Shown in pieces: positions 1 to 64,000 of a DNA stretch of 64,000 bases (its first letter is position 1; the number at the start of each line of letters is the position of its first letter). Source of the stretch: Bryobacterales bacterium (GTDB lineage: Bacteria; Acidobacteriota; Terriglobia; Bryobacterales; Bryobacteraceae); assembly GCA_003166865.1 (NCBI GenBank), contig PMUP01000088.1, positions 75,983 through 139,982 on the forward strand, read 5' to 3'. The position numbers and the translations under genes were made by a program. The notes below the pieces were generated by a model. It did no database searches, was not told the origin of the DNA, and saw only the letters and a list, made by a program, of their open reading frames with translations.

Positions 1-1029
1 GCCGACGTGGTAAAGCTGATTACCAAGGAAGGCTTGATCCCCTCGCACGTCAACAAGCTCTTCTACCTAATGGCGCCGTTCGTGGCCGTCGCTCTGGGGC
101 TGATTTCCATCGCCGTCATCCCGTTCGGACCCGAGATCACGATCGGCCCGGTGACCACCTGGATGCAGCTCACCGATCTGCGCATCGGGATACTGTTCGT
201 GATCGCGGTCTCCTCCGTCGGTGTCTATGGCGTGGCGCTGGGCGGCTGGGCTTCCAACAACAAATACTCGCTGCTGGGCGGTCTTCGCAGTTCCGCGCAG
301 ATGATCAGCTATGAGCTGCCCCTGGCGCTCGCGGTAGCCGCGCCGCTGCTGCTAGCGAATACGCTCAGCTTTCGCGATATGGTGAACTATCAAAGCGGCT
401 ACTGGCTGGGCTTCATCCCGCGCTGGAATTTGATTCCCGAAATCATCGCATTCATCGTGTTCATGATCGCCGGGTTCGCTGAAACCAATCGCGTTCCGTT
501 CGATCTTCCCGAAGCGGAGAACGAGCTCGTGGCCGGCTTCCACACCGAGTACAGCAGCATGAATTTCGCCGCGTTCTTCATGGCCGAGTACTCCAATATG
601 GTGACCGTGACGGCCGTCGCGACGCTGCTGTTCCTGGGCGGCTGGCAACCGCCTTTCCCGGCGCCATATTCCGATGTCGTACCCATCCTTGTATTCGCCC
701 TCGCCGGACTGATCGCGGTCTATCACGGCCTGCATCCCGCGCGGCGCATGGACAAATTCACGCTGCCGGCCACCGGGCTGGTGTTTCTCGGAATCGCCGC
801 GATCTTTGGCCTGTCGCTCTTCGTTCCGGTGCTGAAGACGATTCTCATGGCCCTGTTCTGGTTCTGCGGCAAAATCCTTATTCTCCTATTCGTGTTCATT
901 TGGGTGCGCGCGACTCTGCCGCGTTTCCGTTACGATCAGTTGATGCGCTTCGCCTGGATTTTCTTGTTTCCGCTGGCGATGCTGAACCTGCTGGCCACCA
1001 GCCTCATCGTGGCCTTGACGACAAAATAA
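1..1029 (+). CDS. nuoH: NADH-quinone oxidoreductase subunit H (NuoH), 5' end outside window
   Basis: Membrane subunit of complex I (NDH-1) that anchors the peripheral arm and forms much of the quinone-binding chamber. The reading frame is open from base 1 (Ala-Asp-Val-Val-Lys-Leu), so the true start lies upstream; the GTG at 7 is internal. About 340 residues are visible with roughly eight hydrophobic segments. The acidic quinone-site loop ETNRVPFDLPEAENELVAGF lies around residues 160-180 and is diagnostic of NuoH. It is followed 3 bp later by nuoJ, so it is part of the same operon. The usual nuoI gene is not found between H and J. Confidence 0.97.
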   Translation, partial: ADVVKLITKEGLIPSHVNKLFYLMAPFVAVALGLISIAVIPFGPEITIGPVTTWMQLTDLRIGILFVIAVSSVGVYGVALGGWASNNKYSLLGGLRSSAQMISYELPLALAVAAPLLLANTLSFRDMVNYQSGYWLGFIPRWNLIPEIIAFIVFMIAGFAETNRVPFDLPEAENELVAGFHTEYSSMNFAAFFMAEYSNMVTVTAVATLLFLGGWQPPFPAPYSDVVPILVFALAGLIAVYHGLHPARRMDKFTLPATGLVFLGIAAIFGLSLFVPVLKTILMALFWFCGKILILLFVFIWVRATLPRFRYDQLMRFAWIFLFPLAMLNLLATSLIVALTTK

Positions 1030-1032
1030 TCT

Positions 1033-1530
1033 ATGACTGCGCTGATCTTCCTCATTTTCGCCTGTATCGCGGTTTTCTGTGGTATCAGCCTCGTCGTGCA
1101 GACCCACCCCATCGCCAGCGCGCTTTCGCTCATTGGCGTGATGGGATCGCTCGCGATTCTGTACCTGCAACTCGGCGGCGAATTCATTGCCATGGCCCAG
1201 ATCATCGTGTACGCGGGGGCCATTATGGTGTTATTTGTCTTCGTGATCATGCTGCTGAACGCAGGCGCGGAAACCCCAACATTTCAGGCGTCCACTTTCG
1301 TGAAGTACCTCGGCATCGTTCTGCTCGTCGCGTTTCTTGGGCTCATCAGCTTCATTATTCAAGCCGCCTTGCCGAAGACCGAAGGCGTAGTCTTTGGTGG
1401 TTTCCAGGGCACCGCGGCCGACGTCGGCCGCAAGCTGTTCACCAGCTACCTTCTGCCGTTTGAAGTGACCTCGGTCCTGATTCTGATCGCGCTGGTTGGC
1501 GCGATTGTGCTAGCGAGAAAGGAAATCTGA
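1033..1530 (+). CDS. nuoJ: NADH-quinone oxidoreductase subunit J (NuoJ)
   Basis: Membrane subunit of complex I, 165 aa, with about five hydrophobic helices; the normal family length is 160-190 aa. The segment GGEFIAMAQIIVYAGAIMVL (about residues 48-67) is the conserved third helix of NuoJ, with its pi-bulge region. It starts 3 bp after nuoH and ends 2 bp before nuoK, consistent with a single transcript. It follows nuoH directly where nuoI is normally found. Confidence 0.97.
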   Translation: MTALIFLIFACIAVFCGISLVVQTHPIASALSLIGVMGSLAILYLQLGGEFIAMAQIIVYAGAIMVLFVFVIMLLNAGAETPTFQASTFVKYLGIVLLVAFLGLISFIIQAALPKTEGVVFGGFQGTAADVGRKLFTSYLLPFEVTSVLILIALVGAIVLARKEI

Positions 1531-1532
1531 CC

Positions 1533-1844
1533 ATGCCGAACGCCGTCCCGTTGAGCTGGTACCTGATCCTGAGCGCCATTCTTTTTGGACTCGGTGTGGC
1601 GGGCTTCATCTTCCGGCGCAACATCATCACGGTATTCATGTCTATCGAGCTGATGCTCAACGCGGTGAATTTGACCTTCGTGACATTCTCCTACCAGTTC
1701 AAGCAAGTGGATGGACACATCTACAGCTTCTTCGTCATGGTAGTGGCCGCGGCCGAAGCCGCCGTGGGATTGGCCATTATTCTCACTGTGTTCAAGAACC
1801 GCAGCACGCTGATGATCGACGACGTTAATTCGATGAAGTACTAA
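1533..1844 (+). CDS. nuoK: NADH-quinone oxidoreductase subunit K (NuoK)
   Basis: Small 103-aa, three-helix membrane subunit of complex I that takes part in proton translocation. The two membrane glutamates typical of NuoK are visible: one in MSIELMLNAVNL (helix 2) and one in AAAEAAVGLAI (helix 3). Length is as expected. It lies 2 bp after nuoJ and 3 bp before nuoL. Confidence 0.97.
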   Translation: MPNAVPLSWYLILSAILFGLGVAGFIFRRNIITVFMSIELMLNAVNLTFVTFSYQFKQVDGHIYSFFVMVVAAAEAAVGLAIILTVFKNRSTLMIDDVNSMKY

Positions 1845-1847
1845 ATC

Positions 1848-3689
1848 ATGAATCTTTGGCTGATTCCAATTTTCCCGCTGCTCGGGTTCCTCCTCAACGG
1901 ACTCCTCGGCCGGCGCCTTCCGAAAGCGATGATCAATCTCATCGCCCTCGGCTCGGTCGCCCTTTCTTTCGCGTGGGTCGTGAAGACGCTGGTGGGGTTG
2001 GGTCCCATCGAGACAAAGTACATCGAGCACTACTGCACCTGGATTCAAAGCGGCACCCTGAACATCAGCGTCGATTTTGCGGTGGACCGCCTCACTGCCA
2101 TCATGCTGATGGTCGTCACCGGAGTCGGGCTGCTAATCCACATCTACGCGGCCGGCTACATGGAGCACGAAGGCGGCTACTACCGCTTCTTCGCCTACTT
2201 CAACCTGTTCATGTTCTTCATGCTGGTGCTGGTGCTGGCGCAGAATTATCTGCTGCTGTTCGTCGGCTGGGAAGGCGTGGGGTTGTGCAGCTATTTGCTG
2301 ATCGGATTCTACTTCACCGAGCAGTTCGCAACCACCGCGGGCAACAAGGCGTTCATCGTGAACCGCATCGGCGACTTCGGGTTTTCGCTCGCCGTGTTCT
2401 TGATTGTTCGGCAATTCGGAACGCTCGACTTCACGAAGGTGTTTGACGCGGCAAAAGGCCTGCCGGCGGAAGCAAGCACCGGAATCCTTACCATCATCAC
2501 GCTGTTGCTCTTGGTCGGCGCGGCCGGGAAGTCGGCGCAGATTCCGCTGTATGTCTGGCTGCCGGACGCGATGGCGGGCCCCACGCCGGTATCCGCACTC
2601 ATCCACGCGGCAACCATGGTGACCGCTGGTGTTTATATGATCGCGCGCTCCGCGTCGCTCTTTTCCAAAGCTCCCATCACCATGGACACGGTGGCCGTGA
2701 TCGGCCTTGCGACGGCGTTTTTCGCGGCCACCATCGGCCTCGCGCAAACCGATATCAAGAAAGTTTTCGCGTATTCCACCGTCTCGCAGCTCGGCTACAT
2801 GTTTCTGGGTGTCGGCGTGGGCGCGTTCTCGGCCGGCATCTTCCATTTGATGACGCACGCGTTTTTCAAGGCGCTGCTTTTCCTGGGCGCTGGCGCGGTG
2901 ATTCACGGCCTGCATGGCGAACAGGAATTGGGCCAGATGGGCGGCCTGTTCAAGCACATGAAGATTACGGCGATCACGCTATTCTGCGCTTCTCTTGCGA
3001 TCTCGGGGTTTCCTTTCACTTCCGGCTTCTTCAGCAAAGACGCGATCCTAGTCGCTGCTTACGAACACGCGCCGTGGATGTACTGGGTGGGCGTGCTGAC
3101 CGCCGGCATGACCGCGTTCTATGTCTTCCGCGCCTGGTTCCTGGCTTTTACGGGCGATTATCGCGGCCACGCGCATCCGCACGAATCGCCGTTGGTGATG
3201 ACTGGCCCGCTTATGATCCTGGCCGTATTGTCTCTCGCCGGAGGCTTCATCAACATTCCACATTTCCTGGAGCCGATGTTCGCTGAGAGAGCCGAGAATC
3301 AGGGCCTCGCGTGGCTTTCAGCCGGCGTCGGCATCCTAGGCATCTTGCTCGCGTACGTGTTCTATGTCGCGAAACGCGGTTTGGCCGATTCGTTCGCCAA
3401 GGCCGCCGGCGGGCTGTACACGCTGGTCTACAACAAATACTTCGTCGACGAAGCTTATGACGCGACCGTCGTCGAACCGCTGATCGAAGGCTCGCGCACG
3501 GTGCTCTGGCGCGGCGTGGACGCTGGCTTGATCGACGGCACGGTCAACGGCGTCGGGACGCGGTCGCGCGGTATCGGTTCCATCTTGCGACTGGCTCAAT
3601 CGGGCAATATTCGCAGCTACGCGGCTTGGGTGGTGCTCGGTTCCATCGCCTTGCTGCTCGCGATCGGATTCTCGGGCGGCCTGCGATGA
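1848..3689 (+). CDS. nuoL: NADH-quinone oxidoreductase subunit L (NuoL)
   Basis: Antiporter-like, proton-pumping subunit at the distal end of the complex I membrane arm, 613 aa. Motifs seen include FVGWEGVGLCSYLLIGF (with the conserved Glu of the first half-channel) and GKSAQIPLYVWLPDAMAGPT (Lys and Pro-broken helix). The C-terminal part carries the amphipathic lateral helix region, rich in charged residues, before a last hydrophobic helix. The stop codon overlaps the nuoM start (ATGA at 3686-3689), indicating translational coupling. Confidence 0.97.
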   Translation: MNLWLIPIFPLLGFLLNGLLGRRLPKAMINLIALGSVALSFAWVVKTLVGLGPIETKYIEHYCTWIQSGTLNISVDFAVDRLTAIMLMVVTGVGLLIHIYAAGYMEHEGGYYRFFAYFNLFMFFMLVLVLAQNYLLLFVGWEGVGLCSYLLIGFYFTEQFATTAGNKAFIVNRIGDFGFSLAVFLIVRQFGTLDFTKVFDAAKGLPAEASTGILTIITLLLLVGAAGKSAQIPLYVWLPDAMAGPTPVSALIHAATMVTAGVYMIARSASLFSKAPITMDTVAVIGLATAFFAATIGLAQTDIKKVFAYSTVSQLGYMFLGVGVGAFSAGIFHLMTHAFFKALLFLGAGAVIHGLHGEQELGQMGGLFKHMKITAITLFCASLAISGFPFTSGFFSKDAILVAAYEHAPWMYWVGVLTAGMTAFYVFRAWFLAFTGDYRGHAHPHESPLVMTGPLMILAVLSLAGGFINIPHFLEPMFAERAENQGLAWLSAGVGILGILLAYVFYVAKRGLADSFAKAAGGLYTLVYNKYFVDEAYDATVVEPLIEGSRTVLWRGVDAGLIDGTVNGVGTRSRGIGSILRLAQSGNIRSYAAWVVLGSIALLLAIGFSGGLR

Positions 3690-5245
3690 CGCTGCTCAAC
3701 GTCGTCATTTTCCTGCCGCTCGTCGCGTTCTTGATCATTCTCGCGTTGCCGAAAGATAAGCCTGAGACCATCCGCGTTTTCAGTTTGGTTGCATCGCTCG
3801 CCGTCTTCGTGGCGTCGCTCGGCCTCATCGGACCCGTTTGGTCCAGCGCTCCGGGCAAGTTCGCTATCGAAACCAATCAGTCCTGGATACAGTCGCCGGC
3901 CATCAATTATCATGTGGCGCTCGACGGGATCAGCCTGTGGCTGGTGATCCTTTCCACGCTGCTGACGCCGATCTGCGTGCTGCTTTCCTGGCGCTCCATC
4001 GACAAGCACATCAAACAGTTCTTCGCGTTCCTGTTGCTGCTCGAATTCGGGCTGGTCGGAGTGTTCTGCGCCCTCGACTTCTTCCTGTTCTTTGTTTTTT
4101 GGGAAGTTTCGCTCGTTCCAATGTACTTTTTGATCGGCGTCTGGGGTCACGAGCGCCGGATTTATTCGGCAGTTAAGTTTTTCCTGTACACCATGGCCGG
4201 ATCAATGCTGATGCTGGTGGGCATCATCTATCTCTACAATCTAGCCGGCACGTTCGACTACACAACGATCCTTGCGGGCCTGCAGAGCGGCGCCATCACG
4301 CTCAGTCCAGTCGAGCAGCTCTGGCTGTTCCTGGCGTTTTTCATCGCCTTTGCCATCAAAGTTCCGCTGTTCCCGTTGCACACCTGGCTGCCCGACGCGC
4401 ACGTCGAAGCTCCCACCGCGGGTTCGGTAATGCTGGCCTCCGTGATGCTGAAGATGGGCACCTACGGACTGCTCCGGTTCTCGGTCCCGATGTTTCCGAA
4501 CGCCGCCCGCACCTGCGCCGGATGGATCGCCACGCTGGCCATCATCGGCATCGTCTATGGCGCGCTGGTGGCGATGGTTCAGCCGAATATGAAGAAGCTG
4601 GTGGCATATTCATCGGTGAGCCACCTGGGATTCGTCGTGCTCGGGATCTTCAGCTTCACACAGCAGGGGTTCGACGGCGCGGTGTACCAGATGCTGGCCC
4701 ACGGCATCTCGACCGGCGCGCTTTTCATTCTGGTGGGCTTCCTTTATGAACGCCGGCACTCGCTCGAAATTGGGTCCTACGGCGGCGTAGCGACGCCCGC
4801 TCCCTGGCTTTCCACTGCTTTCATGATCACCATGCTCGCCAGCATCGGCCTTCCCATGCTCAGCAATTTCATCGGCGAGTATCTGGTGCTGCAAGGCGCA
4901 TCTCTGGTCTATTTCCGCTGGACCGTTTTCGCCGCGCTGGGCGTGATTTTGTCCGCTTGCTACATGCTGTGGCTCTACCAGCGCGTATTCTTCGGCAAGG
5001 CGTCCGAGGACTTGACGCACCACATGCCCGACCTCGGCGTCCGCGAGTACGCCATCATCGTTCCGCTCATTCTCATCATGGTCTGGCTGGGCAGCTACCC
5101 GCAAAGCTTCATTCCGCCGATTTCGGCATCCAACGCCATATTGCTGGGGCCGCTGGACGCGCGCCGCGAGATTCATGTGAAATCTATGCCCGCGCGGCCC
5201 GCGCCCGTTCTCGCAGCCCAAGGGGACTTAGCCAATGCCCGCTAA
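3686..5245 (+). CDS. nuoM: NADH-quinone oxidoreductase subunit M (NuoM)
   Basis: Antiporter-like proton-pumping subunit of complex I, 519 aa. The ATG at 3686 is preferred over upstream in-frame codons because it overlaps the nuoL stop by 4 bp and gives the typical hydrophobic N-terminus MTLLNVVIFLPLVAF. Diagnostic segments are FWEVSLVPMYFLIG (functional Glu) and KVPLFPLHTWLPDAHVEAPT. The C-terminus is slightly extended after the last helix. It overlaps nuoN by 11 bp. Confidence 0.97.
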   Translation: MTLLNVVIFLPLVAFLIILALPKDKPETIRVFSLVASLAVFVASLGLIGPVWSSAPGKFAIETNQSWIQSPAINYHVALDGISLWLVILSTLLTPICVLLSWRSIDKHIKQFFAFLLLLEFGLVGVFCALDFFLFFVFWEVSLVPMYFLIGVWGHERRIYSAVKFFLYTMAGSMLMLVGIIYLYNLAGTFDYTTILAGLQSGAITLSPVEQLWLFLAFFIAFAIKVPLFPLHTWLPDAHVEAPTAGSVMLASVMLKMGTYGLLRFSVPMFPNAARTCAGWIATLAIIGIVYGALVAMVQPNMKKLVAYSSVSHLGFVVLGIFSFTQQGFDGAVYQMLAHGISTGALFILVGFLYERRHSLEIGSYGGVATPAPWLSTAFMITMLASIGLPMLSNFIGEYLVLQGASLVYFRWTVFAALGVILSACYMLWLYQRVFFGKASEDLTHHMPDLGVREYAIIVPLILIMVWLGSYPQSFIPPISASNAILLGPLDARREIHVKSMPARPAPVLAAQGDLANAR

Positions 5246-6701
5246 CTTCGCGCCCAGCGCCGCCGACTACCTGCGAATCCTGCCCGAAATCATCATGACC
5301 GTCGCCGGCGTGTTGATCATGCTGCTGGAAGGCTGGCTGGGCGAAAACAAGAAGAGAAACCTTTCGGTGCAAACCTTCGTAGCCTTCGCCGCTGCTCTTG
5401 TGAGCGCCGTCGCGGCCAACGGCAATCCTGGCCTTTCGTTTTCGAACATGCTGATCGTGGACGGCTTCGCAACGTTCTTCCGCGTGCTGGTCATCGCGGT
5501 CGGCATCCTGAGTTTGTTTTCCGCCACGCAATATCTCAAGCGCGAGCATGCCGAGTCTTCCGAATATTACGCATTGTTGCTATTTTCGGTGACCGGCCAA
5601 TGCATCATGGCTACCGCCAACGAGCTGATCATGATCTTCATTGGCCTGGAGATCTCCTCCATCGCTACCTACGTTCTCGCGGGATATCTCCGAGACGATA
5701 AGCGCAACAACGAGGCCGCGCTCAAGTATTTCTTGCTTGGATCGTTCGCCACGGCTTTTCTGCTCTACGGCATCGCCTGGATTTACGGCACCACCGGCAG
5801 CACCAATCTCTCCACCATCCGCATCGCGCTGCTGACGCCCGGTTCCGAAACCAACGTCATTCTAGCAGGCACCGCCGCGGCGCTGATGTTCGTCGGATTC
5901 GCGTTCAAAGTCTCGGCCGCGCCGTTCCAAATTTGGGCGCCCGACGTGTACCAGGGCGCGCCCGCACCGGTGACGCTTTTCATGTCCGCCGGTCCCAAGG
6001 CCGCCGCCTTCGCGGTCTTCCTGCGCGTATTCATGACCGCCTTTGGACCGATCACCAGCCGCTGGGAGCCTTTCGTATGGTCCTCGGCGCTGCTCACGAT
6101 GATCATTGGGAACTTCGCGGCGCTCATGCAGACCAACATCAAGCGGTTGCTGGCCTACAGCTCCATCGCGAATGCCGGCTATGTCATGGTCGCGATTGCT
6201 GCGGACAGTCAGATCGGCGTCGCCGCCGCCATGTTCTATCTGGCAGCCTATGCGTTCATGAACATTGGCGCATTCGCCGTGGTCACGCATTTTTCCAGAC
6301 AAGGCGAGAAGTTCGTCAACGTGGAAGATCTCGCGGGACTCGGATGGAAGCAGCCGGTAACCGCGGCACTGTTCTCCATCTTCCTGCTATCGCTGATCGG
6401 CGTGCCGCTCACGGGTGGATTCTTCGGGAAGTTTTACATCTTCAAAGCCGCGCTCGATGCGAACCTGGTGTGGCTCACCGTGCTCGGCCTGCTGAACAGC
6501 GCCGTGGCGGCTTACTACTACTTGCGCATTTTGGTTGTGATGTATATGAAGGAGCCAGGCGAGGCGACCCTTTCCTTGCAGCCCGTGGGCGTGGGCATCG
6601 CAGCAACGCTCTGGATTTCCGCTGTTGGAACGCTGGTGCTCGGGATCTTCCCGTCGGTCGTGCTGAATTTCGCTACAGCTTCGAGCGCGCTGGTAAAGTA
6701 G
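5235..6701 (+). CDS. nuoN: NADH-quinone oxidoreductase subunit N (NuoN)
   Basis: Third antiporter-like proton-pumping subunit of complex I, 488 aa, the last gene of the operon. Motifs include [16 protein letters not shown] and [19 protein letters not shown], the NuoN versions of the Glu and Lys/Pro helices. It begins inside nuoM (11-bp overlap). Its 3' end overlaps the 3' end of the convergent obg gene by 29 bp, so no terminator can lie between the two genes. Confidence 0.97.
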
Positions 6702-7707
6702 CTTCGTCTTCGAGAGCCTTGGCGAGAAATTGAGCCAAATTGTACTTAAGGTCCTCAATCCCTTGTCCTGTCACGCTGGATATCTCATAAAACGGGAGCT
6801 GCTTCGAGGCTGCCAAAGCCCTCAGCTCCTCGATTCGCGCGGGATCCTGCGCTACATCCACTTTAGACGCCACCACAAACATCGGTTTCCGGACCAGATC
6901 CGCGCTGAAGCCTTCCAGTTCCTCCATCACGACGCGGAAATCGCCGGCCGGATCGCGTCCCGTGGCTTCAGAAACATCCACCAGGTGCACCAGCAAACGC
7001 GTCCGCTCGATGTGCCGTAGAAACTGGACGCCCAAGCCGTGTCCTAGATGCGCGCCCTCAATCAGGCCGGGAATGTCGGCCACGACGAACGTCTCATCGC
7101 CCACGCTGACCACGCCCAAGTTGGGTTCGAGCGTGGTGAACGGATAATCCGCGATCTTGGGCCGCGCCGCCGAGATCCGGGAGATCAGCGTCGACTTACC
7201 GGCGTTCGGGAAGCCTACGAGTCCAACGTCAGCCAGCAGCTTCAGCTCCAGCCGAAGGCGCTTTTCTTCGCCGGGATGGCCTGGCTCGTGCTCGGTGGGA
7301 GCTTGATGCGTGGACGTTGCGAAGTGCTGATTGCCGCGCCCGCCGCGCCCGCCGCGCGCGATGACGAACCGCTCGCCCGCTACCGTGAAATCGTGCAGCT
7401 GCTCGCCCGTGTCTTCGTCATATACGACGGTCCCGACCGGCACCGGAACATCTTTGGAGGCGCCTTCGCGGCCCGTGCGTTGGCTGCCTTCGCCGTGCCT
7501 TCCGCGCTCGGCCTCGTGCTCGGGATTAAAACGGAAATGCAGCAGCGTGTTGTGGTGTTCGCTGGCGACAAAAGTCACGTCGCCGCCGCGCCCGCCATCG
7601 CCGCCGCTAGGCCCGCCACGCGGAACAAACTTCTCCCGCCGAAACGCCAGACAGCCATTGCCGCCGTCGCCCGCCTTCACGCGGATTCGTACTTCATCTA
7701 TGAACAT
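6673..7707 (-). CDS. obg: GTPase Obg/CgtA
   Basis: Conserved ribosome-associated GTPase involved in 50S maturation and stress control, 344 aa. It has the glycine-rich Obg fold at the N-terminus ([19 protein letters not shown]), then the G domain with Walker [10 protein letters not shown] near residue 167, the G2 region TTLEPN and the G3 motif [11 protein letters not shown]. The G4 Asn-Lys-x-Asp motif appears as ASKVD rather than NKxD, as in many Obg proteins. The C-terminal extra domain is very short. It forms the standard rplU-rpmA-obg operon on the minus strand. Confidence 0.97.
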
Positions 7708-7769
7708 GGGAGTGGGCTGCTTCTGAACTGAGGTGTGTGAGCCCGAAGGCTGCTAATCGCGCAGGAAAG

Positions 7770-8027
7770 CTATTCGCTGGCCTGGATGCTGATGAACTTG
7801 CCGAAGCGGCCGCGATTGCGAAATACGACGATGCCGGGGACCTTCGCAAACAGCGTGTCATCCTTGCCGCGGCCGACGTTTTCGCCGGGCTTAAAGATGG
7901 TACCGCGCTGCCGCACCAGAATCGACCCGCCCGTCACCGTTTCTCCGCCGAAGCGCTTCACGCCCAGGCGTTGGGCATTCGAATCGCGCCCGTTCTTGGA
8001 ACTGCCTAAACCTTTTTTATGCGCCAT
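7770..8027 (-). CDS. rpmA: 50S ribosomal protein L27
   Basis: Ribosomal protein L27, 85 aa, near the peptidyl-transferase centre. It begins [20 protein letters not shown], the classical L27 N-terminus, followed by [16 protein letters not shown] and the basic C-terminal beta fold. There is no N-terminal cleavable extension of the Firmicutes type. It lies 20 bp after rplU and 62 bp before obg, the usual gene order. Confidence 0.98.
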
Positions 8028-8047
8028 ATCTAATTCCTGCCAGAGGC

Positions 8048-8359
8048 CTATGCCAGAATCTCGCTCACCGTCACCTGCGTATAGTTTTGGCGGTGGCCGA
8101 TGGTGCGCTTGTACTGCTTCTTGCGCTTGAACTTAAACACAATTATTTTGTCGCCGCGCCCGTGTTCGGAGATGGTTCCCTTTACGCGAGCACCGGCCAC
8201 GGCAGAACCCGCCGCCACTTCGTTCGCGTCGTTCACCACCGCCAGCACGCGGCCGAATTCGATCTCGGAGCCAACATCGCCCGCGAGCGTTTCCACCCGC
8301 ACCACATCGCCCGGGGCGACGCGGTACTGTTTCCCGCCAGTCTCAATTACTGCGTACAT
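8048..8359 (-). CDS. rplU: 50S ribosomal protein L21
   Basis: Ribosomal protein L21, 103 aa, a beta-barrel protein of the large subunit. It begins [20 protein letters not shown], and the C-terminal [20 protein letters not shown] is the highly basic L21 signature. It is the first gene of the rplU-rpmA-obg operon, so the promoter should lie in 8360-8560, a region shared divergently with the histidine kinase gene. Confidence 0.98.
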
Positions 8360-8560
8360 AACTATCCTTCGAAAGTCCTAAAATGTGGATTCGTCAGGCA
8401 GACACCTGAGAGGATTTACCCCTGGAGCCGCAAACCTTCATAATACAGCACGTTGCACTGGTTCTGCAAACCAGCCCTGCATACGTGTGCCGCATACGGT
8501 AGAATCTGGTGTGGATCGGATAAACCGGAACGTTCCGCCTCCGCCATCCCGTCGCGCCCA

Positions 8561-10402
8561 ATGAATCTCGACGGCATTCGCGTCTTGCTGGTAGAAGATA
8601 ACCCCGTCGACGCGCGCCTATTCACCGAGCTGCTTCGCAAGGCCGGGGCAAGTCACTTAAGAATGGTGCAGGTGGACCGTCTCGCGGCCGCGCTCGATCG
8701 CCTGAACCGCGACTCGTTTGACGTCATGCTCCTGGATCTCTCGCTCCCCGACGCCAACGGACTCGATACACTGGTGCGCGCCCACGCCCACGCGCCAAAG
8801 ATTCCGATCGTCGTTCTCACCGGCCACGACGATGAAGCTCTGGCCGTGCGGGCCGTCCGCGCCGGCGCTCAGGACTATCTGGTCAAGGGACACGTCGACG
8901 GCGAGCTCCTGGTCCGGTCCATCCGCTACGCTTCCGAGCGCGGCCGGGCGCTCGATGCGCTGGAACGCCGCGAGGAGCATTACCGGTCCCTGATCGAACA
9001 CTCGCTCGACCTGATCAGCATCCTGAACCTGGACGGAACCATCCGCTATGCGAGCCCTTCACACGAGCGGCTGCTCGGCCACCATCTCGACGAATTGGTC
9101 GGCAGAAATGTTCTGTCGTTTGTGCATCCCGACGACAAGGCTTCCTTCGAAACAGCCCTCGTGGACGGTAACAACGGCCGGCCAGTGGAGTGCCGCGTTC
9201 ATCACAGTGACGGATCGTGGCGAGTTCTGGAATCGTTTTCGCGCGATCTTTCGCACGTCGCCGGAGTCAATGGCATGGTGGTGAACTCGCGTGACATCAC
9301 CGAGCGCAAACGCCTGGAAGAGCAGCTCCACCATTCACAGCGATTGGAGGCCGTGGGACGTCTGGCGGGCGGCGTCGCCCACGATTTCAACAACCTGCTC
9401 ATGGTCATCACGGGCTATTCGCACATGTTGCTGGACGGCATGCATCCGAGCGATCCGGCGCGCCTGGATCTCGAACAGGTGGTCAAGGCCTCCGAACGCG
9501 CCACCGATCTTACCCGCCAGTTGCTTGCGTTCAGCCGGCGGCAAGGAGTCCGTGCGTCGCTGGTCGATCTCAACGCCCTGGTGCGCGATATGGATCGCAT
9601 GTTGCGCCGCATGCTGGGCGAGGATATTGAGTTCGAGGCCCTACTGGCGCCGCAATTGAACGCTGTGCGCGCCGATCCCGGGCAGATTGAGCAAGTGATC
9701 TTGAATATGGTGGTGAATGCCCGGGATGCTATGCCGGGCGGCGGTAAACTGCTTCTCGAAACCAGGAATGCGGGCACGCCGGCGCGAGACTGCGTCACTC
9801 TCTCCATCCGCGATACCGGTATCGGCATGGACGCACAGGTGCTCTCTCGTATCTTTGAGCCATTCTTCACCACCAAAGAGCACGGCACCGGACTCGGGCT
9901 CGCTACTAGCTACGGAATCATCAAGGAAAACGGCGGAGATCTTCGGGTTGAGTCCGAGCCTGGCAAGGGAACCACGTTCCGCATTGAACTTCCGGTGGCG
10001 GCTCAGACCGCGGATTATCTAGAGACGTCCTCCGCGAAGGACGTCGCCAGCGGCACCGAGACGATACTCCTGGTGGAAGACGAGGACGGTGTACGGCGCG
10101 TGGTGGAAACGATGCTGAAGCGGCATGGCTACAAGGTCCTGTCATCCGCCTCTTCCAAGGACGCTCTGGCGGCAGCCGGCCAGCACGCCGGCGTGATTCA
10201 CCTCTTGATTACGGACATGGTCATGCCGGGAATGAACGGGCGTAAAATGGCCGAGTGTCTGGTGGAGAGCCGGCCAAACATGAAGGTCTTGTATGTCTCC
10301 GGTTACGGCGATGCCAGCCTCCCCCAAAGCGACGCCCACTTTTTGCAGAAGCCGTTTTCAACCGAGGAACTGGCCACCAAAGTCCGCGAAATACTGAAGT
10401 GA
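8561..10402 (+). CDS. hybrid histidine kinase: receiver-PAS-HisKA-HATPase-receiver
   Basis: Cytoplasmic two-component hybrid protein, 613 aa, with no membrane segment. Domains in order: receiver (VLLVEDNPVDARL; phospho-acceptor Asp about 59), PAS (about 135-255), HisKA with H-box GVAHDFNNLL (His about 274), HATPase with N box NMVVNARDAMPGGG and G boxes DTGIGM and GTGLGL, and a C-terminal receiver (LLVEDEDGVRR; Asp about 552 in ITDMVMPG). The start at 8561 is chosen because the receiver fold begins immediately. A TAGAAT box at 8500-8505 is a possible -10. The stop overlaps a GTG start (GTGA) of the Cas6-like gene, so the two are probably co-translated. Confidence 0.93.
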   Translation: MNLDGIRVLLVEDNPVDARLFTELLRKAGASHLRMVQVDRLAAALDRLNRDSFDVMLLDLSLPDANGLDTLVRAHAHAPKIPIVVLTGHDDEALAVRAVRAGAQDYLVKGHVDGELLVRSIRYASERGRALDALERREEHYRSLIEHSLDLISILNLDGTIRYASPSHERLLGHHLDELVGRNVLSFVHPDDKASFETALVDGNNGRPVECRVHHSDGSWRVLESFSRDLSHVAGVNGMVVNSRDITERKRLEEQLHHSQRLEAVGRLAGGVAHDFNNLLMVITGYSHMLLDGMHPSDPARLDLEQVVKASERATDLTRQLLAFSRRQGVRASLVDLNALVRDMDRMLRRMLGEDIEFEALLAPQLNAVRADPGQIEQVILNMVVNARDAMPGGGKLLLETRNAGTPARDCVTLSIRDTGIGMDAQVLSRIFEPFFTTKEHGTGLGLATSYGIIKENGGDLRVESEPGKGTTFRIELPVAAQTADYLETSSAKDVASGTETILLVEDEDGVRRVVETMLKRHGYKVLSSASSKDALAAAGQHAGVIHLLITDMVMPGMNGRKMAECLVESRPNMKVLYVSGYGDASLPQSDAHFLQKPFSTEELATKVREILK

Positions 10403-11214
10403 CGTTCGATCTAGAAGCCTGCCGTTTTCATTTCGCGGCTCGGGATGCCATGCACTTTCATCCCGGGCAGGCCGGCAACGTTTTGCGGGGCGCACTGGGG
10501 AGCATCCTTCGCAAGATCACGTGCGCGGAGGACTATGCGCGCATCTTCGAGCCGGTGTCCCCTGTATTATCGGCCGGCGCCGGGCCCAGTGGTCTGGCCG
10601 ACTGGCCGCGGCCCTTCGTCATCCGCGCTGCGTCGTTGGACGGGCAAGCGCTACGACCGGGCGATCCATTTTCCTTCGGGCTCAATCTGTTTAACATTCG
10701 CGATCCGGCACTCGAGCACTTCACCCGCGCTTTTGCGCAGTGGGCCCACCTGGTCTCCGTAGAGCACTCGCAGGTCGTGGTTGATCTGAGCCCTGGAAGC
10801 ACGCGCGTCTCGCGCATCCGGGTCGAATTTCAAACGCCAACGGAATTGAAGGCTGCCGCTGGGGTGGGGAGCGTCGAGTTCCCGGTGTTACTCGCGCGCG
10901 CTCGCGATCGCGTAAGCACGTTACGCAGCCTGTATGGCGCCGGGCCGCTGGAAATCGATTTTCGCGGTCTGGCTGAACGTGCACGATCTGTGAAAACGGT
11001 GCGTTGCGAATTGAGTCGCGTCGCGGTGGAACGCCGCAGCAGCCGAACCGGCCAGCGCCACGGTATCGGAGGCTTCATCGGCATCGCGGAATACGAAGGC
11101 GACCTCGCCGAGTTCGTGCCCTACCTCCAGGCCGCCCACTGGACCGGCGTCGGCCGCCACTGCACCTGGGGCAACGGCCAGATCCACACCGAACTTCTGA
11201 ATTCTGACTTCTGA
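10399..11214 (+). CDS. Cas6-like RAMP endoribonuclease, orphan
   Basis: A 271-aa protein matching the layout of the Cas6 (PF10040-type) CRISPR pre-crRNA processing family. It has an N-terminal ferredoxin-like half with PFVIRAASLDGQALRPGDPFSF (the 'PY-x-L...PG-x-x-F-x-F' segment). A central TPTELK element comes next, then SLYGAGPLEIDFRGLAERA, and the C-terminal GGFIGIAEYEGDLAEFVPYL followed by the Gly-rich loop GVGRHCTWGNGQ (about residues 250-261). The GTG at 10399 overlaps the kinase stop by 4 bp. No cas1, cas2, effector gene or repeat array is present in the window, so the partner RNA is unknown. Family assignment is from motif layout only; a catalytic His/Tyr cannot be assigned. Confidence 0.8.
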   Translation: MTFDLEACRFHFAARDAMHFHPGQAGNVLRGALGSILRKITCAEDYARIFEPVSPVLSAGAGPSGLADWPRPFVIRAASLDGQALRPGDPFSFGLNLFNIRDPALEHFTRAFAQWAHLVSVEHSQVVVDLSPGSTRVSRIRVEFQTPTELKAAAGVGSVEFPVLLARARDRVSTLRSLYGAGPLEIDFRGLAERARSVKTVRCELSRVAVERRSSRTGQRHGIGGFIGIAEYEGDLAEFVPYLQAAHWTGVGRHCTWGNGQIHTELLNSDF

Positions 11215-11272
11215 ATTCTTCTTCGTATTCCCTGTCTTCCTCGTCTTCCTTGTATTCCCGTATTCTGTTCTT
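11193..11272 (+). repeat. 14-bp tandem duplication followed by a polypyrimidine tract
   Basis: ACTTCTGAATTCT occurs twice back to back (starts at 11193 and 11207), spanning the stop codon of the Cas6-like gene. A stretch of almost pure pyrimidine with repeated TTCCT/TATTCC words then runs to the next start codon at 11273. No clear promoter or terminator is visible in it. Confidence 0.6.
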
Positions 11273-12358
11273 ATGCGCGCCGTCGCCGTCTACCCCGCCA
11301 AGCGCGAAGTCCGCGTCGTCGATCATCCCGAGCCGAAAATCACCTCGGGAACGCAGGCCAGAATGCGCGTGCTGGACGTCGGCGTTTGCGGAACCGATCG
11401 CGACATCGTTTCGTTCGAGTACGGCACACCGCCTGAAGGCTCCGAGTACCTGATTATCGGCCACGAATCGCTGAGCGAAGTGGTCGAAGCCGGCCCGCAG
11501 GTTTCCAAGGTGAAGCCAGGCGATCTGGTCGTCATGACTGTGCGCCGTCCATGCCCGCACCCATCCTGCGTTGCCTGCCGGGAAGGCCGCCAGGATTTCT
11601 GTTACACCGGAGACTTCACCGAGCGCGGCATCAAGCAAAACCATGGCTATATGACCGAGTTCGTGGTGGAAGAGGAGCGCTATCTTCATCTCGTCCCGCG
11701 GGGGCTGCGCGATGTCGCTGTGCTGGTGGAACCGCTCACGATTGCGGAAAAATCCTTGGAACAACTGTGGGCGGTCCAGCGCCGCGTCCCTTGGGAACAT
11801 CGCCGCTGCGCTGTTGTGTTGGGCGCGGGACCTGTCGGAATCCTGGGAGCGATGGCGCTGAAGATAGAAGGCTTCGAGGTCAGCGTGTACTCGCGATCGC
11901 CCAACCACGAGGAGAAGAACAGCATCTTGAACGCAATTGGCGCGCAGTACATTGCCGCTGAGACGCATTCCTCGGAAGATATGGCGAAGATCGCCGGGTC
12001 GATCGACGTAGTGTATGAAGCCACCGGGGCTTCCAGCGTCGCGTTTGACGTTCTGAAACATCTTGGCCCGAATGCGGTCTTTGTATTCACCGGCGTGCCT
12101 GGCCGCGGAGGGCCGATTCCGGTGGATACGGACGAAATCATGCGCAACATGGTGCTGAACAATCAGGTCGTGCTGGGCAGCGTGAACGCGCCGCCGCACG
12201 CGTTTCAGTCCGCCATCCAGCACCTCGGCATTTTCGCTCAGCGATGGCCCGAAACCCTGCGCTCCTTGATCACCGCGCGTTTTCCGCTCGAGCGCGCCCT
12301 CGATGCACTGCAGATCCATCCAGACGGGGTGAAGAATGTCGTCGCGGTCGCGTCATGA
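11273..12358 (+). CDS. zinc-dependent glucose-type dehydrogenase (MDR family)
   Basis: Medium-chain dehydrogenase, 361 aa, probably oxidising a sugar or polyol with NAD(P). The catalytic zinc ligands are visible in VGVCGTDRD (Cys) and IIGHESLSE (His-Glu). The structural-zinc cysteines are in CPHPSCVACREGRQDFC. The Rossmann motif is GAGPVG at about 184, followed by YSRSP, which may favour the NADP phosphate. The layout and the C-terminal half fit the archaeal-type glucose 1-dehydrogenase subfamily, but the substrate is not provable from sequence. It is followed closely by a cyclase-family hydrolase, suggesting a small catabolic unit. Confidence 0.85.
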   Translation: MRAVAVYPAKREVRVVDHPEPKITSGTQARMRVLDVGVCGTDRDIVSFEYGTPPEGSEYLIIGHESLSEVVEAGPQVSKVKPGDLVVMTVRRPCPHPSCVACREGRQDFCYTGDFTERGIKQNHGYMTEFVVEEERYLHLVPRGLRDVAVLVEPLTIAEKSLEQLWAVQRRVPWEHRRCAVVLGAGPVGILGAMALKIEGFEVSVYSRSPNHEEKNSILNAIGAQYIAAETHSSEDMAKIAGSIDVVYEATGASSVAFDVLKHLGPNAVFVFTGVPGRGGPIPVDTDEIMRNMVLNNQVVLGSVNAPPHAFQSAIQHLGIFAQRWPETLRSLITARFPLERALDALQIHPDGVKNVVAVAS

Positions 12359-12367
12359 GCCTCGGCT

Positions 12368-13009
12368 ATGAGCAGTGACTGGATCGATATTTCCGTGCCT
12401 CTGCGCAACGGCATGGTCACTTGGCCGGGCGACGCGCCGTTCGAGCGGACTAGCACCCTCGAGATCGCGAACGGCGATCCGTGCAATTTGTCCCAGATTT
12501 GCACAACCGCGCACATCGGGACCCACATGGACGCTCCGCGCCACTACCTTGAAGCCGCGGCCGGAATGGAGACCATGCCGATCACGGCTTCGATCGGGCG
12601 GGCCCGCGTGATAGAGATTCACGATCCGGAGATGATCCGAATCTCCGAACTGGAGCCACATCGACTGGCGAAGGACGAACGCGTACTATTCAAGACGTGG
12701 AATTCCGGTCACGCCTGGAAGTCCGATGAATTCCAAGAGAAATACGTTCACATCGATCCCGAGGCCGCCCGCTACCTGGTGGAATGCCGCGTTCAGACGG
12801 TCGGCGTGGATTATCTTTCCGTAGGTGGATTCGACAGCGGCGGCCCCGAGACCCACCGCATCCTGCTCGGAGCAGGCATCTGGATCATCGAGGGCCTGCA
12901 GTTGGAACACGTCGAGCCGGGCGAATACGAGCTGGTTTGCCTGCCTCTCAAGATCATCGGCGGCGACGGCGCACCCGCGAGGGCAGTCTTGCGCAAACTG
13001 GTTCTCTAG
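12368..13009 (+). CDS. cyclase family protein (kynurenine formamidase-like hydrolase)
   Basis: Metal-dependent hydrolase of the 'putative cyclase' (PF04199-type) family, 213 aa. The family metal motif HIGTHMDAPRHY is present at about residues 51-62, preceded by WPGDAPF and followed by the conserved VGVDYLSV region. Members act on formylkynurenine, isatin or other amides and lactones; the substrate here is unknown. It lies 9 bp after the dehydrogenase gene. It is convergent with the P450 gene, 12 bp away. Confidence 0.88.
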   Translation: MSSDWIDISVPLRNGMVTWPGDAPFERTSTLEIANGDPCNLSQICTTAHIGTHMDAPRHYLEAAAGMETMPITASIGRARVIEIHDPEMIRISELEPHRLAKDERVLFKTWNSGHAWKSDEFQEKYVHIDPEAARYLVECRVQTVGVDYLSVGGFDSGGPETHRILLGAGIWIIEGLQLEHVEPGEYELVCLPLKIIGGDGAPARAVLRKLVL

Positions 13010-13021
13010 CGCAGCTCACCC

Positions 13022-14362
13022 TTATACTCGAGCCTCGATAATCATCCGCAGCCCGTTTTTAACCCGCAGCGTGATCAGCGGCAATGGCTCCACCTGCTGA
13101 TCGGGGGCCAGCCGGAGTCTCCACTTCTGAGCGATGGCTGCCATCACGATCACGCCCTCCATCCATGCGAAGCGCTCTCCGATGCATACCCGGGCGCCGC
13201 CGCCGAACGGAAAGTAGGAGAATTTCGGGCGCGCCTCGCGAGCTTCCGGCGTCCAGCGCTCTGGATCGAATTTCTCCGGATCCGGAAACCAACGCGGATC
13301 GCGCTGCACCAAGTATGGGCTTAGAATGCAAATCGATTTCGCCGGAATTTGGGCGCCGCCGAGTTCGAACGGCGCAACTGCCATCCGTCCAATCGCCCAG
13401 GCCGGCGGATACAGCCGCAGCGCCTCGGCAAGAATCATTTCGGCGTAGCGCAATTGGGGAATGTCGGCCAACTCGGGCGCGTGGCCTTGCAGCACATTGT
13501 CAATCTCCGCGTGCAGGCGCCGCTCCACTTCGGGATGCTGCGACAACAAATACCAAGTCCACGTCAGCGCGTTCGCAGTGGTCTCATGACCAGCCAGGAA
13601 CAGCGTCAGCGCCTCATCGCGCACTTCTTCATCGTTCATGCGCGCGTCGTCTTTCTCCTCATCCCGTGCGAACAGCAGCATCGAGAGCAGATCGCCCGAG
13701 TCCTCGCCGCTCTTGCGGCGCTCGCGAATCAGCCCGTAGATGGTGGCATCCAACCGCGCCCGCGCCTTCTCAAAGCGGCGCACGTACGGCAGCGGCAGCT
13801 TCTCCAGATATTCGGAGAACGGCATCAGCAATAAGCGAAACATCTGGAGAACCGTGGTCATCGCCGTACCGATTTCCGAGGCTTCCGATTGCACATCGGC
13901 GCTGAACAACGTTTTCGCCACTATCGAGAGTGTCAAATGCGGCATTTCCGTGGAAACATCCAGCGTGCTTCCGGCTTGCCAGCGCTCGCGCCACCACATC
14001 GCGCATTCGCTCATTGCCGACGCATATCCCGCCAGCCGTTCGCGATGAAACGCGGGCTGGACTAATCTTCGTTGTCGGAGGTGGTGTTGTCCTTCGCTAG
14101 TGAGCAATCCCTCGCCCAGGAGCACCTTCGCACGCTGCAGAGCGCGGCTCTTGATGAAGTTACCTTGATTGCTGACTAAAATGTCGCGCACGTAGTCGGG
14201 ATGATTCACCAAGTACATGTGCTGGCGCATCACACGAAAGTAGACCAAGTCGCCGTACTCGCGCGCCGCATTGGTCAGGAAGCCGATTGGATTCGAGCGG
14301 AAGGCGTACAGGTTTCCAATGATCGGAGGATTCTTCGGGCCGGGAGGGCGTGCGGGGGGCAT
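13022..14362 (-). CDS. cytochrome P450
   Basis: Haem-thiolate monooxygenase, 446 aa. The I-helix oxygen motif AGHETTANALTW, the ExxR motif in EALRLYPPAW and the haem loop YFPFGGGARVCIGERFA (Cys ligand) are all present. No N-terminal membrane anchor is evident, only the proline-rich PPARPPGPKNPP lead. The ATG at 14362 is preferred because it sits just after the ispF stop (14367) and begins with that proline-rich segment; a start at 14422 would run into ispF. It is tightly linked behind ispD-ispF, which hints at an isoprenoid-type substrate, though this is only inference. Confidence 0.93.
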   Translation of the reverse strand: MPPARPPGPKNPPIIGNLYAFRSNPIGFLTNAAREYGDLVYFRVMRQHMYLVNHPDYVRDILVSNQGNFIKSRALQRAKVLLGEGLLTSEGQHHLRQRRLVQPAFHRERLAGYASAMSECAMWWRERWQAGSTLDVSTEMPHLTLSIVAKTLFSADVQSEASEIGTAMTTVLQMFRLLLMPFSEYLEKLPLPYVRRFEKARARLDATIYGLIRERRKSGEDSGDLLSMLLFARDEEKDDARMNDEEVRDEALTLFLAGHETTANALTWTWYLLSQHPEVERRLHAEIDNVLQGHAPELADIPQLRYAEMILAEALRLYPPAWAIGRMAVAPFELGGAQIPAKSICILSPYLVQRDPRWFPDPEKFDPERWTPEAREARPKFSYFPFGGGARVCIGERFAWMEGVIVMAAIAQKWRLRLAPDQQVEPLPLITLRVKNGLRMIIEARV

Positions 14363-14366
14363 CGAG

Positions 14367-14870
14367 TCACTTGCGCGAGAGCAGAACCACGGCCTGGGCT
14401 TCGGCGGAGAGTCCTTCGCCAACCGGACCGAGGCGTTCGGCGGTCTTGAATTTCACCGACACCTGGTCGACCCCGAGGCCCAGCGTCTCCGCCAGCTTTC
14501 CGCGGATCGCGGCGCGATGATCTTTCAACTTGGGCCGCTCGAGAATCACAGTGGAATCCACGTTCGCGATTTGATAGCCATTCGCGCTCACCAGGTCGCG
14601 CGCGTGCCGCAGGAACATGAGACTGTCGCCGCCCTCCCAGCGTGGATCGGTGTCGGGAAAGTGCATGCCGATATCGCCCAATCCGGCCGCGCCAAGCAGC
14701 GCATCGGTGATGGCGTGCGAAAGAATATCGGCGTCGGAATGCCCTTCCAATCCGAAATCGGAAGGAATGACCACGCCGCCCAGAATCATTGGACGGCCCG
14801 GCGCGATGCGATGGACATCCCAGCCCTGGCCAATTCGGACGTCGCTCAAGACCCGGTCACTCAGATCCAA
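14367..14870 (-). CDS. ispF: 2-C-methyl-D-erythritol 2,4-cyclodiphosphate synthase (IspF)
   Basis: Fifth enzyme of the MEP isoprenoid pathway; forms MEcPP from CDP-ME 2-phosphate with release of CMP, as a trimer with one zinc per site. Motifs: RIGQGWDVHR (metal Asp/His), GHSDADILSHAITDALLGA and DIGMHFPDTDPRW are the classical IspF blocks. It is 167 aa, the usual size. The start overlaps the ispD 3' end by 14 bp; a GTG slightly inside is also possible. It is part of the yacL-type/ispD/ispF/P450 operon. Confidence 0.97.
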   Translation of the reverse strand: MDLSDRVLSDVRIGQGWDVHRIAPGRPMILGGVVIPSDFGLEGHSDADILSHAITDALLGAAGLGDIGMHFPDTDPRWEGGDSLMFLRHARDLVSANGYQIANVDSTVILERPKLKDHRAAIRGKLAETLGLGVDQVSVKFKTAERLGPVGEGLSAEAQAVVLLSRK

Positions 14871-15585
14871 CTCTGGCCGTCATTTCTTCGGCCAGAAACA
14901 GCCGCGCAAGGTCCATGTCGGACGGCTTGGTGATCTTCAAATTGCGATCGCTGCCAGGGACCACGCTCACTTCCACCTCATCCATGCGTTCCACCAAGCT
15001 GGATTCGTCGGTGCCCGCGAAACCATCCTCGCGCGCGCGAGAGAACGCGGTCTTCAGAAGATCGAAGCGAAACACTTGCGGCGTCTGCGCCAAAATCAGG
15101 CGCTCGCGCGGAATCGTCTGGCGGATTTTGTTGCGATGCACCTGCTTCACGGTATCCACCGGCACGATGCCGACAATGGCGGCGCCTGTTTGCTCGGCCT
15201 CGGCGAATACTTTCTCCAGGACGCTGTGTTCGATGAACGGCCGCACCGCGTCGTGCACCGCGACCAGTTCGGTGCCGGCGCCTAGCGTCGCCAAGGCATG
15301 CTCGACGGATTCTTGCCGGCTATCGCCGCCTTCCACCAGGCGCACCGGCTTGCCGAATTTTTCGGCGCGCAGGAGTTCGCGCACCCAATCGATATCCTCC
15401 GCTCGCAGTGCGACCACGATCTCGGTCACCGCGGTCGAGGAGGCAAACTTACGGATGGTGTGCAGCAGGATGGGCGACCCGTCCAGCAGCATGAACTGCT
15501 TGCGGCTGGTGCCCGCTTTTTCAGGGACGGCTCGCCCCATGCGTGTTCCCAGCCCCGCGGCGGGAAGAATCACAGAAACTTTCAT
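14857..15585 (-). CDS. ispD: 2-C-methyl-D-erythritol 4-phosphate cytidylyltransferase (IspD)
   Basis: Third enzyme of the MEP pathway; couples MEP to CTP. 242 aa. The nucleotide-binding LPAAGLGTRMG motif is at the N-terminus, followed by VHDAVRPFIE and the C-terminal TDESSLVE and PSDMDLA blocks. It starts 12 bp after the PIN-TRAM gene and overlaps ispF by 14 bp. The pairing of a PIN-TRAM membrane protein with ispD and ispF is also known from Gram-positive genomes. Confidence 0.97.
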   Translation of the reverse strand: MKVSVILPAAGLGTRMGRAVPEKAGTSRKQFMLLDGSPILLHTIRKFASSTAVTEIVVALRAEDIDWVRELLRAEKFGKPVRLVEGGDSRQESVEHALATLGAGTELVAVHDAVRPFIEHSVLEKVFAEAEQTGAAIVGIVPVDTVKQVHRNKIRQTIPRERLILAQTPQVFRFDLLKTAFSRAREDGFAGTDESSLVERMDEVEVSVVPGSDRNLKITKPSDMDLARLFLAEEMTARVGSE

Positions 15586-15597
15586 TCGAATGCTCGT

Positions 15598-16719
15598 TTA
15601 GGTAGCGGCTCCGATGCTCGAGCCGCGCGCTTCGGCCGCCTGTGTGCCGGTGGGCGGCGAGTGTTGCTCGCGCGACGCACTCGTCGTGCGTTCCGAGTGG
15701 CTCTGGCTCTTATCGTGAACCGTATGCACCCGATCGTCAAAACGGCCAAAAATCATTTTACCCGCGGTGGTCTGCAAAACGCTGGTCACGGCAATGTCGA
15801 TGGTTCGCGAGATCATCTTCTTAGCGTTGTCCACCACCACCATCGTGCCGTCATCCAAATACGCCACGCCCTGGTTGTACTCTTTGCCTTCCTTCAGGAT
15901 AAAGACGCGCATAATCTCGCCCGGGAGTACAATCGGTTTCAGCGCGTTGGCCAGCTCATTGATGTTCAAAACCTCCACGCCGTGCAGCTGCGCCACCTTG
16001 TTGAGGTTGAAATCATTGGTCACGATTTTGCAGTTGTAGACTTTCGCCAGTTCGATCAGTTTCATGTCTACTTCGGGCACGGCGGGAAAATCATCTTCCA
16101 GGATCTGCACATTCAACTGCGTCATCTTCTGGATGCGCTGCAGAATATCCAGACCGCGGCGGCCGCGATTGCGCTTGAGTGAATCGGCCGAGTCCGCGAC
16201 GAGTTGCAGTTCACGCAGCACGAATTGCGGGATCACCAGCGTGCCATCCAGGAATCCAGTCTCGACGATATCGGCAATGCGGCCATCGATGATGACGCTG
16301 GTGTCCAGGATCTTGAACGATGAACTCGACACCTGCTCGCCCCCGAAGAGTCCGCCGAGCGCGCCCAGGTTCAACATCTCGCCTTTGCTGGCGCCCACCA
16401 TGAGCCCGACGTAGGCCAGCCACACTAAGAGCAAAATCTCGAGAAACGAAAGCGTGGCGGAACCGCTCGGGAACGCGTGGCTCAAGATGAGCGAGATGAG
16501 ATACGCTCCAATAATTCCCAGTAGCGATCCGAAAGCCGCGCCGATCAGGCGTTTCAGCGTAGTTTTCCGGACCTGAGCCTCAAATAGAACGATGACCAAA
16601 CCGAACCCCAGGCCGGCAGCAGCGCCGTACGGGGCAGGGAGATCAAATGGAGATAGAAACCATGCGGCTGCTGAGAGCAACACCACGAAGGAGACGCGAA
16701 TGATTAAAAGACTACTCAC
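15598..16719 (-). CDS. PIN-TRAM domain membrane protein (YacL-like)
   Basis: 373-aa putative membrane-anchored RNase. It has four hydrophobic helices in the first ~120 residues and a PIN nuclease domain beginning KILDTSVIIDGRIADI (first catalytic Asp), with later acidic residues around NCKIVTNDFNLNKVA. A TRAM RNA-binding domain (EGKEYNQGVAYLDDGTMVVV) follows. The tail of about 60 residues is low-complexity and rich in Ser, Thr and Gln. It is the first gene of the ispD-ispF-P450 run. Its RNA substrate is unknown; family function is poorly defined. Confidence 0.9.
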   Translation of the reverse strand: MSSLLIIRVSFVVLLSAAAWFLSPFDLPAPYGAAAGLGFGLVIVLFEAQVRKTTLKRLIGAAFGSLLGIIGAYLISLILSHAFPSGSATLSFLEILLLVWLAYVGLMVGASKGEMLNLGALGGLFGGEQVSSSSFKILDTSVIIDGRIADIVETGFLDGTLVIPQFVLRELQLVADSADSLKRNRGRRGLDILQRIQKMTQLNVQILEDDFPAVPEVDMKLIELAKVYNCKIVTNDFNLNKVAQLHGVEVLNINELANALKPIVLPGEIMRVFILKEGKEYNQGVAYLDDGTMVVVDNAKKMISRTIDIAVTSVLQTTAGKMIFGRFDDRVHTVHDKSQSHSERTTSASREQHSPPTGTQAAEARGSSIGAAT

Positions 16720-16893
16720 GAAGCCACCCCCGGCGCGTGCGGATTGTGGACCAAGCGGCGCCCCTGTGTTACACAGGTGCCATTGAGTATACCACTGATA
16801 ACAGGGATGATGTTTGGGCTAGAGAGATTGTGTTACAGGAAGGGCTGGAGGGAGAACGACATAAGCCCCGCGGTAGACGCGGTTCCGAAGAGC

Positions 16894-17304
16894 TTAGAGA
16901 GCCTTGGCGAGTTCTTCCGCGAAGGCGCTGGGCGGTGCTTGCGGACCACTCGGCTGCGGACGCTTGTGCTTTTTCCCGCCACGCTCGCGACGTGGCGGAG
17001 GGGCAGCGCTCCGATTTATCTGGCCGGTGGTTCCAGGACCCGGACCCTTCGATCGTGGCGGCTGGGCTTGATTGGCCCGCAGCAAACGGTCTTCGAGAGG
17101 CGCGCGGTCAAAGCGGCGAATGATCAGGTTCATTTCTTCTGAGTTGGGCGTGTCGATGAACGCGAAGCCTTTCGACTCCTGCGTCTCAGGATTGCGGATC
17201 ACTTTGACGTCGTCGTACACCAGGTTTTCTGCGTTAAGCCAGGACTTGATGTCGTCCTTCGTAACCCAGACAGGCAAGTTTCCGAGGAATACTGTAAAGC
17301 TCAT
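16894..17304 (-). CDS. RRM RNA-binding protein
   Basis: Single RNA-recognition-motif protein, 136 aa. RNP2 (VFLGNLP) and RNP1 (KGFAFIDTP) are clearly visible in the first 80 residues. The rest is a disordered Pro/Gly/Arg/Lys tail (RSKGPGPG, RRERGGKKHKR), typical of small bacterial RRM proteins that bind RNA non-specifically or in the cold. Two aromatic positions in RNP1/RNP2 (Phe) needed for base stacking are kept. It stands alone on the minus strand, divergent from the VapBC pair. Confidence 0.93.
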   Translation of the reverse strand: MSFTVFLGNLPVWVTKDDIKSWLNAENLVYDDVKVIRNPETQESKGFAFIDTPNSEEMNLIIRRFDRAPLEDRLLRANQAQPPRSKGPGPGTTGQINRSAAPPPRRERGGKKHKRPQPSGPQAPPSAFAEELAKAL

Positions 17305-17533
17305 TCGAGGTCTGTCGTTAACTCCGTTTTAGGGGATTTGGCGGAACTGCTTCGCGGATGCGATCCATGAAAGCTAACCCATCGTATCACAGCGCGCACG
17401 GCCCGGCAAACTCGCAGCTTGCCCTAAGCCGCTCGTCTGGAAGGAGAAGGACCTTGGCCAGCTGCGTGACACCGGGCGCGGACCTGTCGCGCGGCCCTGG
17501 CCATCCGTGTCATAATCTTACTGGAGTCTTACC

Positions 17534-17800
17534 ATGGAAACCACCCGGCTCTCCACCAAGGGCCAGATTGTCCTGCCCAAGAACATACGTGCTTCCCGCT
17601 TGTGGGGGCCGGGCACCGAGTTCACGGTCGAAGAAACCCGCGATGGAGTTCTGCTTCGCCCCGCCCGCCCCTTTCCAGAAACGGATCTGGAGGAGGTCGC
17701 CGGCTGTTTGCGTTCCAAACGCAAGGCGAAAACTGTGGCGCAGATGCACACTGCCAGTGAGCGCGAGGTGATTCGGCGTCATGACCGCGGTCGATACTAA
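17534..17800 (+). CDS. AbrB/MazE-type antitoxin (VapB-like)
   Basis: 88-aa SpoVT/AbrB-fold DNA-binding antitoxin. The swapped-hairpin domain is at the N-terminus (RLSTKGQIVLPKNIRASRLW...GTEFTVEET). The remaining residues probably wrap the toxin. It overlaps the PIN-domain gene by 20 bp in another frame, the usual arrangement of a vapBC operon that autoregulates through the antitoxin. Confidence 0.9.
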   Translation: METTRLSTKGQIVLPKNIRASRLWGPGTEFTVEETRDGVLLRPARPFPETDLEEVAGCLRSKRKAKTVAQMHTASEREVIRRHDRGRY

Positions 17801-18179
17801 TGTGGTTGTCCGGCTGCTCACCGGAGATGATGTCAAACAGTCCGCTGCCGCTAAATCGCTGTTGGCGGCGGAACCCATCTGGATCGCTAAAACGGTGTTG
17901 CTGGAAACTGGATGGGTTCTGCGCAGTGTATATGGATTCAGTGAAGGCGCTGTCCGCGATGCACTCGGCAAACTGCTCGGCCTTAAGAATGTGCACGCCG
18001 AGGATGAACCGGCGGTAGCAGCCGCGCTTGCACTTTCGGTGCACGGAATCGAGCTCGCGGACGCGCTGCACCTGAGTAGCAGGCCGCCCGGAGCCGCCTT
18101 TGTCTCCTTCGATCAGTCCTTCATTCGCGATGCGAAGCGTGCGGGCGCATCCGACGTCTCCGGCGTGCCCGGCGCCTAA
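17781..18179 (+). CDS. PIN-domain toxin (VapC-like)
   Basis: 132-aa PIN-fold ribonuclease. Acidic catalytic residues are in place: AVDTNVVVR (Asp), LLETGWVLRS (Glu), ELADALHL (Asp) and FVSFDQSF (Asp). It is probably an RNase held inactive by the preceding AbrB-fold protein. It overlaps the antitoxin by 20 bp and the convergent metalloprotease gene by 4 bp. Chromosomal modules of this kind are frequent in soil bacteria. Confidence 0.92.
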   Translation: MTAVDTNVVVRLLTGDDVKQSAAAKSLLAAEPIWIAKTVLLETGWVLRSVYGFSEGAVRDALGKLLGLKNVHAEDEPAVAAALALSVHGIELADALHLSSRPPGAAFVSFDQSFIRDAKRAGASDVSGVPGA

Positions 18180-20593
18180 ATCGGCGCGCCATCCGGAGCA
18201 TCGGCGGGCTTATCGACAGTGATCTGTTTGGGGTCGTCTTCGTAATGCTTGATTTGCGCAGCGGCGTAAGCGAAATGCGCGCGCCCGGCTGTGTCCGTGG
18301 TCTGGCGCGCCAGCAGCCACTTTCGCAAATCGTCCAGCTTAAGACGTGCCAGCGCCCGCGCCTGCGCGGAGGCCTGCGGGTTTTCCGCCAGCAAAATCAG
18401 GCGGTACAACACCACGTTGTCGATGGTTCGCGCGACCTCCGCTTCTCGGATTCCGGCGCGGGGCGTCTTCCAGGTGGCAGTTACGAGACGGTCGATCACT
18501 TCGTCGAGTCCCGGATTCTTAGCGTCGCGTGAATGATAGTCGATGAGCCGCGTGTCACGCTCGGGGTTCAGCAGCAGCGCTACAGCCAGATCGGCGGCGG
18601 CTTCCACGGGCGCCATGGCATCGAAAGTGATCTGGGTGCGCGAATGGAAATCTTCACGGGTGGCTTCGAACTCGGGCGGGTGCGGCGGCAGCAGTGCCAG
18701 GATTCGCTCGGGCAGCATGAGCGCCGCGGGGTCCAGCGTCTTCAGCACCGCGTTGAGCGCGCGCCGCTGCTCCGCCGCAGGCACAATCTCGGCCACGGTT
18801 TGTCCGTCGCCGCGCACGGCATAGGTGTAATTAAGTCCGCCCACCACTTTCGTGGCGGCCTCCAACTGGTAGCGGTGGAACATGTAAACCGGAACGAGCA
18901 CTTCTTCGAGCGTGCTCATGGGGACACCGAAACGGATCTTCTGTTCCGAAAATCCCGCGAGAGCCTTGGCGCGCACCAGCATGACGCGATTCAGTTCGTC
19001 GACGGCATTGGGGCCAGCGTCCCAAAGGTGCGCGACCGGATTGGCGCCACTGGCAGCGCGGGCGTCACGGTCGGAGATGAACACCAACCCCTGGTCGCGC
19101 GCTTGATTGAGAATGGCGTTCAGCGAGGCGCGTTCGTCGGCGCCGGCCGGGAATTGGGAGTAACCATAGCGAATCGCGATCTTGTCCCAGTCGCCGATGC
19201 CGCTTGCGTAGGCATCATTCAGATCGATGTCGCCGGCGGCATTGATCGCCACCAAGGGCGGAGGATAGTCCATCACGGAGGCGCGATCGTGCGCGCTAGC
19301 GGCGAAGTTGTGTTCGAGTCCCAGCGTGTGGCCGAGTTCGTGCGCCGCCAGCTGCCGCAACCGCGCCAGCGCCATCTGTTCTATGCGCGGATCGACCGGC
19401 TGGCCTTGTTCGTACTTGGCAATCAGTCCCTCGGCAATCAGATAATCCTGGCGCACGCGCAGCGAACCGAGCGATACCTGGCCCTTGATGATTTCGCCGG
19501 TGCGCGGGTCCGTAATCGCTTCGCCGTAGGACCAGCCGCGCGTGGAGCGATGCACCCACTCAATGAGGTTATAGCGGACATCCATCGGATCGGCGTTGGC
19601 AGGTAGCATTTCAACCCGGAAGGCATTGCGAAAGCCGGCCGCCTCAAAGGCTTGTTCCCACCAGCGCGCGCCATCCAGCAGTGCGGAACGAATCGGCTCC
19701 GGCGTTCCAGGGTCGAGATAGTAAACGATCGGTTCCACAGGGTCGCTTACAGCGGCGGACGGATCGCGCTTTTCCAGCCGGTGGCGGATGATCAGGCGCT
19801 GGACCACCGGTTGAGAGATGGGCTGCGCGTAATCCATGTAGCGCACCGCGATGAAACCCGAGCGCGGATCGTAAACGCGGGGTGTGAAAGGCTGGTCGGG
19901 CAGCGCGACGAAGGAGTGATGTTCGCGTACGGTAAGCGCCTCCGGACTGGGGGTGACGGATTGAACCCACGCGCCGGGCTGCTTTCCGGTGAAGGTGAGG
20001 ATGGCTTCCACTTCGGTGTTGCGCGGGAAGTTGCGCGTGCGGTCGAGATAGATGGCGGAGCGCGAAGGGTCGATGGAGTAGGCGCCCTGGTTGTTCTTGG
20101 TGAGCGTCTCGGGAACCTGGTGCGCGTCGCGCAGGTAGAAGTTCGTTGCGTCCACCAGAACGCGGTCGCCCTCTTCGGCTTCCACAGTGAAACCCCAGAT
20201 GACCGATTGCGCGAAGGATTCTTCAACCGCCCGGCGTTCCAGCGCGTCGTTGGTGACAGCGCGATAGCTCTGGTTCGGCTGCACCAGGAGAACCTTCGGG
20301 CCGTAGCGGACAAAGCGAACCACAAGCGACCCGCCGATCTGGCCGCGATCGAGACCGATATCGTTCGATCCCACCCCGGCCGGAAGCGAATGGACATAAA
20401 GAAAATCGGTATTCCAGCGCGAGATTTCGAGGAAAACATGGCCGGTTTTGGGTTCGTAATACATCGGGAAATAGCCGGGGAGCGGGGTCATACCTGTGGC
20501 TTTTTCCGCGATGCCGGGAGTGGGGGCCGCGGTCCCGGGAGTCTGGGCTACGCTGAGCGCCGCGCCGGCGAGAAGGAGGAAAATTGTCCGCAT
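18176..20593 (-). CDS. secreted zinc-dependent metalloprotease (DUF5117/DUF4953 type)
   Basis: About 805 aa when started at the Met before the signal peptide (MRTIFLLLAGAALSVAQ); an in-frame start 27 bp upstream also exists. After the signal peptide come the beta-rich N-terminal domain (YEPKTGHVFLEISRWNTDFL, typical of DUF5117-type proteins) and then a metzincin-like zinc site HELGHTLGLEHNF with the downstream VMDYPPP Met-turn. The C-terminal third is helical. It is probably exported and cleaves unknown proteins. No partner gene is adjacent. Confidence 0.88.
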   Translation of the reverse strand: MRTIFLLLAGAALSVAQTPGTAAPTPGIAEKATGMTPLPGYFPMYYEPKTGHVFLEISRWNTDFLYVHSLPAGVGSNDIGLDRGQIGGSLVVRFVRYGPKVLLVQPNQSYRAVTNDALERRAVEESFAQSVIWGFTVEAEEGDRVLVDATNFYLRDAHQVPETLTKNNQGAYSIDPSRSAIYLDRTRNFPRNTEVEAILTFTGKQPGAWVQSVTPSPEALTVREHHSFVALPDQPFTPRVYDPRSGFIAVRYMDYAQPISQPVVQRLIIRHRLEKRDPSAAVSDPVEPIVYYLDPGTPEPIRSALLDGARWWEQAFEAAGFRNAFRVEMLPANADPMDVRYNLIEWVHRSTRGWSYGEAITDPRTGEIIKGQVSLGSLRVRQDYLIAEGLIAKYEQGQPVDPRIEQMALARLRQLAAHELGHTLGLEHNFAASAHDRASVMDYPPPLVAINAAGDIDLNDAYASGIGDWDKIAIRYGYSQFPAGADERASLNAILNQARDQGLVFISDRDARAASGANPVAHLWDAGPNAVDELNRVMLVRAKALAGFSEQKIRFGVPMSTLEEVLVPVYMFHRYQLEAATKVVGGLNYTYAVRGDGQTVAEIVPAAEQRRALNAVLKTLDPAALMLPERILALLPPHPPEFEATREDFHSRTQITFDAMAPVEAAADLAVALLLNPERDTRLIDYHSRDAKNPGLDEVIDRLVTATWKTPRAGIREAEVARTIDNVVLYRLILLAENPQASAQARALARLKLDDLRKWLLARQTTDTAGRAHFAYAAAQIKHYEDDPKQITVDKPADAPDGAPI

Positions 20594-20683
20594 GAAGCCG
20601 ATGTTAGCCTGGATGGGCATTAATTTGGATGCCAGCCTGAAGGGCGGCGCCCTCGCTTGCTATGCTGAAAACAACGCGCCAGC

Positions 20684-21289
20684 TTGAAAATCAAACCTGA
20701 AGATCGATTCTGGATCGGCATCTATGCCTTCACCGGGCTCATCATGCTTATAGCGATGGGCGTGTTTGGCTGGCTGGCGTGGACTTCGCGTCAGGAACCG
20801 GGCATCGGGCGAGTGGCGGGGGCTCGGATGCAAGCATCCGCCGGCTCCATCCCCGACGAGCGCTATGAATTGCTGGCGGCTTTTCGAGCGCCTGAGTATG
20901 TCCCGGAAACGCCCGCGCCGAAGGATTTCCAGAACGCCGATTTCCAGAACGCGATGACGCGCTACGCCAACCAGGATTTCGCGCGTGCCGTACCCGAACT
21001 GCGCGCCGCGGCAAATGCTACGCCCAGCTTCAACGCAGCGCGCTTCTATCTCGGGATTTGCTTGCTGCTCTCGGGCGACCGCATCTCAGGTATCCAAGAG
21101 CTGCGGGCTGTCACCGAAGCGGGCGATACTCCCTACTTGGAACGAGCGCGATTCTACCTGGCTAAGGGTCTCATCGCGGAACACGACATCCCGCGCGCGC
21201 AAACGCAACTGGAAAGCTTGATCGCGCAGCACGGCGACCTGGAGAAACAAGCCACAGTGCTGTTGGCGCAAATCCGGCCTTCGTCGTAA
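20684..21289 (+). CDS. membrane-anchored TPR protein
   Basis: 201 aa, started at TTG 20684 because the predicted N-terminal helix (FTGLIMLIAMGVFGWLAW) begins soon after; no ATG is well placed. After one membrane segment there are about three TPR-like helix pairs (FARAVPELRAAANATPSFNAARFYLGICLLLSGD and similar). It is probably a scaffold facing the periplasm. It is followed by the DedA-rhodanese gene on the same strand, 61 bp away. The function is unknown. Confidence 0.75.
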   Translation: MKIKPEDRFWIGIYAFTGLIMLIAMGVFGWLAWTSRQEPGIGRVAGARMQASAGSIPDERYELLAAFRAPEYVPETPAPKDFQNADFQNAMTRYANQDFARAVPELRAAANATPSFNAARFYLGICLLLSGDRISGIQELRAVTEAGDTPYLERARFYLAKGLIAEHDIPRAQTQLESLIAQHGDLEKQATVLLAQIRPSS

Positions 21290-21292
21290 ACC

Positions 21293-21309
21293 GTAACGGT
21301 TAAGCACTC
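21293..21309 (+). repeat. 17-mer GTAACGGTTAAGCACTC, shared with 50448-50464
   Basis: The sequence right after the TPR gene matches GTAACGATTAAGCATTC upstream of serA/yqeY with two mismatches. Both lie in short intergenic gaps. It may be a regulatory word or a decayed repeat; the meaning is unknown. Confidence 0.35.
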
Positions 21310-21350
21310 GCGGCATCGCGGATAGCGCCTGCGGCATTGGATAATGAGAC

Positions 21351-22322
21351 ATGCCCGACATCCTGAGCGTGATCGCGAAGTATGGCTACCAGAGCCTGTT
21401 CGCCGCCATGTTCCTGGAAGCTATCGGCTTGCCTGTACCGGCCGCGCTAGCCTTACTGGCTGCGGGCGCTGCGTCGGCAGCGGGTGTGATGCATCCGGCC
21501 CTGGCGTTGGCGGTAGCCGCGATTGCGATGCTCACTGGTGACATCATCCTCTTCTTGGCCGGCCGTCGCATGGGCTGGAGCCTGCTCGGCTTTTTGTGCG
21601 GCCTTTCGCTCAGTCCGGAAGTATGCATCCTGCGTGCAGCCAAGTGGTTCTATAAGCGCGGGCGCACCACGCTGCTGTTCGCGAAATTCATTCCCGGCGT
21701 CGGTTCCATGGCGCCTCCGCTGGCTGGCAGCATGAACATGCGTCCTGCGCAGTTCTTGCGATTCGATCTGGGTGGGGCGTTGCTCTACACGCTTGCCTAC
21801 GGAGGGCTGGGCTACCTGTTTCGCGATGTGTTCCGTTTGATCGCTGGAGGGTTGCAAGCTTTTAGTCGCGCCGTGGCCTGGGTGGTTTTCATCGGCGTCA
21901 TCGGATTCATCGGATACCGGGCGTGGCTCTACGGAAGATATCGGCTCACCCGATTCGTTCGAAGGGTTCCGGTGGGAGACGTCGAGGCGCGTCTCAAACT
22001 GGAAGGTGCGCCGGACATCATCATCGCCGACGTGCGCAGCCACGGTTACTATGACGAGGGCGAGCAACGAGTGCTGGGCTCGATCCGCATCGAGCCGAAC
22101 AATCTGGATGCTTTCATCGAGACGCTGCCGAAGGACACGCCCATCTATCTTTACTGCACTTGACTGCGCGAAGCCACTAGCGCCCGTGTGGCGCACATCT
22201 TGCGGGAAAAGGGATTCGACGCCTATGTGATCGCGGGTGGATTGCGAGCCTGGCGCAGGGCCGGATATCCGCTGGAAGCAGTGCCCAAGGAAGATCTGGA
22301 ATTGTTGCCGCGCTTCGATTAA
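21351..22322 (+). CDS. DedA-rhodanese fusion with in-frame TGA at the catalytic Cys (candidate selenoprotein)
   Basis: A DedA/SNARE-associated membrane domain (about residues 1-195; FLEAIGLPVPAALALLAAG, GRRMGW, KFIPGVGSMAPPLAGSM) fused to a C-terminal rhodanese domain. The frame meets TGA at 22161-22163 (codon 271) and then continues open to TAA at 22320. The residues across it read IYLYCT-(TGA)-LREATSARVAHIL, followed by the normal rhodanese end VIAGGLRAWRRAGYPLE. Homologues of this fusion typically have Cys-x-Cys there, so TGA stands at the expected catalytic cysteine. A hairpin lies just downstream. Readings as Sec insertion, a nonsense mutation or an assembly error are all possible; the intact downstream frame favours Sec. 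It acts at the membrane, probably in persulfide or thiol chemistry. Confidence 0.72.
22165..22195 (+). promoter_or_regulatory. SECIS-like hairpin downstream of the in-frame TGA
   Basis: GCCAC (22173-22177) pairs with GTGGC (22188-22192) around a 10-nt loop TAGCGCCCGT. TGC (22165-22167) can pair with GCA (22193-22195) below a 5-nt 5' bulge. The loop starts 14 nt after the TGA, close to the bacterial SECIS range. The expected loop G is third rather than first or second, so this is only a weak match by eye. Confidence 0.35.
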
Positions 22323-22333
22323 TCCGCAGCCGT

Positions 22334-24019
22334 CTATAACACCGGGGAATCGTCACCCAGCAGGGCCCTCCGCACGATCTTAATGGGCGGGTTGCCTTCG
22401 CGCATGAAACGGTCGTGGAACTCCTGGAGTGCGAAGGCGCTGCCGCGCATCTTTTTGTAGTCTTCGCGCAGCTTCATGATTTCGAGCTTGCCCAGCGTGT
22501 AATACAGATAGGTTGGATTACTGGTACCGCGCTTGGTTTCGCGCTCGCCGTTCGTGCGGGTCTGGTAGCCTTCGTTGACGAAGAAGTCGATGCCCTGGTT
22601 GTAGGTCATGTTGCCGGTGTGCATTTGGATGCCCACGATGTAGCGGGCGTTGCGGAGCAGCGCGTCCTGCAATTGGCCGAGGCGGAGCTTCAGATCGCCG
22701 TTGCCGTAGCCTTCATCCAGCATCATCTGCTCCGAGTAGTGCGCCCAGCCTTCGGAATTCGAGGCGGCGCCTAGAAGCTTGCGGACTTTCGAGGGGATGG
22801 TTTGCATCCACAGAAACTGAACATAATGGCCGGGATATGCTTCGTGGACAGCCGTACTGATGATGGTGCCACGGTTGAAGCCCTCCATATGCTCCTCTAC
22901 TTGCGTCGGAGTCCAGGAAGGTTCTGGCAAAGTCACGTTGAAGAACGCTTCCTTGGCGACGTTTTCATACGGCCCGGGCGTGTCCATGGACGCCGTGGTG
23001 AGAGCGCGCATGAAGGGCGGGGTTTCTTCCACGATGGGCAGAACCGGCGAAGGCACGGTGATGATGTTTCTCGCGGTGATGTAGTCTTTCAATCCACCTA
23101 ACACGTCGCGAAAGGATTGCAGCAAATGATCGGGCGTGGGGTGGTCGCGGGTGGCTTCATCGAGGATCTGCTGCGGGGTCTTGCCCGGGTCGATTCTCGC
23201 GGCGGTCTGTTTGAAAGCTTCCTGGTTCCGGCGCAGGTCGGCCATCCCGATTTCCAGGAGCTTGTCGAGAGGCAGGTCGACCATTTCTTCGTAGAGAAGT
23301 TTCTTGCGAAAGAGATCGGCGCCGAGGCGAAAGTCGCCGCCGGAGCGAGCCAGGAGGTCGTTCTGCAAAAAGGCCTGGTAGCGTTTCAGCGCGTCGATGG
23401 CCATGCCGTTGGATTGTTGAAATTCGGCCACCAGCTTCTGGTCTGTGACCTCTTTGAACGCGCTGGGAACGTCGTTCTCGAAGAAGCTGATGATGCCCGG
23501 CAGTTGCTCAATGGCGACCTCGGTGTAGATGCGGGGCGGGTTCTTGAGATTGGCGCGGGCGGCCTCGAACACGGCGGGGATTTGGCGCTCGCGCGCGATG
23601 ACGGATTTCATGCGATCCGCCGCTGGCGCGAAGTTACGGCTCATGATGACGTAAACGCTGTTGGTGACTCCGCTCGAGTAGTTGTCGGGGTTCTTTTGCC
23701 AAGTGCGGACCTTTTCCATATCAAGCAGCGCGGCACGGATGTAATTCAGGATGAGATCCCGGTCGGGATCGGCGGGCAGGGCGGCGAATTGCCGCTCGGC
23801 GCGGTGCAAGGCCTTCCTGTTAGCGTCGAGCGCGGCCTTCGAGTAGTCTTCAAGCTGGGAATCGTATTGGTGGAAGCCGGATGAAGTCCCCTGGGTGGGA
23901 CTGAACTTGAAGTAGACTTCGTCGAAGAAACGATCGACCTGTTGAGCAGCAGGTTGGGCTTGGAGCGGACCTTGAATCATGATGGAGAGAGTAGCGATAA
24001 GGCAGAATGCGCGGAGCAT
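22334..24019 (-). CDS. secreted DUF885-family metallopeptidase-like protein
   Basis: About 561 aa from the Met preceding the signal peptide (MLRAFCLIATLSIMIQG); a start at 24046 is also possible. The conserved zinc-site motif HEAYPGHYVQF (HExxxGH) is at roughly two-thirds of the length, followed by GWAHYSEQMMLDEGYG and the C-terminal YNQGIDFF and YTLGKLEIMKLR blocks, all typical of DUF885. The family is probably secreted dipeptidases or carboxypeptidases. It starts divergently from the first VWFA-related gene, and the two promoters share the 24020-24074 gap. Confidence 0.92.
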   Translation of the reverse strand: MLRAFCLIATLSIMIQGPLQAQPAAQQVDRFFDEVYFKFSPTQGTSSGFHQYDSQLEDYSKAALDANRKALHRAERQFAALPADPDRDLILNYIRAALLDMEKVRTWQKNPDNYSSGVTNSVYVIMSRNFAPAADRMKSVIARERQIPAVFEAARANLKNPPRIYTEVAIEQLPGIISFFENDVPSAFKEVTDQKLVAEFQQSNGMAIDALKRYQAFLQNDLLARSGGDFRLGADLFRKKLLYEEMVDLPLDKLLEIGMADLRRNQEAFKQTAARIDPGKTPQQILDEATRDHPTPDHLLQSFRDVLGGLKDYITARNIITVPSPVLPIVEETPPFMRALTTASMDTPGPYENVAKEAFFNVTLPEPSWTPTQVEEHMEGFNRGTIISTAVHEAYPGHYVQFLWMQTIPSKVRKLLGAASNSEGWAHYSEQMMLDEGYGNGDLKLRLGQLQDALLRNARYIVGIQMHTGNMTYNQGIDFFVNEGYQTRTNGERETKRGTSNPTYLYYTLGKLEIMKLREDYKKMRGSAFALQEFHDRFMREGNPPIKIVRRALLGDDSPVL

Positions 24020-24046
24020 CTCTTCATTATGCAGTGAAAAATGCAC

Positions 24047-24052
24047 TAGAAT
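24047..24052 (+). promoter_or_regulatory. probable -10 box (TAGAAT) of the first VWFA gene
   Basis: GAAAAATGCACTAGAATT before the GTG at 24075 is repeated as GAAAAATGCAGTAGAATT (27445-27462) before the third paralogue. A shared TAGAAT about 25 bp upstream of each start suggests a promoter copied with the gene. The -35 region (TTCATT near 24023) is poor. Confidence 0.45.
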
Positions 24053-24074
24053 TTAGTAGATTGGCTAGTCGCAA

Positions 24075-25838
24075 GTGCACGTGAGAGGCGCAGCAACCGC
24101 GGCTCTACTGCTGTTTGGCGGAATCTCTGGACTCGATTCTTTGGGTCAGCCTCCCGCCAATCAGCATGCGCCCGAGATGTCTTCACACGACGCGCCGGCC
24201 ACCTTCAGCACGAAAGTGAATCTGGTGATGGTCCCGGTGGTGGTTCGAGATGCGAAGGGGAAGGCGATCGGAACGCTGCAGAAGGGAGACTTCCAGCTCT
24301 TCGACAAGGGCAAGCCGCAGGTGATCTCCAAATTCTCGGTGGAGAAGGCCGGCGAGGCGGTGATTCCGGCGGAAGTGGCCACCGACGATGCCGCGCTCGA
24401 AAACGCGGCTGCGGCAACCGCGGCGGCCAAAGCACCTGCTCCGATCGCGCAGCGGTTTGTCATCTACCTATTTGACGATGTTCATACCAGCACGGCGGAT
24501 TTGATCCAAGTTCGCAACGCGGCTGATCGCCATTTGACTGAAACTCTGGATGCCACCACGCGCGCCGCCATCTTCACCAGTTCAGGGCAGGGCAGCCTGG
24601 ATTTCACCGATGACCGCGTGAAATTGCACGAGGCCTTGCTGAAACTGATGTCGCGGCCAACCATCGGAGGACTGGGAAGGGAGTGCCCGGACATCAGCTA
24701 CTACACGGCCGATCTGATCCAAAACAAGAACGACCCGACGGCTTTGCAGACAGCAGCCGCGGAGGTTCTGGCAACCTGCGACCCGCCGCCTCCCGGCCAA
24801 TCGGCCCAGCAGGCCATGCAGGCTGCCGAAATCGTTGTGCGGGCCACGGCGTCCAATGTACTTAGCCTTGGTGACCGCGACGCGCGCCTGGCACTTACGG
24901 TGTTGGAGGATGCGATTCGCCGCCTCAAGGCGGCCCCGGGCGACCGGAGCTTGATCTTCGTTTCTCCTGGTGTTTTCCTCACTGACGATCTGCGCCAGGA
25001 AGAGACCGACATCATGGACCGCGCAATTCGCGCCAATGTGCGAATCAGTTCGCTGAATGCACGCGGGCTTTATGCGGTCGTCCCCGGGGGCGACGCAAGC
25101 ACACCCAGTACACAAGGCGGTCAGGCGGTGATGAATGCCAAGGCGCAATATCAGCGCGAGAGCGCGATCGCGGAAGAGGGAATCATGGAGGAACTGGCGG
25201 ATGCGACGGGCGGCCGGTACTTCCACAACAATAATGACTTGAAAGCGGGCTTCGGCCAGGTGGCTGCAGCTCCGGAGTTTGTTTATGTGCTGGGATTTTC
25301 GCCGCAGAACTTGAAGCTGGACGGGGCCTATCACGCTCTCAAGGTTAAGCTGACGAATTCGCACGGCCTGGATTTACAGGCGCGGCGCGGATATTATGCC
25401 CCCAAGCACTTGCCCGATCCGGCGGAGGACGCCAAGCGGGAAATCCAAGAGGCGTTATTTTCGCGGGACGAACTGCAGGATATTCCGGTGGAATTGCACA
25501 TGCAATTCTTCAAGTCCAGCGATATCGCTGCCAAGATCGCCGTGCTGGCGCGCGTGAATCTGAAGAATCTTCACTTCCGCAAGGCGGACGGGCGCAACAA
25601 CGACAACCTGACGGTCCTTACGGGCGTATTCGACCGGAACGGAAACTACATCAGCGGCGTCGAAAAGATACTTGAGTTGCGTCTGCTGGATCCAACACTC
25701 GATAAGCTGCTGAATTCGGGAGTTACCGTGAGGACGAACTTCGACGTGGCGCCCGGGAGCTATGTAATCCGGCTGGTGGTGCGTGATTCGGAAGGACAGA
25801 ACATGGCGGCGCGCAACGGAGTCGTCGAGATTCCCTGA
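24075..25838 (+). CDS. secreted VWFA-related protein, tandem copy 1
   Basis: 587 aa, GTG start, with a short hydrophobic signal sequence (AATAALLLFGGISGL). It belongs to the acidobacterial 'VWFA-related domain' family (TIGR03436 type). It has an N-terminal beta domain (VNLVMVPVVVRDAKGKAIGTL, DFQLFDKGKPQ) and a VWFA-like fold starting FVIYLFDDVHTS, in which the metal-site Asp-x-Ser-x-Ser is not canonical. A Cys-containing insertion ECPDISYYTADL comes next, then the family end block FVYVLGFSPQNLKLDG (GaTghYHxLkV type) and a C-terminal beta region. The stop overlaps the start of copy 2 (TGATG). The role is unknown; it is probably extracellular or outer-surface binding. Confidence 0.9.
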   Translation: MHVRGAATAALLLFGGISGLDSLGQPPANQHAPEMSSHDAPATFSTKVNLVMVPVVVRDAKGKAIGTLQKGDFQLFDKGKPQVISKFSVEKAGEAVIPAEVATDDAALENAAAATAAAKAPAPIAQRFVIYLFDDVHTSTADLIQVRNAADRHLTETLDATTRAAIFTSSGQGSLDFTDDRVKLHEALLKLMSRPTIGGLGRECPDISYYTADLIQNKNDPTALQTAAAEVLATCDPPPPGQSAQQAMQAAEIVVRATASNVLSLGDRDARLALTVLEDAIRRLKAAPGDRSLIFVSPGVFLTDDLRQEETDIMDRAIRANVRISSLNARGLYAVVPGGDASTPSTQGGQAVMNAKAQYQRESAIAEEGIMEELADATGGRYFHNNNDLKAGFGQVAAAPEFVYVLGFSPQNLKLDGAYHALKVKLTNSHGLDLQARRGYYAPKHLPDPAEDAKREIQEALFSRDELQDIPVELHMQFFKSSDIAAKIAVLARVNLKNLHFRKADGRNNDNLTVLTGVFDRNGNYISGVEKILELRLLDPTLDKLLNSGVTVRTNFDVAPGSYVIRLVVRDSEGQNMAARNGVVEIP

Positions 25839-27415
25839 TGGAAGCCCCAATGCACGTAAGAGGCGCAGTAGTCGCGGCTCTACTGCTGAGTGGCGCAATT
25901 TCTGGGCGCGGCCAGGCTCCTCAGAATACGCTCCAGCAGAATGCACCCGAGATGTCTTCGCATGACGCGGCGTCCACGTTCAGCACGAAGGTGAACCTGG
26001 TGATGGTCCCGGTGGTGGTTCGAGATGCGAAGGGGAAGGCGATCGGAACGCTGCAGAAGGAAGACTTCCAGCTCTTCGACAAGGGCAAGCCGCAGGTGAT
26101 CTCGAAATTCTCGGTGGAGAAGGCGGGCGAGGCGGTGATTCCGGCGGAGGTGGCCACCGACGATGCCGCGATCGAAAACGCGGCTGGGGCAACCGCGGCA
26201 AGCAAAACACCTGCTCCGATCGCTCAGCGGTTTGTCATTTACCTATTTGATGATGTGCATACCAGCATCAGGGATTTGATCCAAGTTCGCGAAGCCGCTG
26301 ATCGTCACTTATCCGAATCGCTGGATGCCACCACGCGCACCGCCATCTTCACCACCTCGGGGCTAGGCAACTTGGATTTTACCGACGACCGTCAGAAATT
26401 GCATGCAGCCCTGCTGAAACTGATGTCGCGGCCAATACTCGCCCTAGGTGACCTCGACAGGCGCCTGGTACTTATAGCGTTGGAGGATTCGATCCGCCGG
26501 CTTGCCGCGGTTCCTGGCGATCGGTCCTTGCTTTTGGTCTCGCCCGGATTTGGTGTCCCTGATCATCTGCGCCAGGAAGAGACAGACATGATCGATCGCG
26601 CGCTTCGCGCCAATGTGAGAATCAGCTCGCTGGATGCGCGCGGGCTTTATACCATCATTCCGGGGGGCGACGCGAGCACACCCAGTACACAAGGTGGTCG
26701 GTTGAAAGTGATCACCAAGATGCAACAGCAAATGGATACTGCGATGGCGCAAGAAGGAGTCCTGGAAGAACTCCCGGACGCGACGGGCGGCCTGTACTTT
26801 CACAACAATAATGACCTGGAAGGTGGGTTCGCGCAGGTGGCCGCCGCTCCGGAGTTTGTTTACGTGCTGGGATTTTCGCCGCAGAACTTGAAGCTGGATG
26901 GGGCCTATCACGCGCTCAAAGTGAAGCTGGTAACTGCGCCCGGTCTGGATCTACAGGCGCGGCACGGATATTATGCCCCCAGGCGCTTGCCCGATCCGGC
27001 GGAGGACGCCAAGCGGGAGATCCAAGAAGCGCTATTTTCGCGGGACGAACTGCAGGACATTCCGGTGGAATTGCACATGCAATTCTTCAAGTCCAGCGAT
27101 ATCGCTGCCAAGATCGCCGTGCTGGCGCGGGTGAATCTGCAGAGTCTTCACTTCCGCAAGGAGAACGGGCGCAACAACGACAACCTGACGGTGCTTGCGG
27201 GTGTGTTCGACCGCAATGGAAACTACATCAGCGGCGTCGAACAGATACTTGAGTTGCGTCTGCTGGATCCAACACTCGAGAAGCTGCTGAATTCGGGAGT
27301 TACCGTGAGGACGAACTTCGACGTGGCGCCCGGGAGCTATGTAATCCGGCTGGTGGTGCGTGATTCGGAAGGACAGAACATGGCGGCGCGCAACGGCGTC
27401 GTCGAGATTCCCTGA
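25838..27415 (+). CDS. secreted VWFA-related protein, tandem copy 2 (internally deleted)
   Basis: 525 aa; starts at ATG 25838, or at the second Met (25850), which aligns with the starts of copies 1 and 3. It is the same protein as its neighbours, but about 70 residues covering the Cys-containing ECPD segment and its low-complexity linker are missing, so MSRPILALGD joins directly to the LxxLxDxIRRL helix. It has no promoter of its own, since the start shares a base with the previous stop. The C-terminal half is almost identical to copies 1 and 3. Confidence 0.88.
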   Translation: MEAPMHVRGAVVAALLLSGAISGRGQAPQNTLQQNAPEMSSHDAASTFSTKVNLVMVPVVVRDAKGKAIGTLQKEDFQLFDKGKPQVISKFSVEKAGEAVIPAEVATDDAAIENAAGATAASKTPAPIAQRFVIYLFDDVHTSIRDLIQVREAADRHLSESLDATTRTAIFTTSGLGNLDFTDDRQKLHAALLKLMSRPILALGDLDRRLVLIALEDSIRRLAAVPGDRSLLLVSPGFGVPDHLRQEETDMIDRALRANVRISSLDARGLYTIIPGGDASTPSTQGGRLKVITKMQQQMDTAMAQEGVLEELPDATGGLYFHNNNDLEGGFAQVAAAPEFVYVLGFSPQNLKLDGAYHALKVKLVTAPGLDLQARHGYYAPRRLPDPAEDAKREIQEALFSRDELQDIPVELHMQFFKSSDIAAKIAVLARVNLQSLHFRKENGRNNDNLTVLAGVFDRNGNYISGVEQILELRLLDPTLEKLLNSGVTVRTNFDVAPGSYVIRLVVRDSEGQNMAARNGVVEIP

Positions 27416-27455
27416 CGGCGCCGGCGTATTTAACACGTTCCAGCGAAAAATGCAG

Positions 27456-27461
27456 TAGAAT
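27456..27461 (+). promoter_or_regulatory. probable -10 box (TAGAAT) of VWFA copy 3
   Basis: Part of GAAAAATGCAGTAGAATT, the duplicate of the box before copy 1. An AGGAG Shine-Dalgarno sequence lies at 27474-27478, 11 nt before the GTG at 27490. Confidence 0.4.
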
Positions 27462-27489
27462 TGTCCTCCAGTAGAGGAGTTGTTCCCAA

Positions 27490-29376
27490 GTGCAAGTCAG
27501 AGGCGCAGCAGCCGCGGCTCTACTGCTGTTTGGCATAATTTCCGGGCTCGAGACTCGTGGCCAGGCTCCCGTCGCGACTCAGAATACGCCCCAGCAGAAC
27601 GCGCCGGAGATGTCTTCGCACGACGCGCCTGCCACGTTCAGCACGAAAGTGAACCTGGTGATGGTTCCGGTGGTGGTTCGCGATGCGAAAGGGAAAGCGA
27701 TTGGGACGCTGCAGAAGGAAGACTTCCAGCTCTTCGACAAGGGCAAGCCGCAGGTGATCACGAGGTTCTCGGTGGAGAAGGCCGGCGAGGCGGTGATTCC
27801 GGCGGAGGTGGCCACCGACGATGTCGCGCTCCAGAACGCGGGTGCGCCTTCGGCCGTGGCCAGACCGGCGTCCGCGATCGCGCAGCGATTTGTCATCTAC
27901 TTATTCGATGACGTCCATCTGAAAACCCAGGATTTGATCCAAGCTCGCGACGCCGCCGATCGCCATTTGACTGAAACTCTGGATGCCACCACGCGCGCCG
28001 CCATCTTCACCACTTCGGGGCAGGGCAACCTGGATTTCACCGACGATCGCGTGAAATTGCACGAGGCGCTGATGAAGCTGATGTCGCGGCCCAACATGCT
28101 GGCGGCGGGATCGGAGTGCCCGGACCTCAGCTACTACATGGCCGATCTGATCGTGAACAAGAATGACGCGCAGGCATTGCAGGCGGCGGCCACGGAGGTG
28201 TTGCAAACCTGTGCACCGCCACAGACGCCAACTCCCCCGCCGCCATCGGGCAAAGGAGCAGCAGCCCAAGCGGCCGCACAAGCGGCCCAGCAACAGGCCC
28301 AGCAGGCTCTTCAAACCGCGCAGAGCGTTGCGCAGTCCACGGCTAGTCGCGTTCTCAACCTGGGTGAGCGCGACACGCGCCTGGTACTTACGGTATTGGA
28401 AGACGCGATCCGGCGGCTTCTCGCGGCTCCGGGTGATCGAAGCTTGGTCTTCGTCTCCTCCGGAGTTTTCCTCACTGACGATCTGCGCCAGGAAGAGACG
28501 GACATCATGGACCGCGCGATTCGCGCCAATGTCAGGATCAGCTCGCTGAACGGGCGAGGACTCTATACGGTCATTCCGGGGGGTGACGCGAGCACACCCA
28601 GTTCGGCCGGTGGTCCGCACGTCATGAACTTGAAAGCGCAATACGATCGCCAAAGCACGATCGCGGAAGAAGGAATCATGGCGGAATTGGCGGATGCGAC
28701 AGGCGGCCGCTACTTCCACGACAATAATGACTTGAAGGCTGGCTTCGGGGAGGTGGCGGCGGCTCCGGAGTTCGTTTATGTGCTGGGATTTTCGCCGCAG
28801 AACTTGAAGTTGGACGGGACCTATCACGCGCTCAAAGTTACGCTAATAACTTCGCACGGCCTGGATCTCCAAGCGCGGCGCGGATATTATGCGCCGAAGC
28901 ATCTGGCCGATCCCGAAGAGGACGCCAAGCGGGAAATCCAAGAGGCGTTGTTTTCGCGGGACGAAGTGCAGGATATCCCGGTCGAATTGCACATGCAATT
29001 CTTCAAGTCCAGCGATATCGCGGCCAAGATCGCCGTGCTGGCGCGCGTGAATCTGAAGAATCTTCACTTCCGCAAGGCGGACGGGCGCAACAACGACAAC
29101 CTGACGGTCCTTACGGGCGTATTCGACCGGAACGGAAACTACATCAGCGGCGTCGAAAAGATACTTGAGTTGCGTCTGCTGGATCCAACACTCGATAAGC
29201 TGCTGAATTCGGGAGTTACCGTGAGGACGAACTTCGATGTGGCGCCCGGGAAACTATGTGATCCGGCTGGTAGTGCGGGATTCGGAAGGACAGACCATGG
29301 CGGCGCGCAACGGCGTCGTCGAGATTCCCTGATGCAGTTTTTGCTGCTAAATTTCTTGGTGGAGGTGCGATCGTGA
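27490..29376 (+). CDS. secreted VWFA-related protein, tandem copy 3, frameshifted C-terminus
   Basis: 628 aa as read; GTG start with signal sequence. The layout is that of copy 1, with an expanded linker (TPTPPPPSGKGAAAQ then Gln/Ala-rich) after the second cysteine. Compared with copies 1 and 2, one A is added at 29251-29253 (GGGAAACTATG against GGGAGCTATG). After NFDVAPG the frame therefore leaves the family ending (SYVIRLVVRDSEGQN...) and reads into an unrelated tail ending at 29376, overlapping the next gene. The normal ending survives in the +1 frame and would stop near 29332. It is a real mutation or a sequencing error. Confidence 0.85.
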   Translation: MQVRGAAAAALLLFGIISGLETRGQAPVATQNTPQQNAPEMSSHDAPATFSTKVNLVMVPVVVRDAKGKAIGTLQKEDFQLFDKGKPQVITRFSVEKAGEAVIPAEVATDDVALQNAGAPSAVARPASAIAQRFVIYLFDDVHLKTQDLIQARDAADRHLTETLDATTRAAIFTTSGQGNLDFTDDRVKLHEALMKLMSRPNMLAAGSECPDLSYYMADLIVNKNDAQALQAAATEVLQTCAPPQTPTPPPPSGKGAAAQAAAQAAQQQAQQALQTAQSVAQSTASRVLNLGERDTRLVLTVLEDAIRRLLAAPGDRSLVFVSSGVFLTDDLRQEETDIMDRAIRANVRISSLNGRGLYTVIPGGDASTPSSAGGPHVMNLKAQYDRQSTIAEEGIMAELADATGGRYFHDNNDLKAGFGEVAAAPEFVYVLGFSPQNLKLDGTYHALKVTLITSHGLDLQARRGYYAPKHLADPEEDAKREIQEALFSRDEVQDIPVELHMQFFKSSDIAAKIAVLARVNLKNLHFRKADGRNNDNLTVLTGVFDRNGNYISGVEKILELRLLDPTLDKLLNSGVTVRTNFDVAPGKLCDPAGSAGFGRTDHGGAQRRRRDSLMQFLLLNFLVEVRS

Positions 29377-31649
29377 ATTCTAAGCGCATGATTGGTTTCG
29401 CCGCGCTGCTCGCGCTGGCGGCTGTTTATCCGGTGGCCCGCGCGCAAGCTCAGGCCGACTCGGGAGGCGTGATCCGCACCGAGACCAAACTGGTTCTCGT
29501 GGATACGGTGGTCACCGACAAGAAGGGGAGCTACGTCCGCGACCTCACCGCCAAGGAGTTCAAGGTTTGGGAAGACGGCAAGGAGCAGACCATCAAGAGC
29601 TTCTCGTCGGAATCCGATCCGGCCTCGGGCCCGAATCAAAAACATTACCTGGTGCTGTTGTTCGACAACTCGACGCTGGGCTTCGGCGATCAGGCCCGGG
29701 CCCGGCAGGCGGCGGCAAAATTCATCGAGTCCAACGGCGGGCCGAACCGGATGATGGCGATCGCCAATTTCGGGGGCGCTTTACAAATCGCTCAGAACTT
29801 CACCGACGATACCGAGCGGCTCAAGAACGTCGTGAACGGCGTCAAATTCTCGGCGGTGGCTCCCAACGCATCGGACGCGAACGCCCCGCAGCTCAGCACA
29901 GCCATGGCGAGCTTTGGAGCGCGCGACGTGCTGTATGCTTTGACGGATCTCGCCAAGGGACTCAGCTCGGTGCCCGGCCGCAAGACACTGATCCTGATTA
30001 CCGCAGGCTTTCCGCTCACCCCGGAGATTATGTCTGAAGCCACCGCTGTGATCAGCACTTGCAATAAGGCGAACGTCGCTATTTATCCGATCGACGTGCG
30101 TGGGCTTATGGCGGCGACGCCCGTGGCCAGCTTGCGTCCTCTCAATGCAGGCGCACGTTTCGTGACGGTCGCGTATCAGCCGGGTGGCATGGCTTTCTTC
30201 CTGCCGCAACACAGTGGTGGCGGCGGAGGCGGGACCGGTGGCAGTGGCGGGACTGGTGGCGCCGGCGGCGCTGGCGGCGCTGGCGGCGCTGGCGGCGGTG
30301 GAGGCGGCGGTCATTCGGGCGGGGGGACAGGTTCTCCCGGCCACGGAACAAGCGGAACAAACGGAGCGACCGGAACACGCGGGCCCGGAGCGACCAACCC
30401 TTTGAACCCTTGTGCGGGCAACTCGCCCATGGCGGGTGGAGGCACCTCGTCCATTTCGCCCGGCTCGAGTCCTGGCTGTCAATCCCGCCAGATGATTCCG
30501 CCATTGCCCGATGGCACCACCACGAATCAGAACATCATGTTCATGCTGGCGGGAGGCACGGGCGGCTTCGTCATCCACGAGACCAACGATTTGCTCGGCG
30601 GAATGGAGAAGATCGGCAAGGATCAAAATGAATATTACCTCCTCGGCTACACGCCTCCAGAATCGGAAGAGGGAAGCTGTCACAGCCTGAAGGTCAAGGT
30701 GGATCGGGGAGGTACGGAAGTACGCGCGCGGACCGGCTATTGCAACTCGAAGCCTGTGGATCTGCTGGCGGGTAACTCCACCGAGAAGAGTCTGGAGGCT
30801 CGCGCGGCGGCGTCGCAGGCGGGCGATGTCACCGGGTCGATGCAGCTCCCGTTTTTCTATATTTCGCCCAACGTGGCGCGGGTCAACGTGGCGATGGAGA
30901 TTGCCACCGGCGATCTGAAATTCGAAAAGGTGAAGGGCAAATTTCACGCCGCGATCAACGTTTTGGGCCTGGCCTATCTTCCGGACGGTTCGGTGGGGGC
31001 GCGCTTCAGCGATACCTTGAACCTGGATTTCGAGGACAAAAAGCAGGCGGAAGCGTTCAAAGAGAAACCGATGCACTACGAGAACCAGTTCGATGTGGCG
31101 TCGGGCAAGTACAACTTGAAAGTCGTGTATTCCTCCGGCGGCCAGAGCTTCGGAAAACTGGAAATGCCCCTGGTGGTGGATCCGTACGATGCGAAGCAAT
31201 TCAGCATGAGCGCCTTGGCGCTGAGCAAGGAGGTGCGCAAGGCATCCGATCTCGGAACAGGTTTGGACGCGCTGCTGCTGGCGGATCGCGTCCCGCTGAT
31301 CGCCGATGGCATGCAGTTGGTGCCCTACGGGTCCAATCATTTCAAGAAGACCGATTTGGCGGCTTTTTACATGGAGCTTTACGAGCCGCTGCTGGTGACT
31401 GGTGATCCAAAAACGCCGCCGGTCGTGGCGTTCCAGCTGCGCGTGTTGGACGGCAAGACGGGAGAGCAGAAGGAAGACACGGGACTGATCCGCGTGGGAC
31501 TACCTGCGCAAGCCGGCAGTCCAACGGTTCCGGTGGCGAGGAAAATACCCACCGAGTCTCTCAGTCCGGGTCCCTACAAGCTGGAGATCAAAGCAATGGA
31601 CGACGCGGGCAAGGAGTTCAAGCGCACCACCGACATTCAAATCGAATAG
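29373..31649 (+). CDS. secreted VWFA-related protein with Gly-rich segment, copy 4 (divergent)
   Basis: 758 aa, GTG start overlapping the previous frame by 4 bp, signal peptide MIGFAALLALAAVYPVARAQA. Same family but distant from copies 1-3: VLVDTVVTDKKGSYVRDLTAKEF, VWFA-like YLVLLFDNSTLGFG (DNST), then an ~65-residue Gly/Ser/Thr-rich stretch (about residues 275-345, coding 30210-30400) made of GGAGGAGG-type repeats inside the domain. The family block EYYLLGYTPPESEEGSCHSLKV follows, and a long C-terminal beta region not found in copies 1-3. It probably lies on the same transcript as copy 3. Confidence 0.9.
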   Translation: MNSKRMIGFAALLALAAVYPVARAQAQADSGGVIRTETKLVLVDTVVTDKKGSYVRDLTAKEFKVWEDGKEQTIKSFSSESDPASGPNQKHYLVLLFDNSTLGFGDQARARQAAAKFIESNGGPNRMMAIANFGGALQIAQNFTDDTERLKNVVNGVKFSAVAPNASDANAPQLSTAMASFGARDVLYALTDLAKGLSSVPGRKTLILITAGFPLTPEIMSEATAVISTCNKANVAIYPIDVRGLMAATPVASLRPLNAGARFVTVAYQPGGMAFFLPQHSGGGGGGTGGSGGTGGAGGAGGAGGAGGGGGGGHSGGGTGSPGHGTSGTNGATGTRGPGATNPLNPCAGNSPMAGGGTSSISPGSSPGCQSRQMIPPLPDGTTTNQNIMFMLAGGTGGFVIHETNDLLGGMEKIGKDQNEYYLLGYTPPESEEGSCHSLKVKVDRGGTEVRARTGYCNSKPVDLLAGNSTEKSLEARAAASQAGDVTGSMQLPFFYISPNVARVNVAMEIATGDLKFEKVKGKFHAAINVLGLAYLPDGSVGARFSDTLNLDFEDKKQAEAFKEKPMHYENQFDVASGKYNLKVVYSSGGQSFGKLEMPLVVDPYDAKQFSMSALALSKEVRKASDLGTGLDALLLADRVPLIADGMQLVPYGSNHFKKTDLAAFYMELYEPLLVTGDPKTPPVVAFQLRVLDGKTGEQKEDTGLIRVGLPAQAGSPTVPVARKIPTESLSPGPYKLEIKAMDDAGKEFKRTTDIQIE
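30210..30400 (+). repeat. GGCGGCGCT-type triplet repeats coding for poly-Gly/Ala
   Basis: Short tandem units of GGCGCTGGC and GGCGGT within the fourth VWFA gene, translated as Gly-Gly-Ala-Gly repeats. Such units are prone to slippage, so the length may vary between strains. Confidence 0.7.
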
Positions 31650-31653
31650 GCTG

Positions 31654-31905
31654 CTACGCGCGCACCAGCAACGACCGGATGAGCCCCAGATCGTTCAAGA
31701 TGCGGCGGCTTTTGTGGGTGTGCGCCTCGAGCTGCGATATCTTGAACAGCGCCAGCCGAAGGGCCTCCGTACGCCGCTCGTCGCTCACATCATTCAGCAT
31801 GGCTTGGAGTTCGCTCTGAGCTTCGGCAATGACGCTTTCGAGCACCACCATAAACTCCTGAGCGCTCTCGATGGTCTCAAACGGCTGCGCGGCTTGGTCG
31901 GCCAT
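31654..31905 (-). CDS. small helical hypothetical protein
   Basis: 83 aa, acidic, predicted nearly all alpha-helical (EFMVVLESVIAEAQSELQAM, ALFKISQLEAHTHKSRRILNDL). No family was recognised. It ends 4 bp from the VWFA stop (convergent) and lies 45 bp downstream of the PII gene on the same strand, so it may be the tail of the amtB-glnB operon. The coding nature is supported by position and codon use only. Confidence 0.6.
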   Translation of the reverse strand: MADQAAQPFETIESAQEFMVVLESVIAEAQSELQAMLNDVSDERRTEALRLALFKISQLEAHTHKSRRILNDLGLIRSLLVRA

Positions 31906-31950
31906 GACTCCATTAACGCATAGGCATGAGCACTGCTATTGGCGAACGAA

Positions 31951-34022
<2,072 letters not shown>

Positions 34023-34360
34023 AGTTCACTCTCCTGTTTGAGCTCATTTACAGCGATTACCAAAATGCGAAAATCCCGTCGCGCCAACTCGGGCGCGTCT
34101 GTTGTCCTTCTTGAGATCGGACGGCGCGGCTCGACCTGGAGCTAGTTTTACTTAATAACTGACCTTACGCTCTCTGAGGGCTCTCGTCCAATCGAAATAT
34201 CTTATGTGGATCGATAGAATAAACTTAGCGCCAGGGCTTGGTACCAGGGGGCTGCAGCCACGGCTAGAATTTGACCCGCGGGCGTATCGTCTTGAGCCAA
34301 CTGAACTAATAGATAATTTGGATTGAGCTCATAACGTGCTTTCCGAGCAGAGTCTGCTAC
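34023..34360. other. 338-bp intergenic region between divergent amtB and glnD
   Basis: No gene is visible. AT-richer than its surroundings, it holds TAGAAT words at 34215-34220 and 34265-34270 that could be -10 boxes for glnD. No GG-N10-GC sigma-54 site was found on either strand for amtB by eye. It probably contains the promoters of both units. Confidence 0.5.
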
Positions 34361-36883
34361 GTGATACTGAAGCTGATGGATCGCATTGCGGACCCTGGCG
34401 CGCCAAGCGCCGTGCCCAGTTTCGAGCGGCTGCAGACGAGCGCCGCGTGGCGTGAAATCGAGCGGGAGTTTTTCAGGACCGGAAACGCCGCTTCCGTCCA
34501 GACCGGCTTGAGCGACAGCATTGATGCGATCGCCGTTGAAACCTACCGCGCCTCCATTGAGCCGGTGCTTCCGCAGGGAGCGGTGATGCTGGCCGCGGGT
34601 GGATATGGACGCCGCGAATCGTTTCCGTACGCCGCGGTCGACATTTTGGTGCTGCTGGAAGGCGAGTCGCCTTGGATTTCTCTTCGCGAGCCTCTTGCGG
34701 AATGCGTGCGATTGTTGTGGGATGCCGGGCTGCGGCTGAATCACACGGTTCGCACTCTGCCGGAGTGCCTGGAATTTCGCGAGCAGAACATCGATTTCAC
34801 AATCAACCTTTTGGATCTACGCTTTCTGGCCGGCGACGCCGCGCTGCATGCGCGATTTGCCGGTAAGTGGCCGGCGTTCCTGGAAAAGCACGGGGCCAAG
34901 TTGAGCCAGCACCTGATTCAACTCACACGCGTCCGCCACGCCAGGTATCAGAACACTCTGCACCACCGCGAGCCGGACATCAAGGAGTGTCCTGGGGGGT
35001 TGCGCGATCTCCATTTGGTTGGATCGCTGTCGCATCTGGGGCCGGAACGCGCGCAGCCCGACAGCCTCCAGCTCGCGGACGCGGGCGCTTTTCTTTCCTC
35101 CGTCCGTTGCTTCCTGCACTATCAGGCTGCGAGCGATCGGAACCTGCTGGATGTCGAATCGCAGGAGAAGCTTCTGGCGCAGGCGTTCACGCGCGCCACC
35201 TCAACCACGGAATGGATGCGCGAATACTTTCAGCGGAGCTGGGTGGTTTTCAACGCGGCGCGCCGCGCACTGGATTCGTTCGAAAAGACGCAAGGCTCGC
35301 TGGCGGGAAATTTGCGCGATTGGCGGTCGCGGTTGTCGAACAGCGAATTCACGGTTTCGCGCGAGCACGTGCTGCTGCGCAGTCCCGCGCAAGTCGACAG
35401 CGATCCGGCGGTGGTGCTCCGCCTGCTCGAGTTCATCGGACGGCACGGGATCCGGCCCGCTCCGGATACCGAGCGGCGGTTGGAAACGGCGCGGAGCGTG
35501 TTCGCCGCCTATTGCGGCCAGCCGCGCCCCATGTGGGGGACCATCGAAAGCATTCTTTCTCTGCCGCACGCCGCTCTGGCGATTCGCGCCCTGCAATATA
35601 CGGGATTGTTGACGGCGCTGTTTCCCGAAATGGCGTCGATTGCCGATCTAGTGCAACCGGCATCCGAGGGTCGTTACACCGCCGACGAGAAAACCCTGAT
35701 GGCGTTGGAGCGCGCCACCGAGTTGCGCTCCACGGCGGACCCGGGCAGGCAAAGATTCTCGCAGCTTTCTTCCGAGCTTGAGAATCGAGCTGTGCTGGCG
35801 TTCGCGCTGTTGTTCCACAGTACCGGCCAGGGCTCGGCCAGCGGCTCGCCGGTGGAGTCCTCCATCGCTGGGGCCCGCCAGGCCATGGAACGCATCCGCG
35901 TACCGGCCGAGGAACAGCGCGACATCGACTTCCTGATTGAGCACCAACTGGATCTTGCGGAGGTGATGAGCGGCCGCGACGTCGATGATCCCGCCACGGC
36001 CCGCCAGCTCGCCGAGCGCGTTGGAACCATCGAGCGGCTGAAGCTGCTCACGATTCTGACCTATTCCGGCCTCGCGGCCATGAGCTTGGACGCCATGACT
36101 CCCTGGCGGCTGGAGCGTCTGTGGCGGGTTTACGAAGTCACGCGGCACGAACTCACGCGCGAGCTTGAAACCGATCGTATTCAGGAGGTGCCCGGCAGTG
36201 TACCCGGCCGTCCCGCTTTCCTCAAGGGTTTCCCGGTGCGCTACCTGCGCGCGCATTTGGCCAGCGATATCGAGGGGCACCTGCGTCTCTACGAGGAGAG
36301 CCGCCCCACCGGCGTGGCCGTGCAACTGGATCACATCGAAGGCGCCTACCGGCTGACGGTGATCGCGCGCGACATGCCGGCGCTCTTTGCTTCGTTCGCG
36401 GGGGCGATTTCGAGCTTCGGTCTGGACATTCTAAAAGCCGAGGCGTTTTCCAACGCGCGCGGCATCATCCTGGATACGTTCGTGTTCGCCGACCCGCAGC
36501 GGACGCTGGAGCTCAATCCGCCCGAATCCGAGCGGCTGCTGGATTTGATCCGCCGCGTGGCGCTGGGCAAGACCGATGGTCAACGGCTGTTGCGCGATCG
36601 GGCGCAGCCGGATCCGAAAAAGCGCGGCGCGCCTCCGCTGGTGCATTTTGATTCCGACGCCTGCGAGACTGCGACGCTGGTGGAGATCGTGGCGGAAGAC
36701 CGGCCGGGATTGCTCTACAACCTGGCGACCGTGTTCTCGTCCACCGCCTGCAACATCGATGTGGTGTTGATTGACACCAAGGGCCATCGCGCCATTGACG
36801 TGTTCTATGTGGCCCATGACGGACAGAAGTTGTCGCCCGAGCTGCAAGCGTCGCTCAAGGAAAAACTGCTGGCGGTCTGTTAG
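34361..36883 (+). CDS. glnD: GlnD-like PII uridylyltransferase homologue with degenerate active sites
   Basis: 840 aa, GTG at 34361 (ATG at 34376 also possible). GlnD architecture: nucleotidyltransferase, helical GlnD linker, HD domain, two ACT domains. In the NT motif GGYGRRESFPYAAVDILVLL (from residue 80), the first catalytic Asp of the usual SDxD is Ala92, while Asp94 remains. In the HD domain the usual LLHDIGK reads LFHSTGQ (Asp to Ser487) and the DEHTL His reads DEKTL (Lys445). Both ACT domains look intact (LTVIARDMPALFASFAGAI; LVEIVAEDRPGLLYNLATVF). It is therefore probably a binding or regulatory protein rather than an active enzyme, or a strongly altered one. It lies divergently next to amtB-glnK. 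Confidence 0.9.
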   Translation: MILKLMDRIADPGAPSAVPSFERLQTSAAWREIEREFFRTGNAASVQTGLSDSIDAIAVETYRASIEPVLPQGAVMLAAGGYGRRESFPYAAVDILVLLEGESPWISLREPLAECVRLLWDAGLRLNHTVRTLPECLEFREQNIDFTINLLDLRFLAGDAALHARFAGKWPAFLEKHGAKLSQHLIQLTRVRHARYQNTLHHREPDIKECPGGLRDLHLVGSLSHLGPERAQPDSLQLADAGAFLSSVRCFLHYQAASDRNLLDVESQEKLLAQAFTRATSTTEWMREYFQRSWVVFNAARRALDSFEKTQGSLAGNLRDWRSRLSNSEFTVSREHVLLRSPAQVDSDPAVVLRLLEFIGRHGIRPAPDTERRLETARSVFAAYCGQPRPMWGTIESILSLPHAALAIRALQYTGLLTALFPEMASIADLVQPASEGRYTADEKTLMALERATELRSTADPGRQRFSQLSSELENRAVLAFALLFHSTGQGSASGSPVESSIAGARQAMERIRVPAEEQRDIDFLIEHQLDLAEVMSGRDVDDPATARQLAERVGTIERLKLLTILTYSGLAAMSLDAMTPWRLERLWRVYEVTRHELTRELETDRIQEVPGSVPGRPAFLKGFPVRYLRAHLASDIEGHLRLYEESRPTGVAVQLDHIEGAYRLTVIARDMPALFASFAGAISSFGLDILKAEAFSNARGIILDTFVFADPQRTLELNPPESERLLDLIRRVALGKTDGQRLLRDRAQPDPKKRGAPPLVHFDSDACETATLVEIVAEDRPGLLYNLATVFSSTACNIDVVLIDTKGHRAIDVFYVAHDGQKLSPELQASLKEKLLAVC

Positions 36884-37323
36884 TGGGGCGGGCGCCCTCG
36901 TCCGCGCCGGACCCCCGGTCCGGCCTCTGGGTCCGGCTCTGCGATCACGAGAGACAGAAGCCGACGTGGGCGTCGGCTGCGGTCACTGCGCCTAGCAGCC
37001 GGGGGGACCGCCCCACATAGCGGCTGCTCCCAGAACGGAAGCGGCCAAGTGAACTGGCCAGCCTCCAACATGCGCTCGTAGCCGCCCCAGGCGGAGTTGA
37101 CGAGAATGTCGAGGCTGCCCACGCCGGCCGGGAGTTGCTCGAATGCACCCCGGGTTTGCGAATCATCCAAGTGATCGCAGGTAATTCTGTGGATGGCGGG
37201 CAGGAGATCCGCGGAGGCGATGCTTCGCCCCGTGGCAAACACCTGGAAACCGGCCTCGGCAAGTGCGATGGCGACGCCGCGGCCCACACCTCTGCTTGCT
37301 CCGGTGACCATGGCGGCGGGCAT
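36880..37323 (-). pseudogene. truncated short-chain dehydrogenase/reductase (SDR)
   Basis: The first ~102 residues are a clear SDR N-terminus: VTGASRGVGRGVAIALAEAG (TGxxxGxG cofactor motif) and DILVNSAWGGYE (NNAG-like). From 37017 down, the frame enters the hairpin repeat and reads low-complexity Arg/Pro sequence to a stop at 36880. The catalytic Ser/Tyr/Lys part (about 170 residues in a full SDR) is absent, so the product cannot be active. It is a remnant cut off at the repeat. Confidence 0.85.
36883..37016. repeat. GC-rich hairpin repeat element, copy A (REP/MITE-like)
   Basis: About 134 bp bounded by GTGGGGCGG at 36883 and its inverted copy CCGCCCCAC at 37008-37016. Inside are perfect hairpins, for example AGCCGAC/GTCGGCT and GCCGGACC/GGTCCGGC. 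The first 30 bp recur at 40666. It begins on the last base of the glnD stop and ends within the SDR remnant. No transposase gene is inside. It may act as a two-way terminator. Confidence 0.7.
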
Positions 37324-37354
37324 TTGTTCAGTTTATTTCATGCTTTGCAGTAAA

Positions 37355-37678
37355 ATGCGACACTGGGAGCAAGTGCTCGTTCTGGCCCTCTTAAGCATGC
37401 TGCTGATGGCGCAGCAAAAACCCAAGTTCGAAATCCGCGAAATCAAAGCCACGGGCTGCGTCCGCCGCGCCGCGGAGAGCCAGTGCTTGTTGCTAGAAAC
37501 GCTCGACGGCGCCGCTACCTACACATTTATTGTCGCGCCCAAGCCGGAACTCAACGCCGTGATCACCATTCAAGGCAAATCGCACCAAGGACGCAGCGCC
37601 TGCAAACAGGGCATCCCGATTGATATTACGGATTGGGAACCGACGGGCGACAGGTGCGTAGAGCCGAAATCGAAATAA
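37355..37678 (+). CDS. small secreted hypothetical protein
   Basis: 107 aa with a signal peptide (QVLVLALLSMLLMAQ). The mature part contains four cysteines (KATGCVRR, ESQCLLLE, RSACKQG, GDRCVEP) that could form two disulfides, suggesting a small beta-rich periplasmic or extracellular protein. The Met at 37355 is chosen because upstream in-frame residues belong to the opposite-strand SDR. A TAAAAT at 37351-37356 overlaps the start, so it cannot be the -10. No family was recognised. Confidence 0.7.
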   Translation: MRHWEQVLVLALLSMLLMAQQKPKFEIREIKATGCVRRAAESQCLLLETLDGAATYTFIVAPKPELNAVITIQGKSHQGRSACKQGIPIDITDWEPTGDRCVEPKSK

Positions 37679-37705
37679 TCAAACCGGCTTGCTAACGCGC
37701 GCGGC

Positions 37706-38707
37706 TCAGAGCAGCCGGAAGTTCACTTCGATTTGCGCCTGCACCGCGACGGGTTTCCCGTCTTTCTTGCCCGGGCTGAACTTCCACTTTTCGACAGCTT
37801 CGATGGCTTTTTGGTCCAGGCCCAGGCCGAGCGGGCGAATGACCCTGATGTTGCGCGGAAGACCCTTCTCATCCACCTCGACGTAAAGCAGAACCGTGCC
37901 CTGGAATTTGGCCTTGCGCGCTTCCTCGGAATATTCCGGCTCCACCTTGAATAGAAGCTGGGGAGAAGACACGCCGCCACCGATCTTGTAGACGCCGCCG
38001 CCCATGCCGCCGCCAGAACCCGGACCAAATCCAGGTCCCGAGCCCGGCCCGATACCGCCGCCGCGTCCGCTGCCCATGCCGCCGCCCGACCCAAAGCCAT
38101 TGGAAGCCAGGCCGGATTTTGCGAGCGGATCGCCCAACTGGTCCAAATTCACTTTGGGAATATTGGCGTCGGCTGGGATGATCAGAGTCGGATCCATAAC
38201 CAGCTTCGGATCCGGGTCATGGCTGATCATGGGAGGCACGAACTGCTTGTTTGCAAGCTTCGGGAGTTTGCCCTTGCTGACCGGCGTGGGGGAGCGATCA
38301 CCGCCGCCGCCGCCGCCTTGCATTTTGTCCGGCTTGACGGTCGCCTTATACGGCGCGAGATCGGGGGCGATCAGATCGATCTGCTGCTTCACCGCTTGTT
38401 GGACCGCTTTGTTGGTCCCCAGCAAAAACAGCAGCGCGATGACGCACACGTGAATCGCGAACGAGGTCATGCCGGCCCGCTTGCCCTGGCCCCCGTAGGA
38501 ACCCCAAATTTCCTTGACTGCCACCGGGTGTGACGTCAGCTCCAAGGGAGGAAGCTTAGGAGGGTGAATCAGTTCCTTGATATTTCGGGCCAGAGAGCGA
38601 AAAAAAGGTTCGTCGACGTCCGAGGCCAACAACAGGTTCAGTTCCTCGTCCTTCTTGACTGGAGGAGTTCCGCCCGGATACGCCATCGGATCATTGTGAG
38701 CAGACAT
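37706..38707 (-). CDS. energy transducer TonB family protein
   Basis: 333 aa. A cytoplasmic N-terminal region of about 80 residues precedes one membrane helix (FAIHVCVIALLFLLG). A periplasmic linker rich in Gly and Pro follows (GSGGGMGSGRGGGIGPGSG), then a C-terminal TonB-like domain with the conserved EPEYSEEARKAKFQGTVLLY and ending AIEAVEKWKFSPGKKDGKPV. TonB proteins couple the proton-motive force, via ExbBD, to outer-membrane transport; no exbBD is adjacent. The long N-terminus resembles the acidobacterial/myxobacterial TonB variants. Confidence 0.88.
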   Translation of the reverse strand: MSAHNDPMAYPGGTPPVKKDEELNLLLASDVDEPFFRSLARNIKELIHPPKLPPLELTSHPVAVKEIWGSYGGQGKRAGMTSFAIHVCVIALLFLLGTNKAVQQAVKQQIDLIAPDLAPYKATVKPDKMQGGGGGGDRSPTPVSKGKLPKLANKQFVPPMISHDPDPKLVMDPTLIIPADANIPKVNLDQLGDPLAKSGLASNGFGSGGGMGSGRGGGIGPGSGPGFGPGSGGGMGGGVYKIGGGVSSPQLLFKVEPEYSEEARKAKFQGTVLLYVEVDEKGLPRNIRVIRPLGLGLDQKAIEAVEKWKFSPGKKDGKPVAVQAQIEVNFRLL

Positions 38708-38770
38708 ATCTTCTACTGCGCCTCAAATACGCTCAGTTGGTAGACGTTCCCACGCTACGTAAAGGTTGCA

Positions 38771-38795
38771 CTCGATACCCGTTGACTCGATACCC
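38771..38795. repeat. direct repeat of CTCGATACCC in a divergent promoter region
   Basis: CTCGATACCC occurs at 38771-38780 and 38786-38795, 15 bp apart start to start, between the TonB-like gene (minus) and the DCC/LMF gene (plus). It could be a paired regulator site or chance. Confidence 0.35.
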
Positions 38796-38871
38796 TACGA
38801 TCAAATTCTACCACTTCCCCGAATCCGTCAAGGGGTTTCGAGATCCTAGCGCCTACACTAGAAGATAGGGC

Positions 38872-40656
38872 ATGCCGGACGAACCTCTCTTGATATTCGA
38901 CGGGCACTGCGGCTTCTGTCGGATCTGGATTGAATACTGGAAGGTGATCACGCGCGGTCGTGTAGCTTACGCTCCATCGCAGGAGGTTGGCGGCCGCTAT
39001 CCTCAGATTCGGCCGGACGAGTTCGGGGAATCCGTTCAGCTAGTGATGCCGGCGGGGGAAGTGGTGCGCGGCGCGCGGGCGGTCTTCGTGACGCTAACCT
39101 ACGCTCCCGGAATGGCTTGGCTGCTGTGGACTTACCAGCACGTGCCTGGTTTCGCGGCGGTTACCGAGGGAGCCTACCGGTGGATCGCCGCGCATCGCAC
39201 GTTCTTCTATCACCTCACCCGGCTCACGTTCGGCAGGCGCATCCGGCCGCTCAAAACCGCAAAGGTGGAATGGCTTTTTCTGCGGTTGCTCGCGGCGGTC
39301 TATTTTGCGGCCTTTGCTTCGCTCGCGGTCCAGATCACGGGATTGATTGGGGATCGCGGCATTCTACCGGTTTCTGGCTACTTTGGGGCGGTGTCCAAGG
39401 TGTTCGGCGCGAGCGCCTATTGGAAGGTGCCCGCTATCTTCTGGGTCGCGCACTCCAACAGGTTTCTGGAGGCAGTGTGCTGGACGGGCGCTGCGATTTC
39501 GGTGCTGCTTTTCTCCGCGCTGCTAGCGGGCTACCTGGAACGAATTGCGCTGGTCTGCTTGTATGTCCTCTATCTGTCGCTGTCGACGGCCGGTCAGGAC
39601 TTCTTGTCCTTCCAATGGGACGCGTTGCTGCTGGAGACCGGCTTTCTCGCGATCTTCCTGGGCAATTCGAAGACCGTGGTCCTGTTGTTCCGCTGGTTGC
39701 TCTTCCGCCTGGTGTTTCTTTCGGGCGCTGTGAAACTGACCAGCCACGATCTCGTCTGGCGCAACTGGACGGCGCTGGTGTTCCATTACATGACGCAGCC
39801 GCTGCCGACGCCGGTCGCCTGGTACATGTATCAGCTCCCGCTCGGGTTCCAGCGCTTTTCCACTGCCACCGTGCTGTCGATCGAGCTGGTGGTCCCGTTC
39901 CTGTTTTTTGCGCCGCGGCGCTGGCGTTTCTGGGGCGCGGGTCTGGCGCTGTTTTTGCAAGTTCTGATTTTCTTGACTGGGAACTACACGTTTTTCAATT
40001 TGCTCACGATGGCGCTGTGTTTATTTCTCTTCGACGATTACGCGCTGGAGAAATTGCGGCTGCGCGCGCGCCATGCACGCACCAGTAGGCTAGCGGTGAT
40101 TCCCGCCGCGGCCGTTATTTTGGCCTTGAGCGTGTCCGGGGTGTGGCAGGTATTCTTCGCTGCTCCATTCGAATCGGAGAACGCCGTGGAGCGCGTTGCG
40201 GCGCCGTTTCAGATCGCCAATACTTACGGCTTGTTCGCTTCGATGACCACGTCGCGGCCGGAGATCATCGTCCAAGGATCCAACGACGGCGAGACCTGGA
40301 TCGACTACGAATTTCCCTTTAAGCCGGGCAATCTGCAACGAGCGCCCCGCTGGGTGGCGCCCTATCAGCCCCGGCTCGACTGGCAGATGTGGTTCGCGGC
40401 GCTATCGGGTTATCGAGGCTCGCCCTGGTTCACCAATTTCATGGCGCGTTTGCTCCAGGGGTCGCCCGCGGTGACAGGCCTGCTGGCCACGAATCCGTTT
40501 CCCGATGCGCCGCCCAGGTACGTTCGAGCGGAGCTGTTCGACTATTCGTTCACGGATTTCGCGACGCGCCGCGCGACGGGCCAGTGGTGGGCGCGCCAGC
40601 CGCGCGGGCTCTATTTTCCTCGGATTTCGCTGGAAGACGTGAAGTTGCGAGAATAG
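38872..40656 (+). CDS. DCC thiol-disulfide domain fused to lipase maturation factor-like membrane protein
   Basis: 594 aa. The first ~125 residues are a DUF393/DCC-type domain (LLIFDGHCGFCRIWIEYW; the DxxCxxC pair of cysteines is intact). A multi-pass region of about ten helices follows, with YWKVPAIFWVAHSNRFLEAV and QDFLSFQWDALLLETGFLAI as in lipase maturation factor-type proteins. The C-terminal soluble part (about 440-594) contains GSNDGETWIDYEFPFKPGN, also typical of that family. It probably assists membrane or secreted protein folding; the substrate is unknown. It is convergent with the PilZ gene, with a hairpin repeat between. Confidence 0.88.
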   Translation: MPDEPLLIFDGHCGFCRIWIEYWKVITRGRVAYAPSQEVGGRYPQIRPDEFGESVQLVMPAGEVVRGARAVFVTLTYAPGMAWLLWTYQHVPGFAAVTEGAYRWIAAHRTFFYHLTRLTFGRRIRPLKTAKVEWLFLRLLAAVYFAAFASLAVQITGLIGDRGILPVSGYFGAVSKVFGASAYWKVPAIFWVAHSNRFLEAVCWTGAAISVLLFSALLAGYLERIALVCLYVLYLSLSTAGQDFLSFQWDALLLETGFLAIFLGNSKTVVLLFRWLLFRLVFLSGAVKLTSHDLVWRNWTALVFHYMTQPLPTPVAWYMYQLPLGFQRFSTATVLSIELVVPFLFFAPRRWRFWGAGLALFLQVLIFLTGNYTFFNLLTMALCLFLFDDYALEKLRLRARHARTSRLAVIPAAAVILALSVSGVWQVFFAAPFESENAVERVAAPFQIANTYGLFASMTTSRPEIIVQGSNDGETWIDYEFPFKPGNLQRAPRWVAPYQPRLDWQMWFAALSGYRGSPWFTNFMARLLQGSPAVTGLLATNPFPDAPPRYVRAELFDYSFTDFATRRATGQWWARQPRGLYFPRISLEDVKLRE

Positions 40657-40665
40657 CCGGCCCTA

Positions 40666-40727
40666 GTGGGGCGGGCGCCCTCGCCCGCGCTGGACGCCCT
40701 CGTCCAGATCTGCCGTCACTGCCCCAC
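40666..40727. repeat. GC-rich hairpin repeat element, copy B (short)
   Basis: About 62 bp from GTGGGGCGGGCGCCC (40666) to GCCCCAC (40721-40727), sharing its start and the word GTCACTGC with copy A, but lacking the middle. It contains the perfect hairpin TGGACG/CGTCCA. It lies in the gap between two convergent genes. Confidence 0.65.
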
Positions 40728-40728
40728 G

Positions 40729-40998
40729 CTACCGAATCACGAAAAAGCCGGTTTCCACTTTATCACCGGCGATGCGGTTCCACATCACGCGGGCCTTGCC
40801 GTCCGCCACGGCATGCTGGAAATCGACCACCTGTCCGGTGTGCAACGCCACATAGGCGTGGATGGCGCGAAATCCGTTGGTGCTGTAGTCCATCAGTTGT
40901 CCAGTGATGTGTTGCGGGGAGGGATCGTCGAAGGAAAGCTTGAGCGGACCTCGGCCGGGGTAGCGTCGTTCGGAACGGCGATCGGCGGCTGACGACAT
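40729..40998 (-). CDS. PilZ-like domain protein
   Basis: 89 aa. The N-terminal RRSERRY (RxxxR) and the DYSTNGFRA motif (D/NxSxxG) match the c-di-GMP-binding PilZ fold, followed by beta strands ending RVMWNRIAGDKVETGFFVI. Short single-domain PilZ proteins act as effectors. A c-di-GMP-making protein (GGDEF) is encoded 1.2 kb away, but a link is only inferred. It lies immediately downstream of the sigma-54 activator gene on the same strand. Confidence 0.78.
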   Translation of the reverse strand: MSSAADRRSERRYPGRGPLKLSFDDPSPQHITGQLMDYSTNGFRAIHAYVALHTGQVVDFQHAVADGKARVMWNRIAGDKVETGFFVIR

Positions 40999-41019
40999 AT
41001 ATGGATCCGGTGGGTCTGC

Positions 41020-42066
41020 CTAGGAAGCGCAGGACTCCCGCACGGCCTCCCTTCCGTAAAGTTTCAGCTTACGGCTCAATGTCCTCCGCGAAATGCCCAG
41101 CAGTTCCGCGGCCCGTTGCTGATGACCGTTGGTCTGAGCCAGTACCCGCAAAATGGTGTTTTTTTCCATGCCATCCAAGTTGGCCGAGGGAACCGTGGTC
41201 ACGGGCGCCGATTCGGCGGGAACGCGTAGCGGAGCGAGCAACAGATCCCCGGCCCCGATTTCCGAGTCACGCGCCAGCACCGCGGCCTTGGTGACCACGT
41301 TGCGCAACTCGCGCACGTTGCCAGGCCAGCGATGCCGTTGCAATGCCTGCAGAGCATCCGCTGAAAAATGCCGGTCCAGGTTGGATTGTTTGAGGAAATG
41401 TTCCGCCAGCGGCACAATATCCTCGGCGCGCTCGCGCAGTGGAGGTACGCGCAGGCAAATCTGGCCCAAACGGTGATACAGGTCGCTTCGGAACTGCCCA
41501 GTCTCCACCATATGCTCCAGATCCTGATTGGTGGCGGCCACGATGCGCACGTCGACGGTCACCTTCCGAGTGCCGCCCAGCCGGAAGTACGCGACGCCAT
41601 CCAAGACTCGCAGGAGCTTCACTTGCATGCGCGGTTCCAATTCGCCTACTTCGTCCAAGAAAAGCGTTCCGTGGTTTGCCAATTCGAACAGCCCAGGCTT
41701 GGGGGAGTCGGCGCCGCTGAAGGCGCCCCTTTCGTAGCCGAACAATTCGCTTTCCACCAGATGCTCGGGTAGAGCGGCGCAACTGACATCCACCCAGGGC
41801 TTGGCGCAGCGTAGCGAGTAGTGGTGCACGGCGCGGGCGATCAACTCTTTACCGGAGCCGCTCTCGCCGGTAATCAAAACCGCGGCATTGGTTTGCGCGA
41901 TCCGCTCCACTAGTTCGATCAGCTGCTGCATCCCCGGGCTGGAAATAATCGCCGGCATGCCTAAATACAGCTTCGCCTGAGGGGTAATCGGCACTATCTC
42001 GCAATTCGGCGGTTTCAAGACACGCCAACATGGTACTTCAGTTCTGGTTCCCTTCAGGGGAATCAC
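41020..42066 (-). CDS. sigma-54 dependent transcriptional activator (no receiver domain)
   Basis: 348 aa. Only about 35 residues precede the AAA+ domain, so there is no receiver or sensor domain. Walker A GESGSGKE, the sigma-54 loop as GAFSGAD (the usual GAFTGA with Thr to Ser), Walker B TLFLDEVGEL and arginine-finger region LYHRLGQICLRVPPLRER are visible. The C-terminal Fis-type helix-turn-helix is RAAELLGISRRTLSRKL. It may be controlled by another protein, like PspF. It is followed by the PilZ gene and lies divergently from the HD-GYP/GGDEF gene. Confidence 0.93.
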   Translation of the reverse strand: MIPLKGTRTEVPCWRVLKPPNCEIVPITPQAKLYLGMPAIISSPGMQQLIELVERIAQTNAAVLITGESGSGKELIARAVHHYSLRCAKPWVDVSCAALPEHLVESELFGYERGAFSGADSPKPGLFELANHGTLFLDEVGELEPRMQVKLLRVLDGVAYFRLGGTRKVTVDVRIVAATNQDLEHMVETGQFRSDLYHRLGQICLRVPPLRERAEDIVPLAEHFLKQSNLDRHFSADALQALQRHRWPGNVRELRNVVTKAAVLARDSEIGAGDLLLAPLRVPAESAPVTTVPSANLDGMEKNTILRVLAQTNGHQQRAAELLGISRRTLSRKLKLYGREAVRESCAS

Positions 42067-42246
42067 CCAGGGGCTCCCAGGACAGAGTGTCCCATCTGGT
42101 CTGGCACATCAGGCGACAATTTGGCGTAGTCTCCTATCGGCGCGGGGCGCTTTTGCCGATCCATCAACTTGATAGCATCGTCAACTTTTGGCAGTGAATC
42201 TGCAATGTCACCAGCATTCATGCCTGGGTTGCCGATCGGGAAACCA

Positions 42247-44673
42247 ATGTCCTTCATTGCCAAGATCTACGTTTCGTCGATCGTACTGATCGGCGCGGCG
42301 GTCATGGCCATGCAGTTGGCCCAGTGGCAATCGCAGGATCTGTTGCGCTTCTGCTGCTATTTGCTCCTGTTCGTCTGCGCTTCACGCTTGAAGGTGTCGC
42401 TGCCAGGAATCACCGGCGCGCTTTCCGTGCTATTCATCTTCATTCTGTTCGGGATACTGGAGCTGACGCTGCCGGAGGCGTTGTTGCTGGGATGCGCGGC
42501 CATTTTGGTCCAATGCCTATGGAATTACCGGCAGCGGCCCCGCTGGCATCAAGTGCTCTTCAACCTGGGCAGCATGGCGATTACCATCGCCACCGCGGGC
42601 GCGGTCTTTCACTCGGCGCTGCTGCGGCATGGCGGCCTGGAGCCGGCGCTGCGGCTGTTGGTGACGGCCACGGCGTTCTTCGGGATGAATACGTTCCCGG
42701 TGGCCGCGGCTATTGCGCTCACCGAAGGCAAATCGCTCCGGCAGGTTTGGCGGGCATGCTACATCTGGTCGTTCCCTTACTACCTGCTGGGCGCGATCAT
42801 CGCGGGCGCGGCCAGCGCCCTAAACCGCCATTTCGGTTGGCAAACCGCCCTGCTGGCGGTCCCCGTGGTGTATCTGATTTATCGCTCTTATTACCTGTAC
42901 TTGGGGCGCATGGAAGACGAGAAGAAGCACGCCGAGGAAATGGCCTCGCTGCACCTGCGCACCATCGAGGCGCTGGCGTTGGCCATCGAAGCGAAGGATC
43001 ACACCACCCACGATCATTTGCAACGCGTGCAAGTCTACGCGGTGGAGATCGGCAAGGAACTATCCTTAAGCGAAACGCAGCTGGAGGCGTTGCGGGCGGC
43101 GGCCGTGCTGCACGACATCGGCAAACTGGCGGTGCCGGAGCACATCATCTCGAAACCTGGAAAGCTGACGCGCGAAGAGTTCGAGAAAATGAAGATCCAT
43201 CCGGTGGTGGGCGCCGAGATTCTGGAGCGCGTGCGCTTTCCATATCCAGTGACGCCAATCGTGCGCTCGCATCATGAACGCTGGGATGGCACGGGATATC
43301 CGGATGGCTTGAAGGGCGAACAGATTCCGATCGGCGCGCGGGTTCTGGCGGCGGTGGATTGCTTGGACGCGCTCGCATCCGACCGGCAGTATCGCCGGGC
43401 GCTTCCGCTCGAGGAAGCCATGCAGAAGGTGGCTGCTGAGTCGGGAATTGGCTTTGATCCCCAGGTGGTGGAGGTCTTGCGCCGGCGTTACGTGGAACTG
43501 GAAGCTTTGGCGCAGGCCGGGGAAGTGGAGCGGGCCACGCTTTCCACTGGCGTCAAAGTGGAGCGCGGGCTCGAACCGGCCGCTGGGTTCGAAAGCACCT
43601 ACCGCCCGCCGGCCGCCGATCCGCCGGACAACTTCCTCAACTCCATAGCGGCGGCTCGCCAGGAGGTGCAAAACCTGTTTGAGCTGGCCCAGGACTTGGG
43701 CAATTCTCTCAGCCTGAACGAAACCCTGTCGCTACTGGCGATGCGGCTGAAGCGCATGATTCCCTACGATTCGCTGGCTATTTATGTTTTGCGGGACGAC
43801 CGGCTGCGGGCCGAATATGTCAACGGCGAGAACTTTCGGCTGTTTTCCTCGCTCGAGATCCCGCTCGGTCAGGGCCTATCGGGCTGGGTGGCGGAGAAAC
43901 GCAAGCCGATTGTCAACGGCAATCCGTCGGTGGAGCCCGGCTATTTGGACGATGAAACCAAGTTCACCACCATGCGCAGCGCCCTGGCTGTGCCGCTCAT
44001 CGGATTGAACGGGACGGTCAGCGTCCTGACGCTGTATCGCACGGAACGCGACGCGTTCACCAACGACCATTTGCGCATTTTGCTCTCGATCGTGCCAAAG
44101 CTGGCGCTCTCCATCGAAAATGCGCTGCGTTTCCAGCAGGCCGAAAGCTCCGCGTCCACCGATTACATGACGGGGCTGCCCAACGCACGGTCGCTGTTCC
44201 TGCACCTGGATGGAGAATTGGCGCGCTGCCGCCGCCTGAATTCGCCGCTGCTGGTTCTGGTGTGCGACATGAACGGGTTCAAGCAGGTGAATGACAAGTA
44301 CGGACACCTGGAGGGCAATCGAGTGTTGCATTCGGTGGCCAAGAAATTGAAGGAATCCTGCCGCGAGTACGACTATGTGGCTCGCATGGGCGGCGATGAA
44401 TTCGTGCTGGTGCTGCCGGGCCTGCAGCCAGACCAACTGCAGCAGAAGATGCAGCGCTTGAAAGCCATCACCGCGGAGGCCGGCCAGGACATTTGCGCCC
44501 AGGAGACGCTGTCGCTGAGCATCGGCCATGCCATGTTCCCCAATGACGGCGCGGATGCCGACCGGTTGCTGAGCGAAGCCGACCGGCGTATGTATATCGC
44601 CAAGCAAAAAGAGAAACTGGGTGTGGTTCCGCGGCGCGGCGGGTTTGAATTCGAGCCCACGGGCACCTGGTAG
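42247..44673 (+). CDS. membrane HD-GYP / GAF / GGDEF protein
   Basis: 808 aa. The start at 42247 leads straight into the first helix (IAKIYVSSIVLIGAAVMAM); an ATG at 42169 would add a charged leader. Order: about six membrane helices (to ~215), HD-GYP phosphodiesterase domain (HDIGKLAVPEHI about 289; HHERWDGTGYPDG about 345), GAF (about 490-630) and GGDEF cyclase (GGDEFVLVLPG about 715). An RxxD inhibitory site (REYD) lies five residues before GGDEF. Both enzymes thus look active on c-di-GMP. It lies divergently from the sigma-54 activator. Confidence 0.93.
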   Translation: MSFIAKIYVSSIVLIGAAVMAMQLAQWQSQDLLRFCCYLLLFVCASRLKVSLPGITGALSVLFIFILFGILELTLPEALLLGCAAILVQCLWNYRQRPRWHQVLFNLGSMAITIATAGAVFHSALLRHGGLEPALRLLVTATAFFGMNTFPVAAAIALTEGKSLRQVWRACYIWSFPYYLLGAIIAGAASALNRHFGWQTALLAVPVVYLIYRSYYLYLGRMEDEKKHAEEMASLHLRTIEALALAIEAKDHTTHDHLQRVQVYAVEIGKELSLSETQLEALRAAAVLHDIGKLAVPEHIISKPGKLTREEFEKMKIHPVVGAEILERVRFPYPVTPIVRSHHERWDGTGYPDGLKGEQIPIGARVLAAVDCLDALASDRQYRRALPLEEAMQKVAAESGIGFDPQVVEVLRRRYVELEALAQAGEVERATLSTGVKVERGLEPAAGFESTYRPPAADPPDNFLNSIAAARQEVQNLFELAQDLGNSLSLNETLSLLAMRLKRMIPYDSLAIYVLRDDRLRAEYVNGENFRLFSSLEIPLGQGLSGWVAEKRKPIVNGNPSVEPGYLDDETKFTTMRSALAVPLIGLNGTVSVLTLYRTERDAFTNDHLRILLSIVPKLALSIENALRFQQAESSASTDYMTGLPNARSLFLHLDGELARCRRLNSPLLVLVCDMNGFKQVNDKYGHLEGNRVLHSVAKKLKESCREYDYVARMGGDEFVLVLPGLQPDQLQQKMQRLKAITAEAGQDICAQETLSLSIGHAMFPNDGADADRLLSEADRRMYIAKQKEKLGVVPRRGGFEFEPTGTW

Positions 44674-44680
44674 GCGCCGG

Positions 44681-45571
44681 ATGCTTTCCCTCCTGTTGCG
44701 CCAAGCCCGGCGAATCCTGCTGACCGTCCTGTTGGGCGGTCTGCTCGGTGCGACGCTGGTTCGGTTGGGGCCTGGTTTTGGCGTCGATGAGCGGGAACTC
44801 GATAACCGGCTCAGCGCGGATAGCCAGCAGGCGATACGTATGGAGCGTGCCAAAGAAAACAACATCGCGCTGTTTTATGTTCGCTACCTGGGAGGCTTTC
44901 TACACGGCGATTTTGGATTTTCACGGTCGCTGAATCGGCCGGTAGCGGAGTTGCTCAAAGAGCGGCTGCCACTGACCCTGGAATCGCTCGGCTATGGCGT
45001 ATTCGGCGGAGCCTCCATGGGCCTCGTGCTGGCGTTGCTGACGGTCTGGTGGCGCGCTCCCGGATCGGATTTGGTGCCCGCGCTACTCAGCGGCTTGTGC
45101 CTGGCCGCACCGGCGGCGATCATCGCGCTGGTGCTGCTTTGGATTGGCGTTGCCAGCCGCTGGGCAATTGCGCTGGTGGTGTTTCCGCACGTCTACCGTT
45201 ACGCCAAGAATCAGCTCATCGCTACTTCGCAGTCGCCTCACGTGGTGGCCGCGGAGGCCAAGGGGCTGAGCAGTTGGCGCGTGCTGTGGGCGCACGTTTT
45301 CACTCCCGCGGCGCCGCAACTGGCGGCTCTGGCCGGCATCTCGGTCAGTCTGGCCTTTGGCGCGTCAATCCCGATTGAAGTGATTTGCGATACGCCGGGA
45401 GTCGGGCAACTGGCTTGGCGCGCGGCCATGGATCGCGACTTGCCGATGCTAGTCACTATCACCGTGCTGGTGGCGCTGATGACGCTGGTGGTGAACAGCC
45501 TGGCGGACTTGGCGTTGGCCGCCTGGAAGAATAACACGGTGCCGCCGGCGGCCGGGAGCGCACCGGCATGA
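44681..45571 (+). CDS. peptide/nickel-type ABC transporter permease (DppB-like)
   Basis: 296-aa inner-membrane permease, six helices, of the OppB/DppB type. The N-terminal FLHGDFGFSRSLNRPVAELL and the EAA loop EAKGLSSWRVLWAHVFTPA are typical. The ATG at 44681 is chosen because the previous gene ends at 44673 and the helix LLRQARRILLTVLLGG follows at once. It overlaps the next permease by 4 bp (ATGA). It is the first gene of a four-gene uptake operon. Confidence 0.92.
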   Translation: MLSLLLRQARRILLTVLLGGLLGATLVRLGPGFGVDERELDNRLSADSQQAIRMERAKENNIALFYVRYLGGFLHGDFGFSRSLNRPVAELLKERLPLTLESLGYGVFGGASMGLVLALLTVWWRAPGSDLVPALLSGLCLAAPAAIIALVLLWIGVASRWAIALVVFPHVYRYAKNQLIATSQSPHVVAAEAKGLSSWRVLWAHVFTPAAPQLAALAGISVSLAFGASIPIEVICDTPGVGQLAWRAAMDRDLPMLVTITVLVALMTLVVNSLADLALAAWKNNTVPPAAGSAPA

Positions 45572-46380
45572 GCTTCAAGCAGAAGTTCGCGCTGGCCATA
45601 TTGGGGGTGGCGGTGGTAGCGTCGCTGGGAGCCGGCTACTTGGTCCAGTCTTCCTATTCCGAACAGTTTCGCGATGCCATCAGCGCTCCTCCGTCGGCCC
45701 GGTTTTGGCTTGGTACCGACGAACTGGGGCGCGATCGCTTTGCGCGGCTGTTATATGGCACGCGCGTTTCGATGTTGCTCGCGCCGGCCGCGGCGCTGCT
45801 CGCGACACTTATCGCGGGGCTTATTGGAGGTGCAGCGGGATACTTGGGCGGACGCTGGGAGCGGATGATCACGGCCGGCGTCGATCTGTTCCTCTCGCTT
45901 CCCTGGCTGTTCCTGCTGCTGGCCGTGCGGGCCTTGTTGCCGCTCAACACTTCACCAGTGATGTCCGTAATGATCACGTTCCTGCTGCTGGGATGCCTGG
46001 GATGGGCTGGGCCCGCGCGCATAATCCGCGCTGGGACCCGAACACTGGTGAACTCGGACTTCCTGGTGCAAGCCAGCGCCAGTGGAGTTTCGCGCTGGCG
46101 TTTATTCTGGCGCCACCTGCTCCCGAACCTGCGGCCAGTTCTGTTAGCCCAATTCTGGATTTCGATCCCGCTGTTCATCTTGAGCGAAGCCAATCTCGGG
46201 CTGCTCGGATTGGGCGTGTCCGAACCGCTGCCGTCCTGGGGCGCAATGTTGCGGGATCTCGAGAATTACTCGGCCGTGCTGCAAAACCCCTGGATGCTGG
46301 CGCCGGCGGTGCTGCTGGTGGCCGTGGTCGGCTGCTTACAGCTTTTGCTGGGAACCGAGGAGCGCGGCGTGTCATGCTGA
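45568..46380 (+). CDS. peptide/nickel-type ABC transporter permease (DppC-like)
   Basis: 270-aa OppC/DppC-type permease partner. LGTDELGRDRFARLLYGTR (the standard DppC entry motif) and EAA loop SGVSRWRLFWRHLLPNLRP are seen. The start overlaps dppB by 4 bp, and the 3' end overlaps the start of the binding-protein gene by 7 bp. Confidence 0.92.
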   Translation: MSFKQKFALAILGVAVVASLGAGYLVQSSYSEQFRDAISAPPSARFWLGTDELGRDRFARLLYGTRVSMLLAPAAALLATLIAGLIGGAAGYLGGRWERMITAGVDLFLSLPWLFLLLAVRALLPLNTSPVMSVMITFLLLGCLGWAGPARIIRAGTRTLVNSDFLVQASASGVSRWRLFWRHLLPNLRPVLLAQFWISIPLFILSEANLGLLGLGVSEPLPSWGAMLRDLENYSAVLQNPWMLAPAVLLVAVVGCLQLLLGTEERGVSC

Positions 46381-48041
46381 TGCGATGCAGGCTGACGCGA
46401 TTCACGATGGCCCTTATGCTGTGTGGCCTGGCGGCCGCAAGCTCGGCGAGTGAGCTGCGCTTCTGCCTGCGGATCGATCCGAAAACGTTCAATCCTCTGC
46501 TGGTGGAGGACGAGGCTTCCCAAACCGTCCGCTACTTGACCGGCGGCGTGTTGATCCGCTTGAACCGCTACACGCAAGAGTTGGAAGGCGAGCTGGCCAC
46601 CAAATGGAAGGTCTCGGAAAACGGCCGCCGCATCGATTTCGACCTCCGCCCGGGCGTGCGCTTTTCCGACGGCACTCCGTTCACTTGCGACGATGTGGTC
46701 TACACCATGCGCGAGCTGATGGATCCCAACCTGCATTCGCCTACCGGGGACGTGTTCCGATCAGCGCCCGGACCGGTGGAATCCAGGTGCACGGGATCGT
46801 CGGCGACGGGTTCGGCGGGCGTGACGGTGCGCTTTCCTGGGCCAGTCGCGGCGCTCGCGGCGCAGTTCGATCAAGTCGCGATCCTGTCGGCGCATTCGGC
46901 GGCCAAAGAGTCCGCCGTGCTCGGTCCCTTTGCATTGGGCGAATACAAGCCAGGCGCCTACGTCCTGTTGCGGCGGAATCCCAACTACTGGAAACGCGAT
47001 GCGAACGGTCACCCCCTGCCCTATCTGGATGCGATCCGGCTCGAGATCCAACAGAATCGCGAGCTGGAGCTGCTGCGGTTCCGGCGCGGTGAACTCGACA
47101 TCGTCAATAAGCTCGATCCGGAAATGTACGACCGCTTGTCGTCCGAGATGCCGCACGCTGTGGTGGATGCGGGCCCGTCACTCGATTGGGAAATCGTATT
47201 TTTCAACCAAGTGGCAAACGCGCCGCTACCTGAGTACAAGCGCCGCTGGTTCCGCTCCGATGATTTCCGGCGCGCGATCTCGGAAGGCATTCGCCGCGAT
47301 GACCTGGTCCGGATCGTGTATCGCGGCCACGCGCGAGCGGCGGTTGGGCCGGTCTCAACCGCAAACCGTTTCTGGCTCAATTCCGCACTTCAGCCGCCCT
47401 CGGGCTCCCAGACCGCGGCACTGGCGTTATTGGAGCACGCCGGTTTTCGGCGCTCTGGAAGCACGCTAGTCGATCGCGATGGCAACCGGGTGGAGTTCTC
47501 CATGATCACCAACGCGGGAAACAAGCTTCACGAGCGAACGCTGGCACTGATCCAGCAGGATCTGGCGCGGTTCGGCATCCAGCTCAACGTCGTTACGCTG
47601 GATTTTCCGTCGCTGGTCGAGCGCATCAGCCGAACGTTTAACTACGAGGCGGTTCTGATGGCCATTACCAACGTCGATCTCGATCCCAGTGCGCAGATGA
47701 ACATCTGGGTCAGCTCGGCGGCGAATCACCAATGGAATCCCAACCAGAAGACGCCCGCGACACCGTGGGAAGCCGAGATCGACAAACTGATGGCGGAGCA
47801 AGGCGGATCGCAGGACCGAGATAAGCGTAAAATCTATTTCGACCGGGTGCAACAGATTGCGGCGGACAAAGTGCCCATGCTGTTTCTGGTGAATCCGAAC
47901 GCGCTCTCGGCCGTTTCGCCGAACGTCAAGAATGTCACTCCAGCCGTTCTCGCGCCGCAGATTTATTGGAACGTAGAACACCTGCAAGTGGGAAACGCGC
48001 TGGTCAGTCAGGCGCGAAACGCACTGGTCAATCAACGATGA
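46374..48041 (+). CDS. extracellular solute-binding protein, family 5
   Basis: 555-aa periplasmic peptide-type binding protein (ABC family 5). Start at ATG 46374 (or the next Met at 46380) just before the signal peptide TMALMLCGLAAASSA; the longer upstream frame only shadows the permease. Family features: DPKTFNPLLVEDEAS, FDLRPGVRFSDGTPFTCDDVVYT, and NPNYWKRDANGHPLPYLDAI. Ligands of this family include oligopeptides, nickel and sugars; the specific ligand is unclear. It is followed at once (ATGA overlap) by the ATPase gene. Confidence 0.92.
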   Translation: MLMRCRLTRFTMALMLCGLAAASSASELRFCLRIDPKTFNPLLVEDEASQTVRYLTGGVLIRLNRYTQELEGELATKWKVSENGRRIDFDLRPGVRFSDGTPFTCDDVVYTMRELMDPNLHSPTGDVFRSAPGPVESRCTGSSATGSAGVTVRFPGPVAALAAQFDQVAILSAHSAAKESAVLGPFALGEYKPGAYVLLRRNPNYWKRDANGHPLPYLDAIRLEIQQNRELELLRFRRGELDIVNKLDPEMYDRLSSEMPHAVVDAGPSLDWEIVFFNQVANAPLPEYKRRWFRSDDFRRAISEGIRRDDLVRIVYRGHARAAVGPVSTANRFWLNSALQPPSGSQTAALALLEHAGFRRSGSTLVDRDGNRVEFSMITNAGNKLHERTLALIQQDLARFGIQLNVVTLDFPSLVERISRTFNYEAVLMAITNVDLDPSAQMNIWVSSAANHQWNPNQKTPATPWEAEIDKLMAEQGGSQDRDKRKIYFDRVQQIAADKVPMLFLVNPNALSAVSPNVKNVTPAVLAPQIYWNVEHLQVGNALVSQARNALVNQR

Positions 48042-48862
48042 GCGCCCTTTTGGAAACGCGTCTTTCCGTGGACTACCCCAACAAGCCGGGCGTCCTCGGC
48101 GACGTACGGTTGACGGTGAGTGAAGGCGAGATGGTGGGCCTGGTCGGCGAAAGCGGCTCGGGCAAAAGCACCATCGCGCTGGCTTTGATGCGGCTGCTCG
48201 AACATAAGGGCGCGGCCATTCACGGCGAAGTTCTTTTCAACGGCCGGGATTTGCTGCAATTGCGCGCGAAGGAGATGCGGCAGATCCGCGGCCGCGAAAT
48301 CGCACTGGTATTGCAAAGTCCGCTCGCGTCGCTGAATCCGGCGCTGCGCATCGGAACGCAGATGTCCGAAGCGTGGCGCGCACACGCGTCCGGCGCGGCA
48401 TCCAAGCACTGGAAGGTCCAGGCGCTGGAGCTATTCGAGCGCGTCAGTCTGCCCGCGGAAGAATCGTTCTTGAGCCGCTATCCGCGGCAGTTGAGCGTCG
48501 GCCAAGCCCAGCGCGTGCTCATCGCGATGGCCGTCTTGCACAAGCCGCGGCTGCTGATCGCCGATGAGCCGACCAGCGCGCTCGATGCGGTGACGCAAAG
48601 CGAAATCCTGGAGCTTTTCCGCCGCCTGAATCGTGAGATGAACATGGCCATGCTCTTCATCTCGCACGATCTGCTGGCGGTGGCGTCGCTTTGTTCTCGA
48701 ATCGCGATTCTACAGCGTGGACAAATCATCGAGAGCGGTCCCACCGCGCAGATGTTCCGCGATCCGCGCACTGCGGACACACGCGCATTGCTCGAAGCGG
48801 TGCTGCGGAATTCCAGCGCCGTGGCCGAATTCGCCCGCCCCGAGTCTACGGTTCGCCGTTGA
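48038..48862 (+). CDS. ABC transporter ATP-binding protein (DppD-like)
   Basis: 274-aa ATPase. Walker A GESGSGKST, Q-loop VLQSPLASLNP, signature LSVGQAQRV (LSGGQ variant), Walker B LLIADEPTSALD and switch His FISHDL are all present. The ATG at 48038 overlaps the binding-protein stop. Only one ATPase gene is present, while dipeptide systems usually have DppD and DppF, so it may act as a homodimer or use a distant partner. The 3' end overlaps convergent serA by 17 bp. Confidence 0.93.
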   Translation: MSALLETRLSVDYPNKPGVLGDVRLTVSEGEMVGLVGESGSGKSTIALALMRLLEHKGAAIHGEVLFNGRDLLQLRAKEMRQIRGREIALVLQSPLASLNPALRIGTQMSEAWRAHASGAASKHWKVQALELFERVSLPAEESFLSRYPRQLSVGQAQRVLIAMAVLHKPRLLIADEPTSALDAVTQSEILELFRRLNREMNMAMLFISHDLLAVASLCSRIAILQRGQIIESGPTAQMFRDPRTADTRALLEAVLRNSSAVAEFARPESTVRR

Positions 48863-50426
48863 ATTTCACCGGCCGCGCTACTTTCACCGCCGGATTCTTC
48901 AACAGCTCCGCCAACACTTTGTCGGGCACGGGATGATCGGTCTGGATCACCGAGATTGCCTCCCTCCCAGATTCCTTGCGGCCCAGAGAAAACGTCGCGA
49001 TGTTGACGCCGCTCTTTCCGAACACGCCCCCGATGTATCCGATGACCCCCGGGACGTCTTCGCTCTCGACAAAGGTGAGGTTCCCTTCGAGTGTGGCTTC
49101 GCAATGCGTGCCGTCGATTTGCACCAGCCGCGGCTGATCCATGACAACCGCGCCTTCCACGGTAACGACGCCGGTGTCGGTTTCCAGATCCAGTCGAACC
49201 GAATCGATATGGGCGGCGCGTTTTTCGTGCCGCTCGGCGACGGTGAGTCCGCGGTCGCCCGCGATCTGCATGGCATTGATCGAGTTTGCCTTGCGTGCCA
49301 GCGAACGCTGCAGCACGCCCGCCAGTCCGGCGTTGCGAACCAGGTGCGTGTTGAACTCGGCGATTTTGCCGAAGTAGACCAGCCGCACCGCCTTGGGATT
49401 GCCGGTGGAGATGTAGGACGCAAAGCTGCCCAGCCGCTCGGCGAGTTTGCCGTACGGACCCAAGGTCTTGTATTGTTCGGGCGTAAGCGCGGGCAGATTC
49501 ACGGCGTGTAGCGCCGCGCCGCTTTGCAAATATTCCACAACTTGCTGCGCGATGCGCATGCCGACGGTCTCCTGAGCTTCTTCGGTGGAGCCGCCGATGT
49601 GCGGCGTGGCCACCAGGCTCTCGATGGCCAGAAGCGGATCGTTAGGCGACGGCGGTTCGCTCTCGAAAACGTCCAGAGCGGCGCCGCCCACTTGGCCGGA
49701 AGCCAGAGCCTCGGCCAGCGCGGCTTGGTCGATCAACTCGCCGCGCGCGCAATTGACGATCCGTACTCCCTTCTTCATTTTGGAGAACGCCTCGCGGGAG
49801 AGCAGCTGGAACGATTCGGGCGTGAGGGCCGTGTGGAGCGTGATGTAGTCGCTCTCGGCGTAGAGCGTGGGCAGGTCCACCATGGCTACGCCGACGTCTT
49901 TCGCGGTTTGCGAATGGACGTACGGATCGTGGGCGATGATGTTCATCTCAAACGCGGCGGCGCGCTTCACCACCTCGCGCCCGATGCTTCCCAAACCGAT
50001 CACTCCCAGCGTTTTGGCGCGCAGTTCGGTGCCCAGGAACTTGCGCTTTTCCCACTTGCCGGATTTCACCGAGGCGCTGGCATTGGGGATGGAACGCGCC
50101 AGCGACAACATCAACGCCAGAGCGTGCTCGGCCACTGAAACCGCGTTGCCGCCCGGCGTGTTCATCACCAGGATGCCCGCGGCGGTGGCGGACGGCAGAT
50201 CCACGTTGTCGACGCCCACGCCCGCGCGGCCAATTACTCGCAGATTCGGCGCGGCCGCCAGCACGGCCTTGTCCACCGTGACGGCGCTGCGCACAATGAG
50301 CGCGTCGGCCCCGGCGAGATGCTGCGTGTATTCTTTCGGATTGGAAATGATGACTTCCCATCCCGGCTGTTGCTTAAGCAGCTTCACCGCTCCAGGAGTG
50401 AGCGACTCGGCAATCAGAATTCGCAT
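48846..50426 (-). CDS. serA: D-3-phosphoglycerate dehydrogenase (SerA, long ACT form)
   Basis: First step of serine biosynthesis; oxidises 3-phosphoglycerate with NAD. 526 aa from ATG 50426. Rossmann motif GLGSIGREVVKRAA, catalytic Arg in NCARGELID, Glu in the downstream loop and His in TPHIGGSTEEAQ. The C-terminal half has the intervening (ASB) domain and an ACT domain (FVESEDVPGVIGYIGGVFGK) for serine feedback. The start at MRILIAESLTPG fits the family; a start at 50462 would add 12 unlikely residues. It lies divergently from yqeY. Confidence 0.95.
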   Translation of the reverse strand: MRILIAESLTPGAVKLLKQQPGWEVIISNPKEYTQHLAGADALIVRSAVTVDKAVLAAAPNLRVIGRAGVGVDNVDLPSATAAGILVMNTPGGNAVSVAEHALALMLSLARSIPNASASVKSGKWEKRKFLGTELRAKTLGVIGLGSIGREVVKRAAAFEMNIIAHDPYVHSQTAKDVGVAMVDLPTLYAESDYITLHTALTPESFQLLSREAFSKMKKGVRIVNCARGELIDQAALAEALASGQVGGAALDVFESEPPSPNDPLLAIESLVATPHIGGSTEEAQETVGMRIAQQVVEYLQSGAALHAVNLPALTPEQYKTLGPYGKLAERLGSFASYISTGNPKAVRLVYFGKIAEFNTHLVRNAGLAGVLQRSLARKANSINAMQIAGDRGLTVAERHEKRAAHIDSVRLDLETDTGVVTVEGAVVMDQPRLVQIDGTHCEATLEGNLTFVESEDVPGVIGYIGGVFGKSGVNIATFSLGRKESGREAISVIQTDHPVPDKVLAELLKNPAVKVARPVKFNGEP

Positions 50427-50447
50427 GTTGTGTGTAAGTATTAAGCT

Positions 50448-50464
50448 GTAACGATTAAGCATTC
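50448..50464. repeat. 17-mer GTAACGATTAAGCATTC, shared with 21293-21309
   Basis: It sits in the 51-bp gap between divergent serA and yqeY and matches the word behind the TPR gene with two mismatches. Possible regulator site. Confidence 0.35.
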
Positions 50465-50477
50465 AGGATAACAAACG

Positions 50478-50924
50478 ATGGCTCTGCTCGACCGGATTCA
50501 GATCGACATGGTGGCGGCGATGCGCGCCAAAGAAGAGCTCAAGCTCAACGCGATCCGCATGATCAAGGCGGCGCTGAAGAAGCATGAGGTGGACTCCATG
50601 AAGCCGCTGGATGAGGCGACCGAGCTCCAAATCCTCACCACGTTGATCAAGCAGCGGCGGGAGGCGGCCGAGATGTTTCGCAAGGGCAATCGCGCGGAGT
50701 TGGCCGACAAGGAAGAAGCCGAGCTAAAGCTGATTGAGTCCTACATGCCGTCGGCGCCGAGCGACCAAGAGATCGAGGATGCCATCGGGCAAGCCATGGC
50801 GGAGACCGGGGTGACCTCGCAGAAGCAGATGGGCTTGGTCATGAAGGCCGCGCAGGCCAGGCTCGCGGGCAAACGCGTGGATGGAAGGGCGCTGAGTGAA
50901 AAAGTTCGGGCCCGGCTATCCTGA
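50478..50924 (+). CDS. yqeY: GatB/YqeY domain-containing protein
   Basis: 148-aa YqeY-family protein related to the tail of the GatB amidotransferase subunit and thought to bind tRNA or assist amidotransfer. Family blocks seen are RIQIDMVAAMRAKEELKLNAIRMI, IKQRREAAEMFRKGNR and the C-terminal GKRVDGRALSEKVRARLS. Normal length. It is followed 6 bp later by a methyltransferase. Confidence 0.93.
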   Translation: MALLDRIQIDMVAAMRAKEELKLNAIRMIKAALKKHEVDSMKPLDEATELQILTTLIKQRREAAEMFRKGNRAELADKEEAELKLIESYMPSAPSDQEIEDAIGQAMAETGVTSQKQMGLVMKAAQARLAGKRVDGRALSEKVRARLS

Positions 50925-50930
50925 GGGCGC

Positions 50931-51530
50931 ATGACTGAGGCCGAGCGTGCTTATTACGATCGGCGCGCCGCTGAGTATGATGACTGGTATCTCGGCACGG
51001 GGCTGTTTGCGCAGCGGGCACGACCCGGCTGGGCCGAAGAATTGGCAGCTTTGAGAGCGGCAGTCGCGTCGCTCCGCTTCAGTTCATGCCTGGACGTAGC
51101 CTGCGGCACTGGCTTTCTAACCGAGTCTCTGCACGGCCTTGTCACCGGGTTGGACCAAAGCGCGTCCATGCTCGGGATCGCCCGCGCCAGGATTCCGCGC
51201 GGGGTGTTTGTGCGAGGCGACGCACTCAAACTGCCTTTCCGGTCGGCGCAATTCGATTGTCTGGTGACGGGGCATTTCTATGGGCACCTCGATGAGACGG
51301 CTCGGCGGATCTTTCTGATAGAAGCCCGGCGCGTCTCGAAATCGTTTCTCATCATTGACGCGGCGGCGCGCGACGATGTCCCGTCCGAAGAACATCAGGA
51401 ACGCGTGCTCAACGACGGATCGCGGCACCTGGTCTACAAGCGCTACTTCACGCCGGAGCGCCTGATTACAGAGATCGGATCTGGCCGGACGCTTCATGCG
51501 GGCCAATGGTTCGTAGGGGTGCTGGCATGA
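50931..51530 (+). CDS. class I SAM-dependent methyltransferase
   Basis: 199 aa. Motif I is CLDVACGTGFLTESL and the acidic loop and motif II are in VTGLDQSASMLGIARARIP; a later FDCLVTGHFYGHLDE is the motif-IV region. It probably methylates a small molecule; the substrate is unknown. It starts 6 bp after yqeY. A methyltransferase with a YxRRAxEYDxWY start (YYDRRAAEYDDWYLGTG) is common in actinobacteria and acidobacteria. Confidence 0.9.
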   Translation: MTEAERAYYDRRAAEYDDWYLGTGLFAQRARPGWAEELAALRAAVASLRFSSCLDVACGTGFLTESLHGLVTGLDQSASMLGIARARIPRGVFVRGDALKLPFRSAQFDCLVTGHFYGHLDETARRIFLIEARRVSKSFLIIDAAARDDVPSEEHQERVLNDGSRHLVYKRYFTPERLITEIGSGRTLHAGQWFVGVLA

Positions 51531-51551
51531 GGTTGCTTTGGCAGGCGCAAG

Positions 51552-52865
51552 CTACTGCTGCTTGAACCGGTTCTGCACGTGATCCTTGATCCAGTGCTCG
51601 TCCCACCACTCCACGGGATTCACTTCCACGCCTTCTACCTGCATCGAGTAGTGCAGGTGGTCGCCGCCCGCCAGGCCGGTCGATCCGCTCTTGCCCATCT
51701 CCTGGCCACGCTTCACCATGTCGCCTTCGTGCACCGCGATCGCGCTCAGGTGTCCATAGATCGATTGCAAACCGTAGCCGTGATCCACCACAATGCAGTT
51801 GCCGTAGATGCCCAACGGCGCCGCCCAAACCACCTTGCCGTCGTTGGCCGCCACTACCGGTGTGTGGGCCGTAACGGCGAGGTCGAAGCCGAGATGCACC
51901 TGCTGGTCGACTTTCTTTCCTTTGTAAATGTAGCTGCGCACGTCGGCGAACTCCGATTCCACCTTCGAATTAGCCAATTGCAGAAAGGGCTCAGTCCAGA
52001 GAAATTTCTCCGCCGTTTTCAAGCGCAGGTCCGCCAGCGTCTTGTTGTTGGCGCGGCGCATCTCACCGTTGATTTTGAGGAAGCGCGTGAGCAGATCGCC
52101 CGAGCCGCTGGGATCGATCTGATTGACCACCTTGTCCAGGAATTTATCGTCGATCGTCAGGTCCCGCATGCGAAACTTCTTCGGAAACACCTTGAACCAG
52201 AAGCGCGCTGTAGCCTCCGTGCTAGCCGGGTTCTTCGCATAAACAACGGGAACGGTATCAGTTGGCAAGTCCCAGGGATAGGCAAACAGCGCAAGCCGCT
52301 GAGTAGCGCTGCCCGCAACCGGAAAGCTACGGTCCATGTCCTTTCCCACTCGCACGCCCGCTTCGGTCCAGTAACCCGAGGGCGTCAAGAGCACCATCTC
52401 CGAACCGCCTTGATTGATGTAGTGCTGAAAGCCGTCGGCGGTGACCGAGGGCGGCCTCAGCACCACGTCGACATCGCTTGAAATTGTGTCCGTGATTGCG
52501 CGGAGATCGTTCGATTGAGCTTCGACGATGATCCGCGCCTTGCCTTCCTTCAAATTCGGCGCCTGCTTGCTGCCCGCGTTGAAACGGATGTCCTGCTCGG
52601 GAAACTGCGCGAGCCAAAACTTCAGGCGGTCCGCCGGGTTCCTGGTCTCGGTGATCGTCGTCCTGGCGCCGTCCTGCTCGAGCACGGCGGTGAACCGGCG
52701 CAGGCCGTGTGGGTTCGAAATGTGTACCGTCACCGGGGTGTTCGCACCGATTGCGGTGGGTTGCGGAGCGAACGCCAGCTTGGTATGCGACGACAAAAAG
52801 AAAAGCGTGCCGACCGGTGTCGCGATGAGCGCCACTAGCATGAGGAGAGCGATAATCTTGCCCAT
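51552..52865 (-). CDS. M23 family metallopeptidase (LytM-like), membrane-anchored
   Basis: 437 aa from the Met at 52865 (an upstream Met at 52880 adds five residues). The first ~30 residues form a membrane helix (IIALLMLVALIATPVGTLFF). The middle is beta-rich and the C-terminal M23 domain shows HLGFDLAV (HxxxD zinc ligands) and GDHLHYSMQ (HxH). It probably acts on peptidoglycan or regulates amidases from the periplasm. It lies divergently from the TPR gene. Confidence 0.93.
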   Translation of the reverse strand: MGKIIALLMLVALIATPVGTLFFLSSHTKLAFAPQPTAIGANTPVTVHISNPHGLRRFTAVLEQDGARTTITETRNPADRLKFWLAQFPEQDIRFNAGSKQAPNLKEGKARIIVEAQSNDLRAITDTISSDVDVVLRPPSVTADGFQHYINQGGSEMVLLTPSGYWTEAGVRVGKDMDRSFPVAGSATQRLALFAYPWDLPTDTVPVVYAKNPASTEATARFWFKVFPKKFRMRDLTIDDKFLDKVVNQIDPSGSGDLLTRFLKINGEMRRANNKTLADLRLKTAEKFLWTEPFLQLANSKVESEFADVRSYIYKGKKVDQQVHLGFDLAVTAHTPVVAANDGKVVWAAPLGIYGNCIVVDHGYGLQSIYGHLSAIAVHEGDMVKRGQEMGKSGSTGLAGGDHLHYSMQVEGVEVNPVEWWDEHWIKDHVQNRFKQQ

Positions 52866-52933
52866 TGCTTCTCGGATCATAACAGGGAGCCCGCAGTCGA
52901 GCTAACACACAACCGTCGAGTTAACATGAAATA

Positions 52934-54625
52934 GTGTTCTCCCGGCTGTTCCTCCTGGTGCTGTTGCCCACCCTCCTGCCCACGCTTTCGCGGGCCGGGG
53001 ACCAGTGGATCGCCTTGAAATCCGGCCCATTTGAAGTATTCAGCAGTGCGGGCGAGAAACCCGCGCGCGAAAAGCTCATGTTCCTGGAGCAATTCCGCGA
53101 AGCTCTGCGTATTATCACCGGTAAGCAGGAGATGCGGCTGGTCTGGCCCATGCACGTGATCGTCTCAAAAGAGGCAACGGCGGATAAAACGCCGTTCGCA
53201 TTGGGGCGCGACGCGCGCATGGCGCCGGTGTCGGAATCCGGGAACTTTTCGCGCGACAACCTGAAGGATCTGGCACGCATTCTGCTCCAAGACAACACCA
53301 ATCGCCTGCCGCCGGACGTGGAAGACGGCTTGATCGAACTTGTTTCCACATTGCAGATCGATGGGCCGCGCATCACGCTGGGCGCGCCGGTTCCCCCAGC
53401 GGAGCGCTCGCGCGGTTGGGCTCTGATGCACCTGGTCACCGGCAATCCCGATTATGCGGGCCGCTCGCGCGTCATGATTTCCAATCTCGAACAGAGCGGC
53501 GATTTCGAAGCCGCGTGCCACAACGCGTTTGAAAAGAGCGCCGCGCAAATCAATCAGCAGACGGACGCATATCTGAAGGCCGGCAACTTCGCAACCACCT
53601 TGATTTCAGGCCGCGCGCTGAGCCTGACTCGCGATTTCAAGCCGGTGCAACTGGGATCTGAGGACGCGCGCATCGCCTTGGCCGACCTCTTGCTGGCGAG
53701 CGGCCACGCGGACCAAGCGAGCGCGGCGTACAAGGAACTCCACGGGCCGGAAGCCTCGGAGGGTCTTGCGCTGCTAGCGCTTCGTGACCAAAAGGACGAT
53801 GAGGCGCGCATGGCCCTTCAGGATGCGATTGACTCGCACAGCACCAGCGCGCGCGCCTGGTTCGAGTTGGGGCGGATGCAGTCCGATCCGGACCAGCTCA
53901 AGAAGGCCAGCGAGCTGAATCCACGCTGGGCCGCGCCGCAGTTCGAGCTGGCGGACCTCGATCCGGCGATCGACAAAGAGAATCTAGAGAAGCGCGCCGT
54001 GCTGCTGAAGAAGGCCGTGAGTCTGGAGCCGCGCAATATCGATTATTGGACGGCGCTCGCCAAGAATGACGTTGCCGCAAAAGACTTCGCCGATGCTCAG
54101 AAAGCCTGGGGCGGAGCAGAGCACGCCGCTTCGAGCGATGACCAACGCGAACGCATTCACCAATTGCGGCTGTCACTGCAAGAAGACCGTTTCGACGCCG
54201 AGGCGGCCGAGCGCAAACGTCTTGCCGACGAGCGCGAGGCGGACCTCCAGCGCGTAAAAACGCAAAGCGAGGCTGCCATTCACGCCGCCGAGGATGCAGC
54301 GCGGAAGAGGCTAAACCCGAATGGCGCGGTGCCGCCGAAACCAGAAACCTGGTATCACGCTGGCGAAACCGGCCCCAGCGTCCAGGGCGTATTCGAGCGT
54401 CTGGATTGCCTGGGAAATCAAGCGCGGCTTGTGATTCAGGTGGCGGATGGCAAGATTGTACAGTTGCTTGTCGCCGATCCCTCGCAGATCAACGCGGGCG
54501 GTGATGAGAAGGCGCTCGCGTGTGGTCCGCAAAAGCAGCCCCGCCAGGTGGTGGTTCACTATACAGCGAAGCCGGACGCCAAACTCAACACCGCGGGCGT
54601 TGCCACCGCGATCGAATTCCATTGA
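52934..54625 (+). CDS. secreted TPR-repeat protein
   Basis: 563 aa, GTG start at 52934, signal peptide FSRLFLLVLLPTLLPTLSRAG. The N-terminal part (about 25-180) starts GDQWIALKSGPFEVFSSAGE, seen in proteins with a degenerate peptidase-like domain. TPR-like repeats follow (about 230-380), then a charged coiled coil (RLADEREADLQRVKTQ, about 430-460) and a C-terminal beta domain. Its function is unknown. It overlaps the glycosyltransferase start by 4 bp (TTGA), implying co-translation. Confidence 0.85.
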   Translation: MFSRLFLLVLLPTLLPTLSRAGDQWIALKSGPFEVFSSAGEKPAREKLMFLEQFREALRIITGKQEMRLVWPMHVIVSKEATADKTPFALGRDARMAPVSESGNFSRDNLKDLARILLQDNTNRLPPDVEDGLIELVSTLQIDGPRITLGAPVPPAERSRGWALMHLVTGNPDYAGRSRVMISNLEQSGDFEAACHNAFEKSAAQINQQTDAYLKAGNFATTLISGRALSLTRDFKPVQLGSEDARIALADLLLASGHADQASAAYKELHGPEASEGLALLALRDQKDDEARMALQDAIDSHSTSARAWFELGRMQSDPDQLKKASELNPRWAAPQFELADLDPAIDKENLEKRAVLLKKAVSLEPRNIDYWTALAKNDVAAKDFADAQKAWGGAEHAASSDDQRERIHQLRLSLQEDRFDAEAAERKRLADEREADLQRVKTQSEAAIHAAEDAARKRLNPNGAVPPKPETWYHAGETGPSVQGVFERLDCLGNQARLVIQVADGKIVQLLVADPSQINAGGDEKALACGPQKQPRQVVVHYTAKPDAKLNTAGVATAIEFH

Positions 54626-56688
54626 GGCGCGCACTTAAGAAATTCATATTCAAGTTGCTCGGCAAAGACCCGGAAGCGATTGTGGTTACGTTCGCCACCG
54701 GCGATCCCGAATTGGCCGAGCGCATGTTCGCCGAGATCCAGGCTCTCGAACCGGGCCGCCGTCACTTCCTGGTGAAGCCTGGCGAGTTCCAGACCGATTC
54801 GGCGATTCGCATTTATCGGCAACTCCGCAAGCGTTTTCTCAAATATCGAATTGGGCTTGCGCCGGTGCTGCTGGGACGCGATAGTCGATATCGCGCGCTA
54901 CGGCTCGCCGCCTTCCTCTGTGCCCCAACCAAGATCCTGGCTTACAACCAGCGTTTCGAGCGTCACCATCTTAGACTCAGCTCAGTGATTGCATCCCTGC
55001 TGTTTGTAAACGGCGTGCCGTTCGATCGAATCTTTCTGCGTCCGAAGTGGCTCGTGCCATGGAAAAAGGATCGCTCGGTTTATCCGTCCAAGGTTCAGGA
55101 GATCGCCGGCCGTCCGATGTGGCCGCGCCGTCGCCGTATCGCGGTGGTGAGCCCCTATTTTCCGTTCCCGCTGGCGCACGGAGGCGCAGTGCGGATTTTC
55201 AATTTGTTGCGCGAGATGGGCGGTGAGTTCGACATTTTTCTATTCGTATTTAGCGATGGCGAAACTGCGGCGGACCTGCGGCCCGTGCTGGATCTTTGTG
55301 CGCGCGTCGTTCTCGTCGGTAAGCCCCGCTATCGCGAGCCGCGCTGGTCCACACTCTCGCCGCCGGAGGTGCATGAATTCCGTTCGCCCGCGATGTTACG
55401 CTCGCTCGCCCGCATTCGAGCCGAATACAAAATCGAAGCCGTGCAAATGGAATACGCCATGCTCGCCCCGTATGCGGGAGACGTGCTGGTGGAGCACGAC
55501 GTCACGTTCGCGTTGTACCGGCAGATCCGTGACCGCTCGCCCGGCATCGCCCAGCGCTGGGACTATTGGCGCTGGCTGTGGCTCGAGAAAACCTGGATCC
55601 GACGCTATCGCAAAGTGGTGGTCATGTCCGAGCAGGATCGCGCGCTGCTCGCCCGGCCGAACGTCGCCGTCATCCCCAACGGCGTGGATCTCGATCGATT
55701 CATTCCCCAGATCGAGCGCCCGGGGCAACGACTGCTTTTCATCGGGTCGTTTCGGCATTTTCCAAATATAGTTGCGTATCGATTCTTTGTCGATCAGATC
55801 TGGCCGATCCTGCGCGAGAAATCCGCCGGAATCACGCTGACAGTGATTGCCGGCCCGGAACCTCTGCTCTACTGGCGCGCGCACACCGGGCTTGCTTCGA
55901 TTCCACGGGACGACCGCATCCGCTTGCTCGAATTCGTCTCCGACGTCCGGCCGTTATATGTGGAAACGAATCTCGCAATTGTCCCCACACTCGAATCGGC
56001 CGGCACCAATCTTAAGGTGCTGGAAGCGATGGCGATGGATCGCGCCGTGGTCTCGACATCTTCGGGTTGCGCGGGGCTGGGCCTGGAGCATGGCGGGAAT
56101 GTGTGGATCGCTGACCAGCCTGGGGATTTTGCCTCGGCCATTAAGACTTTGCTCGAGGACGGCGATCTCCGCCAGCGCATTGCTGATGGCGGCCGCGTCC
56201 ACGCCGAGCGAAAGTTCGGCTGGCGCCAAATCGGTGCCCGGCAACGCGCGCTGCTTCGGGAAATGATGCCGCAGCGCGTCCACATCCGTCCCGCCACCGA
56301 AAACGATGTGCCTGAAATTACCGCGATCCAGCAGACCGCCCCCGAGTCGACGCAATGGCTGTCGCGAGACTATTTGACGTTCGATTGCCAGGTGGCGCTG
56401 CTCGACCGCCGGATCGCCGGATTCCTGGTTTCCCGTTCCGTGGCTGATAAGGAACGCGAGATCCTCAACATCGCCGTTCACCCCGATTTCCGCCGCCTTC
56501 ACATTGCGACGGAACTGCTGCGAGCCGAACTTTCGCGCCATCCCGGAGTCCATTTCCTGGAGGTTCGGGAGTCCAATGCCGCCGCTCAGCGCCTGTACGA
56601 AGGCTTGGGTTTCCAGGCAGTCGGCGAACGGCCAGCGTACTATGAAAATCCCACCGAAACGGGGATTGTCATGAGGATTCTTTCATGA
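54622..56688 (+). CDS. glycosyltransferase (GT4-like) fused to GNAT acetyltransferase
   Basis: 688 aa, with TTG start at 54622 overlapping the TPR stop by 4 bp and no closer ATG. Residues 1-160 are of unclear fold (IVVTFATGDPELAERMF). A GT-B glycosyltransferase follows: RIAVVSPYFPFPLAHGGAVR (donor/acceptor Gly loop), VIPNGVDLDRF, RLLFIGSFRHFPN and TNLKVLEAMAMDRAVVST. From about residue 553 there is a GNAT domain (VHIRPATENDVPEITAIQ; acetyl-CoA loop NIAVHPDFRRLHIATELL, RRxxxA variant) resembling RimI. A single protein may both transfer a sugar and acetylate a product. The fusion is unusual. Confidence 0.88.
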   Translation: MRRALKKFIFKLLGKDPEAIVVTFATGDPELAERMFAEIQALEPGRRHFLVKPGEFQTDSAIRIYRQLRKRFLKYRIGLAPVLLGRDSRYRALRLAAFLCAPTKILAYNQRFERHHLRLSSVIASLLFVNGVPFDRIFLRPKWLVPWKKDRSVYPSKVQEIAGRPMWPRRRRIAVVSPYFPFPLAHGGAVRIFNLLREMGGEFDIFLFVFSDGETAADLRPVLDLCARVVLVGKPRYREPRWSTLSPPEVHEFRSPAMLRSLARIRAEYKIEAVQMEYAMLAPYAGDVLVEHDVTFALYRQIRDRSPGIAQRWDYWRWLWLEKTWIRRYRKVVVMSEQDRALLARPNVAVIPNGVDLDRFIPQIERPGQRLLFIGSFRHFPNIVAYRFFVDQIWPILREKSAGITLTVIAGPEPLLYWRAHTGLASIPRDDRIRLLEFVSDVRPLYVETNLAIVPTLESAGTNLKVLEAMAMDRAVVSTSSGCAGLGLEHGGNVWIADQPGDFASAIKTLLEDGDLRQRIADGGRVHAERKFGWRQIGARQRALLREMMPQRVHIRPATENDVPEITAIQQTAPESTQWLSRDYLTFDCQVALLDRRIAGFLVSRSVADKEREILNIAVHPDFRRLHIATELLRAELSRHPGVHFLEVRESNAAAQRLYEGLGFQAVGERPAYYENPTETGIVMRILS

Positions 56689-56815
56689 TACTGTCACATA
56701 TGCGGAGGCCATCGGTGACCCCCGCGCGATGAATGCGACAACTCATTCACTACCCACCGAGCAAATCAATCCTACCGACTCGGCGTGGCAACCTCACAAA
56801 GGAGACAGAACCCTG

Positions 56816-57049
56816 ATGGAGAACACGCAAGAAGAATTGAAGACGCACTTGATGCAGGCCGACGCGGAGTTCCGCCGTTTGGCGGAGCAGCATGCCAGTT
56901 ATCACCAGCAACTGGAGGCGCTCGAAGCCAAATCCCATCTCACCACCGCGGAAGAGGTGGAGGAACACCGGCTGAAGAAGGTTAAGCTTCAGTTGAAAGA
57001 TCAGATGAACGCGATTATCAGCCGTTACCGTGCGCAGCACGTAGCCTGA
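56816..57049 (+). CDS. DUF465 family small protein (YdcH-like)
   Basis: 77 aa. The start at 56816 is preferred over 56729 because an AAGGAG Shine-Dalgarno (56799-56804) precedes it and the family is about 70-80 aa. It is helical and charged: EELKTHLMQADAEFRRLAEQH and HRLKKVKLQLKDQMNAIISRY, the DUF465 pattern of two long helices. It is cytoplasmic with unknown role. It ends just before a strong terminator. Confidence 0.88.
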   Translation: MENTQEELKTHLMQADAEFRRLAEQHASYHQQLEALEAKSHLTTAEEVEEHRLKKVKLQLKDQMNAIISRYRAQHVA

Positions 57050-57073
57050 CATCAAGTGCGTGACTAGTTTGGG

Positions 57074-57104
57074 ACCCGATCCGGAGCCTCCGGGTCGGGT
57101 TTTT
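57074..57104 (+). terminator. rho-independent terminator after the DUF465 gene
   Basis: ACCCGATCCGG pairs with CCGGGTCGGGT (one internal G-U) around the 5-nt loop AGCCT, directly followed by TTTT. It is the clearest intrinsic terminator in the window. Confidence 0.93.
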
Positions 57105-57139
57105 CAATTTTGGGCAAGGTCCGCTGTTAGTATTGAACT

Positions 57140-57376
57140 ATGACCGACTGGCGCCAGTATTTGAGCAGCGATTCCAATGTCTGTTCGGGCCAACTGTGCG
57201 CCAAGGGAACCCGCGTGCTGGTAACCAACATCCTGGATAGCTTGGCCGAAGGGGCCACACAAACGGAAATCCTGCGCAGCTATCCCACTTTGAAACCTGA
57301 GCACGTCCAAGCAGCTTTGGCGTATGCGGCTGAGCTTGCGCACGAAGAGTCCCTTCTACCATTGCGCGTGGAATGA
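57140..57376 (+). CDS. DUF433 domain antitoxin-like protein
   Basis: 78 aa. DUF433-type: the front half (SDSNVCSGQLCAKGTRVLVTNILDSLAEGATQTEI) matches the family's 'GKPxIxGTRI-x-V' element, followed by a helix-turn-helix-like EILRSYPTLKPEHVQAALAY. It overlaps the DUF5615 gene by 4 bp (ATGA). DUF433/DUF5615 pairs are presumed antitoxin/toxin modules. Confidence 0.9.
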   Translation: MTDWRQYLSSDSNVCSGQLCAKGTRVLVTNILDSLAEGATQTEILRSYPTLKPEHVQAALAYAAELAHEESLLPLRVE

Positions 57377-57723
57377 AGTTCAAGTTGGACGAGAATCTTC
57401 CGCTTGAAATCGCGGATGCATTCCGAGACTCAGGCCACGAGATCGATTCCGTGCAGAGTGAGGGATTAGGCGGTGCCAGCGATCTGACAATCCTGGATCG
57501 GGTTCAAACGGAAAATCGTATCCTTCTAACCTTGGACAAAGGCATCGCTGATATCCGTCTCTTCCCGCCGGCGCAGTATCCTGGGATCGTTCTGTTCCGT
57601 CCCGCTACGTCTGGTCGCGGAGAAGTCCTCCGATTCGTTCAAGAAACCCTTCCTGATATCTTGTCGATCAACTTGCAGGGACGTCTGGCGATCGTTTCGC
57701 CAAGAGGCATCCGAGTCCGATAA
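57373..57723 (+). CDS. DUF5615 PIN-like protein (putative toxin)
   Basis: 116 aa. FKLDENLPLEIADAFRDSGHEI holds the first Asp/Asn of the PIN-like site, and LLTLDKGIADI a later Asp. These are the acidic positions expected in the DUF5615 family, related to Mut7-C and VapC. It is translationally coupled to the DUF433 gene, and the pair probably forms a toxin-antitoxin unit. Activity is not shown. Confidence 0.87.
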   Translation: MKFKLDENLPLEIADAFRDSGHEIDSVQSEGLGGASDLTILDRVQTENRILLTLDKGIADIRLFPPAQYPGIVLFRPATSGRGEVLRFVQETLPDILSINLQGRLAIVSPRGIRVR

Positions 57724-57751
57724 ACGGGGCGAGAACGGCCGGGATAGCCTA

Positions 57752-58912
57752 TTATTTCGCTAGAAACTTGCGGATCCGCTCCACCGCGTCCATCAGCTTC
57801 TCCATCGAATTCGCGATGCTGAACCGTAAATAGCCGTCGCCGTACGCGCCAAATGCAGTGCCACTGAGACAAGCGACGCCGGCTTTCTGCAGCAGAGCGT
57901 CCGCCAGTTCTTTCGATTTCCGCCCGGTGCCCTCAACGTTCGGGAAAGCGTAAAACGCCCCGCCTGGGATGGCGCAGCGGAATCCCGGCAGTGTGTTCAA
58001 GGCCGCGCAGAAGGCGTCGCGCCGGTGGCGAAACTCTTCCACCATTTTCTTGACGTCGTCCTGCGGCCCGTTCAACGCGGCGATCCCAGCGCGCTGCGTG
58101 AAACTAGCCGTGCACGAATTGGAATTCACCATCAGCTTGTTCACCGGGTCCACGAGCCACGCCGGCATCACGCCGTAACCCATGCGCCAGCCCGTCATCG
58201 CATAGGTCTTCGAAAATCCATCCAGAATGATCGTCTTCTCCAGCATGCCCGGCAGTGTGCTGATCGACAACGGCTCTTCGTCAAAATAAATGCGCGTGTA
58301 GATTTCGTCCGAGAGAATTATCAGATCGCGATCGCCCACCAGGTCCGCGATGGCCCGCACATCGGCCGCGGGAATCACACCGCCGGTCGGATTGTGCGGC
58401 GAATTCAGGATCAGCATCTTGGTCTTGGGCGAGAGGCTGTCGGCGAGCACGTTCAGATCGAACGAAAACCCGCGATCCTCCACCAGCGGAATCGGTACTG
58501 GCTTCGCGCCCAGAAAGTTGATCATCGATTCATAAATCGGGAAGCCCGGGTTTGGATAGATCACTTCATCGCCGGGTTCGAGCAGCGCCATCAGCGGAAA
58601 GAAAATGATCGGTTTGCCGCCCGGCACAACGCACACCTGCTCCGCGCCCACCCGAATTCCGCGCGTGCGGCAAATGTACGATGCGATCGCCTCGCGCAAC
58701 TCCGGCAGACCTTGCGTCGGACCATAATGCGTCCAGCCCTGATCCAGCGCCTGCTTGCCCGCCTCCACAATGTGGCGCGGCGTGTCGAAATCAGGCTCGC
58801 CGATTTCCAGGTGTATGATGTCTCGCCCTTGGGCTTCCAGCGCGCGAGCGCGCACCAACACTTCGAAGGCAGTTTCAGTGCCTATGCGGTTCATCCGCTC
58901 AGCTAGTTTCAT
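57752..58912 (-). CDS. PLP-dependent class I/II aminotransferase
   Basis: 386-aa fold-type I aminotransferase (AspC/AlaT-like). Cofactor and substrate motifs: LNSPHNPTGG, LSDEIYTRIYF and the Schiff-base Lys in DGFSKTYAMTGWRMGYG, with the closing Arg in GYLRFSIAN. The substrate is unresolved (Asp, Ala or aromatic/branched). The start overlaps the DUF35 stop by 4 bp, so it is coupled to the thiolase operon, hinting at an amino- or keto-acid degradation context. Confidence 0.93.
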   Translation of the reverse strand: MKLAERMNRIGTETAFEVLVRARALEAQGRDIIHLEIGEPDFDTPRHIVEAGKQALDQGWTHYGPTQGLPELREAIASYICRTRGIRVGAEQVCVVPGGKPIIFFPLMALLEPGDEVIYPNPGFPIYESMINFLGAKPVPIPLVEDRGFSFDLNVLADSLSPKTKMLILNSPHNPTGGVIPAADVRAIADLVGDRDLIILSDEIYTRIYFDEEPLSISTLPGMLEKTIILDGFSKTYAMTGWRMGYGVMPAWLVDPVNKLMVNSNSCTASFTQRAGIAALNGPQDDVKKMVEEFRHRRDAFCAALNTLPGFRCAIPGGAFYAFPNVEGTGRKSKELADALLQKAGVACLSGTAFGAYGDGYLRFSIANSMEKLMDAVERIRKFLAK

Positions 58913-59142
58913 GATTGTTTTCGAAAGATTGTTTTGGAAAAGTAAGGAACATTGTTCTTGAACTCGGCGAACTCCACGCGATCGCCGATCTGTGCACGCT
59001 CACCCTCAACGCGGCCTGTCACGCGGCGCCCCGCGGAGAGTTCGATAATCGCCAGTTGATACGGCACGTCGTTAACGTACGCTTCAGGCGGTGAGTAGAC
59101 CACCGTTTCAGTATAAATCGTTCCCGCGCCTAAGTCGTTCAT
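58909..59142 (-). CDS. DUF35 OB-fold protein lacking the zinc ribbon
   Basis: 77 aa from the ATG overlapping the thiolase stop by 4 bp; upstream in-frame residues only read the thiolase. It carries the OB-fold part of DUF35 proteins (GTIYTETVVYSPPEAYVNDVPYQLAIIEL, then GRRVTGRVEG). The rubredoxin-like zinc ribbon (CxxC-CxxC) usually in front is absent. Such proteins bind SCP2-type thiolases and bring acyl-CoA substrates. The pairing with a thiolase gene supports this role. Confidence 0.85.
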   Translation of the reverse strand: MNDLGAGTIYTETVVYSPPEAYVNDVPYQLAIIELSAGRRVTGRVEGERAQIGDRVEFAEFKNNVPYFSKTIFRKQS

Positions 59143-60299
59143 GCCGCCCCCAGGATCGTGATTACGCTGGTGGCTCCCGATCCGCCTAAATTCTGCGCCA
59201 GACCGAGCGAGTTTCGCTTCACCTGCCGCTCGCCTGCCTGTCCGCGAATCTGCTCCACGACATCGCAAATTTGCCCGGTGCCAGTGGCACCCACTGGATG
59301 CCCTTTGGATTTCAAACCGCCGCTCGCGTTCACCGGCCGCTCACCATGGATGCACGTGCCGCCGGCCAAACTATAAGGACCACCTTGGCCCTTCGGCACA
59401 AAGCCCAGGTCTTCGATAGCGATGATCTCAGCGATGGTGAAGCAGTCGTGCACTTCGGCGAATTGGATGTCTTTCGCCTCTACGCCGGCCATTTTGTACG
59501 CTTTCGCGGCCGATGTCTTCACCGCGCTGAACGTCGTGATGTCGTCCTTCTCGTCGAGCGCGACGTGGTCCGAAGTCTGCGCGATGCCCAGGACGCGCAC
59601 CGGTTTGTCGGTGAACTCGGAGGCCCGTTCCAGCGGCATGATCAACACCGCGGCTGCTCCATCGCTGATGAGCGAACAATCGTACACCGTGAGCGGCTCT
59701 GCGATCATCTTCCCAGCCAGCGCTTGCTCCATGGTGATGACTTTGCGCATGTGCGCCAGCGGATTCTTTGCGCCGTTCTGATGGTTTTTGACGGCAACCG
59801 CTGCCAGCTGCTCGCGCGTGGTGCCGTACTGATACATATGACGGCGCGCGATCATCGCGAACAACGCCGGGAATGTCGCTCCCGCGCGCACTTCGCCGCA
59901 ACCGTCGCCCGCCCCGGCGAGAATTTCGGTCACCTTCGGCGTCGGCTGCGAGGTCATCTTTTCGACACCCACCACCAAGACGATGTCATACAACCCCGCC
60001 CCAACCGCGGACACCGCGTGAAAGAAGGCCGATCCGCTGGATGCGCAGGCGGCTTCAAAACGCGTTGCCGGGACGCCCGTGATTCCCATGGCCGTGGCCA
60101 CATACGGCGCCAGGTGATTCTGTCCGGTAAACGAAGGCCCGGCAAAATTTCCGAGATAAAACGCCTCCACTTGCGATGCGCTTGCGTGCCCGTTCTCTAA
60201 CGCTTTCTGGCCGGCCTCTACCGCGAGCGAACGGAGATCGTGATCCGGGAACGCGCCAAACGCGGTTTTCCCGATGCCGGCGACGGCTACTGGTCTCAT
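59139..60299 (-). CDS. thiolase family protein (SCP2-type acetyl-CoA acetyltransferase)
   Basis: 386 aa. Active-site Cys in EAACASSGSAFFHA (about 89), His in AEVHDCFTIAEI and C-terminal KGHPVGATGTGQ (His in GHPxGATG). The layout fits the archaeal/bacterial SCP2-like thiolases that work with DUF35 partners, and such a gene follows with a 4-bp overlap. It probably catalyses reversible acyl-CoA condensation or cleavage. It is first in an operon of thiolase, DUF35 and aminotransferase. Confidence 0.94.
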   Translation of the reverse strand: MRPVAVAGIGKTAFGAFPDHDLRSLAVEAGQKALENGHASASQVEAFYLGNFAGPSFTGQNHLAPYVATAMGITGVPATRFEAACASSGSAFFHAVSAVGAGLYDIVLVVGVEKMTSQPTPKVTEILAGAGDGCGEVRAGATFPALFAMIARRHMYQYGTTREQLAAVAVKNHQNGAKNPLAHMRKVITMEQALAGKMIAEPLTVYDCSLISDGAAAVLIMPLERASEFTDKPVRVLGIAQTSDHVALDEKDDITTFSAVKTSAAKAYKMAGVEAKDIQFAEVHDCFTIAEIIAIEDLGFVPKGQGGPYSLAGGTCIHGERPVNASGGLKSKGHPVGATGTGQICDVVEQIRGQAGERQVKRNSLGLAQNLGGSGATSVITILGAA

Positions 60300-60353
60300 A
60301 CTTTCAGGATAACTCGGAGCTGCTCTACCGAGCCGCGCCCAAAGGAGGCGGTT

Positions 60354-61046
60354 TCAACGGTTGTTGAATGGAACCACCGTCGGGCCCGGCCTTAAATGGC
60401 CCTGGTCGCGATCCAGATTGTTTTCGTCGCAGGAATATTCCATCAGTCTATCGCCCGGCTTCAGGCGCTCGAGCACGCGATGATTGCTCCACGGCCGCGT
60501 GTACATCTTGGCATCGTCCACCGTCACGTCGTACGCAATGTGATTGGCATCGGTCATCTGGTAACGCTCCGTCACATGTAACACGTCGCTGTGCGGATGC
60601 CCCGCCGTATCCAGCCACGTCCGGTCATTGAACCCGACCGTGTCGATCATCAGCGTGTCCCCGTCCCAACTCCCGATGGACTCGCCCATGAACGTTGGAT
60701 CGATGTGCTTCGAATGTTCACGCACGTCCAGAGGAACCGAGCGGAACGTCGTCATGTACTCGTATAAGAACACGACCGACGACGGCGTCTGCACAACTCG
60801 CATTGGAAACGGTGAGTTATTGATGCGCGGCACGCCCGGAAAAAGGCAGAAACCCGTGGGATCGTAAGCCGTGTTGATTTTGTCGTAGAGTGCCTTGCCC
60901 GCAGCAGTAAAAGGAAGCTCGCCGATGCCCTTGGCCATGTTTGGCGTATACGGAAGATTCCAGGACCCGGACAGATCGGGTTTTCCCTGAGCGAAAGCGA
61001 TCCCGGCCAGCGCGACAACAACCAACGCAATCAAACCTGTCCGCAT
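60354..61046 (-). CDS. secreted protein of unknown function
   Basis: About 230 aa from the Met preceding the signal peptide (MRTGLIALVVVALAGIAFAQG); a start at 61076 is possible but overlaps the ankyrin gene. The mature part begins PDLSGSWNLPYTPN and contains SIGSWDGDTLMIDTVGFNDRTW, a motif common in secreted proteins of acidobacteria and proteobacteria. It is probably beta-rich. It follows the ankyrin gene by 16 bp and is likely in the same operon. Confidence 0.82.
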   Translation of the reverse strand: MRTGLIALVVVALAGIAFAQGKPDLSGSWNLPYTPNMAKGIGELPFTAAGKALYDKINTAYDPTGFCLFPGVPRINNSPFPMRVVQTPSSVVFLYEYMTTFRSVPLDVREHSKHIDPTFMGESIGSWDGDTLMIDTVGFNDRTWLDTAGHPHSDVLHVTERYQMTDANHIAYDVTVDDAKMYTRPWSNHRVLERLKPGDRLMEYSCDENNLDRDQGHLRPGPTVVPFNNR

Positions 61047-61062
61047 TCTCAAAACTACATTA

Positions 61063-62538
61063 CTACTTCTGAGCACTACTAGTGAGCATCAATTTGTGGA
61101 ACAGCGCCACCGTGTCATCGTGTTCCACCCAACCGCCCGGACCAATATGCATGCCCTCGGCCATGTTCACTGGCAGGCGTCCTTCTTTGTTCTTGACGTC
61201 CATCTTTGCGCCGTGATCCACGAGGAACTGAACCACTTCGTTCGCCCCTCGGAACGACGCGCCATGCAGCGCGGTGTAGCCCTCGTCGTTCACCGCATTC
61301 ACATCGCCGCCCCATTCGAGACAAAGCTTCAGTGCTGCGGGAGCATCGGCCTGCGATCCGTGGCTCTGCCCATCGGACCACCCCACGCCCGCCGCCATCA
61401 TCAGCACCGTGGTGTGATCGTTGGTCGCGATGAGCGGATCGGCCCCGTGATCCTTCAACAAGCGCATCACGGTAACATCATCGGATTGCGCCGCGCGCCA
61501 CAACGGCGTCGCTCCAATCGCATTCGCCCACCGTCCGTCGAATGAAGGCTGGCCACGCAGCGGAATTTTCTTTGTCAGCCTCGCATTCGGATTGGCTCCA
61601 TGCTCCAGCAACGCTTTGATCAGATCCAAATCGCTGAGCGTGTCCTTCTCGGGCGGCGCCGGCCGCGTGGACCATTCCAGATTCCGCATGTCGATGGCCG
61701 CGTATAACGGCCCGCGTCCCTTATCGTCGGCGGCGTTCGGATCGGCGCCATGCTCCAGCAGAAACTTTGCGAGCGCAAAGTGGTCATTGAACGTCGCCAC
61801 CAACAATGGGCTGCTGTCATCCGCCGCGTTCTCTTTTACGTCCGCGCCTGCGGCAATCAGGATCCGAGCCGACTCCAGATCGTTCTGCCGCGCGGCATAC
61901 AGCAGCGCCGTCATTCCTCCCGCCGGAAACGGAGCCGAGAAAATGGTTTGGAACATCGACGGCGGAGGCAGCTTGTGTGTTTGCGCATTCACGTTCGCGC
62001 CCCGCTCGATCAGAGTCTTCACGGCTGCCGCATTCTTTTCCGCGACCGCCCACATGAGAGCAGTCTGCCCCTCCGAGTTGGTCTTATTCGGATCGGCGCC
62101 GTGGTCGATCAGCACCTTCATTGCATCCGGCTTGCCGGTGCGCGCCGCCAGCATCAACGCCGTATCACCCATATCGGAGACCACCGCATTGGGATTTTCG
62201 CCGGCTTTCAACAGCTCTTCGATCATGGCTGCGCTGCCGTTCGTAGAAGCCAACGACAACGGCGTGGCGCCAAAACGGTTCGCAAGCTTCACGTTTGCGC
62301 CCGCGCGAATCAGCTCCTCGGCCATTGCCACGTCATCCCAACGAGCGGCCCAATGCAGAGCCGTCGTGCCGTCTGGTTGCGCGACGTTCGCGTCTGCATG
62401 CAGCTTGAGCAGGGACCGCACCGCTGGCGCATCCTGGTTCATGGCGGCGTCGGCCAGCCGAGTGTCGCTGGTGTTGGCCCCAAACCCAGCAGCCGCCAGT
62501 GCCGCAGCCATCCAAATTCCCTTCAGACGCATGGACAT
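61063..62538 (-). CDS. secreted ankyrin-repeat protein
   Basis: About 491 aa from 62538 (another Met at 62532). A start at 62580 would cross an inverted repeat and is less likely. A signal sequence (IWMAAALAAAGFGANT) precedes roughly nine to ten ankyrin repeats, each with DGTTALHWAAR-like and LLEHGADPNA-like segments. There is a non-repeat insertion around residues 260-340. It is presumed to mediate protein binding in the periplasm or outside. It lies divergently from the DUF1592 gene. Confidence 0.92.
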   Translation of the reverse strand: MSMRLKGIWMAAALAAAGFGANTSDTRLADAAMNQDAPAVRSLLKLHADANVAQPDGTTALHWAARWDDVAMAEELIRAGANVKLANRFGATPLSLASTNGSAAMIEELLKAGENPNAVVSDMGDTALMLAARTGKPDAMKVLIDHGADPNKTNSEGQTALMWAVAEKNAAAVKTLIERGANVNAQTHKLPPPSMFQTIFSAPFPAGGMTALLYAARQNDLESARILIAAGADVKENAADDSSPLLVATFNDHFALAKFLLEHGADPNAADDKGRGPLYAAIDMRNLEWSTRPAPPEKDTLSDLDLIKALLEHGANPNARLTKKIPLRGQPSFDGRWANAIGATPLWRAAQSDDVTVMRLLKDHGADPLIATNDHTTVLMMAAGVGWSDGQSHGSQADAPAALKLCLEWGGDVNAVNDEGYTALHGASFRGANEVVQFLVDHGAKMDVKNKEGRLPVNMAEGMHIGPGGWVEHDDTVALFHKLMLTSSAQK

Positions 62539-62548
62539 ATAATCTATC

Positions 62549-62578
62549 GTATTGCAGTTGCTTGCCCCTTGGCAATAC
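62549..62578. promoter_or_regulatory. inverted repeat GTATTGC-N16-GCAATAC (candidate operator)
   Basis: Perfect 7-bp arms (62549-62555 and 62572-62578) lie in the 50-bp gap between the divergent ankyrin gene and the DUF1592 gene. This is a likely place for a dimeric regulator to control both. Confidence 0.5.
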
Positions 62579-62588
62579 AATTGAAGGT

Positions 62589-64000
62589 ATGGCGCTGGGA
62601 TCGTGGCGGTGGGTTCGTTTTGCGATTTGCGCTGGCCCCGTTACCCTCTTGCATGCAGCTCCTGCTGGTCCTCAGCAGCTTTCACCGCAACGCGCTCTAA
62701 TCAATCAGTTTTGCGTTACCTGTCATAACGAAAAGGCCAAAACCGCCGGGTTGATGCTTGACAAGCTCGATCTCGATAACGTCGGCCCGAACGCCGAGAC
62801 CTGGGAAAAAGTGGTGCGTAAACTGCGCGTTGGCGCCATGCCGCCGCAAGGAATGCCGCGTCCCGACCGCGCCGCCATGGATTCGCTGGCCGCCTCCATC
62901 GAGACATCGCTCGATCGCGCAGCCGCTGCCGCGCCCAATCCCGGCCGGCCAGTCCTGCATCGTTTGAATCGCACCGAATATGCCAACGCGATCCGCGATT
63001 TGCTGGCGCTGGATGTGGACCCGTCCGCCATGCTTCCCACCGACGACGCCAGCTTCGGCTTCGACAATATCGCGAGCGTCCTGGGCGTCTCGCCCGCATT
63101 GCTTGAGCGCTACCTGCTCGCTTCCGCGAAGATCAGCCGCCTGGCCGTAGGCGATCCGAAAACTGATCCCATCACCGACACCTATCGCGTGCGCTCGGAC
63201 GTCACGCAAAACGAACATCTGGACGGGCTGCCGTTTGGAACGCGCGGCGGTGTCCTGATCCACCACAATTTCCCGTTGGATGGCGACTACGTCATCAAGG
63301 TCAAGCTGCTCAAATCCACTGTTGACCTGCTGTTTGGCAACAACGCGCAGGATCAGCTGCTTGAAATCGCGCTGAACGGCGAACGCGTGCAGACGCTCAG
63401 CATCAATCCGAAAGTGCAAGCTCCGCCGCCAGCTCCGGTCGCGGATAAATCGCAAAAGCCCAAGGACGGCTTCGACCCTTCCGCCGCCACCAAGCTAAGC
63501 ATGTCGCAGCCCAAGGACAATGTGGAGGCGCGCGTTCACGTGACCGCCGGCCCGCAAACGGTGACTGTCGCGTTCGTGCAGCGCAGCTACGGCCCGGCGC
63601 AGGATTTGATGCAGCCGCTCGAGCGCAGCACTTTCGACCCCAGCGATCCCAAAGGCCTTCCGCACGTGTTGAGCGTAGCCATCAGCGGTCCATTCAACCC
63701 CGGCGGGTCTGGAGACACGCCCAGCCGGCGCAAGATTTTTGTCTGCCATCCCGCGAACACGAGCGAAGAGCTCCCGTGCGCGAAGAAGATTATCTCGAGG
63801 CTCGCGCGCCAAGCCTATCGAAGGTCGGCCTCCGACACCGATCTCGAAACGCTGTTGAGCTTCTACCAAACGGCTCGCAATAAAGATGGCTTTGAAGCGG
63901 GGATCGAAATGGCCCTGCGCCGCATTCTCTCCGATCCGCAGTTTGTCTACCGCTTTGAGCGCGACCCCGCCAGCGCTCCTCCCGACACCACCTATCGCGT
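62589..64000 (+). CDS. DUF1587/DUF1592-type protein with cytochrome c motif, runs off window
   Basis: 470 codons visible and open at the end. After a short signal-like N-terminus (WVRFAICAGPVTLLHAAPAG) comes FCVTCHN, the CxxCH haem motif of a planctomycete-type cytochrome c (PSD1). LRVGAMPPQGMPRP follows, then the DUF1587 block LHRLNRTEYANAIRDLLALD and downstream DUF1595/1592-like sequence ending QFVYRFERDP. Such proteins are usually 800-1000 aa, exported, and paired with a DUF1552 protein. The partner lies outside, if present. The start is at 62589. Confidence 0.92.
   Translation, partial: MALGSWRWVRFAICAGPVTLLHAAPAGPQQLSPQRALINQFCVTCHNEKAKTAGLMLDKLDLDNVGPNAETWEKVVRKLRVGAMPPQGMPRPDRAAMDSLAASIETSLDRAAAAAPNPGRPVLHRLNRTEYANAIRDLLALDVDPSAMLPTDDASFGFDNIASVLGVSPALLERYLLASAKISRLAVGDPKTDPITDTYRVRSDVTQNEHLDGLPFGTRGGVLIHHNFPLDGDYVIKVKLLKSTVDLLFGNNAQDQLLEIALNGERVQTLSINPKVQAPPPAPVADKSQKPKDGFDPSAATKLSMSQPKDNVEARVHVTAGPQTVTVAFVQRSYGPAQDLMQPLERSTFDPSDPKGLPHVLSVAISGPFNPGGSGDTPSRRKIFVCHPANTSEELPCAKKIISRLARQAYRRSASDTDLETLLSFYQTARNKDGFEAGIEMALRRILSDPQFVYRFERDPASAPPDTTYR

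Follow-up and report, generated by a model that had tools for sequence, protein, structure and literature searches.

C-x-U rhodaneses that carry selenocysteine (Sec) and fusions of DedA proteins to rhodanese domains are each known, and the Sec-containing fusion is unlisted among the 119 prokaryotic selenoprotein families and subfamilies tabulated in a 2026 review (PMC13188914). That table gives rhodanese forms 1 to 5, with form 3 having the CxU motif (rhodanese_LYCAU, NF041203; TKB26178.1 in Table 1), and the relevant section of a 2022 review also includes the CxU form (PMC9312934). No entry of the table combines DedA or VTT with a rhodanese, and the word DedA occurs nowhere in the main text of the 2026 review (PMC13188914), nor in the main texts of PMC1794560, PMC2398784, PMC9312934, PMC5029168 and PMC12013277. 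For the Acidobacteria, the relevant part of a 2006 survey reports four selenoproteins of three families (PMC1794560), and the part of the deep-Sep table considered here names one Acidobacteriota genome (PMC12013277). A literature search, with preprints and most subscription journals outside its scope, returned no report of a DedA/VTT-rhodanese selenoprotein.

Fusions of DedA to the thiosulfate sulfurtransferase GlpE are found in Burkholderiales and in Pseudomonas aeruginosa, where PA1209 is an example given in a passage of PMC12893004. The passages on DedA-rhodanese fusions in PMC10127716 and PMC12893004 contain no mention of Sec, and in the former the connection of the fusion to undecaprenyl phosphate (UndP) is called unclear.

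The window, by which we mean the whole 64-kb stretch of DNA that was analysed, encodes a protein of this fused type. Its frame runs for 323 codons from an ATG at 21351 to a TAA at 22320-22322 and contains one internal TGA at 22161-22163 (residue 271). The following features were identified:

21351..22322, + strand: DedA(VTT)-rhodanese gene, very probably a selenoprotein gene; 323 aa, Sec at 271, TAA stop (reading frame, Pfam, homologues)
21453..21815, + strand: VTT/DedA membrane domain, residues 35-155 (Pfam match; AlphaFold2 helices)
21597..21599, + strand: codon of C83, a conserved Cys in the DedA half (alignment)
21624..21626, + strand: codon of C92, the second conserved Cys of the DedA half (alignment)
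22005..22259, + strand: rhodanese domain, residues 219-303 (Pfam match, Foldseek, phmmer)
22155..22157, + strand: codon of C269, at the usual rhodanese nucleophile position (phmmer alignment; Cys in 112/112 rows listed)
22161..22163, + strand: in-frame TGA, very probably read as Sec, U271 of C-x-U (homologue comparison, hairpin)
22180..22194, + strand: SECIS-like hairpin; stem 22180-22184 / 22190-22194, loop CGUGU at 22185-22189, UGA + 21 nt

A preliminary description had read the gene as an intact DedA and rhodanese pair apart from the TGA at 22161, and this agrees with the Pfam matches, both above cut-off: VTT_dom at residues 35-155 (34.0 bits; cut-off 33.9) and Rhodanese (PF00581) at residues 219-303 (36.1 bits; cut-off 22.2). 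The AlphaFold2 model (mean pLDDT 82.6), for which the window protein was aligned with 22 homologues, shows a membrane region of helices and a region resembling a rhodanese. Foldseek returned 333 PDB matches to this model; the 50 listed are all apparently rhodanese-fold entries, and none of these 50 matches the DedA half.

The domain order is that of the DedA/GlpE fusions. Eight plasmid-borne DedA/GlpE examples have C-x-C, so carry Cys rather than Sec, and seven of them have C83/C92. The C-x-U rhodanese is common to the window protein and form 3. NF041203, which is named '(seleno)protein', is the best NCBIfam match of the window protein at 84.7 bits, below the cut-off of 115; the model has 126 positions and the match begins at window residue 216, after the DedA domain. 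The two other DedA-rhodaneses scanned also fall below 115 (75.9 and 83.5 bits). Rhodanese selenoprotein forms 1, 2 and 4 (UxxS/UxxG; PMC13188914 Table 1) likewise have Sec in the rhodanese loop. TsoB (NF045694), rhodanese/DsbD fusion-like, is a Sec rhodanese fused to another domain, which its DsbD-like name suggests is a membrane domain. It differs from the window protein in its partner and in its motif (UxxxxU), and the window protein scores 13.6 bits against its cut-off of 805. Two other CxU rhodanese domains, L147 (CNUTKEATSAR) and L148 (CAUPNEATSAR), have no preceding DedA match in the search listing; the second sits in a 576-codon open frame.

The list of open reading frames contains a 270-aa ORF that stops at the TGA at 22161. 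Standard gene callers would truncate such copies at this codon to a shortened DedA protein. It had been argued that the frame stays open for a further 53 codons to TAA. This is true, but it is not rare by itself: 17 of the 43 TGA-terminated frames longer than 200 codons in the 64-kb window (both strands, with shadow frames and the DedA-rhodanese gene itself included) stay open for at least 53 codons past the TGA. We therefore rejected open-frame length as evidence for Sec and placed the weight on homology.

In 61 genomes (the window's own and 60 relatives), 26 matches to both domains were listed, of which 17 have an internal TGA, in every case at the same codon. At codon 271 the other nine have Cys (seven), Gly (L042) or Ser (L144). 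A wider scan (genome_contigs, 84,980 species) confirmed at least 566 relatives, of which the best 80 were kept; of the two search patterns used, one requires Cys at codon 271 and so is biased against Sec. Pooling these 80 with 24 rows of the 61-genome search (L143 and L144 lie outside the pool) gives 104 loci, with TGA in 66, Cys in 37 and Gly in one among the matches listed. By record title, most of the listed Sec loci are from Terriglobia, Acidobacteriaceae, Acidobacteria or Sulfotelmatobacter, and two are from Rokuibacteriota and Methylomirabilota (L119, L124). The nearest to the window protein among the matches listed, L064, is 57% identical. Within the window's clade, conservation continues past the TGA as far as the C-terminus.

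A tree of 111 rows has two deep starred clades, each with Sec and Cys members. One has mostly the motif C-x-[UC]-P-N-E, the other, which includes the window protein, mostly C-x-[UC]-x-R-E-A-T. The tree was made by a quick method with the residue-271 column left out; eight of the 111 rows are plasmid-borne and 39 of the 108 inner branches are open. It requires at least 11 U/C changes, and the starred branches force at least four changes of the Sec label. Sec and Cys have thus been swapped for each other repeatedly in DedA-rhodaneses, with no direction implied. Besides this gene, the window's own genome has a Cys-type DedA-rhodanese that belongs to the other clade (L002, YCACPGEF), and G018 has the reverse pairing, with a Cys copy (L023) in the window's clade and a Sec copy (L143), which lies outside the tree, assigned by motif to the other.

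The window's own genome (6.67 Mb, 107 contigs, 95.9% complete) encodes the machinery for Sec. We identified a tRNA-Sec above cut-off (68.2 bits; called tRNA-SeC, anticodon tca, by ARAGORN), as well as selB (375 bits), selA (505 bits) and selD (366 bits), each above cut-off. RF01852 has 10 matches in this genome. Besides the tRNA-Sec, one of them (L007, 47.5 bits) is above cut-off and is a tRNA-Ser by ARAGORN, so passing the RF01852 cut-off is by itself no proof of tRNA-Sec in other genomes. Across the 50 of 78 loci that were covered, selB is above cut-off in 19/21 Sec-type and 8/29 Cys-type genomes (Fisher 1e-5; among matches listed). The two remaining Sec-type genomes (G098 and G102) have selB in split pieces, and one further Cys-type genome (G068) has a 231-bit partial selB. 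Among close relatives there is no contrast, with selB above cut-off in 15 of 17 Sec and four of five Cys-only genomes. One Sec genome (G022) has no selB match above cut-off and a tRNA-Sec of 76.8 bits; another (G039, 64% complete) has a split selB and no tRNA-Sec above cut-off.

The hairpin GCGCC-CGUGU-GGCGC (22180-22194) begins 21 nt past the UGA. The bacterial SECIS model, as given in a section of PMC13188914, has a stem of 4-16 bp and a loop of 3-9 nt with G in its first two positions, lies 16-37 nt from the UGA and has an energy of at most -7.5 kcal/mol. Compared by hand, the window hairpin falls within these limits (5 bp, 5-nt loop, 21 nt, core energy -9.1 kcal/mol). Among the matches listed, the exact stem is present in 63/65 Sec genes and 4/36 Cys genes (Fisher 1.4e-19), and where the peptide SARVA is identical it is found in 53/53 Sec and 0/10 Cys genes (7.8e-12); these p-values are too strong, as the sequences are related. 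The exceptions are L108 and L110 among the Sec rows and the four Cys rows that have the stem; L097, a Sec row, is absent from the hairpin counts because of its short length, and the Cys row L103, a duplicate of L023, was dropped from these and from the tree. The second loop position is G in all 65 Sec genes listed, and the next base is G or U in 63. The stem is common to both clades, even though proteins of the other clade are only about 30-37% identical to the window protein.

Because the stem is almost invariant, synonymous codons were compared rather than covariation. With codons redrawn at the usage of each group, the 18-nt core folds more stably than its redrawn versions, with a mean z of -2.37 in Sec and -0.84 in Cys genes (Cys p 6e-5), and the excess in the Cys set indicates that the peptide itself favours a hairpin. 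The signal falls at 30 nt (z -1.28 against -0.44) and there is hardly any at 45 nt (-0.28 against -0.03). Compared with shuffles, only the 18-nt core of the window RNA stands out (z -2.0; 0.63 for 39 nt and -0.71 for 25 nt). Counted from the first base of the UGA, the core hairpin is in the best fold of the window RNA at 36, 38 and 48 nt, and another fold is best at 34 or 42 nt; in several Sec rows (e.g., L057, L058, L062, L066) the best 54-nt fold is without the core. For 54 nt, the only structure that RNAalifold predicted from 63 distinct Sec sequences was the 5-bp hairpin; from 36 Cys sequences it predicted none. An Rfam scan of the 64-kb window gave no family at the gathering score.

Taken together, the Sec machinery, the exchange of TGA and Cys at one codon, and a hairpin kept at synonymous sites strongly support the reading of 21351-22322 as a selenoprotein gene, which on this comparative evidence we consider very probable. 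The preliminary description had proposed a candidate selenoprotein with TGA at the second Cys of Cys-x-Cys. That proposal stands: the TGA falls on the second position of C-x-U (U271), over a third of the loci listed have Cys at this codon, the genome has selA, selB, selD and tRNA-Sec, and the downstream half shows no degeneration. The catalogue of selenoproteins would gain, from soil Acidobacteriota, one that resembles a membrane transporter.

It had also been claimed that the TGA replaces the catalytic Cys, and here the alignments point elsewhere. C269 aligns with the YC of the active-site loop in both domains of the solved rhodanese 6mxv (phmmer), although the window loop is two residues longer than that of 6mxv and alignments to Alr3790 place the loop differently. 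Cys at this loop position is the rhodanese nucleophile, and residue 269 is Cys in 112/112 aligned rows among the matches listed. The usual nucleophile position thus keeps its Cys, with Sec as the partner at +2. Stand-alone YURRGG forms are unlike the window protein in that Sec occupies the usual nucleophile position itself. Stand-alone rhodanese-like proteins with YURRGGRAS, resembling the known UxxG forms, were seen in the genomes of three relatives (L049, L145, L146).

The quartet C83, C92, C269 and C/U271 is complete in 109 of the 112 rows (66 Sec, 43 Cys; among matches listed, L103 included). The exceptions are L042 (Cys/Leu/Cys/Gly), L137 (Val/Thr/Cys/Cys) and L118, in which C83 is not covered. 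The C83/C92 pair is absent from the three other DedA paralogues examined in the window's own genome. Lys and Arg number eight in the stretch 71-113, which holds C83/C92, and six in the linker that leads to the rhodanese (190-210); the positive-inside rule would thus place the C83/C92 stretch and the rhodanese on the cytoplasmic side. A Cys pair in the DedA half alongside C-x-U suggests a membrane-side thiol/selenol relay. Against such a relay, L144 (outside the 112 rows) keeps C83, C92 and C269 although its residue 271 is Ser, L042 combines Gly at 271 with only C83 of the pair, and L137 keeps CxC without C83/C92.

If the relay operates, C269 would accept sulfane sulfur, or else an oxidised thiol, in the manner of rhodaneses, and U271 would resolve the C269 intermediate as a fast S-Se bridge. 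The C269/U271 pair would then exchange with C83/C92, which would receive the equivalents, and the DedA domain may move, or respond to, a substrate under redox or persulfide control. We regard this C269/U271 chemistry and exchange with C83/C92 as a real possibility, with somewhat less than an even chance of being right. Lipids and chalcogen compounds are candidate substrates, the former because of a polyprenyl synthase-like neighbour and the latter because of a link between DedA and selenite in the literature. The broader proposal is more tentative still: a new selenoprotein class, an integral-membrane chalcogen relay in which a C-x-Sec rhodanese hands a persulfide or selenyl-sulfide to a Cys pair on a DedA-type transporter, gating or driving transport. 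Such a class would be distributed across Acidobacteriota and would have traded places with Cys forms more than once. The four conserved Cys/Sec positions offer a handle on why DedA was joined to rhodanese, a link described as unclear in the passage on these fusions (PMC10127716).

A functional alternative, somewhat less likely than the relay, holds that the DedA half is an ordinary UndP flippase and the CxU rhodanese a separate, tethered sulfurtransferase. Rhodanese fusions fall within the COG0586 DedA subfamily, taken as UndP flippases in the relevant part of PMC10127716. The polyprenyl synthase-like ORF precedes the fusion gene in 36 of 81 loci (the best 80 of at least 566 and the window), although not in the window itself. 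Farther upstream in the same 81 loci are genes for DUF520 (35) and TatD (34); each of these neighbour families was named from one member, the polyprenyl synthase-like one by Pfam. Because the window's own neighbours differ (a TPR-like gene upstream, a DUF885 gene downstream), the conserved neighbourhood is a weak hint to function. E23, D64 and K112, whose correspondence to YghB numbering is our tentative reading, are present in 96, 111 and 112 of the 112 rows. In COG0586 UndP flippases, the first re-entrant helix carries acidic residues and the second a pair of basic ones; this basic pair is called essential (PMC10127716, in part). Position 118, which is Arg in two of the three DedA paralogues of the same genome, is N, S, G, A or D in all 112 rows. 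This, as it is never basic, makes a plain UndP-flippase role doubtful, and the presence of C83/C92 suggests that the two halves are coupled.

Less likely again is that the protein imports a selenium or sulfur compound for the cell, serving chalcogen uptake and delivery. One sentence of a review links a DedA protein to selenite in Ralstonia metallidurans, a link for which Ledgham 2005 is a further reference. In 21 of the 29 Cys-type genomes, however, selB is not found above cut-off, so supplying Sec cannot be what these proteins generally do.

As for how the UGA is decoded, it could be a true stop, with a 270-residue DedA protein as the product and the longer form minor or selenium-dependent. 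UGA decoding is often partial, and the Pfam VTT match ends ahead of the UGA. The truncated product would nevertheless end within the rhodanese active-site loop, and the protein sequence of the rhodanese C-terminus is conserved across the Sec genes; we consider this reading very improbable. That the TGA arose by nonsense mutation, or by a sequencing error, in an otherwise ordinary Cys-type DedA-rhodanese is refuted, unless dozens of assemblies share one error: Cys homologues do exist, one of them in the same genome, but the shared TGA codon recurs in many assemblies and the part after it is conserved, as the preliminary description had anticipated in calling a random mutation unlikely. A changed code in which UGA is read as Trp or Cys has nothing for it beyond the open frame and can be set aside, given the tRNA-Sec and SelABD of this genome and the use of TGA as terminal stop by the Sec-type loci L058, L063, L065 and L067.

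Downstream of the DedA-rhodanese gene, on the + strand at 24075-31649, is a run of four large ORFs that begins with three closely similar copies. These may encode VWFA-type secreted proteins.
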